Positions 1-41,251 of a DNA stretch of 41,251 bases are shown here, piece by piece. Position 1 is the stretch's first letter. Every line of letters starts with the position of its first letter. The translations under genes and the position numbers were made by a program. This stretch comes from Oscillospiraceae bacterium (GTDB lineage: Bacteria; Bacillota; Clostridia; Oscillospirales; Ruminococcaceae). The stretch lies in the NCBI GenBank assembly GCA_016288755.1, contig JAEELE010000027.1:1-41251 (forward strand), in the 5' to 3' direction. The notes below the pieces were generated by a model. It saw only the letters and a list, made by a program, of their open reading frames with translations, did no database searches and was not told the origin of the DNA.

Positions 1-93
1 CTGCTGCGGATTGCCCTGCTCGTGCAGATATTCCAGAATGCGCAGGAACGCGAGCCCGGTCTGATAGCCCGCTGCGGCTTCGTTTTTTTCCAT
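1..93 (-). CDS. 5' part of an unidentified gene, possibly a regulator (partial)
   Basis: Thirty-one codons are visible from an ATG at 93 leftward to the window edge. An AAGGAG ribosome binding site lies 7 bases upstream of the ATG, so the start is well supported. The peptide begins MEKNEAAAGYQ and continues into a helical stretch around FLRILEYLHEQGNP. That pattern resembles the first helix of winged-helix or WYL-type regulators, which are common next to CRISPR and other defence loci, but 31 residues are too few to assign a family. The gene diverges from the tiny-ORF cluster that starts at 208, the layout of a regulator next to its target. The product is unknown; the start call is firm. Confidence 0.5.
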   Translation of the reverse strand, partial: MEKNEAAAGYQTGLAFLRILEYLHEQGNPQQ

Positions 94-176
94 GAATTGC
101 TCCTTTTTTTCTGGAAATTTACAAAGTGTCACCCCGTCGCTGCACTTCGGCTATCGAATTTCAGGGGACGACATGA

Positions 177-182
177 TATAAT
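177..182 (+). promoter_or_regulatory. Extended -10 promoter for the tiny-ORF cluster
   Basis: TATAAT at 177-182 is preceded by TG one base upstream, giving the extended -10 form TGnTATAAT. The matching -35 position (154-159, TCGAAT) is poor, as is usual for extended -10 promoters. Transcription would start near 189, about 20 bases before the first tiny frame. An imperfect operator candidate, AAGTG at 124-128 and CACTT at 143-147, lies between this promoter and the divergent gene. Confidence 0.6.
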
Positions 183-207
183 GATATACAGAAAGGGGGG
201 ATACACC

Positions 208-237
208 ATGACGATCACGATCACGATCTCCATCTGA
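208..237 (+). CDS. Tiny ORF 1, Thr/Ile repeat peptide (9 aa)
   Basis: This frame encodes MTITITISI. A strong purine-rich site (GAAAGGGGGG) precedes the ATG by about 7 bases, and a promoter sits directly upstream. Alternating Thr and Ile gives either a beta-strand peptide or an attenuator-like leader peptide comparable in composition to the thr operon leader. It is the first of a chain of similar frames and too short for homology. Translation is suggested only by the ribosome binding site and by recurrence of the same peptide type at 399 and 472. Confidence 0.5.
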   Translation: MTITITISI

Positions 238-367
238 GCGGCACTGCCGAATCTGACATGAAAGCGAGGTGAGACAAATGAAGATCACTGTGACTGTGAA
301 TGACGACGTACTGCTGGACTGGGACTCTGACAAAAAGGACGATGACAACGACGACGCGGACGAAGAA
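231..367 (+). repeat. 137-nt direct repeat, copy 1
   Basis: Bases 231-367 and 507-643 are the same 137-nt block with three mismatches. The block carries the end of a Thr/Ile peptide frame, a linker with the next ribosome binding site (AAAGCGAGGTGAG) and the conserved part of the Asp-rich peptide. The first 43 nt (231-273) occur a third time at 425-467. High identity points to recent tandem duplication. Confidence 0.9.
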
Positions 368-466
368 CCGGACACACAGGGCGAAAGGGGGTGCGCGCAT
401 GATTACCATTACCATCACAATCTCCATCTGAACGGCACTGCCGAATCCAATATGAAAGCGAGGTGA
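278..466 (+). CDS. Tiny ORF 2, Asp-rich small protein (62 aa)
   Basis: The protein starts MKITVTVNDDVLLDWDSD, a short alternating beta-strand, followed by a very acidic run of Asp and Glu and then a His/Asn-containing tail. The ATG at 278 has GCGAGGTGAG upstream; a GTG at 269 is in frame but overlaps that site. The first 30 residues are nearly identical to tiny ORF 5. Here the frame reads on through the next repeat unit, while copy 2 stops soon after the acidic run, so the tail is probably a by-product of rearrangement. It overlaps tiny ORF 3 in another frame. The acidic run could bind cations or a basic partner. Function unknown. Confidence 0.5.
   Translation: MKITVTVNDDVLLDWDSDKKDDDNDDADEEPDTQGERGCAHDYHYHHNLHLNGTAESNMKAR
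399..431 (+). CDS. Tiny ORF 3, Thr/Ile repeat peptide (10 aa)
   Basis: This frame encodes MITITITISI, almost the same peptide as tiny ORF 1, from partly different codons (ATT ACC ATT ACC against ACG ATC ACG ATC). GAAAGGGGGTG precedes the ATG. Keeping the Thr/Ile alternation while the codons differ favours a translated peptide over a plain DNA repeat. It lies within tiny ORF 2 in a different frame. Confidence 0.5.
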   Translation: MITITITISI

Positions 467-467
467 G
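425..467 (+). repeat. 43-nt linker repeat, third copy
   Basis: Same linker as 231-273 and 507-549: the stop of a Thr/Ile frame, the CGGCACTGCCGAAT core and the AAAGCGAGGTGAG ribosome binding site of the next frame. Confidence 0.85.
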
Positions 468-471
468 CAGG

Positions 472-513
472 ATGCTGAACACGATTACCATTACCATCAA
501 AATCGACATCTGA
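472..513 (+). CDS. Tiny ORF 4, Thr/Ile peptide (13 aa)
   Basis: This frame encodes MLNTITITIKIDI, the third and most divergent Thr/Ile peptide. The site AGCGAGGTGAGCAGG lies just upstream of the ATG. The Thr/Ile core is kept while a charged end (KID) has appeared. Confidence 0.5.
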   Translation: MLNTITITIKIDI

Positions 514-643
514 ACGGCACTGCCGAATCTGAAATGAAAGCGAGGTGAGACAAATGAAGATCACTGTGACTGTGAATGACGACGTACTGCTGGACTGGGA
601 CTCTGACAAAAAGGACGACGACAACGACGACGCGGACGAAGAA
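507..643 (+). repeat. 137-nt direct repeat, copy 2
   Basis: Second copy of the block at 231-367 with three mismatches. After the shared GAAGAA the two copies diverge completely, which marks the duplication edge. Confidence 0.9.
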
Positions 644-655
644 ATGACAATCTGA
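554..655 (+). CDS. Tiny ORF 5, Asp-rich peptide (33 aa)
   Basis: The frame starts MKITVTVNDDVLLDWDSD, runs through KKDDDNDDADEE and ends MTI. It matches the first 30 residues of tiny ORF 2 exactly; the one base change is synonymous. The ribosome binding site is the repeat-borne GCGAGGTGAG. The 33-residue version may be the intact form, since it stops straight after the acidic run. No family recognised. Confidence 0.55.
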   Translation: MKITVTVNDDVLLDWDSDKKDDDNDDADEEMTI

Positions 656-674
656 ACAGAAAGGGGGTGAACCT

Positions 675-725
675 ATGCTGAAACTGATTCTGTTCCTGAT
701 CAAGCTGAAAAAAGCGCTCCACTGA
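675..725 (+). CDS. Tiny ORF 6, cationic hydrophobic peptide (16 aa)
   Basis: This frame encodes MLKLILFLIKLKKALH, preceded by AGAAAGGGGGTGA about 6 bases before the ATG. The peptide is hydrophobic with four lysines and no acidic residue, the composition of a membrane-active helix such as small type I toxins or phenol-soluble modulins. Its charge complements the Asp-rich peptides beside it. Activity is not shown; the reading rests on composition and the ribosome binding site. Confidence 0.5.
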   Translation: MLKLILFLIKLKKALH

Positions 726-752
726 GAGCCGGATGCAAACGGAGGCAAAACC

Positions 753-806
753 ATGAACGAAACCAACTCGCCGGAGCAAGAAAGAAAAACGCATAACACA
801 AATTGA
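753..806 (+). CDS. Tiny ORF 7, polar peptide (17 aa)
   Basis: This frame encodes MNETNSPEQERKTHNTN, entirely polar, preceded by ACGGAGGCAAAACC. Its stop codon directly abuts the terminator stem at 807, so it closes the chain. No function can be inferred. Confidence 0.45.
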   Translation: MNETNSPEQERKTHNTN

Positions 807-841
807 CCGCAGGGCGCGTGCAGCGTTCTGCGGTTTTTTTT
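807..841 (+). terminator. Terminator of the tiny-ORF cluster
   Basis: CCGCAG (807-812) pairs with CTGCGG (828-833), followed by eight T residues. It lies between the rightward tiny-ORF transcript and the leftward CRISPR transcript and should keep them apart. Confidence 0.85.
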
Positions 842-869
842 GCGCGGGTGCTGTGATACGGCATCCGCT

Positions 870-2288
870 TTTTCAAACCCCGAGTGGGTGTGAGCTGCAG
901 CGTCCTTGCGATTGTTGCACCAATCGGTCTTCAGTTTCAATCCCCGTGTGGGTGTGAGCTGCAGCCTCAATACAATTATTGAAAATAAGCAGAAGAAGAT
1001 GTTTCAATCCCCGTGTGGGTGTGAGCTGCAGCGGTACCGATATGAAAAAGATTCTTGAAAGCATCCTAGTTTCAATCCCCGTGTGGGTGTGAGCTGCAGC
1101 CAGCCGAGACGCACTACGAGAAGCGGCTGAGAGCGGTTTCAATCCCCGTGTGGGTGTGAGCTGCAGCCCTTACAGTAGTATTCCGAAAGCCGCAAACAAT
1201 TCCAGGTTTCAATCCCCGTGTGGGTGTGAGCTGCAGCCCGATAGCACAGACGGCCGCAGGGTAGAAGAAGTTTCAATCCCCGAGCGGGTGTGAGCTGCAG
1301 CTCTACATCGTGCACACTGTCAGCACTTGCCTCGGCGTTTCAATCCCCGTGTGGGTGTGAGCTGCAGCCGAAGCCAACACATCCGCATTCAACAGATTCA
1401 TGTTTCAATCCCCGTGTGGGTGTGAGCTGCAGCTATTTATGGAGGGATTCATTATGATGAACCTCAGTTTCAATCCCCGTGTGGGTGTGAGCTGCAGCGT
1501 ATACGACGGTCAAGAACGTGATGAGTCTCGAGTTTCAATCCCCGTGTGGGTGTGAGCTGCAGCGCAAAGTTGTGTGCTATGAGGTCAAGCAGGGTGTTTC
1601 AATCCCCGTGTGGGTGTGAGCTGCAGAAGCTCGGATGCCACTATTCAAGGATCATCGCGTTTCAATCCCCGTGTGGGTGTGAGCTGCAGCAATAAGGAGG
1701 ATTACCGTGGCAAACAAAATCATGCGTTTCAATCCCCGTGTGGGTGTGAGCTGCAGCGCTTCTACGACGATACTCAGGATATTTGCGTTTCAATCCCCGT
1801 GTGGGTGTGAGCTGCAGCGCGAGCATCACGCATTACTCGCAGACAAACGACAAGTTTCAATCCCCGTGTGGGTGTGAGCTGCAGCTCAAGCGCATCCTGG
1901 ACGACCTCAACAGCAAAAGGACGGTTTCAATCCCCGTGTGGGTGTGAGCTGCAGCGTGCAGCTGTACACATCCGCCGAGGTCTATGCAGTTTCAATCCCC
2001 GTGTGGGTGTGAGCTGCAGCGATGAATGCTATGATTACCCGCATGTCCACCATCGCTGTTTCAATCCCCGTGTGGGTGTGAGCTGCAGCGATTATATTGA
2101 TAAAAAACTCTCTCAGCAATAAAAAAGTTTCAATCCCCGTGTGGGTGTGAGCTGCAGCCAGAGATCTGTTCTCGACTATCGTCGGCGTCGGTTTCAATCC
2201 CCGTGTGGGTGTGAGCTGCAGCTGTCGACCGATTGGCACTTTGTCAAATTTGACAAGTTTCAATCCCCGTGTGGGTGTGAGCTGCAGC
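870..2288 (-). CRISPR. CRISPR array, 22 repeats and 21 spacers, transcribed leftward
   Basis: The repeat is 32 nt. On the plus strand it begins GTTTCAATCCCC and ends GTGAGCTGCAGC. Repeats start at 870, 934, 1001, 1069, 1136, 1206, 1270, 1337, 1402, 1467, 1532, 1596, 1659, 1726, 1787, 1854, 1924, 1989, 2058, 2127, 2191 and 2257. Spacers are 29-38 nt, all different. Read on the minus strand the repeat ends ATTGAAAC, the usual 8-nt 5' tag of mature type I/III crRNA. The repeat at 870 is degenerate (three changes), as expected for the leader-distal end, and a perfect promoter lies at 2472-2500 to the right, so the leader is on the right. The repeat at 1270 has two changes and that at 1596 has one. 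Cas6 at 13107 is the likely processing enzyme. No cas1 or cas2 is present in the window, so new spacers would need adaptation genes elsewhere. Confidence 0.97.
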
Positions 2289-2465
2289 CCCTATATCCTG
2301 TGCCGCGTGCCGCCGGGCACACAGCATCCTGCGGGCACGGATGCCGGCGGGCGCAATATTCGCCCAAAACCGGCAATATCCGCCGCTTTTCCTGCGCGAA
2401 CCCCGCTTTTCCGCCCCTGATTCCGCCCCGCAAAAAAGGGGATTCGCACTGCGCGTTACAGCTCT
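2289..2465 (-). other. CRISPR leader
   Basis: About 177 bases separate the predicted transcription start (near 2465) from the first repeat at 2288. No coding sequence is evident. The segment is C-rich on the plus strand and contains short GC-rich inverted stretches near 2310-2350. Leader function is inferred from position between the promoter and the intact end of the array. Confidence 0.75.
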
Positions 2466-2471
2466 GCTGAC

Positions 2472-2500
2472 ATTATATCACATTTTTGGGGCAATGTCAA
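2472..2500 (-). promoter_or_regulatory. CRISPR array promoter
   Basis: Read on the minus strand: TTGACA (2500-2495), 17 bases, TATAAT (2477-2472), a consensus sigma-A promoter. The stop codon of the CARF-HEPN gene (2499-2497) lies inside the -35 hexamer, so gene end and array promoter overlap and the array may also receive read-through. Confidence 0.9.
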
Positions 2501-4230
2501 TAACTCCGGAAGCCCCTGAACCGGAAAACAGAGGTTTTTTCCACCGTGCCCTGCTCCGATATCCGCTCCTGCGATTCGCGCTCCGAGCAGCTGTAGACCA
2601 CAGGGATGCGCCGCTTTTTCAGCGCGCTCACGACCTGATAGCACAGCCCGAATTCGCCCATGCACATCACCGCGGCAGGCTGCTCCGCCGCGATCTTCGC
2701 CGCGCAGTCCTTCGCCAGCTGCCGGATATCTGCCTCACCGAGCTCCGGCGATACATCCGGGAACGGCACGTCGACAATGCGGTCTGTCCCGCAGAGCGCC
2801 GCTGCCGCCTGCTTCTGCGCCGCGTCCCAGCCCTCCGAGGGGTGGTTGGAGAAATTGACAAACACGCCCGTCCGCGCGGCACTGATCTGCTTCTGCGCCG
2901 CTTCATCCGTCAGAATCTCACCGCGCCGCTGCCTGATATCGTCAAACAGCGCCTTCGCCTGCTCATAGCATTTTTCCAGATAATTTATATCCGGCTTGGC
3001 ATTCGTATCCCTGTTCATGCCGAAATGGTCCATGAAATTCCGGCGGTTCAGCAGCTCGCCGACAAACGTGACCGCCTGCGGTTCGATATGGCTGTAGATT
3101 TTGATGAACAGCGGGAGATATTTCTCATCCGAGGGGTAAAAGTTTGATACATCCTGCTTTACCCCGCGCGTCTTATTCTCCTCATTGAGCGCACTCAGCG
3201 CACATTCGACCGCCCCGCGCAGCCGGATATCCTGACAGTCCGCGCCCGGTGCGTAGGTATCGCACAGGAAGGTGATGATGGTCTCGCGCAGTGCCGAATA
3301 GCCCTGCATCAAATGCCCCTTGCCGATATACCACTGAACCGCCGCCATGCCCTCCGCAAAGAAGCCCTGCTCCGCCGTGATATCGCGCACCGAGTCATAC
3401 ACATGCTCGATCAGCTCGTCGAAGAAGGCTGCCTCCTTCTCATAGCTGCTCATTTCGCGCGACTGCCGCTCCGCCTGCTCCACGCGCAGGTCTGCCATAG
3501 TGTTCCGCACACGCTTCGCAGAGTCGGAAATGCAGTTTTTCCCGTGATCGCCGCTTAGACAGAGCAGCAGATGCGTGGAAAGCTCGCTCAACTTACCGGC
3601 AGCACGTTTTGTGTTGTTCATTGCCCTGCGCTCCTCCTCGGGCATGCTGCTCTGCTGGCTTTTCACGATATCCAGAATCTCCGCGGCATTGCCCGTGCGG
3701 ATAAAGCTGTGCGCCGCGCCCGAGCATGTCATGATGCGCTCGTAGATTTTCAGGTCGATGACCTTCGGGCGCTTCGTGACATTGTCATAGGGTCCGTAGA
3801 AGATGTGGTCGACCGTGATCTGCTTCATCTCCTTCGCATAGCTCATCAGCGGGAAAAACAGCGCCGGCATCGACCGGAAGCTGTGCGTGATATCAAAGGT
3901 GACGCAGTCGTCCTTCTCCATCGCGTCATACATCGTGTGGAACATGTTCAGCAGTCCGGCGCGGCTCTCGTTGAAGTCGATGCCGATCTCCCGGATGACG
4001 CTCCTGTCCGGATACAGCCGCAGAATGCGCGCAAGGAGCGCATCCCAGTGCTTCGCCCGCGCCTGCTCCGTCAGAAAGAAGATGATCCGGTCAAAGCCGA
4101 CGCCCTGCTTCTGCAGCATTTCGAGCAGCGCCTCCTGAATATAGCAGGTCGTGCACTCGAGCCCCTCATAGCGGTAGGTCATTTCCTCATAGGCGCCCGT
4201 GCCGAGCAGCGCCATATAGATGTTTGCCAT
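2497..4230 (-). CDS. csx2: CARF-HEPN RNase, Csx2/TM1812 type, with extra C-terminal domain
   Basis: This 577-residue protein is a predicted cyclic-oligoadenylate-activated ribonuclease. The N-terminal CARF domain (about 1-190) begins MANIYMALLGTGAYEEM and contains DITHSFRSMP, as in the Csx2/TM1812 family (TIGR02221). The HEPN active site is RNFMDH (R397, H402), an RX4H motif. From about residue 454 an extra 124-residue domain starts VFVNFSNHPSEGW, contains MGEFG and SER, and ends FRFRGFRSY. It resembles small stand-alone proteins in other type III loci, and its NFS-HP start recalls Csx15/Csx16, which are linked to cyclic oligoadenylate removal; that relation is inferred. The start at 4230 has AAGGGAG upstream. 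An upstream in-frame start at 4326 falls inside the promoter and is excluded. The gene is divergent from the cas operon. Confidence 0.85.
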   Translation of the reverse strand: MANIYMALLGTGAYEEMTYRYEGLECTTCYIQEALLEMLQKQGVGFDRIIFFLTEQARAKHWDALLARILRLYPDRSVIREIGIDFNESRAGLLNMFHTMYDAMEKDDCVTFDITHSFRSMPALFFPLMSYAKEMKQITVDHIFYGPYDNVTKRPKVIDLKIYERIMTCSGAAHSFIRTGNAAEILDIVKSQQSSMPEEERRAMNNTKRAAGKLSELSTHLLLCLSGDHGKNCISDSAKRVRNTMADLRVEQAERQSREMSSYEKEAAFFDELIEHVYDSVRDITAEQGFFAEGMAAVQWYIGKGHLMQGYSALRETIITFLCDTYAPGADCQDIRLRGAVECALSALNEENKTRGVKQDVSNFYPSDEKYLPLFIKIYSHIEPQAVTFVGELLNRRNFMDHFGMNRDTNAKPDINYLEKCYEQAKALFDDIRQRRGEILTDEAAQKQISAARTGVFVNFSNHPSEGWDAAQKQAAAALCGTDRIVDVPFPDVSPELGEADIRQLAKDCAAKIAAEQPAAVMCMGEFGLCYQVVSALKKRRIPVVYSCSERESQERISEQGTVEKTSVFRFRGFRSY

Positions 4231-4297
4231 GCTTTCCGTTCTCCCTTCGCGCCCGCAGCGGCAGAAAGCCCCGCAGGCGTTGATATTCTGTACTCTC

Positions 4298-4326
4298 AGT
4301 ATAGCATATTTTCCCGGCAGTGTCAA
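4298..4326 (-). promoter_or_regulatory. Promoter of the leftward CARF-HEPN gene
   Basis: Minus strand TTGACA (4326-4321), 17 bases, TATACT (4303-4298) with TG before the -10. It is back to back with the rightward cas promoter 40 bases away. Confidence 0.88.
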
Positions 4327-4366
4327 GAAGCGGTAATAAAATTCCTACATTTTTTCGGAAAACATA

Positions 4367-4395
4367 TTGACATTTTTCATTCATCATGCTATAAT
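4367..4395 (+). promoter_or_regulatory. Promoter of the cas operon
   Basis: TTGACA (4367-4372), 17 bases, TATAAT (4390-4395) with an upstream TG (TGCTATAAT). Transcription would start near 4402 and cover all genes to 13823. No inverted-repeat operator is obvious between the two divergent promoters. Confidence 0.9.
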
Positions 4396-4462
4396 AGTTT
4401 TATCAGTTTCTGATGCATCCGGTCGAAACGGCACGGAAATCCCGAACGGAAGGTGTTGGTGC

Positions 4463-6091
4463 ATGAAACGGGTCATTATCACAAATCTCAGCATACTCAG
4501 GGAGGGCGCACCCGATCTGCCCTATGAATCGGAATGCGGAACGGTGGTCGGCGCACAGACCAATGACGCGCCGGTCAAGGCGCTGCTGCTCGAAGCCGCA
4601 CAGTCCGCGCCGCACTCCCCCGTCACGGTCATTGCCGTGACCACCGCGGAGGCACAGACCGCCTTCACCCGGCTCGGCGAGCTGCTGCAGGCATTCGCCG
4701 AAAAGCTGAGCCTTCCCCCGCCCGTGCTCCTGCGCGCCGATATCACCGGGCACTCGCTCGCAGACGCCGTGCAGCGCATCGTGCGGCAGATTCCGCCCCA
4801 TGCCGAGGTCTGCATCGACACGACCGGCAGCTTCCGCAACGCAAGCTATATTCTGCTCGCGGTCGTCCGCATTCTGGAATACAGCGGCATTCACTGCGTC
4901 AAGGCGGTCTATTCCAACTATCACGCCGAACCGCGCCACATCGAGGACGTCACGAACGCCTACCGGCTCTTCGATCTGATCAACGCCGCAAACAGCTTCA
5001 CCGCATTCGGCAATTCCACGGAGCTCGAGCGCTTCTTCCGGGAGAAGGACACCCCCGGCATCCAGCGGGTCGTCGCCGCGATGAAGGAATTCTCCGAGGC
5101 AGTCGCGATGTGCCGCACTGCCGGTCTCGACCGCATTCTCGCGGAGATGAACGAGAGCCTCGCCGCGATGGACGCGATGACGCCGACCACAGAGGAGGAG
5201 GCGCTGTTCTGCAGCATTTCCGGTCTGATCCGGCAGAAATTCGGCATTCCGTCCGCCTGCGGCAAGATCGAATATCCCGAGATCATCCGCTGGTGCCTGA
5301 GCAACCAGATGATCCAGCAGGCGGTGACGATCTATATTGAGAAAATCCCAGCCTTCCTGATGGAAAAGCAGTATTTCACAGTGTCCGAAGCGATTTGCAC
5401 ACGCGCGGAGGAAAAACGCGGCGTCTATGATTTCGCCTATCATGTGCTGTATAAAGAATTCATGCAAATGCAGTCTCCGATTGCATTTTTTTTGCAGCAT
5501 CTGACAGCAGCACAGCGCAGAGCCGTCGCCGCTGCCGCAAGCCCCGCGGAGCTGCCGGAGGAATTTCTGTCAGCGCTGCACCCGACGATCCGGCTGAGCC
5601 TGAACCGCATCATCCGGCTGAAAAACCGCCTCTTCGGCGAAGACGGCAAGCGCCGCGCAGATGCCAATGACGCACTGCCGCCGGAGCTGAGCCGCCTGAA
5701 GGGCAAGCTCGCTGCGAATGCGCCGGATTTCCTCAATCAGCTGCAGAACCTCCAGCCGCAGGAATATCATTATCTTGAGGCAGAGGCGCGCCCCGATGCA
5801 CCGGTGTATCGGTCGCTGCAGCTCAACACGATCGAGAATCTGGAGGCGATTCTCGGGACACAGACAGACTGTCAGGTTCTGCGCAGAATTCCGGACATGC
5901 AGCGGATTCTGCGCGATTATTATTATGTCAAGGAATATCTGCGCAATGTGATCAACCATGCGGGCAGTGCGCCCTCCGATTCGGAGGAGAACGCAGCATA
6001 TTTCCGCGCGCACGGATACTGCACGGACGAGAACATGCGCCTTGCAGCAGCCAGCAGCGTTCTGACGGAAGCGCTGGAGCATCTGATTTGA
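4463..6091 (+). CDS. CARF-HEPN RNase, Csx1/Csm6-like
   Basis: The 542-residue product starts MKRVIITNLSILREG and has an N-terminal CARF-like domain (about 1-190) with DTTGSFRNASY at residue 119, the equivalent of the conserved D-T/H-G-FR patch of CARF RNases. A long helical middle follows. The C-terminal HEPN motif is RNVINH (R494, H499), an RX4H active site. It should cut RNA when Cas10-made cyclic oligoadenylate binds the CARF domain. The start at 4463 has GGAAGGTG upstream, and any earlier start would lie inside the promoter. It is the first gene of the operon, 15 bases before cas10. It is only distantly similar to the neighbour at 2497, so this is not a simple duplication. The exact subfamily is uncertain. 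Confidence 0.82.
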   Translation: MKRVIITNLSILREGAPDLPYESECGTVVGAQTNDAPVKALLLEAAQSAPHSPVTVIAVTTAEAQTAFTRLGELLQAFAEKLSLPPPVLLRADITGHSLADAVQRIVRQIPPHAEVCIDTTGSFRNASYILLAVVRILEYSGIHCVKAVYSNYHAEPRHIEDVTNAYRLFDLINAANSFTAFGNSTELERFFREKDTPGIQRVVAAMKEFSEAVAMCRTAGLDRILAEMNESLAAMDAMTPTTEEEALFCSISGLIRQKFGIPSACGKIEYPEIIRWCLSNQMIQQAVTIYIEKIPAFLMEKQYFTVSEAICTRAEEKRGVYDFAYHVLYKEFMQMQSPIAFFLQHLTAAQRRAVAAAASPAELPEEFLSALHPTIRLSLNRIIRLKNRLFGEDGKRRADANDALPPELSRLKGKLAANAPDFLNQLQNLQPQEYHYLEAEARPDAPVYRSLQLNTIENLEAILGTQTDCQVLRRIPDMQRILRDYYYVKEYLRNVINHAGSAPSDSEENAAYFRAHGYCTDENMRLAAASSVLTEALEHLI

Positions 6092-6106
6092 GAATGGGAG
6101 GTCAAT

Positions 6107-7600
6107 ATGATTCTTGCACTCTATGACTGCCGCAGCAAACAGGAGTATATCTACCGCACGAACCGGATCCGTCAGATCAGCGGTGCGTCGCAGATCCTCA
6201 CATCGGTATACTCGGATTTCTGCGGCGCCGCTGCCGAATACGGCATCCGCATCATCAACACCTGGCGCGAGGATATCGCAAATGAAAAATCCTTCTCGGC
6301 GGAGGAATTTGCGGCATCGGGCATGGAGGGCGTCGTGCTCTATGAGGGCGGCGGCAATCTGTTCATCCTGTACCGCGACAAGGACGTCTGCCTGCGCGCG
6401 AACCGCATCCTCTCCCGCATGCTGCTCGAGCGCACCTATTCCGTCACGGCGATCGCGGCATACACCGAGGTGACGGGCGATTTCGCCGCGGACAGAGAAA
6501 GGCTGTATCATGAAAAGCAGCGCGTGAAAAATCTCGGGGCGTATTCGGTCCCGTGCAATGTGCTCCCGTTCACGCTGATCGACCGCCAGACCTTTCTGCC
6601 GATCGTCTCGCGGAAGAACGGTGCTGAGATGACCGCGGATGCCCTCCCGAAGGAGCGCGCATATCAGATGCAGAAGGATGCGGGCGGCAGCTCGGATGTC
6701 ATGCTCAACGAGGAGGAGCTGGACCGCATCATCAAGAAAAAGGGCGACGACAGCCTGCTTGCGATCATCTATATCGACGGCAACGATATGGGCAGCAAGG
6801 TCAAGGCGTGCACCGAGGGGCTCAGCGGGTATGCGGAGTCCGTCGACGCGCTGCGCAGCTTCTCCGTGCGGACGGACCGGCTCTTTGTGCAGAATCCGCT
6901 GCGTGCGATCGAGGAATGCCTGCACCGGAAGAATCAGGCTGAGCAGGCGGAAAACCGCGGAAAGCAGCGGCACCCGCACAGCTTCCGGAAGGTCATCGGC
7001 GGCGGCGACGAGATCACGCTGATCTGCCGCGCCGAGGATGCTGCGGATATCGTCACGGCGTATTTTTCGGCGCTGACGGAATCGGAGCCGCTGACCGGCG
7101 GCATCCCGAATGCAGCCTGCGCCGGCATCGCAGTCTTTCACAGTCATGCGCCGTTTGCGGATGTCTACGAGATCGCGGAGGCATGCTGCGAATCCGGCAA
7201 AAAGGTCACCCGGGCGAGCGGAAGCACAAAGAATTATATCGATTTCCACTTCTGCCATTCCGGCATCACCAATTCGCTCGATATCATCCGCGAAAAGCAG
7301 GAGCAGCGCTATACGGCGCGCCCCTATTCGCTCGAGGACTTCCGGACCATGCAGCGCATCGGCGCCGCAGTCAGCGAGATCGGGCGCGGCAATGTCAAAT
7401 CGCTGGGAGACGCGGTCACTGCGGGCGAGGCTGCATTTGAAACGGAAAAATTGCGGCTGCTCTCACGCTTCGGCGACGGCTCCTTTGCAGCGATCACGGA
7501 GGAATTTCAAAACGACCCGGAGACGCTGCGCAGAAATCTGTACGACATCTATGTGATGTATGACGTGTGGTTTGCGAAGGGAGGTGCGCAGAATGCTTAA
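6107..7600 (+). CDS. cas10: Cas10, compact form without HD domain
   Basis: This is the large subunit of the type III effector, 497 residues, much shorter than typical Cas10 (700-900) because the N-terminal HD nuclease domain is absent. It begins directly with a palm-like domain (MILALYDCRSKQEYIYRTN, then RQISGAS). The second palm domain carries IYIDGNDMGSK (D224) and GGGDE (D301, E302), the metal-binding residues of the cyclase site. The usual GGDD is GGDE here, a form also used by nucleotide cyclases, so cyclic oligoadenylate synthesis is likely retained, in line with the two CARF effectors. Single-stranded DNA cleavage is not expected. GGGAGG precedes the ATG. The last 8 bases overlap the next gene. 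The ending (about 400-497) is helical. Confidence 0.92.
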   Translation: MILALYDCRSKQEYIYRTNRIRQISGASQILTSVYSDFCGAAAEYGIRIINTWREDIANEKSFSAEEFAASGMEGVVLYEGGGNLFILYRDKDVCLRANRILSRMLLERTYSVTAIAAYTEVTGDFAADRERLYHEKQRVKNLGAYSVPCNVLPFTLIDRQTFLPIVSRKNGAEMTADALPKERAYQMQKDAGGSSDVMLNEEELDRIIKKKGDDSLLAIIYIDGNDMGSKVKACTEGLSGYAESVDALRSFSVRTDRLFVQNPLRAIEECLHRKNQAEQAENRGKQRHPHSFRKVIGGGDEITLICRAEDAADIVTAYFSALTESEPLTGGIPNAACAGIAVFHSHAPFADVYEIAEACCESGKKVTRASGSTKNYIDFHFCHSGITNSLDIIREKQEQRYTARPYSLEDFRTMQRIGAAVSEIGRGNVKSLGDAVTAGEAAFETEKLRLLSRFGDGSFAAITEEFQNDPETLRRNLYDIYVMYDVWFAKGGAQNA

Positions 7601-9554
7601 GCTCATGATCACCCTTTGCTCCGATCTCTGCACTGCCGGTGCGGACGGCTTCGGCTCCGTGATCGACACGGACATCGTGACCGACCGGGACGGCTTTCCG
7701 GTGATCCCGGCGCGCAGACTGAAGGGCTGTCTGCGCGAGGCAGCAGAGCAGATCGGAGCGCCGCAGATCAATGCGATCTTCGGGGTCAGCGGCGACAGAA
7801 AAAGCGGCTCCCTGATGCTCGGGAATGCCGTTCTGCCGCAGCGTGACACCGTGCTGCGCGAGGCAAGCCGCAGAGGTCTCACCGCCAGACAGATCACCGA
7901 GCTCTTTACGCAGGTCCGCGCGGAGACCGCCGTCGGTGAGGACGGCTCAGCAGAGGAGAACACTTTGCGCTTCACGCGGGTCATCTGCCGCGAGCAGCCG
8001 TGGGATCCAGAGGCGGCGCTGGAATTCTGCGCGCCGGTCACGATCGGTGAGGAATATGTACCGACACTCGGACGCATCTGCATGGCGCTGCGGCACATCG
8101 GTCTGAAGCGGACGCGCGGGCTCGGCGCCGTGCAGTGCCGGCTGGTCAGCGAAAGCGACCCGGCAGTGCAGCCGCTGACCGCTGCATCAAAGGGCAGCAC
8201 AGCCTGCACGCTGCATTACGCGATCCGGCTCAACGACCCGCTGATGCTCCCCGGGAGCGCCGGGGATGAGACAGCGGATTTCATCCCGGGACAGGCTGTG
8301 CTCGGCGCACTTGCGGGAAAATGGCTGCAAACGCACGAAGCGGACGCGGAATTTGACCGGCTCTTCCTGAGCGGCGCGGTGCGCTTCTCGAATCTCTATG
8401 TCACCGATGACAGTCTGGCACAGACGGTCCCCGCGCCGGGCATTCTCGGCAAATCGAAGGACCAGAGATATGCCGGCAAGCTGCTGAATCTGCTGTCGCT
8501 GCCGGAGAATACGCTTGCAAAGCCGGTCAAGGGCGGATATCTCACGCCGGACGGGCGGATCATCAGCCCGACGACCGAGCGCATCTATCACAACGCCCTG
8601 CACCACGACCCGGCGCAGGAGGGCGGGCTGTATACACAGACCGCGCTGAACAGTCACCAGTATTTCCGCGGGACGCTCACCGGCAGCGGCGCCGATCTGC
8701 AGGTGCTCGCAGACCTGCTGCAGCAGGGCGGTCTGCGGTTCGGGCGCAGCAAAACCGCACAGTATGCGAGCTGCACGCTTGTTGCCTTGCAGCTTGAGGA
8801 GGATGCGCCGGAGACGGTCACGCCGGATGCCGAGGGTCTGCTGGCGTTCACGGCGCAGTCCGATATCATGCTGCTGGACGAAAACGGCAGCTATGCCGCG
8901 ACCGCTGCGGCGCTCTGCAAGGCGCTGGGGCAGCAGCCGGAATCGCTGCTTCCGGCAAGTCTGCTGAAATACCGCACCGTTTCCGGGTTTTCCTCCGTGA
9001 TCGGTCTGCAGCGCGCGCATTGCCGCGTCATTGCGGCGGGCAGCACGCTGGTCGCAAAGGTGCCTGCGGGCGATTATCCGGTGCTGCGGTTCATCGGCGA
9101 GGCGCAGAACGAGGGCTTCGGCGCCGTGCGCTGCTTCCCGGCGGCACAGTACCGCTTCGGACGCGAATGCAGCCTGACGCTTGCCGACCGCTGCGCCGCG
9201 GATATCCCCGAGATCACGGCGTTCCTTGAGCGGTATCAGCATCTCGATGAAAAGAGGCTCATCGCGGTGCGGTTTGCACAGGAACGCGAAAAGCGCTTCA
9301 AGACAGAGACATGGAATGCCGCATTCATCGGCAGGCTGACGCTGATGACGAAGGAAGCCGCCGATGCGGACGATCTGCAGAAGCGCTTCAACAGCATCAA
9401 ATCCGAATCGAAGCGCACAGCTGCCAATCAGCTTTTGAAGGAGATCGGCGAAAAAGCCGGCTGGCAGGAGCTGCAGAGCTTCCTGCTGACGGTGCTGACC
9501 GCCGCAAAATATATCCGGAAACGGGATGACAAGGGGAAGGTGAATCCCGAATGA
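7593..9554 (+). CDS. Cas7-Cas5(Csx10)-Cas11-like fusion, type III-D backbone
   Basis: The 653-residue protein has three parts. Residues 1 to about 190 form a RAMP/Cas7 domain (IPARRLKGCLREA, then IFGVSGDRKSGSL, ending with a GLGAV glycine loop). Residues about 200-540 match Csx10, the Cas5-like RAMP of III-D: FIPGQAVLGALAG, LFLSGAVRFSNLY and a later EGFGAVR loop. The last 110 residues are charged and helical and fit a Cas11-like small-subunit domain. The same order is known from the Cas7-5-11 protein of III-Dv systems. Candidate RNA-cleaving aspartates lie in IDTDIVTDRDG. The ATG at 7593 has GAAGGGAGGTG upstream and overlaps cas10, suggesting translational coupling. The Cas11 assignment is inferred from position and helicity. 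Confidence 0.85.
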   Translation: MLKLMITLCSDLCTAGADGFGSVIDTDIVTDRDGFPVIPARRLKGCLREAAEQIGAPQINAIFGVSGDRKSGSLMLGNAVLPQRDTVLREASRRGLTARQITELFTQVRAETAVGEDGSAEENTLRFTRVICREQPWDPEAALEFCAPVTIGEEYVPTLGRICMALRHIGLKRTRGLGAVQCRLVSESDPAVQPLTAASKGSTACTLHYAIRLNDPLMLPGSAGDETADFIPGQAVLGALAGKWLQTHEADAEFDRLFLSGAVRFSNLYVTDDSLAQTVPAPGILGKSKDQRYAGKLLNLLSLPENTLAKPVKGGYLTPDGRIISPTTERIYHNALHHDPAQEGGLYTQTALNSHQYFRGTLTGSGADLQVLADLLQQGGLRFGRSKTAQYASCTLVALQLEEDAPETVTPDAEGLLAFTAQSDIMLLDENGSYAATAAALCKALGQQPESLLPASLLKYRTVSGFSSVIGLQRAHCRVIAAGSTLVAKVPAGDYPVLRFIGEAQNEGFGAVRCFPAAQYRFGRECSLTLADRCAADIPEITAFLERYQHLDEKRLIAVRFAQEREKRFKTETWNAAFIGRLTLMTKEAADADDLQKRFNSIKSESKRTAANQLLKEIGEKAGWQELQSFLLTVLTAAKYIRKRDDKGKVNPE

Positions 9555-10774
9555 AGCATATTTACTACAGGATCATGTTCCGTTTTCTCTCGCCGCTTTC
9601 CGTCGGCAGCGGGGAAAACGCCGAGTCCGACCACGATATTCTGCGCAGGAAAAGCGGAAAGCCGTTTCTGCCCGCCAGCGCGATCGCCGGTGTGTTCCGC
9701 CATTACTACGACGGTGATCCGGCGCTGCAGAAGTCGCTCTTCGGTTCGATCAGCGACGGGGAATCGGTCGGGAGCCAAATCTTGTTCTATGACGCGGATA
9801 TCTGCTCGGATTACAGCGTCACCGTGCGCGACTGCGTGCGGCTGAAGGATAAGGTCGGCGAGGACGGCGGCAAATTCGATCTCGAGATCGTGGAATCGGG
9901 CACCGAATTCGTGACGCTTCTGGAGCTGTCGGACGAATCCGCAGAGCAATATGTCAGCGAGCTGCTCGCGGCATTTTCCGCAGGCGAGCTTCGCTTCGGC
10001 TATAAGACCAGCCGCGGCTTCGGCATCCCGAAGGTCACGGAGATCCGGCGCGCCGCGTTTGATACCGATATCCCGGACGAGCTGGAGGCATGGCTCTGCT
10101 TTTCGCCGTTTCGGGCTGCGGACTGGCAGGATCGGGAGTCCTTTACGCCGAAAGCCGTCAGCGGCGGGCTGCATGTGCTGCTGAAGCTGCGGCAGACCGG
10201 TGCGGTCTCGATCCGTGTCTACTCGACCGAGGTCTCCGAGGACGGGAGCACTGCACCGGATTATCACCACATCACGCTGCACAACGGAACACCGGTCATT
10301 CCGGGGACCTCTTGGGCGGGCGCCTTCCGCGACCGCTTCCGGCAGCTCGCGGGCGAGCAGAAAACCGATGCGCTCTTCGGCTTTGTCGCACAGCAGAAAA
10401 GTGCGGTGCAGAGCAAACGCTCCGCTGTCCGGTTTTCGGAATCCGCGATCGTCGGCGGCACATGGAAGAATATCACCAGAAATTCCATCGACCGCTTCAC
10501 GGCGGCGACCAAGGATGCAGCGCTCTATACCGAGCGCACCTGCTTCGGCGGCACGACCGAGCTGGAGATCGTTCTGCCGCGCGAGCTCAGCGAGGAGCAG
10601 CGCTTTCTGCTCGGTGCAGTGATCCTCGATCTGCACCACGGGCTTCTCTCCGTCGGCGGTTTGACCGCTGTCGGGCGCGGCATGTTCACGGTGGAGTCGG
10701 TCTGCGTGGATCAGCAGGACAGAACGCAGTATCTGAATCCCGAGGGCATTGCAAGGCTGTTGGAGGTGAATTGA
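9551..10774 (+). CDS. Double Cas7 RAMP protein (Cas7-2x)
   Basis: The 407-residue protein contains two RAMP units. The first (about 1-170) has PLSVGSGENAES, FLPASAIAGVFRHY and TSRGFG. The second (about 190-395) has VIPGTSWAGAFRDRF, LFGF and GLTAVGRG. Each shows the P-x-SxxxGxFR helix and glycine loop of Cas7. It should occupy two adjacent backbone positions in the effector; aspartates in AESDHDI and in APDYHH are candidates for target RNA cleavage. The start ATGA overlaps the stop of the preceding gene by 4 bases. The arrangement equals Cas7-2x in III-Dv systems. Confidence 0.87.
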   Translation: MKHIYYRIMFRFLSPLSVGSGENAESDHDILRRKSGKPFLPASAIAGVFRHYYDGDPALQKSLFGSISDGESVGSQILFYDADICSDYSVTVRDCVRLKDKVGEDGGKFDLEIVESGTEFVTLLELSDESAEQYVSELLAAFSAGELRFGYKTSRGFGIPKVTEIRRAAFDTDIPDELEAWLCFSPFRAADWQDRESFTPKAVSGGLHVLLKLRQTGAVSIRVYSTEVSEDGSTAPDYHHITLHNGTPVIPGTSWAGAFRDRFRQLAGEQKTDALFGFVAQQKSAVQSKRSAVRFSESAIVGGTWKNITRNSIDRFTAATKDAALYTERTCFGGTTELEIVLPRELSEEQRFLLGAVILDLHHGLLSVGGLTAVGRGMFTVESVCVDQQDRTQYLNPEGIARLLEVN

Positions 10775-10777
10775 CGG

Positions 10778-11305
10778 ATGGTAAGCTATATCAAGGAAAG
10801 CCGCACGGTCCCCGAGGCGGAGGCTGCGGCGCTGATACAGGAGCAGCTGCACGGCGGCGCGCTGGTCTATGCGGTCTGTACCGACCGGTTTTGCTGCGGA
10901 ACGGCATTTGATCCGTCCCGCCTGCCGCATCTGCTCGAGCTGCGCGTGTTTGACGAGAACGCCGAAATGCGTCTGCGGCGCTGCAGCATGGGCAGAGATT
11001 TTCAGATGCGCGTGATCGACGATGTGCTGTTTTCGGATCGCCTCAAGGATGAACCGGATGTATTTCTCAGCCGCTTCGAGAACCGCACCTTCACCGAGGT
11101 GCATCATCTCGACCGGGACACTGCCAAAATGAAGGCATCGGGCGGCACGGATTACATCACGACCGGCGGCGGACATTACAGCATGCCGTTCCCCGGCTGC
11201 GATCGCGTCGTGCTCCGCAATTATCTCGACTACGACGAAGAAACCGGCTTGCTGCGCGTGACGGATTTCCGTCTGGTCGGCTTCAGAAGGGAGGATGACC
11301 CATGA
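10778..11305 (+). CDS. csx19: Csx19 (TIGR03984 family), type III-D accessory subunit
   Basis: The 175-residue protein starts MVSYIKESRTVPEAE and has the motifs expected of the TIGR03984/Csx19 family: VYAVCTDRFCCGTA (edge strand), LLELRVFDENAEMRLRR in the centre and LRNYLDYDEETGLL towards the end. Csx19 is a hallmark of III-D loci and a stoichiometric subunit in III-Dv complexes, though its mechanistic role is unclear. It sits between the double Cas7 and the TIGR03986 gene, the same order as in known III-D loci. The start lies 3 bases after the previous stop and the end overlaps the next gene by 4 bases. Confidence 0.8.
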   Translation: MVSYIKESRTVPEAEAAALIQEQLHGGALVYAVCTDRFCCGTAFDPSRLPHLLELRVFDENAEMRLRRCSMGRDFQMRVIDDVLFSDRLKDEPDVFLSRFENRTFTEVHHLDRDTAKMKASGGTDYITTGGGHYSMPFPGCDRVVLRNYLDYDEETGLLRVTDFRLVGFRREDDP

Positions 11306-13101
11306 GTAAACGTGCGGTTGAAACACAGGAACGCTTCATCAACCCGTATACATTTGTCAGCCTCGGCGGTGACGTGGAGCGCAGCAAGCCGACAGACGGC
11401 GGCCTGACCGGAAAGATCAGCTGCACGCTCACGGTGCACTCCCCGCTCGCCATTCCGGATGCCGAGCAGCGTGTCGCGGAGGACTGCGGCAAGAAGGACC
11501 CGCACTACAGATATCCGTTTTTCCGCATCGGCGGGACGGCGGTCATTCCCGGGAGCCAGATTCGCGGCGTGCTGCGCGCGGTCTACGAGGCGCTCTCGAA
11601 CAGCTGCCTCTCCGTGAACAACAACAACCTGCTCTCCGCGCGGCATTCGTCGCCGCGTCTGCCGGGCATCCTGCGCTGGGACGAAAAAACCGGGTGGCAT
11701 CTCTATCAAGCGGAGAAGAAAAAGCCGTTTGACGTTCCGCAGGGCGTTCACGCCGTCACGCGGAAATGGTACGGCTTCCGGAACAAGTCTGCCGTCACGG
11801 ACTGGCGCTTCATCAAGCGGGATGAGGTGCATGTGCAGGCTGATCTGAAAAAAGCGGTCGACGACTACAACGAAAACCTGAAGATCTACGAGGACAATGC
11901 GGAAAGCCCGTTCAAAAAGGTCAAGGACAGACTCGGGCGCACCTATGAGATCACCAAGGGCAGGGATTGTCCCGTGTTCTATGAGCTGATCAACAACGGG
12001 CAGGCGATCTATCTGTCGCCCTCGCAGATCGGGCGGTCGGTGTTCACGAAGCGCGTGGACGATCTGCTGGGCACGCATCATTCGTGCAGGCTGGAAAAGG
12101 GGCTCTGCAAGGGCTGCATGCTCTTCGGTCTGATCCGCAACAAAAACAGCCGTGCGAGCAGGGTCCGCATCTCGGACGCAGTGATCACGGACGCGGGCGC
12201 GTTTTCCTTTGTCACGCTGAAGCCGCTTGCCGGTCCGAAGAGCACGGCGGTGGAGTTCTATACACAGAAGCCGGGAAACGCGCGCTGGTGGACCTATGAC
12301 TACCGCGTGACAAACAACCGCATCAAGGAGCTCTGCAGGGTGCTGCTCAACGGCAGAAAATTCTACTGGCATCATCCGAAGCTGCAAAAGAGCGATTACG
12401 CGACAGACAGCCGCACCAACCTGAACAGCACGGTCGAGGTCTGCGCGCCCGGCAGCACATTCCGGTTCGATATTTACTTTGAGCGCATCACAGAGCTGCA
12501 GCTGCGCGAGCTGCTCTGGACACTGACCTTCGGGGAAAACGATCCCGACGGCAGATATCAGCACAAGCTCGGTCATGCCAAGCCGCTGGGGCTCGGCGAC
12601 GTCAAATTCACCGCAGAGAAGGTCACGCTCCGCAGAATCGAATCCGAGCCGCTCCGGTATATCCTCGAGGAGCACGCGGCGGACGGTTATCTGCGCGAAA
12701 ACCCGTTTGACGAGGAGACCGTGCCGTATCAGGAAATGCTGGCGATCATGGACCGCGATACCCTGCTGGATGCCTGCCGGAAGGGCTATAAGATCACTTA
12801 TCCGGTCGGCGACGACGGAAAGGGCACTGTCAATTCCAGAGCTGCGCACCAGTGGTTCAAGGCGAACCGCGAGCTGGGCGGCGGCACCTCGACGAACTGG
12901 TCTGTCAGATATACCCTGCCGAGGACGACCGCGCCCGACCGGACACTCCCTGCCGTTCGCTATGAGGAATCCGCAGGCGGCGGCGGGAATCGCGGCAATT
13001 TCGGCGGCGGCGGCAATCGCGGCGGCGGTTATCGCGGCGGCTCCGGCGGCGGTTATCGCGGCGGGAAATACAACGGCGGCAAATCCAAAACGGGCTGGTG
13101 A
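11302..13101 (+). CDS. TIGR03986-type Cas7 RAMP protein with RGG-rich tail
   Basis: The 599-residue protein begins with RFINPYTFVSLGG, typical of TIGR03986 CRISPR RAMP proteins. IPGSQIRGVLRAVYE and CKGCMLFGLIRNK follow; the Cys pair in RLEKGLCKGCMLF may bind zinc, and KPLGLGDVKF is the glycine loop. A large insertion splits the Cas7 fold, as in the Cas7-insertion subunit of III-Dv. Residues about 555-599 form a low-complexity tail of GGNRGG, YRGG and similar units, rich in Gly, Arg, Asn and Tyr. RGG tails bind RNA and may drive condensation; I do not know this feature in other Cas7 proteins. The ATG at 11302 overlaps csx19 by 4 bases and has GGGAGG upstream. Confidence 0.87.
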   Translation: MSKRAVETQERFINPYTFVSLGGDVERSKPTDGGLTGKISCTLTVHSPLAIPDAEQRVAEDCGKKDPHYRYPFFRIGGTAVIPGSQIRGVLRAVYEALSNSCLSVNNNNLLSARHSSPRLPGILRWDEKTGWHLYQAEKKKPFDVPQGVHAVTRKWYGFRNKSAVTDWRFIKRDEVHVQADLKKAVDDYNENLKIYEDNAESPFKKVKDRLGRTYEITKGRDCPVFYELINNGQAIYLSPSQIGRSVFTKRVDDLLGTHHSCRLEKGLCKGCMLFGLIRNKNSRASRVRISDAVITDAGAFSFVTLKPLAGPKSTAVEFYTQKPGNARWWTYDYRVTNNRIKELCRVLLNGRKFYWHHPKLQKSDYATDSRTNLNSTVEVCAPGSTFRFDIYFERITELQLRELLWTLTFGENDPDGRYQHKLGHAKPLGLGDVKFTAEKVTLRRIESEPLRYILEEHAADGYLRENPFDEETVPYQEMLAIMDRDTLLDACRKGYKITYPVGDDGKGTVNSRAAHQWFKANRELGGGTSTNWSVRYTLPRTTAPDRTLPAVRYEESAGGGGNRGNFGGGGNRGGGYRGGSGGGYRGGKYNGGKSKTGW

Positions 13102-13106
13102 TCTGC

Positions 13107-13823
13107 ATGCTCAGTCAACTGGATTTTACGCTGCAGACCGGCGCGATCGACCGGGTGCAGTCGGAGCTGGCTGTGAAGGTGCACGGCGCGCTGATGCACA
13201 TGCTCCCCGCAGACGATGCCGCGGCACTGCACAGGCAGGAGCGTCATCCCTATGCGCTGTTTCTGTATCCGTCCGAGCTGCCCGACCGCTTTCTCGGGAG
13301 ACTCACCGCCCTGACCGACAGCATGCAGCGGCTGACCGACATCGCCGCGGATATCCGCACGCTGCCGGTGCACGGGCTCGACCGTCCCGCGCTCTGGACG
13401 GTGCAGGAATACCGCAGGGGGCTCCGGTTTTCGGAGCTGCCCGTCAGCGGCGGCAGAGTGCGCACACTCCGCTTTCTCACGCCGGCGGTCTACAAGCTCA
13501 ACAGCAAGCCCTGCTCATTTCCCGATCTGCCGCGGCTGTTTCATTCCGCGATTGCAAAGCTGTGGACCTTCGAGCAGATCTCGGTCAGCGAGGAGGATTT
13601 CCGGCTGGCGTGTCAGGAGATGTTCGTTTCGGACTGGGGCTTTGAACGGGTGGAATACAACATCACCGGCAGGATGCAGCAGAGCATGATCGGCTTCATG
13701 AGCGTGCAGCTCCCGCAGGATGCGGCACAGGCTGCCCTGCTCAACACGGTCTTTTCCTACGCGGCCTTTTCCGGGGTCGGTGCGCGCACCTCGCTCGGGA
13801 TGGGCGGATTTCTCTATCTGTGA
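13107..13823 (+). CDS. cas6: Cas6 pre-crRNA endoribonuclease
   Basis: The 238-residue protein has the C-terminal glycine-rich loop of Cas6 (GVGARTSLGMGGF) and an N-terminal KVHGALMHML segment whose histidines (H26, H31) are candidates for the cleavage site. It should cut within the CRISPR repeat to leave the ATTGAAAC tag. The ATG at 13107 is 6 bases after the previous stop; a GTG at 13098 would overlap the RAMP gene and is less likely. No strong Shine-Dalgarno sequence is visible, so coupling to the upstream gene is probable. Last gene of the operon. Confidence 0.88.
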   Translation: MLSQLDFTLQTGAIDRVQSELAVKVHGALMHMLPADDAAALHRQERHPYALFLYPSELPDRFLGRLTALTDSMQRLTDIAADIRTLPVHGLDRPALWTVQEYRRGLRFSELPVSGGRVRTLRFLTPAVYKLNSKPCSFPDLPRLFHSAIAKLWTFEQISVSEEDFRLACQEMFVSDWGFERVEYNITGRMQQSMIGFMSVQLPQDAAQAALLNTVFSYAAFSGVGARTSLGMGGFLYL

Positions 13824-13830
13824 TCGAAAA

Positions 13831-13866
13831 GCGCCCGCTGTACTGACGGTTCGGTACAGCGGGCGC
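13831..13866. terminator. Strong hairpin after the cas operon
   Basis: GCGCCCGCTGTAC (13831-13843) pairs perfectly with GTACAGCGGGCGC (13854-13866). On the minus strand it is followed by TTTT, on the plus strand by a T-poor stretch, so it may work in both directions. Confidence 0.75.
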
Positions 13867-13933
13867 CTGGCTTTGCTATTGCAGGATTGTCAGCATGATC
13901 GCACTGATTCCGCACAGCAGAGCAGACAGAGAA

Positions 13934-13962
13934 AGCGGAGGAACCGTTCAGGTTCCCCCGCT
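13934..13962 (-). terminator. Terminator of the dockerin protein gene
   Basis: An imperfect stem, AGCGGAGGAACC with GGTTCCCCCGCT, lies just past the stop at 13970. Read on the minus strand it is followed by TTTCTCT. Confidence 0.7.
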
Positions 13963-13969
13963 GTTTGGG

Positions 13970-15718
13970 TTATTCTGCCGAAAAGGTCAGGTGATAGCTG
14001 TAATTATAGCCATCATAGACGATGTAAGGCTCCGTGCTGTTGACAGTGTCGCTCTTTTCGCCGTATTTGGTTGTCCACTCCAAGACCTGAGCACCCCATG
14101 TGTAGTTTATGTAGGTCACGCCTTCATCTGTGACCGACGTGATCTTCACGAGCTTCATTTTCTCCGCGCCCTCGATCTCCTGCGCGCTTTGCCGCCAGAC
14201 GCCGTCTTCCGATTCATAGAAAATGTCGCCCTCTTTGACCGTGAACTCCTCGGATGATTCGCTGCGTTGGATGAACCTGCCGCCTGAGAAAACGCCGTAG
14301 GCGGCGGTGACGGTCATCTTTGCGGTTTTCTGCTCCAGCGGAGGAGGCGGAACCGCTGCCTGCATCAGCGCACGCTTCATGAGGGTCAGATCGCGCGCGT
14401 CGATCTTCTGATCGTGATTGAAGTCGCCGTTGATCCAGTTGTTCAGCCCGGCGCCCGGCTCGCTGACCAGCCATTTCACCGTCGCCACAATATCCGAAAG
14501 ATCGAACTGCCCGTCGCTGTTGACGTCGCCGAGGAAGGTCGGGAGCTTGTTCTTGTCCCTGAGACGGAATTCCACATCCCATGTATCTTCGGTATATTTC
14601 GTGACCGTGCAGCCGTCCGCGGGCAGATAGAGATTTTCCGGCAGCGCTGACGTGTCAAGCCCGAACTCTATGCTTTTTGCGGATTTCGCCATCGCGCCCA
14701 GATGATTGACATACGGGTTGGTTTTGAGCGACCAGTCGATCGGCGAATAGTCGGGCGGGTCGCCTTCATAGTCGTACTCAAGATCGACCGACAGCGCGAA
14801 GCTGTTGTCGGGGTAATCGGCAAAGTCGATCAGCGCGCCGGTATCGTCATCCACGAGCCGGATGCGCGTCTCGCCGCTGAACAGAGCGGTATTTCCGGCA
14901 TCGATCACGATGAAATCGCCGGATATCTTCTGCACCGGCTCCCCGCCGCCCATACTTGTGCAGTCCCAGCGGATCTGCACCGGCGTATAGGCTGCCTCCG
15001 AAGGCACGCATTGGTAGACATAGATCATCTGATTGGAGCCGCCCACGAGCATTTCGCTGTTGTCGCGCACGGTGCTGCAATAGGAGGTCATACAGAGCTT
15101 TGCGCCCTTACACTCTGCTTCCTCCCATTGGGTGGGTGTGGCGATGCCCTCACTGAACGCAAAGACCATATATCTGCCGTGTGTGCTGACAGCGCCGTTC
15201 GCCTTCTCATACTTGTCATACTCAGCAAAGCAGTCGGGCAGCCAGCTGTAAATATCGGTCTCCGTGACGTTTTTTGCGTCATCCGACGCAAAGGAATAGC
15301 TGCGGAGCACCTCTTCGCCGTTCATAAAGGACACCGAAAGCGTGCCTGCCGCCTCTGCCTGCCAGACGCACACCTCAAACCGCTTCACGGTACCCTTCGT
15401 GCTCTCGTCAGGGGAATAATATATTTCGCTGCTGAGATGCACAAAGCCTTCACCCTCTGCGTTGATCGGGTCCTCGATCTCCGACGCAGGGAGATTGTCG
15501 GGGACAGTCTCGCGGAACACGGTGCAGATCACACCGTCCGCGGCATAGGTATAGCCGTGCATATTGCGGAAGTTCATTGCCTCCTCATAGCTCGTCGGGA
15601 CCCATTCGGGCAGTGCGGCGGGGGCAGTGTCATCGGCAAAAGCCGGCAGCGCGGCGGGGAATGCAGCCAAAGCGGCTGCACATGCGGAAAAGAATGCTGT
15701 CAGTCGGATCGGTTTCAT
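13970..15718 (-). CDS. Secreted protein with internal dockerin module
   Basis: The 582-residue precursor has a signal peptide (MKPIRLTAFFSACAAALAA, cleavage near PAFADD). Residues about 30-390 form an extracellular domain of unknown family. A dockerin-like module at about 397-455 has two EF-hand loops: GDVNSDGQFDLSDI and GDFNHDQKIDARDL. A C-terminal domain of about 120 residues follows, unlike most dockerin proteins where the module is last. It is probably exported and attached to a cohesin scaffold by calcium-dependent binding. The start at 15718 is supported by AAAGGAG 8 bases upstream. No catalytic domain is recognised. Confidence 0.82.
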   Translation of the reverse strand: MKPIRLTAFFSACAAALAAFPAALPAFADDTAPAALPEWVPTSYEEAMNFRNMHGYTYAADGVICTVFRETVPDNLPASEIEDPINAEGEGFVHLSSEIYYSPDESTKGTVKRFEVCVWQAEAAGTLSVSFMNGEEVLRSYSFASDDAKNVTETDIYSWLPDCFAEYDKYEKANGAVSTHGRYMVFAFSEGIATPTQWEEAECKGAKLCMTSYCSTVRDNSEMLVGGSNQMIYVYQCVPSEAAYTPVQIRWDCTSMGGGEPVQKISGDFIVIDAGNTALFSGETRIRLVDDDTGALIDFADYPDNSFALSVDLEYDYEGDPPDYSPIDWSLKTNPYVNHLGAMAKSAKSIEFGLDTSALPENLYLPADGCTVTKYTEDTWDVEFRLRDKNKLPTFLGDVNSDGQFDLSDIVATVKWLVSEPGAGLNNWINGDFNHDQKIDARDLTLMKRALMQAAVPPPPLEQKTAKMTVTAAYGVFSGGRFIQRSESSEEFTVKEGDIFYESEDGVWRQSAQEIEGAEKMKLVKITSVTDEGVTYINYTWGAQVLEWTTKYGEKSDTVNSTEPYIVYDGYNYSYHLTFSAE

Positions 15719-15893
15719 GGGAAACGCTCCTTTCTCGGGTATCGGTCGGATGTTTGGGGACATCTGCTTATGCATACGGAAAGCTCTGCCAAATCCCCAC
15801 ATTCTGACGATCAAAGCAACTCATATTTGCATGTTTTCACAAATAGTCGTGCTGATGTTGAATATTCTTGTGCCTAAAAAATGACATTTCCGC

Positions 15894-15922
15894 TTGCCTG
15901 TTGCGGGAATATTTGCTATAAT
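15894..15922 (+). promoter_or_regulatory. Promoter of the Ig-repeat exoprotein gene
   Basis: TTGCCT (15894-15899), 17 bases, TATAAT (15917-15922) with an upstream TG. It lies 82 bases before the start codon at 16004. Confidence 0.8.
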
Positions 15923-16003
15923 AGGAGTAAGGCGGTCATCCGCTGCCGCCGAGCCGAGCGGGAAACCGCGATCAACATATCCGCACAGAAAGGATGGGAA
16001 ATC

Positions 16004-19000
16004 ATGACACATTCCAAAACACGATCACTCCTTGTCAGGCTGCTGTGCGCAGCATCCGCACTGGCAGCCGCAGCACTTGCCGTACCGGCAGTCAGCGTCT
16101 CCGCCGACGAGGGCTACGGCATCTATGTCTGCGGCGTCGAGGTCACCGAAGAAAACCATGAGGACATTCTCGGGGACGGCGTCTTCTCCTATAACACGTG
16201 GTGGAATCAGCTCGATATCAAAGGTGATGCCTCTGCATCCGCGACCGACTACTACCCCATCATCAAAAACACCCGCCAAAATCTGAGCATCTACTTTGAC
16301 GACTGCACGTTCACGCACAGCGCAGCCAACTATCCGATTCTTGATGTCCGTGCGGACACCGAGATCACCGGAAGCTGTGTGACGATGAATCACACGGATG
16401 GCAGCGCGGTCTTTGTTGAGGACGCCGAGCTGGCGATCACGGACAGCGAAATGGATCTCACCGCCGCCAGCTGCGGCATCGTCGCCACGGGCAGATCCAC
16501 AGATGTGCTGATCCTCGAGCGCGCCGATCTGCGCATCACGGGCGACACAGCTGTTGCAGGCTTCAACGGCGGCATCGTGCTCACCGACACCGTCGTGCTG
16601 GAGCCGCAGTTCTATCAGATCCGCATCGGCGAGATCGTCAGCGACGGAGCAACAGTCACCTCTCTTCAGACGAGCGCCAGATACGCGCTCCGGATAGACT
16701 GCGTTGATGTGACGAAGCGCAACTGTTCGGATATTCTCGGCAACGGCGTTTTCTCCTATGATCCGGCGGAAAAGAAGCTGACGGTCAACGGCAGCTACAC
16801 GACGGATGAAGATGAAGCAGAGATCATCGAGAGCCTCATCGACGGTCTGACGGTCAATATCGCTTCCGATTCCGTGCTGAAAGCCGAAGCCGGCACTGCC
16901 ATGTGGTTTTCCGGAAAGACGACTGTGACCGGAAAGGGAAAGCTGACGATCCATGCGAACGAAAACGGCATTTTTGTCAACAGAGGCAATCTGACGCTCG
17001 AAAACCTCACCGCCGACATCAGCGCATCGTCCGGCATTGCCGGCGCTGCATCAAATGAAAGTCTGACAATCGATCACTGCAATCTCGATCTCAGGACGCA
17101 TACCGGCGCGGTCACAGATTTCCAGTACGGCATCGCGCTCAATGACTGCCATATCTCCAGCTCCTATGATGCGATCATCTCGCTGACCGCACCTTACAGC
17201 ATCAGTACCGCGGGCGGCATCCCGATCAGCAATCTGACGATCACAGAAGATGCGGTTGAATATCCGCTCAGCATCAACGGCACGACCGTCACCAGCACCA
17301 ATGCAGCCGATATTCTCGGCAACGGCACTGCGTCCTACATCCATGCCGACAAGACGCTGACCATCAACGGGCTGAACATCACCAGCTCGTCTGCCTTCGC
17401 CATCATCGACAGCAGTATCAACGGTCTGACGATCGACGTCGCCGGCGACTGCACGATCAGTGCAAAGCAGGCGATGGAATTCAGCGCTGACGCAACGATC
17501 ACCGGCAGCGGCAAGCTGACGATCCAAAACGCCGACTATCTCGGCATCTATGTCCGTGAATGCCAGCTGACGCTCGATCACGCAAATATTGACATCACAA
17601 GCTGCAGATACGGCATCTGCGGTCAGCCGTATGAAGAGGAGCTGGTCATCGACAGTTCCACCGTGCATGTCAGCAGCACGAACGGTGCGATCTGCGATTT
17701 CGGATACGGCATCGTGCTCGAAAACTGTGAGATCACCTCGCCCGCCGGCGCAGGGGTCTTCTATGTGAGCAGATACGGCGGAGAGGATGAAGAGGGCGAC
17801 GACTGTGGCGAAGAAGACCCCGAACTGGCATCCGACTGGGAATCCATCCTCGTTTCTAAGGACGGCGCAGTCGCAACGGAGGTCTTCATCGAGCCCGAAA
17901 AGCCGAAGATCACCGACCAGCCCCACAGCGCAACGCTCCCGATCGGCAATACCGCAAAATTCTCCCTGAGCGCCACGGGCACCGGACTCAAATATCAGTG
18001 GGAGTACAATGCCGGCGACGGCTGGAAGGTTTCCAACGGTACCGGCGCCAAGACCAGCGAGCTCAGCATCGCGGTCACCGCGGGCAGACACGGCTATAAG
18101 TACCGCTGCCTCGTCACGAACGCAGCAGGCGCAAAAACCTATTCCAGCGCCGTCACGCTGAAGGCAAAGACCGTCATCAGCCAGCAGCCGGCAAGCAAGA
18201 ACCTCAGCATCGGCGAAAAGGCAGCATTCACCGTCAAGGCAACCGGCGCAGGGCTCAAATATCAGTGGCAGTACAACAAGGGCGAGGGCTGGAAGAATTC
18301 CAACGCAGCCGGCGCCCAGACGAACACACTCACCATCAACGTCAGTGCAGGCTACAACGGCTACAAGTACCGCTGCGTGCTCACCAATGCGACCAACGAT
18401 CAGACGGCATCCTCCGCGGCGACCCTCACCGTCAAGACCAAGATCACCAAGCAGCCCGCAAGCGCTAATCTGCCGCTGGGCGAGACCGCAAAGTTCACCG
18501 TCACGGCAACCGGCGCAGGGCTCAAGTATCAGTGGCAGTATAATAAGGGCGACGGCTGGAAGAACTCCGGCGGCACCGGCGCGACGGCCGCGACCCTGAG
18601 CATTCCGGTCACGTCGGGCAGAAACGGCTGGAAGTACCGCTGCGTCATCACCGATGCAAACGGCAAACAGACGACCTCCTCCGTTGCGACGCTCACCGCA
18701 AAGACCGTCATCACCGCACAGCCCAACGGCGTCCGCGCGGCGATCGGCGAGACCGCGAAATTCACCGTCACGGCGACCGGCGCGGGACTCAGCTATCAGT
18801 GGCAGTACAACTCCGGCGACGGCTGGAAGAACTCCGGCGCGACCGGCGCGACGACCGCAACGCTGAGCATCAACGCGAAGAACACCTACAACGGCTGGAA
18901 GTACCGCTGCATCATCACCGACGCGAACGGCGTCAAGACGACCTCCTCCGTTGCAACGCTGAAGATCAAGACCAGCATCACCGCACAGCCTGCCAATGTC

Positions 19001-19240
19001 TCGGCATCCGCCGGTGCGACCGCGAAATTCACGGTCAAGGCGACCGGCTATCAGCTGACCTATCAGTGGCAGTACAACAGCGGCTCGGGCTGGAAGAATT
19101 CCAACGCAACCGGCGCCACGACCGCAACGCTCTCCATCAACGCAAAGACGAGCTACAACAACTGGCAGTACCGCTGCGTCATCACCGACGGCAACGGCGG
19201 CACGACCACCTCTGACGCTGCCAAGCTGACCGTCAAATAA
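16004..19240 (+). CDS. Large secreted protein with three repeat modules and five Ig-like domains
   Basis: The 1078-residue precursor has a signal peptide (LLVRLLCAASALAAAALA, cleavage near VSVSADEG). Residues about 33-630 hold three related modules, each opening with a pattern like V-T-x-x-N-x-x-D-I-L-G-x-G-x-x-S-Y (near 40, 230 and 425), followed by short repeated strands that suggest a right-handed beta-helix. Residues about 632-1078 are five Ig-like repeats of about 88 residues, each with the core Y-Q-W-x-Y-N and Y-R-C. The protein ends with the fifth Ig domain; there is no sorting motif or dockerin. It is likely an adhesin or surface-binding protein; the ligand is unknown. GAAAGGATG upstream supports the start. 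Confidence 0.83.
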   Translation: MTHSKTRSLLVRLLCAASALAAAALAVPAVSVSADEGYGIYVCGVEVTEENHEDILGDGVFSYNTWWNQLDIKGDASASATDYYPIIKNTRQNLSIYFDDCTFTHSAANYPILDVRADTEITGSCVTMNHTDGSAVFVEDAELAITDSEMDLTAASCGIVATGRSTDVLILERADLRITGDTAVAGFNGGIVLTDTVVLEPQFYQIRIGEIVSDGATVTSLQTSARYALRIDCVDVTKRNCSDILGNGVFSYDPAEKKLTVNGSYTTDEDEAEIIESLIDGLTVNIASDSVLKAEAGTAMWFSGKTTVTGKGKLTIHANENGIFVNRGNLTLENLTADISASSGIAGAASNESLTIDHCNLDLRTHTGAVTDFQYGIALNDCHISSSYDAIISLTAPYSISTAGGIPISNLTITEDAVEYPLSINGTTVTSTNAADILGNGTASYIHADKTLTINGLNITSSSAFAIIDSSINGLTIDVAGDCTISAKQAMEFSADATITGSGKLTIQNADYLGIYVRECQLTLDHANIDITSCRYGICGQPYEEELVIDSSTVHVSSTNGAICDFGYGIVLENCEITSPAGAGVFYVSRYGGEDEEGDDCGEEDPELASDWESILVSKDGAVATEVFIEPEKPKITDQPHSATLPIGNTAKFSLSATGTGLKYQWEYNAGDGWKVSNGTGAKTSELSIAVTAGRHGYKYRCLVTNAAGAKTYSSAVTLKAKTVISQQPASKNLSIGEKAAFTVKATGAGLKYQWQYNKGEGWKNSNAAGAQTNTLTINVSAGYNGYKYRCVLTNATNDQTASSAATLTVKTKITKQPASANLPLGETAKFTVTATGAGLKYQWQYNKGDGWKNSGGTGATAATLSIPVTSGRNGWKYRCVITDANGKQTTSSVATLTAKTVITAQPNGVRAAIGETAKFTVTATGAGLSYQWQYNSGDGWKNSGATGATTATLSINAKNTYNGWKYRCIITDANGVKTTSSVATLKIKTSITAQPANVSASAGATAKFTVKATGYQLTYQWQYNSGSGWKNSNATGATTATLSINAKTSYNNWQYRCVITDGNGGTTTSDAAKLTVK

Positions 19241-19252
19241 ACCCCGGACACA

Positions 19253-19287
19253 AATCAGCACCGTACCCGAAAAGTACGGTGCTGATT
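19253..19287 (+). terminator. Terminator after the Ig-repeat protein
   Basis: AATCAGCACCGTAC (19253-19266) pairs perfectly with GTACGGTGCTGATT (19274-19287), followed by a short T-rich run. Nearly the same hairpin recurs at 19409-19436. Confidence 0.8.
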
Positions 19288-19408
19288 TCTGCTTGCTGAA
19301 AAAAGCTGTGATGTGTCTGCGGCACATTTTTGGAGACGCAACGGCACAACTCCTCCCTCCTCCCTCCTACCTCCTCCCTGAATTCTGGTTTCGCGACAGA
19401 ATGAAAAC

Positions 19409-19436
19409 AGCACCGTACCCGAAACAGTACGGTGCT
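19409..19436 (-). terminator. Terminator of the leftward CYTH operon
   Basis: AGCACCGTAC (19409-19418) pairs with GTACGGTGCT (19427-19436). On the minus strand GTTTTC follows. It closes the transcript that ends with the CYTH gene at 19450. A pyrimidine-rich CTCC tract (about 19350-19380) separates it from the twin hairpin. Confidence 0.75.
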
Positions 19437-19449
19437 GATTCTTTTGGAT

Positions 19450-20076
19450 TCATTGCTTCTCCCCGTTTGCTGCTGCAATGGCGCGCGCCAGCTTCGAGAG
19501 CGGCTGCGGCTCCAGCGAAAAGCGCTCCTGCAGTACCTCCGCCCACGCGCTGAATGCGTCCGGATTGCCCGATTTGCGCTCGAGCTCGATCTCCTCGAAC
19601 GGGATCATGCAGCTTTCGCCGCCGAGATGTCCGATATCGACCGCGAGCTCCGCGGTGAACGCCGGGAACTCAAAATAATAGCCCTGCCGGATGAAATCCG
19701 TGTGCGCCAGTGCATGAAACTCATGATCCGTCAGCATATCGCAGAATTCCGCGGGCGCGCCGACCGACGGGAGCCTGTGCAGCCCCTCGTAGACGGTCTC
19801 CGCCTCGACCTCGTATTCCTCGCGCTGTGCCATTGCGCCCGCGCGCCGCACCGTGCGCTTCATGCAGCAGATGCTGCACCCGTTCTCCCTGCGCAGGCGC
19901 AGCGCCGCGCCGCTCCGGTAGACAAGGCTGTCGGCGGTGTCGTAATAGACCGCCTCCATGTGCTGCGTCGCCTGTCCTCTGCGCTCCGGCAGACTGTGCA
20001 GAAACTCCGCCAGCGCCGCCATCTGCTCGCGCGGCAGGCACCATTTGTATTCCTGCTCCATGTGATCTGCGTTCAT
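19450..20076 (-). CDS. CYTH domain protein (triphosphate tunnel enzyme family)
   Basis: The 208-residue protein opens MEQEYKWCLP at residue 6, the position of the ExExK signature of CYTH proteins. Further family features follow in order: YYDTADSLVY, LRLRREN, CMKRTV, EEYEVEA, ELAVDIGHLGG, FEEIELERKSG. The fold forms a tunnel of charged residues that binds triphosphate; bacterial members are mostly triphosphatases. The third Glu of the signature is Trp-shifted here, so activity may differ. AAAGGGG precedes the ATG at 20076. Thirteen bases separate it from the HEPN gene upstream in the same transcript. Confidence 0.82.
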   Translation of the reverse strand: MNADHMEQEYKWCLPREQMAALAEFLHSLPERRGQATQHMEAVYYDTADSLVYRSGAALRLRRENGCSICCMKRTVRRAGAMAQREEYEVEAETVYEGLHRLPSVGAPAEFCDMLTDHEFHALAHTDFIRQGYYFEFPAFTAELAVDIGHLGGESCMIPFEEIELERKSGNPDAFSAWAEVLQERFSLEPQPLSKLARAIAAANGEKQ

Positions 20077-20088
20077 AAACTGCCCCTT

Positions 20089-20532
20089 TCAGGTCGGCAT
20101 TTTCTTTTGCCGATAGCTCTGGAAGTCGAATTTGACTAGGCTGTTGACAAAGGTCAGCATGTCGTTGACCGAAACGATCAGCTCGGAGGCGCTTTCCTCG
20201 TCAAGCTGCAGCAGAAAGTCTGCGGGATAGCGCGCCTCGATGTAATAGTGGTTGACCAGACTCGCCAGCGGCAGACGGTCCCGGAAATGCTCATCCTCCT
20301 GCATCGCCTGCTTGCAGAGCCACGGGAGATTGTGCCCGTCATAGAGGTGATGCCGCCGGTAGAGCAGATAGCCCTTGACCGCCTTCTCGAACGCCTGCTG
20401 GCAGTGGAAGGCGACCATGTTGTAGCAGCGCTCGTCCGAGAGCAGCAGCTTCGCCGCGCGCAGGTCGATCGCCGCATAATATAGCCAGTCAAAATAGCGC
20501 TTGCTGTCGCCGTCACGGTAGCCGCGGCTCAT
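20089..20532 (-). CDS. HEPN domain protein
   Basis: The 147-residue protein matches the HEPN domain layout (PF05168): YAAIDLRAAKLLL, then FHCQQAFEKAVKGYLL and GHNLPWLCKQA. RHHLYDGH fits an RX6H arrangement, so RNase activity is possible, though many proteins of this subgroup are only partners of nucleotidyltransferases. The start ATG at 20532 overlaps the TGA of the upstream gene (ATGA), which ties the two products together. The pair resembles MNT-HEPN modules. Confidence 0.8.
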   Translation of the reverse strand: MSRGYRDGDSKRYFDWLYYAAIDLRAAKLLLSDERCYNMVAFHCQQAFEKAVKGYLLYRRHHLYDGHNLPWLCKQAMQEDEHFRDRLPLASLVNHYYIEARYPADFLLQLDEESASELIVSVNDMLTFVNSLVKFDFQSYRQKKMPT

Positions 20533-21227
20533 GCCTCTGCACCCCCTTCGTAGAGGAGTGTGCCGGTCTTTGCGATCGACGCGGCAAAGGTGCGGTCGTC
20601 CTGCGAGAGCGACGCCCACTCCGTCTCCGTATACAGCACCAGATCATAGGGATAGGCGCTGTCCACGGCGGTATAGAGGAAGCACTCGAGCTCGGAGATG
20701 CTTCTCGTATCGTCCGCGACGATCAGTGCGAGCTTGAAGCTGATCAGCTGCCCGCTGCTCTGATTGGTCTTGTGCGAGATCAGATAGATCCGCCGCGGAT
20801 TGGCAAGCCGCGCGATCTCTTCGGCGGTCTGCTGGATCTCGGGGTCATTCATCGGGAATGCACTGCGCACCGCGACGGGCTCCTCCGCCTCCTCCTTGGT
20901 GTGCAGATAGAGCACCGCGCCCTCGACCGGCGCGAGCGTGCCGTCGGGAATATCGCAGAGCACAACACAGACGGCGCCCGCAAAGACCTCCTCCTGCTCA
21001 ACACCGTCAAGCAGAAAGCGCCGCGGCAGCACCAGTTTGTCGTTGTCATCATAGAGTGTGTCACACACGCTGAAATCCGCGAGCACGCGCCCGGCGAGCA
21101 GCTTCTGTCCGCTGCCGATCTCGGTCGGGTGCTCGATCAGATAGCGCTCGAGCCCAGCCGCGACCTGCTTGTTGCCCAGATAGATGCCGTCATGGGCATA
21201 GACCTCGATCTGAAATGCCTCTTTCAT
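20529..21227 (-). CDS. Degenerate nucleotidyltransferase-like protein paired with HEPN
   Basis: This 232-residue protein has an N-terminal half of unknown family (about 1-125). Its C-terminal half (about 140-232) reads like a minimal nucleotidyltransferase: a strand RRIYLIS, then LISFKLALIVADD, DLVLYTETEW and a closing SIAKTGTLLYEG, which is typical of that fold. The catalytic GS and DxD residues are missing (LISHKTNQSSG and FKLALIV instead), so transfer activity is unlikely. It overlaps the HEPN gene by 4 bases and starts 12 bases after rlmH. It could be an inactive partner or antidote of the HEPN protein. The fold call is an inference. Confidence 0.6.
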   Translation of the reverse strand: MKEAFQIEVYAHDGIYLGNKQVAAGLERYLIEHPTEIGSGQKLLAGRVLADFSVCDTLYDDNDKLVLPRRFLLDGVEQEEVFAGAVCVVLCDIPDGTLAPVEGAVLYLHTKEEAEEPVAVRSAFPMNDPEIQQTAEEIARLANPRRIYLISHKTNQSSGQLISFKLALIVADDTRSISELECFLYTAVDSAYPYDLVLYTETEWASLSQDDRTFAASIAKTGTLLYEGGAEA

Positions 21228-21239
21228 GGTTTTCCCCGC

Positions 21240-21713
21240 CTATTTATGATATTTTCCGCCGCTTCCGATCTGGAAGGCGCGGTAAATCTGTTCTGTCAGC
21301 ATCACACGCGCGAGCTGATGCGGAAAGGTCATCTCCGACATCGACAGGCGCATATCTGCCTGTTTCTTTACCTCATCGGACAGTCCGAAGCTCGAGCCGA
21401 TCACAAAGCTGACGGTGCTGTCGCCCGCAACCCCGCGCTGCATGAGCCACTGCGAGAGCTGCTCGCTCGGCATCTGCTTCCCCTCAATGCACATCGCGAC
21501 GGTCACGCCGCGGCATGCCTGCAAAATCGCTTTGCCCTCATGGGTCAGCGCCGCCGCGATCTCTGCCGCGGAGGGCTCCTCCGGCAGACGCGACTCTGCC
21601 AGCTCGGTCAGCGTGAATCTGCAGTATCGCTGCAGGCGCTTTTCGTATTCCGCGAACGCCTCGCGCAGCCATTTCTCCTTGAGCCTGCCGACGGCGATCA
21701 GCTGTATCTGCAT
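21240..21713 (-). CDS. rlmH: RlmH, 23S rRNA pseudouridine-1915 N3-methyltransferase
   Basis: The 157-residue protein has the usual RlmH length and motifs: MQIQLIAVGRLKEKW at the start, YEKRLQRYC, FVIGSSFGLS (SAM-binding knot) and MTFPHQLARVMLTEQIYRAF at the end, followed by a G-KYHK tail. It methylates the pseudouridine in helix 69 of 23S rRNA. The start codon overlaps the stop of walJ (TGATG). Confidence 0.95.
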   Translation of the reverse strand: MQIQLIAVGRLKEKWLREAFAEYEKRLQRYCRFTLTELAESRLPEEPSAAEIAAALTHEGKAILQACRGVTVAMCIEGKQMPSEQLSQWLMQRGVAGDSTVSFVIGSSFGLSDEVKKQADMRLSMSEMTFPHQLARVMLTEQIYRAFQIGSGGKYHK

Positions 21714-22501
21714 CAAAACGCGATCATCTCCCCGTCGGTCTCCGGCTTTGCCACGCGCAGCAGATAGTCCGCCCCGCGGGTAAATCCGGCGCGCTGCAGC
21801 CCCTGCACGACCGCCTGCTCGGCAAGCTGCGGCAGATTGTTCTCCTGACTGAGATGCCCCAGACACAGCCTTGTCGTGCCGCTTCGGACGAGCATCTGGG
21901 CGGCAGCGGCGCTGTCGGCATTGGAGAGATGCCCGTGCTCGGAGGCGATCCGCGCCTTGACATTCGGCGGATAGGAACCGCAGCGCAGCATGTCCGGGTC
22001 GTAATTTGCCTCGAGCAGCACTGCATCACAGCCCGCGAGCGCCTCGGCGACGGTTTTCGTCACGACGCCGAGATCGGTGCAGACTGCGCACGATCTGCCG
22101 TCCGAGCAGGTCACGCGGAAGCCGCAGCTCTGGTCGGTGTCGTGTGAGGTCTCAAATGCCGTGACGGTCATATCCGCGCACTGCACCGCCCCGCCGATCG
22201 CGCAGAGCTTTGCATTCGGGGGCACGGCATCGCGGTCGATCAGATTGCGCATCGTCACGGGCTGTGCATAGACCGGCACATCCAGCCTTGCCGCGAGCAC
22301 ACGCAGTCCGCCGATGTGGTCGGCGTGGTCATGCGTGATGAACACACCCCTGACCGCTTCGAGCGGCAGCCCGCAGCGCGCCATTGCCGCACTGAGCCGC
22401 CGGAAAGAGACGCCCGCGTCGATCAGCAGACCGCATTGCTCCGTGCCGATATAGGTCACATTGCCCTTTGAGGAGCTGAAAAGCGAATACATCCGTGCCA
22501 T
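21713..22501 (-). CDS. walJ: WalJ/YycJ-type metallo-beta-lactamase fold hydrolase
   Basis: The 262-residue protein has the MBL signature THDHADHIGG near residue 58, a downstream Asp in CAVCTDLG, and GHLSNADS and LGHLSQENN histidines, matching YycJ/WalJ. The family is a nuclease linked to cell wall homeostasis and DNA repair. GAGGA 7 bases upstream favours the ATG at 22501 (MARMYSLFSSSKGN); an ATG at 22519 is possible. Overlap with rlmH indicates a common transcript. Confidence 0.9.
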   Translation of the reverse strand: MARMYSLFSSSKGNVTYIGTEQCGLLIDAGVSFRRLSAAMARCGLPLEAVRGVFITHDHADHIGGLRVLAARLDVPVYAQPVTMRNLIDRDAVPPNAKLCAIGGAVQCADMTVTAFETSHDTDQSCGFRVTCSDGRSCAVCTDLGVVTKTVAEALAGCDAVLLEANYDPDMLRCGSYPPNVKARIASEHGHLSNADSAAAAQMLVRSGTTRLCLGHLSQENNLPQLAEQAVVQGLQRAGFTRGADYLLRVAKPETDGEMIAF

Positions 22502-22527
22502 TTGCCATTCCTCACCCATATAACAAC

Positions 22528-22549
22528 AGGGCGAAATCACTTTCGCCCT
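22528..22549 (-). terminator. Hairpin after murA
   Basis: AGGGCGAA pairs with TTTCGCCCT around a short loop. On the minus strand it is followed by TTGTTAT. It separates murA from walJ. Confidence 0.65.
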
Positions 22550-22577
22550 GATGGATCATCCGTTCCGTCCGTCTCTG

Positions 22578-23996
22578 TCAGACTGCGTTTTTTTTTGCAT
22601 CCTGCTCATGCTTGGCGTCCTCCTCGTGGGAGACGGGCGCCTTGCAGATCTCGGCACCGAGCGCACGCAGCTTGCCCTGCATGTCGGCATAGCCGCGCTC
22701 GATGTGAAAGATATCCTCTATCGTCGTGATGCCGTTCGCAGCGAGACCGGCGATCATCAGTGCCGCACCTGCGCGCAGATCGCATGCCTTGACGGGCGCA
22801 CCGGTCAGCGAGCCGGTCCCCTCGATGACCGCGACCTTGCCGTCGACCTGAATATCCGCGCCCATTCTGCGCAGCTCCTCGACGTACTGGAAGCGGGCAT
22901 CGGAAACGCCCTCCTTGATGATGCTGGTACCCTCCGCCAGACAGAGCAGCGCGGAGATCTGCGGCTGCATGTCGGTCGGGAAGCCCGGATGCGGTCTGGT
23001 CTTGACATTCGCCTTGACCAGCGGTCCGTCGACGAACACGCGCACCGCGTCGTCATACTGCTCGATCTTGACGCCGATCTTCTCCATGATGTCGATGATC
23101 GACTCCAGATGCTTCGGGATGACGTTGCGCACGAGCACATCGCCCTTTGTCGCGGCGGCAGCGACCATATAGGTGCCCGCCTCGATCTGGTCCGGGATGA
23201 CCGGATAGCAGGTGCCGTGCAGATAGGGCACACCGCGAATCTTGATCGTATCGGTGCCGGCGCCCATGATATCGGCGCCCATCGAATTCAGAAAGCTCGC
23301 CAGATCGACGATATGCGGCTCCTTGGCGGCATTCTCGATGACGGTCAGACCGTCAGCCTTGACAGCCGCGAGGATCGTGTTCATCGTCGCGCCGACCGTG
23401 ACCAGATCAAAGAAGATCTGTGCGCCCCTGAGCCCGTTCGGCGTGGTGATATCGACCATGCCGCAGTCGACCTTGCAGTCTGCACCGAGACGCTTGAACG
23501 CCTTGAGATGCTGGTCGATCGGGCGGTCTCCGAGCGGACATCCGCCGGGGAGCGACACGCGGCAGTGCCCGAAGCGCCCGAGCAGCGCACCCATGAAATA
23601 GTAGGAAGCACGCATCTTGCGCGCCCACTGATAGGGCACGGTCCAGAGATTGATGCCCCGCCCGTCGATCTCGTAGCTGTTGGGAGAAATCTTCCGCACA
23701 ACGGCGCCGAGCTGTCTGAGGATCGCGATGCTGATCTCCACATCGCTGATATCGGGAACATTTTCAATGATGCAGGGCTCATCCGCGAGAATCACCGCAG
23801 GCAGAATGGCAACGACCGCATTTTTTGCGCCGCTGATATCCACTGTGCCGCGGAGAACCCGTCCGCCCTTAATGACAAACTTCTCCGGTGTTTTCACAGC
23901 CTGTTCTCCTTGTTCTGTTCTGTTCAACTTCTGTATCGGTTCCGCAGCCGCATGTTCTGTTTGTTTCTGCGGTGCGGAATGCAGCATTTCTTCCAA
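22578..23996 (-). CDS. murA: MurA, UDP-GlcNAc 1-carboxyvinyltransferase
   Basis: The 472-residue protein catalyses the first committed step of peptidoglycan synthesis, moving enolpyruvate from PEP to UDP-GlcNAc. VDISGAKNA, RASYYFMGALLGR, LPGGCPLGDRPID with the catalytic Cys (C153) and HPGFPTDMQPQ are all present. An N-terminal extension of about 38 residues, rich in Gln, Glu and Lys, precedes the conserved core, and there is a charged C-terminal tail (EEDAKHEQDAKK). The start at 23996 is 10 bases after the stop of the cyclophilin gene; a later start inside the extension cannot be ruled out. Confidence 0.95.
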   Translation of the reverse strand: MEEMLHSAPQKQTEHAAAEPIQKLNRTEQGEQAVKTPEKFVIKGGRVLRGTVDISGAKNAVVAILPAVILADEPCIIENVPDISDVEISIAILRQLGAVVRKISPNSYEIDGRGINLWTVPYQWARKMRASYYFMGALLGRFGHCRVSLPGGCPLGDRPIDQHLKAFKRLGADCKVDCGMVDITTPNGLRGAQIFFDLVTVGATMNTILAAVKADGLTVIENAAKEPHIVDLASFLNSMGADIMGAGTDTIKIRGVPYLHGTCYPVIPDQIEAGTYMVAAAATKGDVLVRNVIPKHLESIIDIMEKIGVKIEQYDDAVRVFVDGPLVKANVKTRPHPGFPTDMQPQISALLCLAEGTSIIKEGVSDARFQYVEELRRMGADIQVDGKVAVIEGTGSLTGAPVKACDLRAGAALMIAGLAANGITTIEDIFHIERGYADMQGKLRALGAEICKAPVSHEEDAKHEQDAKKNAV

Positions 23997-24006
23997 GGTG
24001 ACTCCA

Positions 24007-24786
24007 TCATCCTTCTGTATCGCTGATCCCGTCGATCTCTTCGCCCTTCCAGTTCAGCCAGTGCACGCCGCTGCCGTCATAGGTGACGAGCTCCGCCTTC
24101 TCCAGCAGAATCTGCGACTTCGGCTTATAGCTCGCGTCGACGGCGACCTTCTGCAGCTCGAGCGCGATCTCCATCCCGTCGATCACCTGCCCGAAGATCT
24201 CGTAGTTGCCGTCCAGAGAGGGCTGACCGCCGGTCTTCTCGTAGATGCGGTGCTTATAGGGGCTGTATGTCAGACCGTATTCGGAGAGCTCCTGAAAGCT
24301 GTCCTCGGTGATCTCCTCGCCGGTGACGATATAGAATTGGCTTTTGTTGAGCTTCTCATTCGGGTCAATCGCATAGGCGACCGCACCGACGGTATGCGCC
24401 AGCCGGTTCGAGATCGTCTGCGAAAAGCCGCCCTCGCCCCATGCATCCTCGCCGCCCTGCCCGTTGCCCTTGGGGTCACCGGTCTGGATGACGAAGGTGT
24501 TGACCACGCGGTGGAAAATGAGCTCATCATAAAAGCCCTGTTCGATCAGCTTTTTGAAATTTTCAACGCCCTTAGGTGCTTCCTCGGGGAAGAGCTTGAT
24601 CCTGATCTGACCGTAGTCCTTCACGGTCAGCACAGCGATCTCTTCGCCCTCGGCGGGCGCGGTATAGTTGATAATATGCTCGTCGTCGAGCGTGATCTCC
24701 TTGTGCCTGCAGCCGCTCAGAAGCGCAGCGAAAAGCACGGAGGCAGTCAGACACGCACCGACTCGCAGGAAACTATGCTTGCGCAT
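24007..24786 (-). CDS. Cyclophilin-type peptidyl-prolyl isomerase lipoprotein
   Basis: The 259-residue protein has a lipoprotein signal peptide with lipobox LLSGC, so it is anchored outside the membrane. The cyclophilin domain (about 50-220) has KLFPEEAPKGVENFKKL, FHRVVNTFVIQTGDPKG (catalytic Arg in FHR), KSQFYIVTG and IFGQVIDG. It helps fold exported proteins. The promoter is at 24833-24861. murA follows 10 bases downstream in the same transcript. Confidence 0.9.
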   Translation of the reverse strand: MRKHSFLRVGACLTASVLFAALLSGCRHKEITLDDEHIINYTAPAEGEEIAVLTVKDYGQIRIKLFPEEAPKGVENFKKLIEQGFYDELIFHRVVNTFVIQTGDPKGNGQGGEDAWGEGGFSQTISNRLAHTVGAVAYAIDPNEKLNKSQFYIVTGEEITEDSFQELSEYGLTYSPYKHRIYEKTGGQPSLDGNYEIFGQVIDGMEIALELQKVAVDASYKPKSQILLEKAELVTYDGSGVHWLNWKGEEIDGISDTEG

Positions 24787-24832
24787 CGGGATTCTCCTTC
24801 TATGGAAAGGGTGCCCACACGGGCTTCACTCT

Positions 24833-24861
24833 ATATTATAGCACAGTCTTCATGATTTGGC
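24833..24861 (-). promoter_or_regulatory. Promoter of the cyclophilin-murA transcript
   Basis: Minus strand TTGCCA (24861-24856), 17 bases, TATAAT (24838-24833) with an upstream TG. Confidence 0.82.
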
Positions 24862-24934
24862 AAGCGAAATTTCATGTTTCTGTAATCTTTTTCCAAGAAA
24901 CCGTCCCCCGCACAGATCAAAACTATCCGATTCT

Positions 24935-25735
24935 TCAAGGAACGGCAGAAATCTCGACCGATTCGATCCGGATATCCTCCAGCGGCACATGATTTTCGCT
25001 GTCCGAGGAGACGGCGGCAGAGGTGATCGCGTCGAGCACGTCTGAGCCGTCAGTCAGCTGCCCGAACACCGTCATCTGCTGGGAATAGTTGGGAATCCCG
25101 CCCTTTTCGATGAACGCATCGGCGACGGCGGAGAGTGTCTCATTGGAGCGGAGCCCCTCCTGCATCTCGGCATCCATCTCGACGGTATCGACCACGAGAA
25201 AACGCGAGCCGGTGTAATACTGCTGTTTTCCCGTCAGTGTGCGGAAAAAGCCCGCATCCGCAGCGGTCGTGACCGCACAGAGCGCACCTCTGAGCGGCCA
25301 GAGCTTCGGGGAAAGCTCGCGGTCCACATGCTCCGCTGCACTGTCCGCATCCGAACTGAGGCTGCCGTCGGCATTCGGCGCGCCGCCCTCGAAGAAAATG
25401 CCGGGCTCCACGCGGAAAATATAGGTTCCGTCGTAATAGCCGCTCTCTGCGAGCTGCTTGAAGTTCTCAACGGTCTTGGGGCACTGCTCGGGATAGAGCA
25501 CGAAGGTCAGGTCGCCCATTGTCGTGTGCATGATGCAGGTCGGCTGCCCGCTCTGCGGCGCATCCAGCTGGATGACCGCGATCTCGGCGGGGTCCAGAAC
25601 GGCAGAATAGCGGCTGGTCAGACCGTACCAGCCGGAGACGAGCAGCGACGCGACAAGCGTAAAGGCAAAGCAGAGCGACAGACCCTTGACGAGCCGTGCG
25701 CGCTGCGGAGACAGACCGTTTCCTGAGAGCTTCAT
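24935..25735 (-). CDS. Second cyclophilin-like protein, membrane-anchored
   Basis: The 266-residue protein has an N-terminal membrane segment (LCFAFTLVASLLVSGWYGL, about 20-40) without a lipobox. Its cyclophilin domain has YPEQCPKTVENFKQLAESGYYDG and IFRVEPGIFFEGGAP, where FHR is replaced by IFR-VE, then MTVFGQLTDGSDV. Although the catalytic Arg may be kept, other active-site residues differ, so it may be a weak isomerase or a binding protein. AAAGGAAG lies 8 bases before the ATG at 25735; an extended -10 (TGGTATAAT) lies at 25776-25781. It neighbours the lipoprotein isomerase but is a separate transcript. Confidence 0.82.
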   Translation of the reverse strand: MKLSGNGLSPQRARLVKGLSLCFAFTLVASLLVSGWYGLTSRYSAVLDPAEIAVIQLDAPQSGQPTCIMHTTMGDLTFVLYPEQCPKTVENFKQLAESGYYDGTYIFRVEPGIFFEGGAPNADGSLSSDADSAAEHVDRELSPKLWPLRGALCAVTTAADAGFFRTLTGKQQYYTGSRFLVVDTVEMDAEMQEGLRSNETLSAVADAFIEKGGIPNYSQQMTVFGQLTDGSDVLDAITSAAVSSDSENHVPLEDIRIESVEISAVP

Positions 25736-25775
25736 GCGGGTTACTTCCTTTGTTAGTATGGGATCCTTCTGCCTT

Positions 25776-25781
25776 ATTATA
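25776..25781 (-). promoter_or_regulatory. Extended -10 promoter of the membrane-anchored cyclophilin
   Basis: Minus strand TATAAT preceded by TGG. The -35 region (TTGCTT, 18-base spacing) is weak. Confidence 0.65.
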
Positions 25782-26124
25782 CCACATAGCTCAGAAAAAA
25801 GCAAGCCCGGGCGCGGAGCCCGCGCTGGCGATTTCCTCCGGGTACATTTTCGCGGAGCCTCCCAATTTTCGCAATGTACGGCGCTGAAGCGCCTTCCTGG
25901 GGCTTGATACTCCCAATGATTCACGCAATCAGCAGCAGAACCGACAGGCGCACAAGGGGTTTGGGGTGCCATGCTCCATTCAAAAACATCCGCGCAGCGG
26001 ACACCGCCATTATTCTTTATCCACTATTCTTTATCCTTTATTCTTCCCCCCTTCTCCCTCCTGCCTGACTTTAGCAGCAGAAGTAACGGTAACGGAACTT
26101 CTCATTTCTCCCTCCCCTCCCCAC
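25782..26124. other. Gene-free stretch with inverted repeats
   Basis: No convincing coding frame is seen. GTACATT (25842-25848) pairs with AATGTAC (25873-25879), directly followed by the palindrome GGCGCTGAAGCGCC (25880-25893); the 25805-25830 part is GC-rich and self-complementary. The right half (26010-26070) is a pyrimidine-rich tract with ATTCTTTATC repeated. A structured RNA or decayed gene is possible; no family recognised. Confidence 0.45.
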
Positions 26125-26153
26125 TTGCTTTTCTGAGGGATTTCCGTTATAAT
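26125..26153 (+). promoter_or_regulatory. Rightward promoter upstream of the ECF sigma operon
   Basis: TTGCTT (26125-26130), 17 bases, TATAAT (26148-26153). Transcription from near 26160 would give a leader of about 275 nt before the sigma factor and would run antisense to the small RNA at 26166-26251. Confidence 0.7.
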
Positions 26154-26165
26154 AGAGGTAACAGG

Positions 26166-26251
26166 GCAAAAAGAATACCGCCCCTTCGAGAACGGGCGGT
26201 TTGAATTGAGGGGATGAATTCAATTTTGAGAGGGTTCTTGAATTCAGGTTC
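26166..26251 (-). ncRNA. Candidate small RNA, about 86 nt
   Basis: Read on the minus strand, a near-consensus promoter (TTGCAA at 26286-26281, 17 bases, TATAAT at 26263-26258, with TG before it) is followed by a non-coding stretch with a 9-bp stem (TGAATTCAA at 26215-26223 with TTGAATTCA at 26238-26246). A terminator stem follows (ACCGCCC with GGGCGGT, 26177-26200) and then ATTCTTTTT. Promoter and terminator are only about 90 bases apart and no frame is present, so a small RNA is the simplest reading. No known family recognised. Confidence 0.6.
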
Positions 26252-26257
26252 ATTCCG

Positions 26258-26286
26258 ATTATAGCACAGAACCGCGGAAATTGCAA
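26258..26286 (-). promoter_or_regulatory. Promoter of the candidate small RNA
   Basis: Minus strand TTGCAA (26286-26281), 17 bases, TATAAT (26263-26258), extended by TGC. It faces the promoter at 26125-26153. Confidence 0.75.
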
Positions 26287-26436
26287 TACCTCAAACCGAT
26301 TTTCTACAGTTATCCCATAAACAGAAGATTGAATTTGTGCAATATGTACAAAGATGCCGTCAGGAATAAGGAAAAGCACTTCCCGAATTCGTATCAGAAT
26401 CAGAAAGCAGCTTTCCGACCGCAAAGGAGTACCGTT

Positions 26437-26982
26437 ATGGAGCATGGCGAAGACAGCTACCGCCGCTTCCTTGAGGGCGATGAATCCGCCTTCACCGAGC
26501 TGGTCGAGGTCTACCGCGACCCGGTGACCTTCTTCATTCAGCGCTATGTGCACGATCTGTGCACCGCCGAGGATATCGCGATGGATGTGTTCATGCAGCT
26601 TGTGCTGCACCCGAAGCGATACCGGTTCGACACACCGCTCAAATCATATCTGCTGATGATGGCGCGCAGCCGCGCGATCGACTGGCTGCGGCAGCAAAAG
26701 CGCAGACCGACCGTTCCGCTCGAGGACGCCGAGGGCTGGCTCGCCGACGCGCAGTCGCTGGAGGAGACCGTTCTGCAGAATGAGCGTGCGCGCGCGCTGC
26801 ACAAAGCGCTCAGCACGCTCCCCGAGGATCAGCAGACCGCGGTGCATCTGATCTATTTTGAACAGTGCTCCTATGCAGACGCCGCGAAAATCATGAAGAA
26901 AACGGCAAAGCAGGTCGACAATCTGCTCTATCGCGCCAAAAAGACGCTGCGGGAGCAGATCGGAGAGGAGGTTGCAGTATGA
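26437..26982 (+). CDS. ECF-type RNA polymerase sigma factor
   Basis: The 181-residue protein has sigma region 2 (AEDIAMDVFMQLV, then KSYLLMMARSRAIDWLRQQKR) and region 4 (ALSTLPEDQQTAVHLIYFEQCSYADAAKIM, then VDNLLYRAKKTLRE). The length is typical for an ECF sigma factor. AAAGGAGT lies just before the ATG at 26437. It overlaps the next gene by 4 bases (ATGA), the usual coupling with an anti-sigma or sensor partner. The genes it controls cannot be read from here. Confidence 0.93.
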   Translation: MEHGEDSYRRFLEGDESAFTELVEVYRDPVTFFIQRYVHDLCTAEDIAMDVFMQLVLHPKRYRFDTPLKSYLLMMARSRAIDWLRQQKRRPTVPLEDAEGWLADAQSLEETVLQNERARALHKALSTLPEDQQTAVHLIYFEQCSYADAAKIMKKTAKQVDNLLYRAKKTLREQIGEEVAV

Positions 26983-27608
26983 GACTTTCCAATGAAGAAT
27001 TTGCAGCGGAGGTGCTGCGGCGCAGTGCACAGCAGCAGCGCGCAGACCGCGTCCGCAGGAGACGCATTCTCATGACGGTCGGATCGGCGGCGGCATGTCT
27101 GGTGCTCGTGATCGGCATTTCCGTCCGCGGACAGATCCAGAAAAACGCTGCGCCGCGCGTTCAGACGGACAATGCCGACCGCCCCGCGGCAAACGAAGGC
27201 TGCGCCGCGGAGCAGTCGCCGAAAATGGAAGAGCAGCGCAAGGGTGAGGAGAACCTTTCCTACAATCATACCAAGCGCGAAGAAGCCCTGCATTCCGGCA
27301 TTGTGCTCTCGGCGGAGCAGACCGAATTCGATCTGGCAGAGAACCCGCAGATCACGGTCACGGTCGAAAATCCCGGCACAGCAGCCGTCACGGTCTCGGC
27401 ACACGATTTCATGTTCGAGCAGGCGGAGCAGCATTTTGTGCTTCCGGATGACGCCGAAGCAGACAGCATCACGCTCGCGCCCGGAGAGAGCGGCAGGCTC
27501 ACGCTGACACCGGCAGATTATATCGGTGATCTGCGCGGCGATCTGCGCGGCGGGTTCACGTTGGTCTATGTCCCCGGCGGTGCGAAGCTGACACTCACAT
27601 TCAAATGA
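26979..27608 (+). CDS. Membrane protein, putative anti-sigma partner
   Basis: The 209-residue protein has a short cytoplasmic part (MRLSNEEFAAEVLRRS, basic RRRR), one membrane helix (LMTVGSAAACLVLVIGIS, about 31-48) and an outside domain. The outside domain (about 105-209) has a beta-sandwich look: ITVTVENPGTAAVTVS and GESGRLTLTPADY. Translational coupling to the sigma factor suggests an anti-sigma or signal-sensing role. The cytoplasmic part is shorter than a classic zinc anti-sigma domain and has no HxxxCxxC motif. Confidence 0.7.
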   Translation: MRLSNEEFAAEVLRRSAQQQRADRVRRRRILMTVGSAAACLVLVIGISVRGQIQKNAAPRVQTDNADRPAANEGCAAEQSPKMEEQRKGEENLSYNHTKREEALHSGIVLSAEQTEFDLAENPQITVTVENPGTAAVTVSAHDFMFEQAEQHFVLPDDAEADSITLAPGESGRLTLTPADYIGDLRGDLRGGFTLVYVPGGAKLTLTFK

Positions 27609-27658
27609 GAAGAGTCAAGTCAGGAGTCAGCAGTTCTGAGCTGCGGAGGTGAAACGAT

Positions 27659-27937
27659 ATGAAAAAACGCATCATGACCGGTATCATCATTGCCGTTCTT
27701 CTTGTCTTGTTCCTGCCTGTTCAAAAAAGAACATACGAAGACGGCGGCACAAGAGACTATTGCGCGCTCACTTACAGAATCGTCGTGTGGAATAAGCAGA
27801 TGATCAGACAAAATAAAAACGGTTCCGGCAGAGAACCTTACACATACCATGAAACTTCCGTTTTCTGGATTCCGGACAATTTCAAGAGTATCGATGAGCT
27901 TTGGAACATCGAACGCGAAAAATCTGACCGGTTCTGA
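27659..27937 (+). CDS. Small membrane-anchored protein of unknown function
   Basis: The 92-residue protein has an N-terminal helix (IMTGIIIAVLLVLFLPV) and an exported part containing YEDGGTRDYCALTYRIVVW. Similar small proteins with a DGGT-x-Y-x-A-L-x-Y motif occur in many Clostridia, function unknown. GAGGTGAAACGAT precedes the ATG. It sits 50 bases after the anti-sigma candidate and may share its transcript. Confidence 0.75.
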   Translation: MKKRIMTGIIIAVLLVLFLPVQKRTYEDGGTRDYCALTYRIVVWNKQMIRQNKNGSGREPYTYHETSVFWIPDNFKSIDELWNIEREKSDRF

Positions 27938-27965
27938 AACGGAAGCTGCCGAAAGGATGATTTTG

Positions 27966-29243
27966 ATGAAGAAAACGAAACGCTTGGCGGCGGCATTGGC
28001 TTTGCTGCTGCTCACAGGCTGCGGGCAGGCAGACCCCGACAAGCCGGTCTCGGCACAGCCGATCAGCCTCTCCGGAAACCTGACAGAAACGCTCACCCCA
28101 CAGGCGGTGCAGACCCATACGCCCGACGACGCCTTCCGGGACGCACATGCGCAGTTCGCGCTCGGGCTGCTGCTGCGCACCGCGGCGCAGAGCAGCGGCG
28201 AGAACCTGCTGATCTCGCCCTATTCGGTCATGCAGGCACTGGGCATGACCGCCAACGGCGCCGCCGGCGACACGCGCACCTGCATGGAGCAGACAATGGG
28301 CGGGCTGCCGGTCGACCGGCTCAATGCGTATCTCTCGGCTTGGCGGCAAAATCAGCCCAACACCGCCGGCTGTCTTCTGTCGACCGCCAATTCGGTCTGG
28401 TACCGCAGGGATTTCAGCGTCAAGCCGGAGTTTTTGCAGCAGACCGCCGACTATTACGACGCCGGTGCGTTTCTGCGCGATTTCAGCGACCCGCAGACCT
28501 GCACCGATGTCAACCAATGGATCGACAACCGCACGATGCACATGATCCCGAAGATGCTCGACAGCATCAGCCCGGACACTGTGATGCTGCTGGTCAACGC
28601 CGTCTCGTTCGACGCAAAATGGAGCGGAAAATATGAGAAGGACAGCATCAGCGCACGGACCTTCCATGCCGCGGACGGTACAGAGCAGACCGCGCAGATG
28701 ATGTATTCCGATGAGCACGGCTTGCTCTCGGACGACGGTGCGGTCGGCTTCATGCGCCCCTATTACGGCGGGCGGTACTATTTCGCGGCGCTGCTGCCCG
28801 ATGAGAACAGCTCCGTTGAGGACTATCTCGCGGGCATGACCGCAGAGCGCCTCAGAGACGTCTTCCGCTCGGCGGATTTCAGCCGGAAGGTCGAGGCGGG
28901 TCTGCCGCAGTTCTCCTGCGAATACGGCACCGACCTCAGGAAAACGCTCAGCGACATGGGCATGGCGCTTGCCTGTACGCCGGCAGCCGATTTCAGCGCC
29001 ATGACAGACAGTGCCGAGCCGGTCAGCATCAGCAAGGTGCTGCACAAGGCGCGGATCGAGGTCAACGAAGCGGGCACGAAGGCAGCCGCCTCGACGGTCG
29101 TCGTCATCACAAAGTCTGCGCCCGCAGTCTCCGATGCGGAGCCGGTGCGCGTCATTCTCGACCGCCCGTTTCTCTTCGCGATTTACGACAGCGAATACGG
29201 GCTGCCGGTCTTCCTCGGCGTGCTCAATTCCGTGACCGCATAA
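27966..29243 (+). CDS. Serpin-family protease inhibitor lipoprotein
   Basis: The 425-residue protein has a lipobox (LLLLTGC, Cys near residue 19). The serpin fold follows: ENLLISPYSVMQALGMTANGA, TANSVWYR, INQ-like VNQWIDNRT, LLVNAVSFDAKW, then the hinge of the reactive loop EVNEAGTKAAASTVVVI, and RPFLFAIYDSEYGLPVFLGV at the end. The small-residue hinge (TKAAAST) predicts an inhibitory serpin. The target bond should lie shortly after VVVITKSAP. The start at 27966 has AAAGGA upstream; an ATG three codons earlier is also possible. A papain-like peptidase gene 2.7 kb to the right may be a physiological partner or protected enzyme. Confidence 0.92.
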   Translation: MKKTKRLAAALALLLLTGCGQADPDKPVSAQPISLSGNLTETLTPQAVQTHTPDDAFRDAHAQFALGLLLRTAAQSSGENLLISPYSVMQALGMTANGAAGDTRTCMEQTMGGLPVDRLNAYLSAWRQNQPNTAGCLLSTANSVWYRRDFSVKPEFLQQTADYYDAGAFLRDFSDPQTCTDVNQWIDNRTMHMIPKMLDSISPDTVMLLVNAVSFDAKWSGKYEKDSISARTFHAADGTEQTAQMMYSDEHGLLSDDGAVGFMRPYYGGRYYFAALLPDENSSVEDYLAGMTAERLRDVFRSADFSRKVEAGLPQFSCEYGTDLRKTLSDMGMALACTPAADFSAMTDSAEPVSISKVLHKARIEVNEAGTKAAASTVVVITKSAPAVSDAEPVRVILDRPFLFAIYDSEYGLPVFLGVLNSVTA

Positions 29244-29258
29244 GCGCCGATCTGCGCA

Positions 29259-29296
29259 AAGCCCCCGGACGTGATGCTCCGGGGGCTTGTTTTGTT
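29259..29296. terminator. Bidirectional terminator between serpin and MATE genes
   Basis: AAGCCCCCGGA (29259-29269) pairs perfectly with TCCGGGGGCTT (29278-29288), followed by GTTTTGTT on the plus strand. It serves the two convergent genes. Confidence 0.88.
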
Positions 29297-31035
29297 CAGA
29301 TGGTCAGCGTGAGATTGTTCATGCCGAGCGAATAGAAGTATTTGGTCTCGCGCACCAGATGCATCACGCGGGAGATGCCGATGTGCGCCCCGGGCTCGTC
29401 CTGTGCCTGCATCTCCATGTATCTGACCGGGTCGAATTTCTGACAGTTGTCACGGAAGCGCAGCACCGTGCCGTCTCCGCCGATCATGATTCGGACATCA
29501 ATGCTGTTGTCGCGCTCCGGACGGAAGCCGTGTGCGATGATGTTCTCCGCCATTTCCCGCACACAGAGCGCGATCATCGCGCAGACCTTCGGGGGCAGCC
29601 CCTCCGACGCGCAGAACACCGACGCCGCCTCGGCAACGCCCTGCACCTGTGCAGGCTCGGTCACCGAGAGCTCAAGACAGTGCTCCTCGCCGGTTCCGAA
29701 ATCGCGGCGCAGCAGCATGAAGCACCCGCGGCGCAGCGGTCGGCGCAGCAGCACGATCAGACAGATCAGCAGGAGCGTCAGCAGCTCACCGGCTGGATAG
29801 CCCATCCAGATGCCGCTGACCCCGAACATCCGGCTGAGGACAAAAGCCGCGAGCGCGATCAGCACGAAATTCTGCATCACCGAAATCATCAGCGACACCG
29901 CGACCTGCCCGACGCCCTGATAGAAGTTTTTGAAGCCGGTGTTGAGCGAGCAGGGCACCAACGAGAGTACAAAGATCCGCAGACCGGTCACGGCGAGCCC
30001 CTTTGCAGCGGGGTTCTCGAGGAACATCGTCACGAGCGGGTCTGCCGCGAGCAGCACAATGCCCGTCACCAGCCCGCAGAGCACGATTCCCATGCGCACC
30101 ATGATCTTCATGAGCTCGTGCAGGGAGGCGCGGTCACGGTCGCCGTAGAACATCGACGCGAGCGTCAGCGTGACCGACGCAATGCCCGAGCTGAACGCAT
30201 AGCAGAGGTTGCCGACCGTCGAGATCACCGAAAACGCGGCGACTGCCAGATTGCCGCCGACCGAGAGCAGGAGCTTGTTGAGCACGAAGGTCAGCAGCAC
30301 GAGGCTGACCTGATTGACGAGTGTGGGCACGCCGTGCTGGAGCAGGCGGATCGCCGTGCTGATGCGGACCGATTTCGGACGCAGCTTGAAGATGCAGTCC
30401 TTGCGGAAGAAATAGGGAATGCCGACCGCGAAGGCGATGTAATAGCTTGCCGAGGAGGCAAGCCCCATTCCGAACGTGCCCTGATGCACGACCAGCACAT
30501 TGAGCAGATTCAGCGTGATGTTGCTGCCGATCAGCGCGAGCACCGCCTTGACCAGCCGGGAGCGGATGCCGGACATCTGCATATACGGCACCATAATCTG
30601 TGCCGCAATGAAGCCCGGCGCACCGACGATAAAACCGCGCAGATAGTCGCGCGTGAGCCCGAACACGGGATTCTGCGGGGAATTCTCCCCCGCGCCCAGC
30701 AGCGTGCAGATCGGGTCGGTGAGCAGCAGCACAAGGATCACGCCGATCACCGAGACGGACGCCGCCATCACGATCGAGACCGTGAAGCAGGCGTTTGCGC
30801 GCTGCTTGTCGCCGCGCCCGAGCGCCTTTCCGCACATCACCTGAATGCCGGCTGCCAGCATGCTGCCGAAAGCCGCAAACACCAGCAGGACCGGCGACGC
30901 CAGACCGTATGCCGTCATGGAATCGACGCCGAGAAAGCGCCCGATCATGATGCTGTCGACCAGCATGCACAGCGTAACGGTCATTGCCGAGAGGATCTGC
31001 GTCACCAGCATCCTGCCGAACAGTTTTTTGATCAT
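29296..31035 (-). CDS. MATE efflux transporter fused to an HATPase domain
   Basis: Residues 1 to about 450 form a 12-helix MATE transporter (MLVDSIMIGRFLG, MLAAGIQVMCGKALGRGD, LVNQVSLVLLTFVLNKLL, GYPAGELLTLLLI). Residues about 455-579 are a cytoplasmic GHKL/HATPase domain similar to RsbW-type serine kinases: the N-box is CVREMAENIIAHGF, the next box VLRFRDNCQKFDP, and GAHIGIS the glycine loop. The D-x-G motif is DNC here. Typical MATE proteins end near 450. The ATPase part could couple export to phosphorylation or bind a regulator. The promoter is at 31093-31121. The start at 31035 is the first Met before the first helix. Confidence 0.87.
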   Translation of the reverse strand: MIKKLFGRMLVTQILSAMTVTLCMLVDSIMIGRFLGVDSMTAYGLASPVLLVFAAFGSMLAAGIQVMCGKALGRGDKQRANACFTVSIVMAASVSVIGVILVLLLTDPICTLLGAGENSPQNPVFGLTRDYLRGFIVGAPGFIAAQIMVPYMQMSGIRSRLVKAVLALIGSNITLNLLNVLVVHQGTFGMGLASSASYYIAFAVGIPYFFRKDCIFKLRPKSVRISTAIRLLQHGVPTLVNQVSLVLLTFVLNKLLLSVGGNLAVAAFSVISTVGNLCYAFSSGIASVTLTLASMFYGDRDRASLHELMKIMVRMGIVLCGLVTGIVLLAADPLVTMFLENPAAKGLAVTGLRIFVLSLVPCSLNTGFKNFYQGVGQVAVSLMISVMQNFVLIALAAFVLSRMFGVSGIWMGYPAGELLTLLLICLIVLLRRPLRRGCFMLLRRDFGTGEEHCLELSVTEPAQVQGVAEAASVFCASEGLPPKVCAMIALCVREMAENIIAHGFRPERDNSIDVRIMIGGDGTVLRFRDNCQKFDPVRYMEMQAQDEPGAHIGISRVMHLVRETKYFYSLGMNNLTLTI

Positions 31036-31092
31036 AGGATGATGAACCTTCCTGATGTTGATGGAAGCTGCGCTTTCATGCGCATCATTTTT

Positions 31093-31121
31093 ATTATACC
31101 ATGAATCGCGCAGGATTTCAA
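31093..31121 (-). promoter_or_regulatory. Promoter of the MATE-HATPase gene
   Basis: Minus strand TTGAAA (31121-31116), 17 bases, TATAAT (31098-31093), extended by TGG. Confidence 0.85.
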
Positions 31122-31159
31122 TATCTTCACCAAGAGTTTCAGAGAAATCTCATAATCGG

Positions 31160-31735
31160 TCAGCGGGAGGCAAGATACTGCTGGAGTGCGGCATAGATCG
31201 TGAAGGCGACCTGATGCTGATAGTCCTCCGTGCAGAGCAGCGCGGCTTCGTCGGGATTTGACAGGAATCCGCACTCCGCCATGACCATCGGATGGCGGCA
31301 GGCATCGCAGAGATAGAGCTCCTTGCCGCAGAGCTTGATCTCGCGGCTGTTCTGCGGCTGCAGCATGCTCTGAAAGCTGCTCTGCAGTGCGCGGGCAAGC
31401 GATTCGCTCTCGGGGTTGGTCGCGGAATAGAACATCTGTGCGCCGCTGTAGCGCGGGTCGGTGAACTGATTCTGGTGGATGGAAATGCAGACCGCGTCGG
31501 CGGGCTCGTTGAGGATTGCCAAGCGGTTTTCCATGTCCGAGCGCTTCTGGTTTGCAATGCCCGTGACGCCGCTGTCGTGGATGGAGCGGTCGGTGTCGCG
31601 CGTGACATGCACCTCATAGCCCGAGACCGTCAGCAGGTCGCGCAGGTCCAGCAGAATATTCAGATTGATCCCCTTCTCCGGAATCCCGTCTGCCGTTGAG
31701 CAGCCGCCGTCGATGCCGCCGTGTGGCGCATCAAC
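31160..31735 (-). pseudogene. 5'-truncated N-acetylmuramoyl-L-alanine amidase (Amidase_3)
   Basis: The frame reads VDAPHGGIDGGCS, then EKGINLNILLDLRDLL, VTRDTDRS, SIHQNQF and ECGFLSNPDEA, covering the zinc ligands (His, Glu, His) and the catalytic Glu of Amidase_3. It runs into an in-frame TAA (31738-31736) just before VDAPHGG, with no ATG, GTG or TTG start until a GTG at 31612, which would delete the first zinc ligands. The signal peptide and first strand are missing. A consensus promoter on the same strand lies about 50 bases upstream of the break, so a transcript may still form. Best read as a pseudogene made by a 5' deletion. Confidence 0.78.
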
Positions 31736-31783
31736 TTAAACTAGTCCTGAAATCTTCGCATTTACGTTGTTTTCACAATGCCA

Positions 31784-31812
31784 TTATAACACGTTTTCGG
31801 ACGAATGTCAAG
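31784..31812 (-). promoter_or_regulatory. Promoter upstream of the truncated amidase
   Basis: Minus strand TTGACA, 17 bases, TATAAT, ending about 50 bases before the truncated amidase. A full consensus promoter without an intact gene behind it. Coordinates are within a few bases. Confidence 0.75.
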
Positions 31813-31833
31813 AAATCCGGCAAAAAAAGCATA

Positions 31834-31862
31834 AAACCGCGGAGAGCCCGTGCGCTCCGCGG
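31834..31862 (-). terminator. Terminator of the dockerin peptidase gene
   Basis: CCGCGGAG pairs with CTCCGCGG around a short loop; on the minus strand TTTTATGCTTTTTTT follows. Confidence 0.82.
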
Positions 31863-31922
31863 TTCCGCTTTCGTATTATCTGCAAATCGCCGACCGACTC
31901 GCTTTTTGTTTGATTCACATTC

Positions 31923-34646
31923 TCATGCGACGAAGTCATCCATCCGCATGAGCATATCCAATAACAGCGATGTGTCCAGAAGTGTCAGCACGCCGTCATT
32001 GTTGAGGTCTGCCGCATCCATTGCCGACTGCGAAGGCATCTGCTCCGGTGCATCCTCCGTGATCAGCCGGATCGCCGTGACGGCATCTGCAATGGAAATG
32101 ACCTTGTCACCGTTCAGGTCGCAGCGGCGATACTGCGGCAGCGCATAATAGTACCGCTTCGATCCGTCCCCCGTCGTCATCAGGCCGAAATGATCGGCAT
32201 ACAGAGAATCCACCAGCGTTTTCCCGTCATAGAAATTGAGGATCATCTCTCCGCCCGGCGAATAATCCGTCTCCACAGAGGTGACATTTTTGCCGGTTTG
32301 ATTCTTGTAGGCAGTCAGACCGTATTCGTTGACCTGTGCATCTGTATAGGCAGGATATGCCGCAAACGAGAGCGGATTGAGATAGTTATACAGCCGGTAG
32401 GACTCTGTCTCACTCTCCAGTGTGAAAAAGCCTCTGATGCAGCCCGCTTCGGTGTAAAGACAGCTGTCCCAGCGGTAACGGTTCACGCCGTCGGCAGTGC
32501 GGAATTCCCAGATACCCGGTTCTGTCTGCTGATAGGTGAAGGCCGTTTCCGTGCCGTCTGTGAGATTCTTCTCCAGACCGTTTCCGTTGCGGAACTCACA
32601 GGCGGTATTCTGATAGATGTCATAGTAGAGTCCGTTCGGGATTTCGGGCAGTACTGCGTCTTTGACAGAGATGCTGTAATCAGTCGGAATCATGCCGTCC
32701 TGCTCAACATGGACAACAATGCCGTTTTCAGCATCCTCCGGTTTCAGATAATACTTATGTCCCGAAGTGACCTTCTCTCCGTTGACCGTGATGCTGCCGG
32801 TCGAGATCGGCTGGAAGAAGGCATTGTCTGCGCCGGTCAGCTGGAGCTGCCGTCTTTCGAGGTCGGCATACGCAAAGCCGTCATAGCCGTACATCAGAAG
32901 GCTGGAAAGCACGGCATGCCGCTGCTTAAACGGTTTGACATATACGGTTTTTTTGCCGATGTCCGCATAAGCCGCGACGGTCATATCACCGGTGAAGGAA
33001 ATGGGTTCCTGGTAAAGCTGAAAATCACCGCCGTCGATCGTATAGTAAATATCGGCACCTTCGGCGCTTGTCAGAGCGATTGTCTCCCCGATGGCTGCTT
33101 CATTGCGCTCCTTTGAAAAGGAAACGCTGCCGGCATCCACGCCGTATGCGCGGACACAGACATTTCCGACAATCATCTCAAGATTGATATCATTCACGAC
33201 TTTGTCCAGATCAGCGGTATCTGTCCACGTCATGCCGTCTGCGCTGACAAAGCTCTCCTGTCTGCCGAATGATCTTTGAATCTGCGTGCCTGTCGCGCCG
33301 GTTGCTTTGCTGAAGTTCTCGTAATTGCCGCGCAGATAACCGGTGCGGTCTTTGATGATTTTCGTATCAACCTGTCCGATTTCGCAGGGAATATGCGCGC
33401 CGGCACTGCCGCTTGCTCTGACCGTCACGGCAAACGGTTTTCCTTCCCGGACGGTGACAGGTTCAGCGATCGGCACCTGATAATATCCCCTTTCCGGGAA
33501 CGTATACGTCATGACCTCGGATGCCGTGCCGGAGGAGGGATTGTTTCTGTCCTCCAGTCCGGTGTATACCGTGACCTCCAAGGTGTCTGCCGGGTCCAGG
33601 CAGGCGAGCATCAGGTCAGTCAGACAGCAGTCATCCGGCGAAGAAAACACATTCGCATAGTAGCCTTCCGTGTCGGTTTTCTGCAGCGTGAGTGCGAGCG
33701 CGCCTGTGATTCCCCAGTTGTCATAGGAAAAATACTGGTCATGGTCGGAAACCTGCCGCACGTCAAACCACCCGAAATCTCCGAGGGTGGTGTCCGCATA
33801 AGAGATCCAGACATAGCCGCAGTCACCCCAGTCGGCTCCCCAGCTGTTTCTGACGAGCCACGCACCGTTTCTGTCCGGCTGATAATGAAAATTCTCAGCA
33901 GGATAATTGTCATCCCAGCCGACCAGTGTCATCATGTGCCCGTTCATCGGATCATTCGCCGCAAATTCTGACCGGATCTGGCCGGCAAGCTGCTCGGGGT
34001 AATACAGCGTGCTGTTTTCGCTGTCATAACAGCTTGTCGCAAAATACGACGTGCTCACGGAAAAAGCGACGGCTTTTCCGCTGTAAAGCTGTTCCTTGAT
34101 CACAAGCGGGTCAATTTCATAGGTATTGGTATCATAGTTCCACGGATCATACACATGCGCAGCAGTCACCTCCAGAGCGGCTTTCTGCTGGTATTCCCAG
34201 ATGCTGCGGCTCAGATCCGGCTGTCCGCTGTCATAGGGATAATCCGCCTCCCGCATCGGTCCGACTCTGTTGAGGAGCAGCGGGACTGCATCCTGAAAAA
34301 AGCTGCCGAAGCCCAGAATATCAAAGTCCGGATCATCGGTCAGTCCCGTCTCGCCGGAGCGAAGCGCATAGGCAAGGAACCATTCGGAGAGGTCAACCGA
34401 CGGGTCATCCGCGATCATTTCGCTTTCCAGTGATGCCATCATGCTGTGCGCCCAGCAGGTGCCGTAGGGGTTCTGGTTTTTCACAGCCGAGACCAGACCT
34501 TTCTCCCGCAGATCGAACGCATAGGGCAGATCGGTTTTCGGGTTTATGGCATCATCCGCCGCCGAGACTGTCGCCGGCATCTGCGGGAGCGCAGATGTGA
34601 ATGCGGCCAGTGCAATCATAATTGCGGTAATTCGTCTTCGTTTCAT
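31923..34646 (-). CDS. Secreted papain-like (C1) peptidase with C-terminal dockerin
   Basis: The 907-residue precursor has a signal peptide (IMIALAAFTSALPQMPA, cleavage near VSAADD). The C1 peptidase domain (about 40-290) has all catalytic residues: Q-N-P-Y-G-T-C-W with C64, NGHMMTLVGWDD with H237 and VRNSWG with N267. No propeptide of usual length is seen. A long middle region (about 290-840) is beta-rich and includes a bacterial chitobiase-like segment (YYTIDGGDFQLY). The end (about 840-907) is a dockerin with CDLNGDKVISIADA and ADLNNDGVLTLLDT, so the enzyme should attach to a cohesin scaffold. GGAGGA upstream supports the start at 34646. Confidence 0.92.
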   Translation of the reverse strand: MKRRRITAIMIALAAFTSALPQMPATVSAADDAINPKTDLPYAFDLREKGLVSAVKNQNPYGTCWAHSMMASLESEMIADDPSVDLSEWFLAYALRSGETGLTDDPDFDILGFGSFFQDAVPLLLNRVGPMREADYPYDSGQPDLSRSIWEYQQKAALEVTAAHVYDPWNYDTNTYEIDPLVIKEQLYSGKAVAFSVSTSYFATSCYDSENSTLYYPEQLAGQIRSEFAANDPMNGHMMTLVGWDDNYPAENFHYQPDRNGAWLVRNSWGADWGDCGYVWISYADTTLGDFGWFDVRQVSDHDQYFSYDNWGITGALALTLQKTDTEGYYANVFSSPDDCCLTDLMLACLDPADTLEVTVYTGLEDRNNPSSGTASEVMTYTFPERGYYQVPIAEPVTVREGKPFAVTVRASGSAGAHIPCEIGQVDTKIIKDRTGYLRGNYENFSKATGATGTQIQRSFGRQESFVSADGMTWTDTADLDKVVNDINLEMIVGNVCVRAYGVDAGSVSFSKERNEAAIGETIALTSAEGADIYYTIDGGDFQLYQEPISFTGDMTVAAYADIGKKTVYVKPFKQRHAVLSSLLMYGYDGFAYADLERRQLQLTGADNAFFQPISTGSITVNGEKVTSGHKYYLKPEDAENGIVVHVEQDGMIPTDYSISVKDAVLPEIPNGLYYDIYQNTACEFRNGNGLEKNLTDGTETAFTYQQTEPGIWEFRTADGVNRYRWDSCLYTEAGCIRGFFTLESETESYRLYNYLNPLSFAAYPAYTDAQVNEYGLTAYKNQTGKNVTSVETDYSPGGEMILNFYDGKTLVDSLYADHFGLMTTGDGSKRYYYALPQYRRCDLNGDKVISIADAVTAIRLITEDAPEQMPSQSAMDAADLNNDGVLTLLDTSLLLDMLMRMDDFVA

Positions 34647-34692
34647 AGTGTCGTCCTCCGTTTTGATAAGCAGATAGATTGAGAATATCATT

Positions 34693-34721
34693 ATTATACT
34701 GCTATTTTGCGGAATCGTCAA
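34693..34721 (-). promoter_or_regulatory. Promoter of the dockerin peptidase gene
   Basis: Minus strand TTGACG (34721-34716), 17 bases, TATAAT (34698-34693). Confidence 0.85.
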
Positions 34722-34735
34722 GCAGAATCGGGGAT

Positions 34736-34769
34736 AAAAAAGCTCCGGATTGTGCGGAGCAATCCGGAG
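34736..34769 (-). terminator. Terminator of the serine recombinase gene
   Basis: CTCCGGATTG (34743-34752) pairs with CAATCCGGAG (34760-34769); on the minus strand TTTTTT follows. It lies upstream of the peptidase promoter. Confidence 0.85.
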
Positions 34770-34847
34770 CAGCAGCCTGCCGGGAAACGGCCATACAGTT
34801 CGGCCTTTTTTCAAAAGCACGCGGGGGTTCGCGATCCGCGGCTTGTT

Positions 34848-36419
34848 TCATATTTTCCAGTGGATATGTATTTCCCGCTCGCTGTTTTCATCGGGCATCC
34901 CGATCTCCACATACTCGATGAACTCGTCAGCGATCATGCGGTCCAGATGCTCGAAGTGCGTATACTGCGCGAGCAGTGCCTTTTGTCCTTCGGCATTCGC
35001 CATGCGTGTACGGCAGGCGGCGATCTGTTCGTTCACGATGCCGATTCGCTCGGTGATCTCCTGCTCCTCTGCGGTCAGGCTTTCACGGAACAGCCGGTAG
35101 TCCGCCTCTGAAATGACACCGTCGAGCTTGTCCTTATAGGTCGCAAGCAGACGCTTTTTCGCGGCGTCCTGCCGCGTCTGCAGCTTCATCAGTGCGGCTT
35201 CCAGCTCCCTGATCTGCTCCTCATACAGCCCGCCGAAGCTGATCTCGCCGGACTGACAGTATTCTGCGACAATGCGGTTGAGCTCAGCGAGAATCGTCTC
35301 CTCAAGAATCTTGCCGCTGAATGATCGGGTATTCGGGCAGTTCATCGCGCCGATCTTGTAAGATGCGCATTGCAGATTGTAGTATTTGATCGTGCGCTTG
35401 CTGTTGTAGTAGATATTGCGTTTCATCGGTCGCCCGCAGACAGCGCACCGCACCTTTCCCGAAAGCGGCGACAGCTCCTGCGAACGCTTTCCGACTCTGG
35501 TGTTGCTGCTGAGCCGCTCCTGCGTCCGCGCCCATGTCTCCGCGTCGATAATCGCTTCATGCGCGTTCGGAATCCGCACCCATTCCTCCGGCGTGACCAT
35601 CTTGCGCTTCTTGTTCTTGTAGCTGATGTGGTGGGTTTTGCCCTGCACAAGCGTGCCGGTGTAGACCTCGTTCGGCAGCATACGGGCAATGGTTGTCTGT
35701 GTCCAGAGTCCGCTGGCGTTGCTCCCGCTCTCGTTGCAGTTGACGTAGTTTGAGCCCGTTCTGCGCTTATATGCGCTCGGATTCGGAATGCCGTCTGCAT
35801 TCAGCGCCTGCACAATCTGCCGGTAGCCAGCCCCGGACACATACATTGCAAAAATGCGCTGCACAACAGGCGCTGTCTCCGGGTCAACAATCAGGTGATG
35901 TTTGTCTGCGGGGTCGATCTGGTAACCGTACGGCGCAAAGGAGCCGACATACTGCCCCTGCTCGCGCTTATAGGTGAGCGTGCGGCGGATCTTCGCGGAG
36001 ATGTCCTTGACATACATCTCATTGTAGGCGCTGGTGAACAGCCGCAGTGTGCCGTAGCTTTCGCTTTCGGTGTCGGCATTGTCTGCCACGCCGATGAACC
36101 GGATACCCCATTCGAGGAATTTGTCGTTGAGGAGCTGCTCGATCACGACCGTATCGCGGGAGAAACGGCTCTGATCCTTGCACAGCACGATGTCGATTTT
36201 GCCTTGTTCGCAGTCGCGGAGAAGGCGGCAGAATTCCGGACGGGTGCGGTCAATGCCGCTGAATCCGTCGTCAACATAGAGGTCGAAAATCTCCCAGCCT
36301 CGCTCAATGCAGTAGTCGCGCAGCATGGCTTTCTGATTCTGAATGCTTTGGCTGTCGTCATTGCCTGCTTTGTCCTTATCCTCGATGGACAAGCGGCAGT
36401 AAATACCCACCTTCGGCAT
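34848..36419 (-). CDS. Large serine recombinase (site-specific integrase)
   Basis: The 523-residue protein has an N-terminal resolvase domain (VGIYCRLS with the catalytic S11, then LYVDDGFSGIDRTRPEF and LCKDQSRFSRD). The recombinase domain (about 170-290) has PYGYQIDP and IPNPSAYKRR. A zinc ribbon (CAVCGRPMKR, then CASYKIGAMNCPN) and a coiled-coil C-terminus follow. Such enzymes integrate and excise mobile elements. AGGAGG 8 bases upstream selects the ATG at 36419 over a GTG at 36428. It marks one side of the element; the attachment site was not identified. Confidence 0.93.
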   Translation of the reverse strand: MPKVGIYCRLSIEDKDKAGNDDSQSIQNQKAMLRDYCIERGWEIFDLYVDDGFSGIDRTRPEFCRLLRDCEQGKIDIVLCKDQSRFSRDTVVIEQLLNDKFLEWGIRFIGVADNADTESESYGTLRLFTSAYNEMYVKDISAKIRRTLTYKREQGQYVGSFAPYGYQIDPADKHHLIVDPETAPVVQRIFAMYVSGAGYRQIVQALNADGIPNPSAYKRRTGSNYVNCNESGSNASGLWTQTTIARMLPNEVYTGTLVQGKTHHISYKNKKRKMVTPEEWVRIPNAHEAIIDAETWARTQERLSSNTRVGKRSQELSPLSGKVRCAVCGRPMKRNIYYNSKRTIKYYNLQCASYKIGAMNCPNTRSFSGKILEETILAELNRIVAEYCQSGEISFGGLYEEQIRELEAALMKLQTRQDAAKKRLLATYKDKLDGVISEADYRLFRESLTAEEQEITERIGIVNEQIAACRTRMANAEGQKALLAQYTHFEHLDRMIADEFIEYVEIGMPDENSEREIHIHWKI

Positions 36420-36456
36420 AGACCGCACCTCCTTTCTGTGTCATGTGCTTGCGCGG

Positions 36457-36573
36457 TTATCCCGCCTTCTTGGCTTTGGCAGTCACGAGCTTCTGGATTT
36501 TCGCCGTGACGACCCGTTTGAGCTGTTCTCGCGGGGATGCAAAGCTGCTGCGGATTTTCGTTTTTTCCTTCAT
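36457..36573 (-). CDS. Small basic protein (38 aa)
   Basis: The frame encodes a Lys/Arg-rich peptide (MKEKTKIRSSFASPREQ, then AKIQKLVTAKAKKAG). It has a strong AAAGGAGGG site 7 bases before the ATG at 36573 and lies 37 bases upstream of the recombinase, with which it should be co-transcribed. Small basic genes beside integrases often act as directionality factors or DNA-binding helpers; that role is only a guess. No family recognised. Confidence 0.6.
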   Translation of the reverse strand: MKEKTKIRSSFASPREQLKRVVTAKIQKLVTAKAKKAG

Positions 36574-36647
36574 GGGAAACCCTCCTTTCTGTGCATTTTA
36601 TGTTGTGCCCTGCAGGGGTATGCCTGCGGACTGCAGGTGATCGGCGC

Positions 36648-36676
36648 TTGACAAATATCCGATCCGATATTATAAT
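36648..36676 (+). promoter_or_regulatory. Consensus promoter pointing into the ATPase gene 3' end
   Basis: TTGACA (36648-36653), 17 bases, TATAAT (36671-36676). The spacer contains the inverted repeat AATATC-N6-GATATT, a possible operator. No plausible gene follows on the plus strand: the next frame (ATG at 36681) has 23 codons and no ribosome binding site. A hairpin (GCGCCCC with GGGGCGC, 36689-36705) lies right after the start site. Confidence 0.8.
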
Positions 36677-36709
36677 GAGTATGGGCGGTGCGCCCCGAGG
36701 GGCGCCGCG

Positions 36710-39700
36710 TTACGCTCTTGATTGCTGGCAGGCATCCGGCCATACCTCCTGAAACAGTTTGTTCATTTCACCAAGATAATCATACGATTCCGTGCTTATC
36801 AACAGGAAACAGTCCAGACGGGTTTTCAGCTTGTCGTGGTCGCTCGGAGATGCGCAGCGGTGATACTTCTTGATCTGCGTAAACAGTTCTGCAAGCAGAT
36901 CTTTCCAGCCGGGATAGTCTGGATGGAATCGTCTCTTCAGCTCCAGAAACTGCTGCTGAAGTTCCTGCTCGATGCGTTCCTGCGGATCCTCCTCGGGTAC
37001 TTCACGTACTGGTGGTGCTGGTTGCTCATCGATCTTCGGAATGGCTTCCGCCGTTTCGGCAGCTGCCGAATCCGACGTGGGCACTTCTACAGACTCCGGC
37101 TTCGTGGTCTCCGAAGAATCCGCTTCTGGCACAGCCTCGACCGTTTCCAGTACACTGTTTGCCGGTTCCGGCGATTGTGACAGCTGCTCCTCTACCGAGG
37201 AGGGTTTGAGATTCATCTCATCCGGTGGAGGTGGAGTCAGCGGTATGAAAATTACCCTTGGCATCTCCGGTAGTGCTTCCTTAGCCGTAGTTTCTTCGGC
37301 AGGCACATCATCAGCCGTTTCCGGCAATTGTGGCATCTGCTCCTCCATCATGGAGGATTCGACGTCCATCACATCCGCAGTGGAAGAGAGCAGCGGTAGG
37401 GAGATTAGCTCTTGTCCCTCCGGCAGTGTTACCTCGACCTGATCGTCTGCCTCTTCGGGCTGCGATGCTTCGGATTCATCTGCATTCGATGATGGAACAT
37501 CACTCTGATATTCGCGCTTGAAGCGCTCGTAGAACGGTGTCTCGACAAAGTCAACGACGCGACCTCGCAGTGTAACGGGTTCGTTTTCTCCGATATCTTT
37601 GCTGTAGGCATCCAGTTCCATGATGATGTCGCCCGGCTTGAATTTGGGGAAAACGGCATCCTGTGCGTCCTTAAACCCAAGCATCTGCGCAACCTTATCT
37701 TCGGATTTTCCGGGGCGGCAGTAACTCCGAATGCTCGCTTGGCGCATCGCGTCAAGGTGGGGATGCCGTTGATCGAAATAATCCTGTGTGGCTCCGATAA
37801 GCGCTGTGTGAAACCTTCTTCCATCGGTTATGATGCTGCGCAAGGGAGAGTTAGGCGCGAGATTCTGATCTTTCATCTCATCGACTGCTATGGTCAGGAA
37901 CTTGCTGTCATGAACCATCTCCCAGTTGAACAAAGAAGCAGCAAGCAAATCAAGTAAGACATGGGTGTCATCGCCGACTTCAATGCCGAGGTCGATGATA
38001 ATAATCTTTTTTTCGCGCTCGAACAGGTCGCCCCAACTAACAGCTTCGCAACCAATCTCGTCAAGCTCGCCTAAAATGTCAACAAGAGTGTCGATGATAT
38101 CAGTGTCAATCCGGCCGTCCTTCTCCATTTTGGTTAGCATATCAACAAAATCGACAGTATCGTTTTTGCCGTGGAGGTAATCGGAAAGGAAGTGTTGAAG
38201 CCCTTTCTTCTTTTGGCTGACAATGGCTTTATCCGGACCCATCTTGCCGAGCGCAGCAGCCAGCAAACTGTAGATCACCCGCTTCTTATCTGGTAAATTG
38301 TTGCAGCCTTTCAGTGAACCGAGATTAATCGGGATATGCCCCCGCCCAACTCCGACCGAAATATAACAGAACAGTTTATCGACGACGTCACGCGGCAACA
38401 TGCGATACAGCATCTTCTTGGAATAGGTGCGGCTGACATCGAAAACGACAACAATGTGCTGTAAAATCAAGAGCATGCAGAGGATCTGCGCGATTGCCCA
38501 GGATTTTCCAGCACCGGATCTACCGGTTCCGAAGTATATGTTGTTCTCTTCGTTTTCGTAGACAAGCATTTTTCCGGCATATCGCCCGTCAACAGTTTTT
38601 ATCAGCGGCAGAAACCCTTCTGTCGGTATTTCATCCCGTCGAAACAGGAATTGTTCCTTGTCAATCAGGTCGAGCCGTTGTCGGTTTTCCGGCGTCAGCA
38701 GCGTAAAGTTCAACGCTTGTACATACAGCGGATAGGGCACGCCGTCGGAGGTAATTGCGGCAATGCGAATGCTTTTCTCGCCTCGTGGTGTGTGCTTGAG
38801 GCAGCCGCACTCATACAGCGCAGTGGTCAAGCTGTCGGTATCGCTGATGGTAGTCATTTCCTTCGAAATTGCAACGGTGTCCGCTGTTTTAAGATATAAT
38901 CGCCGCTCGACCTGATCCACGATGATCGTATGCGTTCCTTTGTCAAACGGCGTGACTTCCGCTTTCAGGAGGAGGCTGAACTCACCGTCCGCAATCTTCT
39001 GATTCAGGAGCATTCCGAACTCTGAGCAGATACGATCATTCAAAGGCTGCTGATCTTGTTCCTGTGCGCCGAGCCACTCGATGATATACGCCCGGAGGTC
39101 TTCATCAAACAGCGGGCTGAAAAACTCTCCGTACATCTGCATAGAAGTCATCAACATGATGTAGGTGTTGTGCTTCGAGACCGGGATGGATGCGGGAATA
39201 TTTGCTCGGATTTCATCAATATGCCCGCGAAAGGCCTTGACAAGGTCACCGTGGTTGCAACCCGTCTCAATCCGATAAATCAGAACTGCGTCCAGCCGTT
39301 TTAGTGCAGTCTTGTAATCCGCCAGTGAGTACGTGGACATAGTATCTTCCATCTCCAAAACACATCGCTTTTCACGCGGAATATACAAGTCAGCGAATTG
39401 GGTAATCAGCACAGGCACATGATGAACGACTGAACCGCTGCAAGTTGCCCTGCTCACATCCTGAATGAGAAGGTCATAGCCTTTCTCACCCTTCTTAAGC
39501 TGATCAGCAGCGAAGGTGTCAATCACCAAGGCAACACCGTCATTGATGTTCTCAAGCGCGAACTTCAGGGGCTTGACCTTCGGTCCTATCGGCGGGGCGC
39601 CGAGAGAATCATACCGGGTGTTTTTCAACAGTGCAACCAGCAGTAGAACAGGAATCAGCAATGTGGGTTTGACCAGCAAAACATTGTCTGCGGAAATATC

Positions 39701-39895
39701 GCACTGTGCAAACAAGAATTGCATCCAGCTAGCGATTCGGAAAAGTAGGGGAAACCCTATACACACATTGGCAAGAGATTTAATAAATGCAGGATTAAGG
39801 ACTGAAAGTATTTCCACATACATCCAAAGTCTGTACGAAACAAAACACAAGGAAACCCCGACATATACAAAACGCTTTGGAAATAAAAAGTTCAA
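36710..39895 (-). CDS. Membrane-linked HerA/VirB4-type ATPase
   Basis: The 1061-residue protein has up to three hydrophobic segments at its N-terminus (about 1-95; VLLVKPTLLIPVLLLVALL is the clearest). A middle domain of unknown type follows. The ATPase core has a Walker A motif GRSGAGKSWA (K464) and a Walker B motif LTIAVDEMKD (D672, E673), as in HerA/FtsK/VirB4 pumps. Residues about 790-970 are an acidic, Pro/Glu-rich linker with imperfect repeats (EEQMPQLPE, EEQLSQSPE), and about 90 charged helical residues close it. It could be a conjugation coupling ATPase or a defence ATPase. The start is uncertain: TTG at 39895 has no clear Shine-Dalgarno sequence, and ATG at 39823 is an alternative. 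Confidence 0.75.
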   Translation of the reverse strand: MNFLFPKRFVYVGVSLCFVSYRLWMYVEILSVLNPAFIKSLANVCIGFPLLFRIASWMQFLFAQCDISADNVLLVKPTLLIPVLLLVALLKNTRYDSLGAPPIGPKVKPLKFALENINDGVALVIDTFAADQLKKGEKGYDLLIQDVSRATCSGSVVHHVPVLITQFADLYIPREKRCVLEMEDTMSTYSLADYKTALKRLDAVLIYRIETGCNHGDLVKAFRGHIDEIRANIPASIPVSKHNTYIMLMTSMQMYGEFFSPLFDEDLRAYIIEWLGAQEQDQQPLNDRICSEFGMLLNQKIADGEFSLLLKAEVTPFDKGTHTIIVDQVERRLYLKTADTVAISKEMTTISDTDSLTTALYECGCLKHTPRGEKSIRIAAITSDGVPYPLYVQALNFTLLTPENRQRLDLIDKEQFLFRRDEIPTEGFLPLIKTVDGRYAGKMLVYENEENNIYFGTGRSGAGKSWAIAQILCMLLILQHIVVVFDVSRTYSKKMLYRMLPRDVVDKLFCYISVGVGRGHIPINLGSLKGCNNLPDKKRVIYSLLAAALGKMGPDKAIVSQKKKGLQHFLSDYLHGKNDTVDFVDMLTKMEKDGRIDTDIIDTLVDILGELDEIGCEAVSWGDLFEREKKIIIIDLGIEVGDDTHVLLDLLAASLFNWEMVHDSKFLTIAVDEMKDQNLAPNSPLRSIITDGRRFHTALIGATQDYFDQRHPHLDAMRQASIRSYCRPGKSEDKVAQMLGFKDAQDAVFPKFKPGDIIMELDAYSKDIGENEPVTLRGRVVDFVETPFYERFKREYQSDVPSSNADESEASQPEEADDQVEVTLPEGQELISLPLLSSTADVMDVESSMMEEQMPQLPETADDVPAEETTAKEALPEMPRVIFIPLTPPPPDEMNLKPSSVEEQLSQSPEPANSVLETVEAVPEADSSETTKPESVEVPTSDSAAAETAEAIPKIDEQPAPPVREVPEEDPQERIEQELQQQFLELKRRFHPDYPGWKDLLAELFTQIKKYHRCASPSDHDKLKTRLDCFLLISTESYDYLGEMNKLFQEVWPDACQQSRA

Positions 39896-39950
39896 GGACG
39901 CACTCTACAGCCAGGTCAAAGACAAATTTGACGGAATAACACTGGAGAAT

Positions 39951-40418
39951 ATGGCCGAGGTATTAGCAAAAGAGTTTTTTGCCCTCATTCAGACTGCAAA
40001 AGAAGAGTCTGATATTAAAGCCTTACGAAGACAAACGACCGACATCGTTCGTATCATATCATTCATTCAGAAAATAGACCAAACAGTGTGTGAGATGATC
40101 ACTATCGGTCGCAGCATTGCCGAATCCCGCGTAACTACTCGGAACGATTATGTGAGCATATCGAATCTGAATAAAAGCCTATGTCAAAAGCTATCTCATT
40201 TATCTGAATTATCGTCGGCTCTGTATGCCTGCAATGAGCCAGTTCTGGAAAAAGCGATAAATCAGGTTTATGTTGCTATTCAGAGCATAGAAACAAGCGA
40301 TTTTATTTTAACAGAAAGCGAGTTTATGTTATCATCAAACCGCAACTATCTCCTTCATAAACTTCTGGACAGGTTGGATAATTTGCAAACAGAGGCAGAT
40401 AAGATATCTAAAACATAA
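39951..40418 (+). CDS. Unknown AT-rich gene, start uncertain
   Basis: A frame rich in Lys, Ile and Ser ends at 40418. From the ATG at 39951 (MAEVLAKEFFALIQ) it has 155 residues, predicted all-helical, with no recognised domain. The open frame continues upstream to about 39516, through a plausible sequence (SLYETKHKETPTYTKRFG) that overlaps the 5' end of the ATPase gene on the other strand; both cannot be fully real. GGAG sits only 3 bases from the ATG. AT content is clearly higher than in the rest of the window, a sign of foreign origin. It may be a truncated gene. Confidence 0.5.
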   Translation: MAEVLAKEFFALIQTAKEESDIKALRRQTTDIVRIISFIQKIDQTVCEMITIGRSIAESRVTTRNDYVSISNLNKSLCQKLSHLSELSSALYACNEPVLEKAINQVYVAIQSIETSDFILTESEFMLSSNRNYLLHKLLDRLDNLQTEADKISKT

Positions 40419-40424
40419 GATTCA

Positions 40425-40446
40425 GCCCGCCCCTATTAGGGGGCGA
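40425..40446. terminator. Short hairpin between two convergent element genes
   Basis: GCCCGCCCCTA and TAGGGGGCGAGC form an imperfect GC-rich stem around the 3' ends at 40418 and 40436. No long T run follows on either strand. Confidence 0.45.
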
Positions 40447-41044
40447 GCATACTTTGATAGATGCGATAGAAACGGGAATGTGACACGCCCAGTTTCCGCA
40501 TTGCGTCAATTGGACGCATCTCTCCGCGCCGCACATTCTCCATAACCTCGCGCCAGTTCTCAGGTAATGGAGCGGCTGGACGACCAAACCGAACGTTCCT
40601 CCGCTTTGCTGCCTCAATGCCTTCCCGCTGACGGGCACGGATTTTCATGCGCTCATTTTCAGCAATGCTGCCGAGCACCTCAATCAGTATGGCGGTGACC
40701 ATCTCTTGGATCCAGAGCTGCTCCGGCGGGAAGTCCGTGAGCGTTGTCGGGATGTCAAGAATCTTGACGCGTACCCCCATGTCCTTGAAATGCTCAAGTT
40801 CCTGCTTGATGTCGCTCTTATTGCGGCTCAGGCGGTCGAGCTCTTTCACTACTAACGTGTCACCCCGCCGAAGAATCTGCCGTTTCAGATACTGATAACC
40901 TTCGCGATCGGTATCCTTTCCGGATGCCTTATCAACAATAATCTGCAGTTCCGGTACGCCGAAGAGGATGAGTGCCTCGACCTGACGGTCGGTATTCTGC
41001 TCCCGTGTGGACACACGGGCATAACCATAGATTCTGTTGTCCAT
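40436..41044 (-). CDS. Small serine resolvase/invertase
   Basis: The 202-residue protein has the resolvase catalytic domain (IYGYARVST with S12, then GKDTDREGYQYLKR, LVVKELDRLSRNK) and the long helix ENERMKIRARQREGIEAAKRR. A helix-turn-helix (MRPIDAMRKLGVSHSRFYRIY) closes it. AAGGAGT precedes the ATG. It could resolve cointegrates, invert a segment, or serve a plasmid-like element. Its ribosome binding region matches those of the recombinase and the 38-residue gene. Confidence 0.92.
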   Translation of the reverse strand: MDNRIYGYARVSTREQNTDRQVEALILFGVPELQIIVDKASGKDTDREGYQYLKRQILRRGDTLVVKELDRLSRNKSDIKQELEHFKDMGVRVKILDIPTTLTDFPPEQLWIQEMVTAILIEVLGSIAENERMKIRARQREGIEAAKRRNVRFGRPAAPLPENWREVMENVRRGEMRPIDAMRKLGVSHSRFYRIYQSMLAP

Positions 41045-41116
41045 ATGACTCCTTTCTGTGCCAAAAAGCCATGGTGACTTTTGAGACGTCCCAAAACTCA
41101 GAAACGGGCTTTTTGA

Positions 41117-41122
41117 TATAAT
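41117..41122 (+). promoter_or_regulatory. Extended -10 promoter of the transposase-like gene
   Basis: TATAAT with TG one base upstream (TGATATAAT). No good -35 at 17 bases. Confidence 0.6.
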
Positions 41123-41172
41123 CCCCTTAGAGTAGACACACGAAAAAACAAAAGTGTGAAAACTCTAAGGGG
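41123..41172. repeat. Long inverted repeat before the transposase-like gene
   Basis: CCCCTTAGAGT (41123-41133) pairs with ACTCTAAGGGG (41162-41172), and an inner CACAC pairs with GTGTG. The right arm supplies the ribosome binding site (AAGGGGG) of the next gene, so folding of the transcript would hide it. It may also mark the end of an insertion sequence. Confidence 0.7.
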
Positions 41173-41181
41173 GTTATTTTA

Positions 41182-41251
41182 ATGTCAAGACGAAATAAAA
41201 TTACGGATGAAGAACGGATGTCAGCGGTACAAGAATACATAAATGGAGAAG
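41182..41251 (+). CDS. Start of a transposase-like gene (IS3 OrfA type), partial
   Basis: Twenty-three codons are visible: MSRRNKITDEERMSAVQEY and on. This pattern resembles the first helix of the helix-turn-helix proteins encoded by IS3-family first frames. AAGGGGG lies about 10 bases upstream. The rest is beyond the window, so the family is tentative. Confidence 0.6.
   Translation, partial: MSRRNKITDEERMSAVQEYINGE

Follow-up and report, generated by a model that had tools for sequence, protein, structure and literature searches.

Seven tiny ATG frames are found on the plus strand within positions 208–806 of the window (the whole stretch of 41,251 nucleotides analysed here, which is the first part of contig C47 in a 3.47 Mb assembly of 141 contigs), flanked by an extended −10 element (174–182) and a terminator (805–835). 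Tiny frames so strongly equipped with Shine–Dalgarno (SD) sites, in an operon-like arrangement, are far beyond chance expectation; the preliminary description had correctly spotted an unusual sequence feature, and we confirm that it is real. We infer that the operon is probably translated. As the best explanation we tentatively propose a genuine operon of micropeptides that is confined to one lineage and strongly translated, and whose products may associate as amphiphilic beta-strands, some of them acid-tailed.

Layout of the locus and its signals

The features of the locus are the following (SD duplex energies in kcal/mol).

1..93, minus strand: start of the divergent gene, 31 aa (MEKNEAAAGYQTGLAFLRILEYLHEQGNPQQ), truncated by the contig end
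174..182, plus strand: extended −10 element TGATATAAT, read in the sequence
near 189, plus strand: putative transcription start, as expected from the extended −10 element
208..237, plus strand: frame 1, MTITITISI, 9 aa; SD −17.5
278..466, plus strand: frame 2, 62 aa, KITVTVND strand followed by an Asp-rich part, net charge −11; SD −17.7
399..431, plus strand: frame 3, MITITITISI, 10 aa; SD −18.6
472..513, plus strand: frame 4, MLNTITITIKIDI, 13 aa; SD −17.7
554..655, plus strand: frame 5, 33 aa, KITVTVND strand followed by an Asp-rich tail, net charge −10; SD −17.7
675..725, plus strand: frame 6, MLKLILFLIKLKKALH, cationic and hydrophobic 16-mer, net charge +4 without His; SD −21.3
753..806, plus strand: frame 7, MNETNSPEQERKTHNTN, polar 17-mer; SD −9.5
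203..367 and 479..643, plus strand: copies A and B of a duplicated unit, 93% identical
204, 398 and 480, plus strand: three copies of an 82-nt sub-unit
805..835, plus strand: intrinsic terminator with a 13-bp stem and a T run
870..2288, minus strand: CRISPR array, 22 repeat sites, outside the peptide operon

All seven short frames of the preliminary description exist. Frame 2, which had been thought to end before the third frame, instead runs 62 codons to 466; it stays open through frame 3, which is nested in another register. The end of frame 5 (644–655, ATGACAATCTGA) reads MTI. It may be what is left of a Thr/Ile frame since deleted, which would hint at rearrangement among the units.

Near-perfect SD sites belong to six of the seven frames (duplex energies from −17.5 to −21.3 kcal/mol); the site of the seventh scores −9.5 kcal/mol. 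The same scoring gave −1.7 to −7.0 kcal/mol for ten further ATGs of the region, and in 40 stretches of the own genome 11 of 18,204 ATGs reached −17 kcal/mol. For cas genes in the window, energies calculated in the same way were −13.5, −3.2, −13.6, −15.2 and −17.6 kcal/mol. The SD core is identical in frames 2, 4 and 5; overall, more than one SD sequence type is present.

We counted frames of at least 8 aa with an SD site of −9 kcal/mol or better and compared the region with 1000 dinucleotide shuffles. Seven frames were observed; the shuffle mean was 0.65 and none of the 1000 shuffles reached seven. At the laxer cut-offs of −8, −7 and −6 kcal/mol, seven frames were present in 1, 4 and 19 shuffles per 1000. 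The reverse strand of the region has one or two such frames. A real-sequence control comprised the strands of the window and of 198 other loci, 2,796,940 bases in all, with 33 window-contained loci dropped. Its runner-up 620-nt stretch had four frames, which are probably real genes, since they are near-identical membrane-protein frames of 64 aa in a row; the maximum in the own-genome sample (40 stretches, 570,617 bases) was three. This excess of SD-strong frames over shuffles and real-sequence controls counts in favour of the micropeptide operon. Frame counts and SD sites are not independent, because positions 203–367 and 479–643 are 93% identical and the 82-nt unit is present three times, and this effect of duplication counts against it. 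The seven frames reduce to about four independent types (Thr/Ile strand, Asp-rich, cationic 16-mer and polar 17-mer). Four peptide types had been described before; that number stands approximately, with the correction that the alternating strand begins five frames rather than three.

The single promoter of the preliminary description is only partly borne out. The extended −10 element at 174 is perfect, but the window has ten sites with this motif (both strands), and the element is missing from a consensus promoter scan because its −35 region is weak. With ten occurrences and no good −35, the promoter is therefore likely rather than proven. Two head-to-tail copies of eight bases (ATGATATA) span the putative −10 (173–188). 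Each Thr/Ile frame is followed by a palindrome of 11 bases (CGGCACTGCCG), which has one further site in the window and five in the genome sample.

The single terminator, with its 13-bp stem, is present as described. Taken whole, the transcript is less well folded than its shuffles (z = +1.95, with 20 of 20 shuffles folding at least equally well), four transcript parts gave z values from +0.12 to +1.53, and the window has no Rfam match. Poor folding fits an open coding RNA and not a structured one. We count the terminator after the last frame, the poor folding and the lack of an Rfam match as support for the micropeptide operon. The same observations bear on the idea that the Thr/Ile (and Asp) peptides are attenuator leaders sensing amino-acid or charged-tRNA supply. 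Thr and Ile make up seven of the nine residues of MTITITISI, and the thr operon leader peptide of enterobacteria, including that of E. coli, is likewise short, Thr/Ile-rich and located after the promoter. Here, however, no structural gene lies downstream (the terminator is followed by the CRISPR trailer) and no attenuator fold is found, folding being no better than in shuffles for the whole transcript and its four parts. Attenuation is thus very improbable.

Since the window starts at the contig start, the divergent gene is truncated after 31 residues. Its SD site scores −8.5 kcal/mol. The 30 aa after Met have no match in Pfam, PHROG or NCBIfam, and among 30 genus genomes the gene was found in the own genome only. 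Weak family matches, re-examined in seven loci, did not fall at the start of any comparable frame, and no overlap with base 1 was seen in 40 own-genome stretches. From its spacing alone, the gene might be guessed to be the start of a winged-helix regulator.

A gene diverging from position 93 would suit leaderless signalling peptides of the kind known from the LCP/RopB class of Firmicutes, which are read by a receptor in the cytosol. LCPs are mostly 8 to 10 aa long with an SD before the ORF (PMC10518010). Two of the three Thr/Ile peptides (frames 1 and 3, with 9 and 10 codons and strong SD sites beside the divergent gene) resemble them; frame 4 has 13 aa. LCPs are highly hydrophobic, with mostly aliphatic and aromatic residues (PMC10518010), whereas Thr alternates in the Thr/Ile peptides of this locus and half of the positions in frames 1 and 3 are Thr or Ser. 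Further differences are the three copies and unrelated partners on what would be one mRNA. The Rgg C-terminal model TIGR01716, which in a control matched Lactococcus lactis (one of 14 control genomes), had no match in the own genome (assembly 94.7% complete), so no Rgg-type receptor was found there; the divergent gene, cut after 31 aa, has no family match either. A signalling role is decidedly unlikely.

Shared strand, possible selection and the cationic 16-mer

The pattern [IV]T[IV]T[IV] occurs within the first 11 residues of five of the seven frames (these five are not independent owing to duplication) and in none of 15,356 ATG frames of at least 8 aa from 40 stretches of the own genome, a difference that counts for the micropeptide operon. 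Both Asp-rich peptides start with KITVTVND, and therefore the alternating Thr/(Ile,Val) strand is common to them too.

Selection on the Thr/Ile peptide, as suggested in the preliminary description, fares differently in different copies. Copies 1 and 2 have four differing bases, all at third positions and all synonymous; assuming random substitutions, four synonymous changes have p of about 0.006. We count this pair for the micropeptide operon. Copies 2 and 3 have three differing bases, located in two codons, and all of them change the peptide. Between copies 1 and 3 seven bases differ, with three codons synonymous and two not. When the pairs 1/2 and 2/3 are pooled, four of seven changes are synonymous. 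The two Asp-rich copies have one synonymous difference in 90 bases. For the pairs 1–2, 2–3 and 1–3, differences number 8, 7 and 2 per 40 bases of spacer and 4, 3 and 7 per 27 bases of frame; spacer divergence is thus similar to frame divergence and not consistently greater. The peptide-altering changes between copies 2 and 3 and the spacers that diverge like frames count against the micropeptide operon. Overall, support for selection on the peptide is modest, and some of the data contradict it: the evidence is real for one copy pair and absent for another.

These data bear directly on the nearest rival to the micropeptide operon, namely that the frames are young proto-genes with no selected role, produced by recent duplication of SD-rich DNA, tolerated for a while and to be lost. 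The changes between copies 2 and 3 fit it, as do duplicates so recent that the Asp-rich frames are one base apart in 90, the out-of-register overlap of one frame with another, a frame perhaps ending in a truncated Thr/Ile frame, and searches that returned no relative. It is less easily reconciled with SD sites that are of more than one type and of which six rank among the very strongest when set against the genome sample, with a terminator directly after the last frame, and with one strand pattern written in different codons. We regard proto-genes as a possible but doubtful explanation.

The 16-mer of frame 6 could also be seen as a toxin acting on membranes, with the acidic peptides from the same mRNA as a neutralizing antidote. 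Its net charge of +4 faces −10 and −11 in the Asp-rich products, and it owns the strongest SD site. Its helical moment, however, is equalled by 23% of its own shuffles, a search of viral contigs gave no relative with the same N-terminal pattern, and the scheme gives the Thr/Ile peptides no place. Ldr and Ibs are tandem type I toxin families in which several tiny hydrophobic peptides arise from duplicated units. Tiny peptides from duplicated units are also seen here, with the differences that the locus would have one polycistronic mRNA with strong SD sites and that only one of its seven peptides is cationic and hydrophobic. A toxin with its antidote is, on balance, unlikely.

CRISPR surroundings and searches for relatives

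The cas genes beside the array fit type III-D, with matches to models of Cas10, Cas5_IIId, two Cas7_IIId, Csx19 and Cas6. The most degenerate repeat is located at 870, and the repeat ends in ATTGAAAC on the minus strand, an ending that we take as marking the crRNA orientation. The cluster is therefore at the trailer end of the array and not at the leader end. None of 20 spacers matches bases 1–841 at E 0.5. Among 30 genus genomes the repeat of this array is present in one, the own genome. Related Cas10 proteins were found in nine of 295 genomes, and the own genome is the sole one of its genus.

One other locus is informative on a possible link to type III-D. L082 (Cas10 48% identical) has an array of the same layout with a readable trailer side, and no cluster of tiny frames is present in the 1.4 kb beyond it. 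L081, with a closer Cas10 (54%), has no array in the stretch examined and hence is uninformative; the same stretch-wise absence of an array holds for L083, L084 and L085, so that recurrence beside III-D is judged from a single locus. No CRISPR link beyond position is seen. An accessory part of the neighbouring III-D system would explain why the cluster adjoins the array; the trailer-end position, the cluster's own terminator, the spacers and L082 all speak against such a role, which we consider most improbable.

Several other features of the surroundings were observed. The spacer at 1167–1205 shares 16 identical bases with window positions 30866–30881 (E 2e-4), perhaps a partial self-match. 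The product of the minus-strand gene at 2497–4326 is a CARF-HEPN protein of the Csx1 type whose C-terminal part is Csx20-like (PADLOC CARF_HEPN_CSX20, E 7.7e-73; Csx20, E 1.9e-24; NCBIfam Csx20 below the cut-off), and in L082 a stand-alone minus-strand frame near 14600–14980 resembles the Csx20 part by eye. A second Csx1/Csm6-like CARF-HEPN protein is encoded at 4367–6091 (plus strand), which gives the III-D locus two such effectors. Farther on, a 1119-aa protein with immunoglobulin-type domains (I-set, Ig_3) is encoded at 15881–19240 (plus strand), beside a dockerin protein at 13970–15814 (minus strand).

DNA similarity within the own genome placed the cluster at one site only. A DNA search of 100 relatives at E 0.01 gave matches in 13 genomes, the own included; the 13 matches in the 12 other genomes, 23–43 bases long, were taken as chance. 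The same kind of search of phages and plasmids gave none.

Searches with the 33-aa peptide in 30 genus genomes (E 1) matched six, including the own; the five other matches (E 0.006–0.87) sit inside open frames of 313–973 aa. The peptide had no match in phages, and its first 20 residues had none in phages and plasmids. PHROG 38052 (function unknown) matched residues 2–17 of the 33-aa peptide (E 0.005) and the 62-aa frame (E 0.029); this is a weak lead and could be chance. Neither frame had a match in NCBIfam.

Pattern searches gave a similar picture. An SD site followed by the Thr/Ile pattern was found in five of 247 family genomes, including the own. Two matches (G201 and G202) are starts of 296-aa and 271-aa frames; a third, in G023 of the same genus, lies at the C-terminal end of a 27-aa frame (MSALHTVQTIAGAIRIMPIITITIPSI) with ITITI, opposite a 153-aa frame, and is a weak lead. 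None of the four matches outside the own genome (these three and G230, judged by reading its DNA) is within a cluster of tiny frames. Among 30 genus genomes, Thr/(Ile,Val) runs closed by a stop codon were found at three sites, all in the own genome; a reversed control pattern matched two genomes, once in each. An SD site followed by KITVT was confined to the own genome among 297 family genomes.

In viral contigs, six pattern searches matched 0, 20, 34, 2, 1 and 0 stretches, with no relative among them; the one stretch matched in a single search belongs to a 133-aa frame. In genome contigs, 90 stretches matched (80 among the matches listed), and short frames were assessed from their peptides and the DNA preceding them. 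The scan for clusters likewise covered all 90, and no locus had more than four frames. A sequence-only model of the repeated unit, R1, matched 75 of 199 genomes at E 0.1, and its E-values are therefore too generous; the best three matches outside the own genome, read individually, were taken as chance.

With the queries used, then, no relative was found in the genus, family, phage, plasmid, viral and genome collections, and conservation of the frames did not appear in any collection searched. We count this against the micropeptide operon. Peptides so short are hard to find after divergence, so this absence is weaker evidence than it appears. In the open-access literature we found no account of such an operon, and the string MTITITI occurs there in four papers, all of them unrelated.

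Possible association of the products

The CRISPR, attenuator, toxin and quorum-sensing readings are all less supported than the micropeptide operon. Under the latter, transcription would start from one promoter near 174–188 and yield an mRNA of ∼650 nt with all seven tiny genes, its 3' end set by the terminator. The operon may have grown by duplication of a module made of a beta-strand micropeptide and a 40-nt spacer carrying the next ribosome site. Five products would then share an N-terminal strand, three of them bare (9, 10 and 13 aa) and two acid-tailed.

With such alternation, Thr/Ser come to lie on one face of the strand and Ile/Val on the opposite one, which is the standard design of a sheet-forming strand. 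Designed amphiphilic peptides with alternating polar and beta-branched hydrophobic residues are self-assembling beta-strands. The same residue alternation is seen here, with the difference that the peptides are operon-encoded together with acid-tailed versions and that their assembly is only proposed. Bare Thr/Ile peptides could stack into beta-sheets; acid-tailed versions might join those sheets and keep them soluble or restrict their growth. Alternatively, the acid-tailed versions might bind the cationic 16-mer from the same mRNA, which would make the 16-mer (+4) a possible partner or target of the strand peptides. We propose co-assembly because it is the simplest scheme that uses all five strand products. 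The alternating pattern is what suggests this step, and we hold it to be possible rather than probable. Nine-residue peptides may also be degraded fast, which counts against the micropeptide operon. No RiPP enzyme was found among the 19 window proteins searched with Pfam, which are part of the window's genes (the sequence begins at position 1).

It is conceivable, though rather unlikely, that the locus represents a new kind of multi-peptide system, in which bare strands, acid-tailed versions and a cationic membrane-type peptide are placed on one mRNA, so that assembly, capping and target would be encoded together and would have arisen as a tiny module was duplicated.

Annotation mostly passes over genes of 9 to 33 codons. 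The locus is a clean test case for whether such short peptides are made and selected, and for the way in which a micropeptide family expands by duplication. If the strands do assemble, assembling peptides and their capping counterparts would here be genetically encoded as one set.
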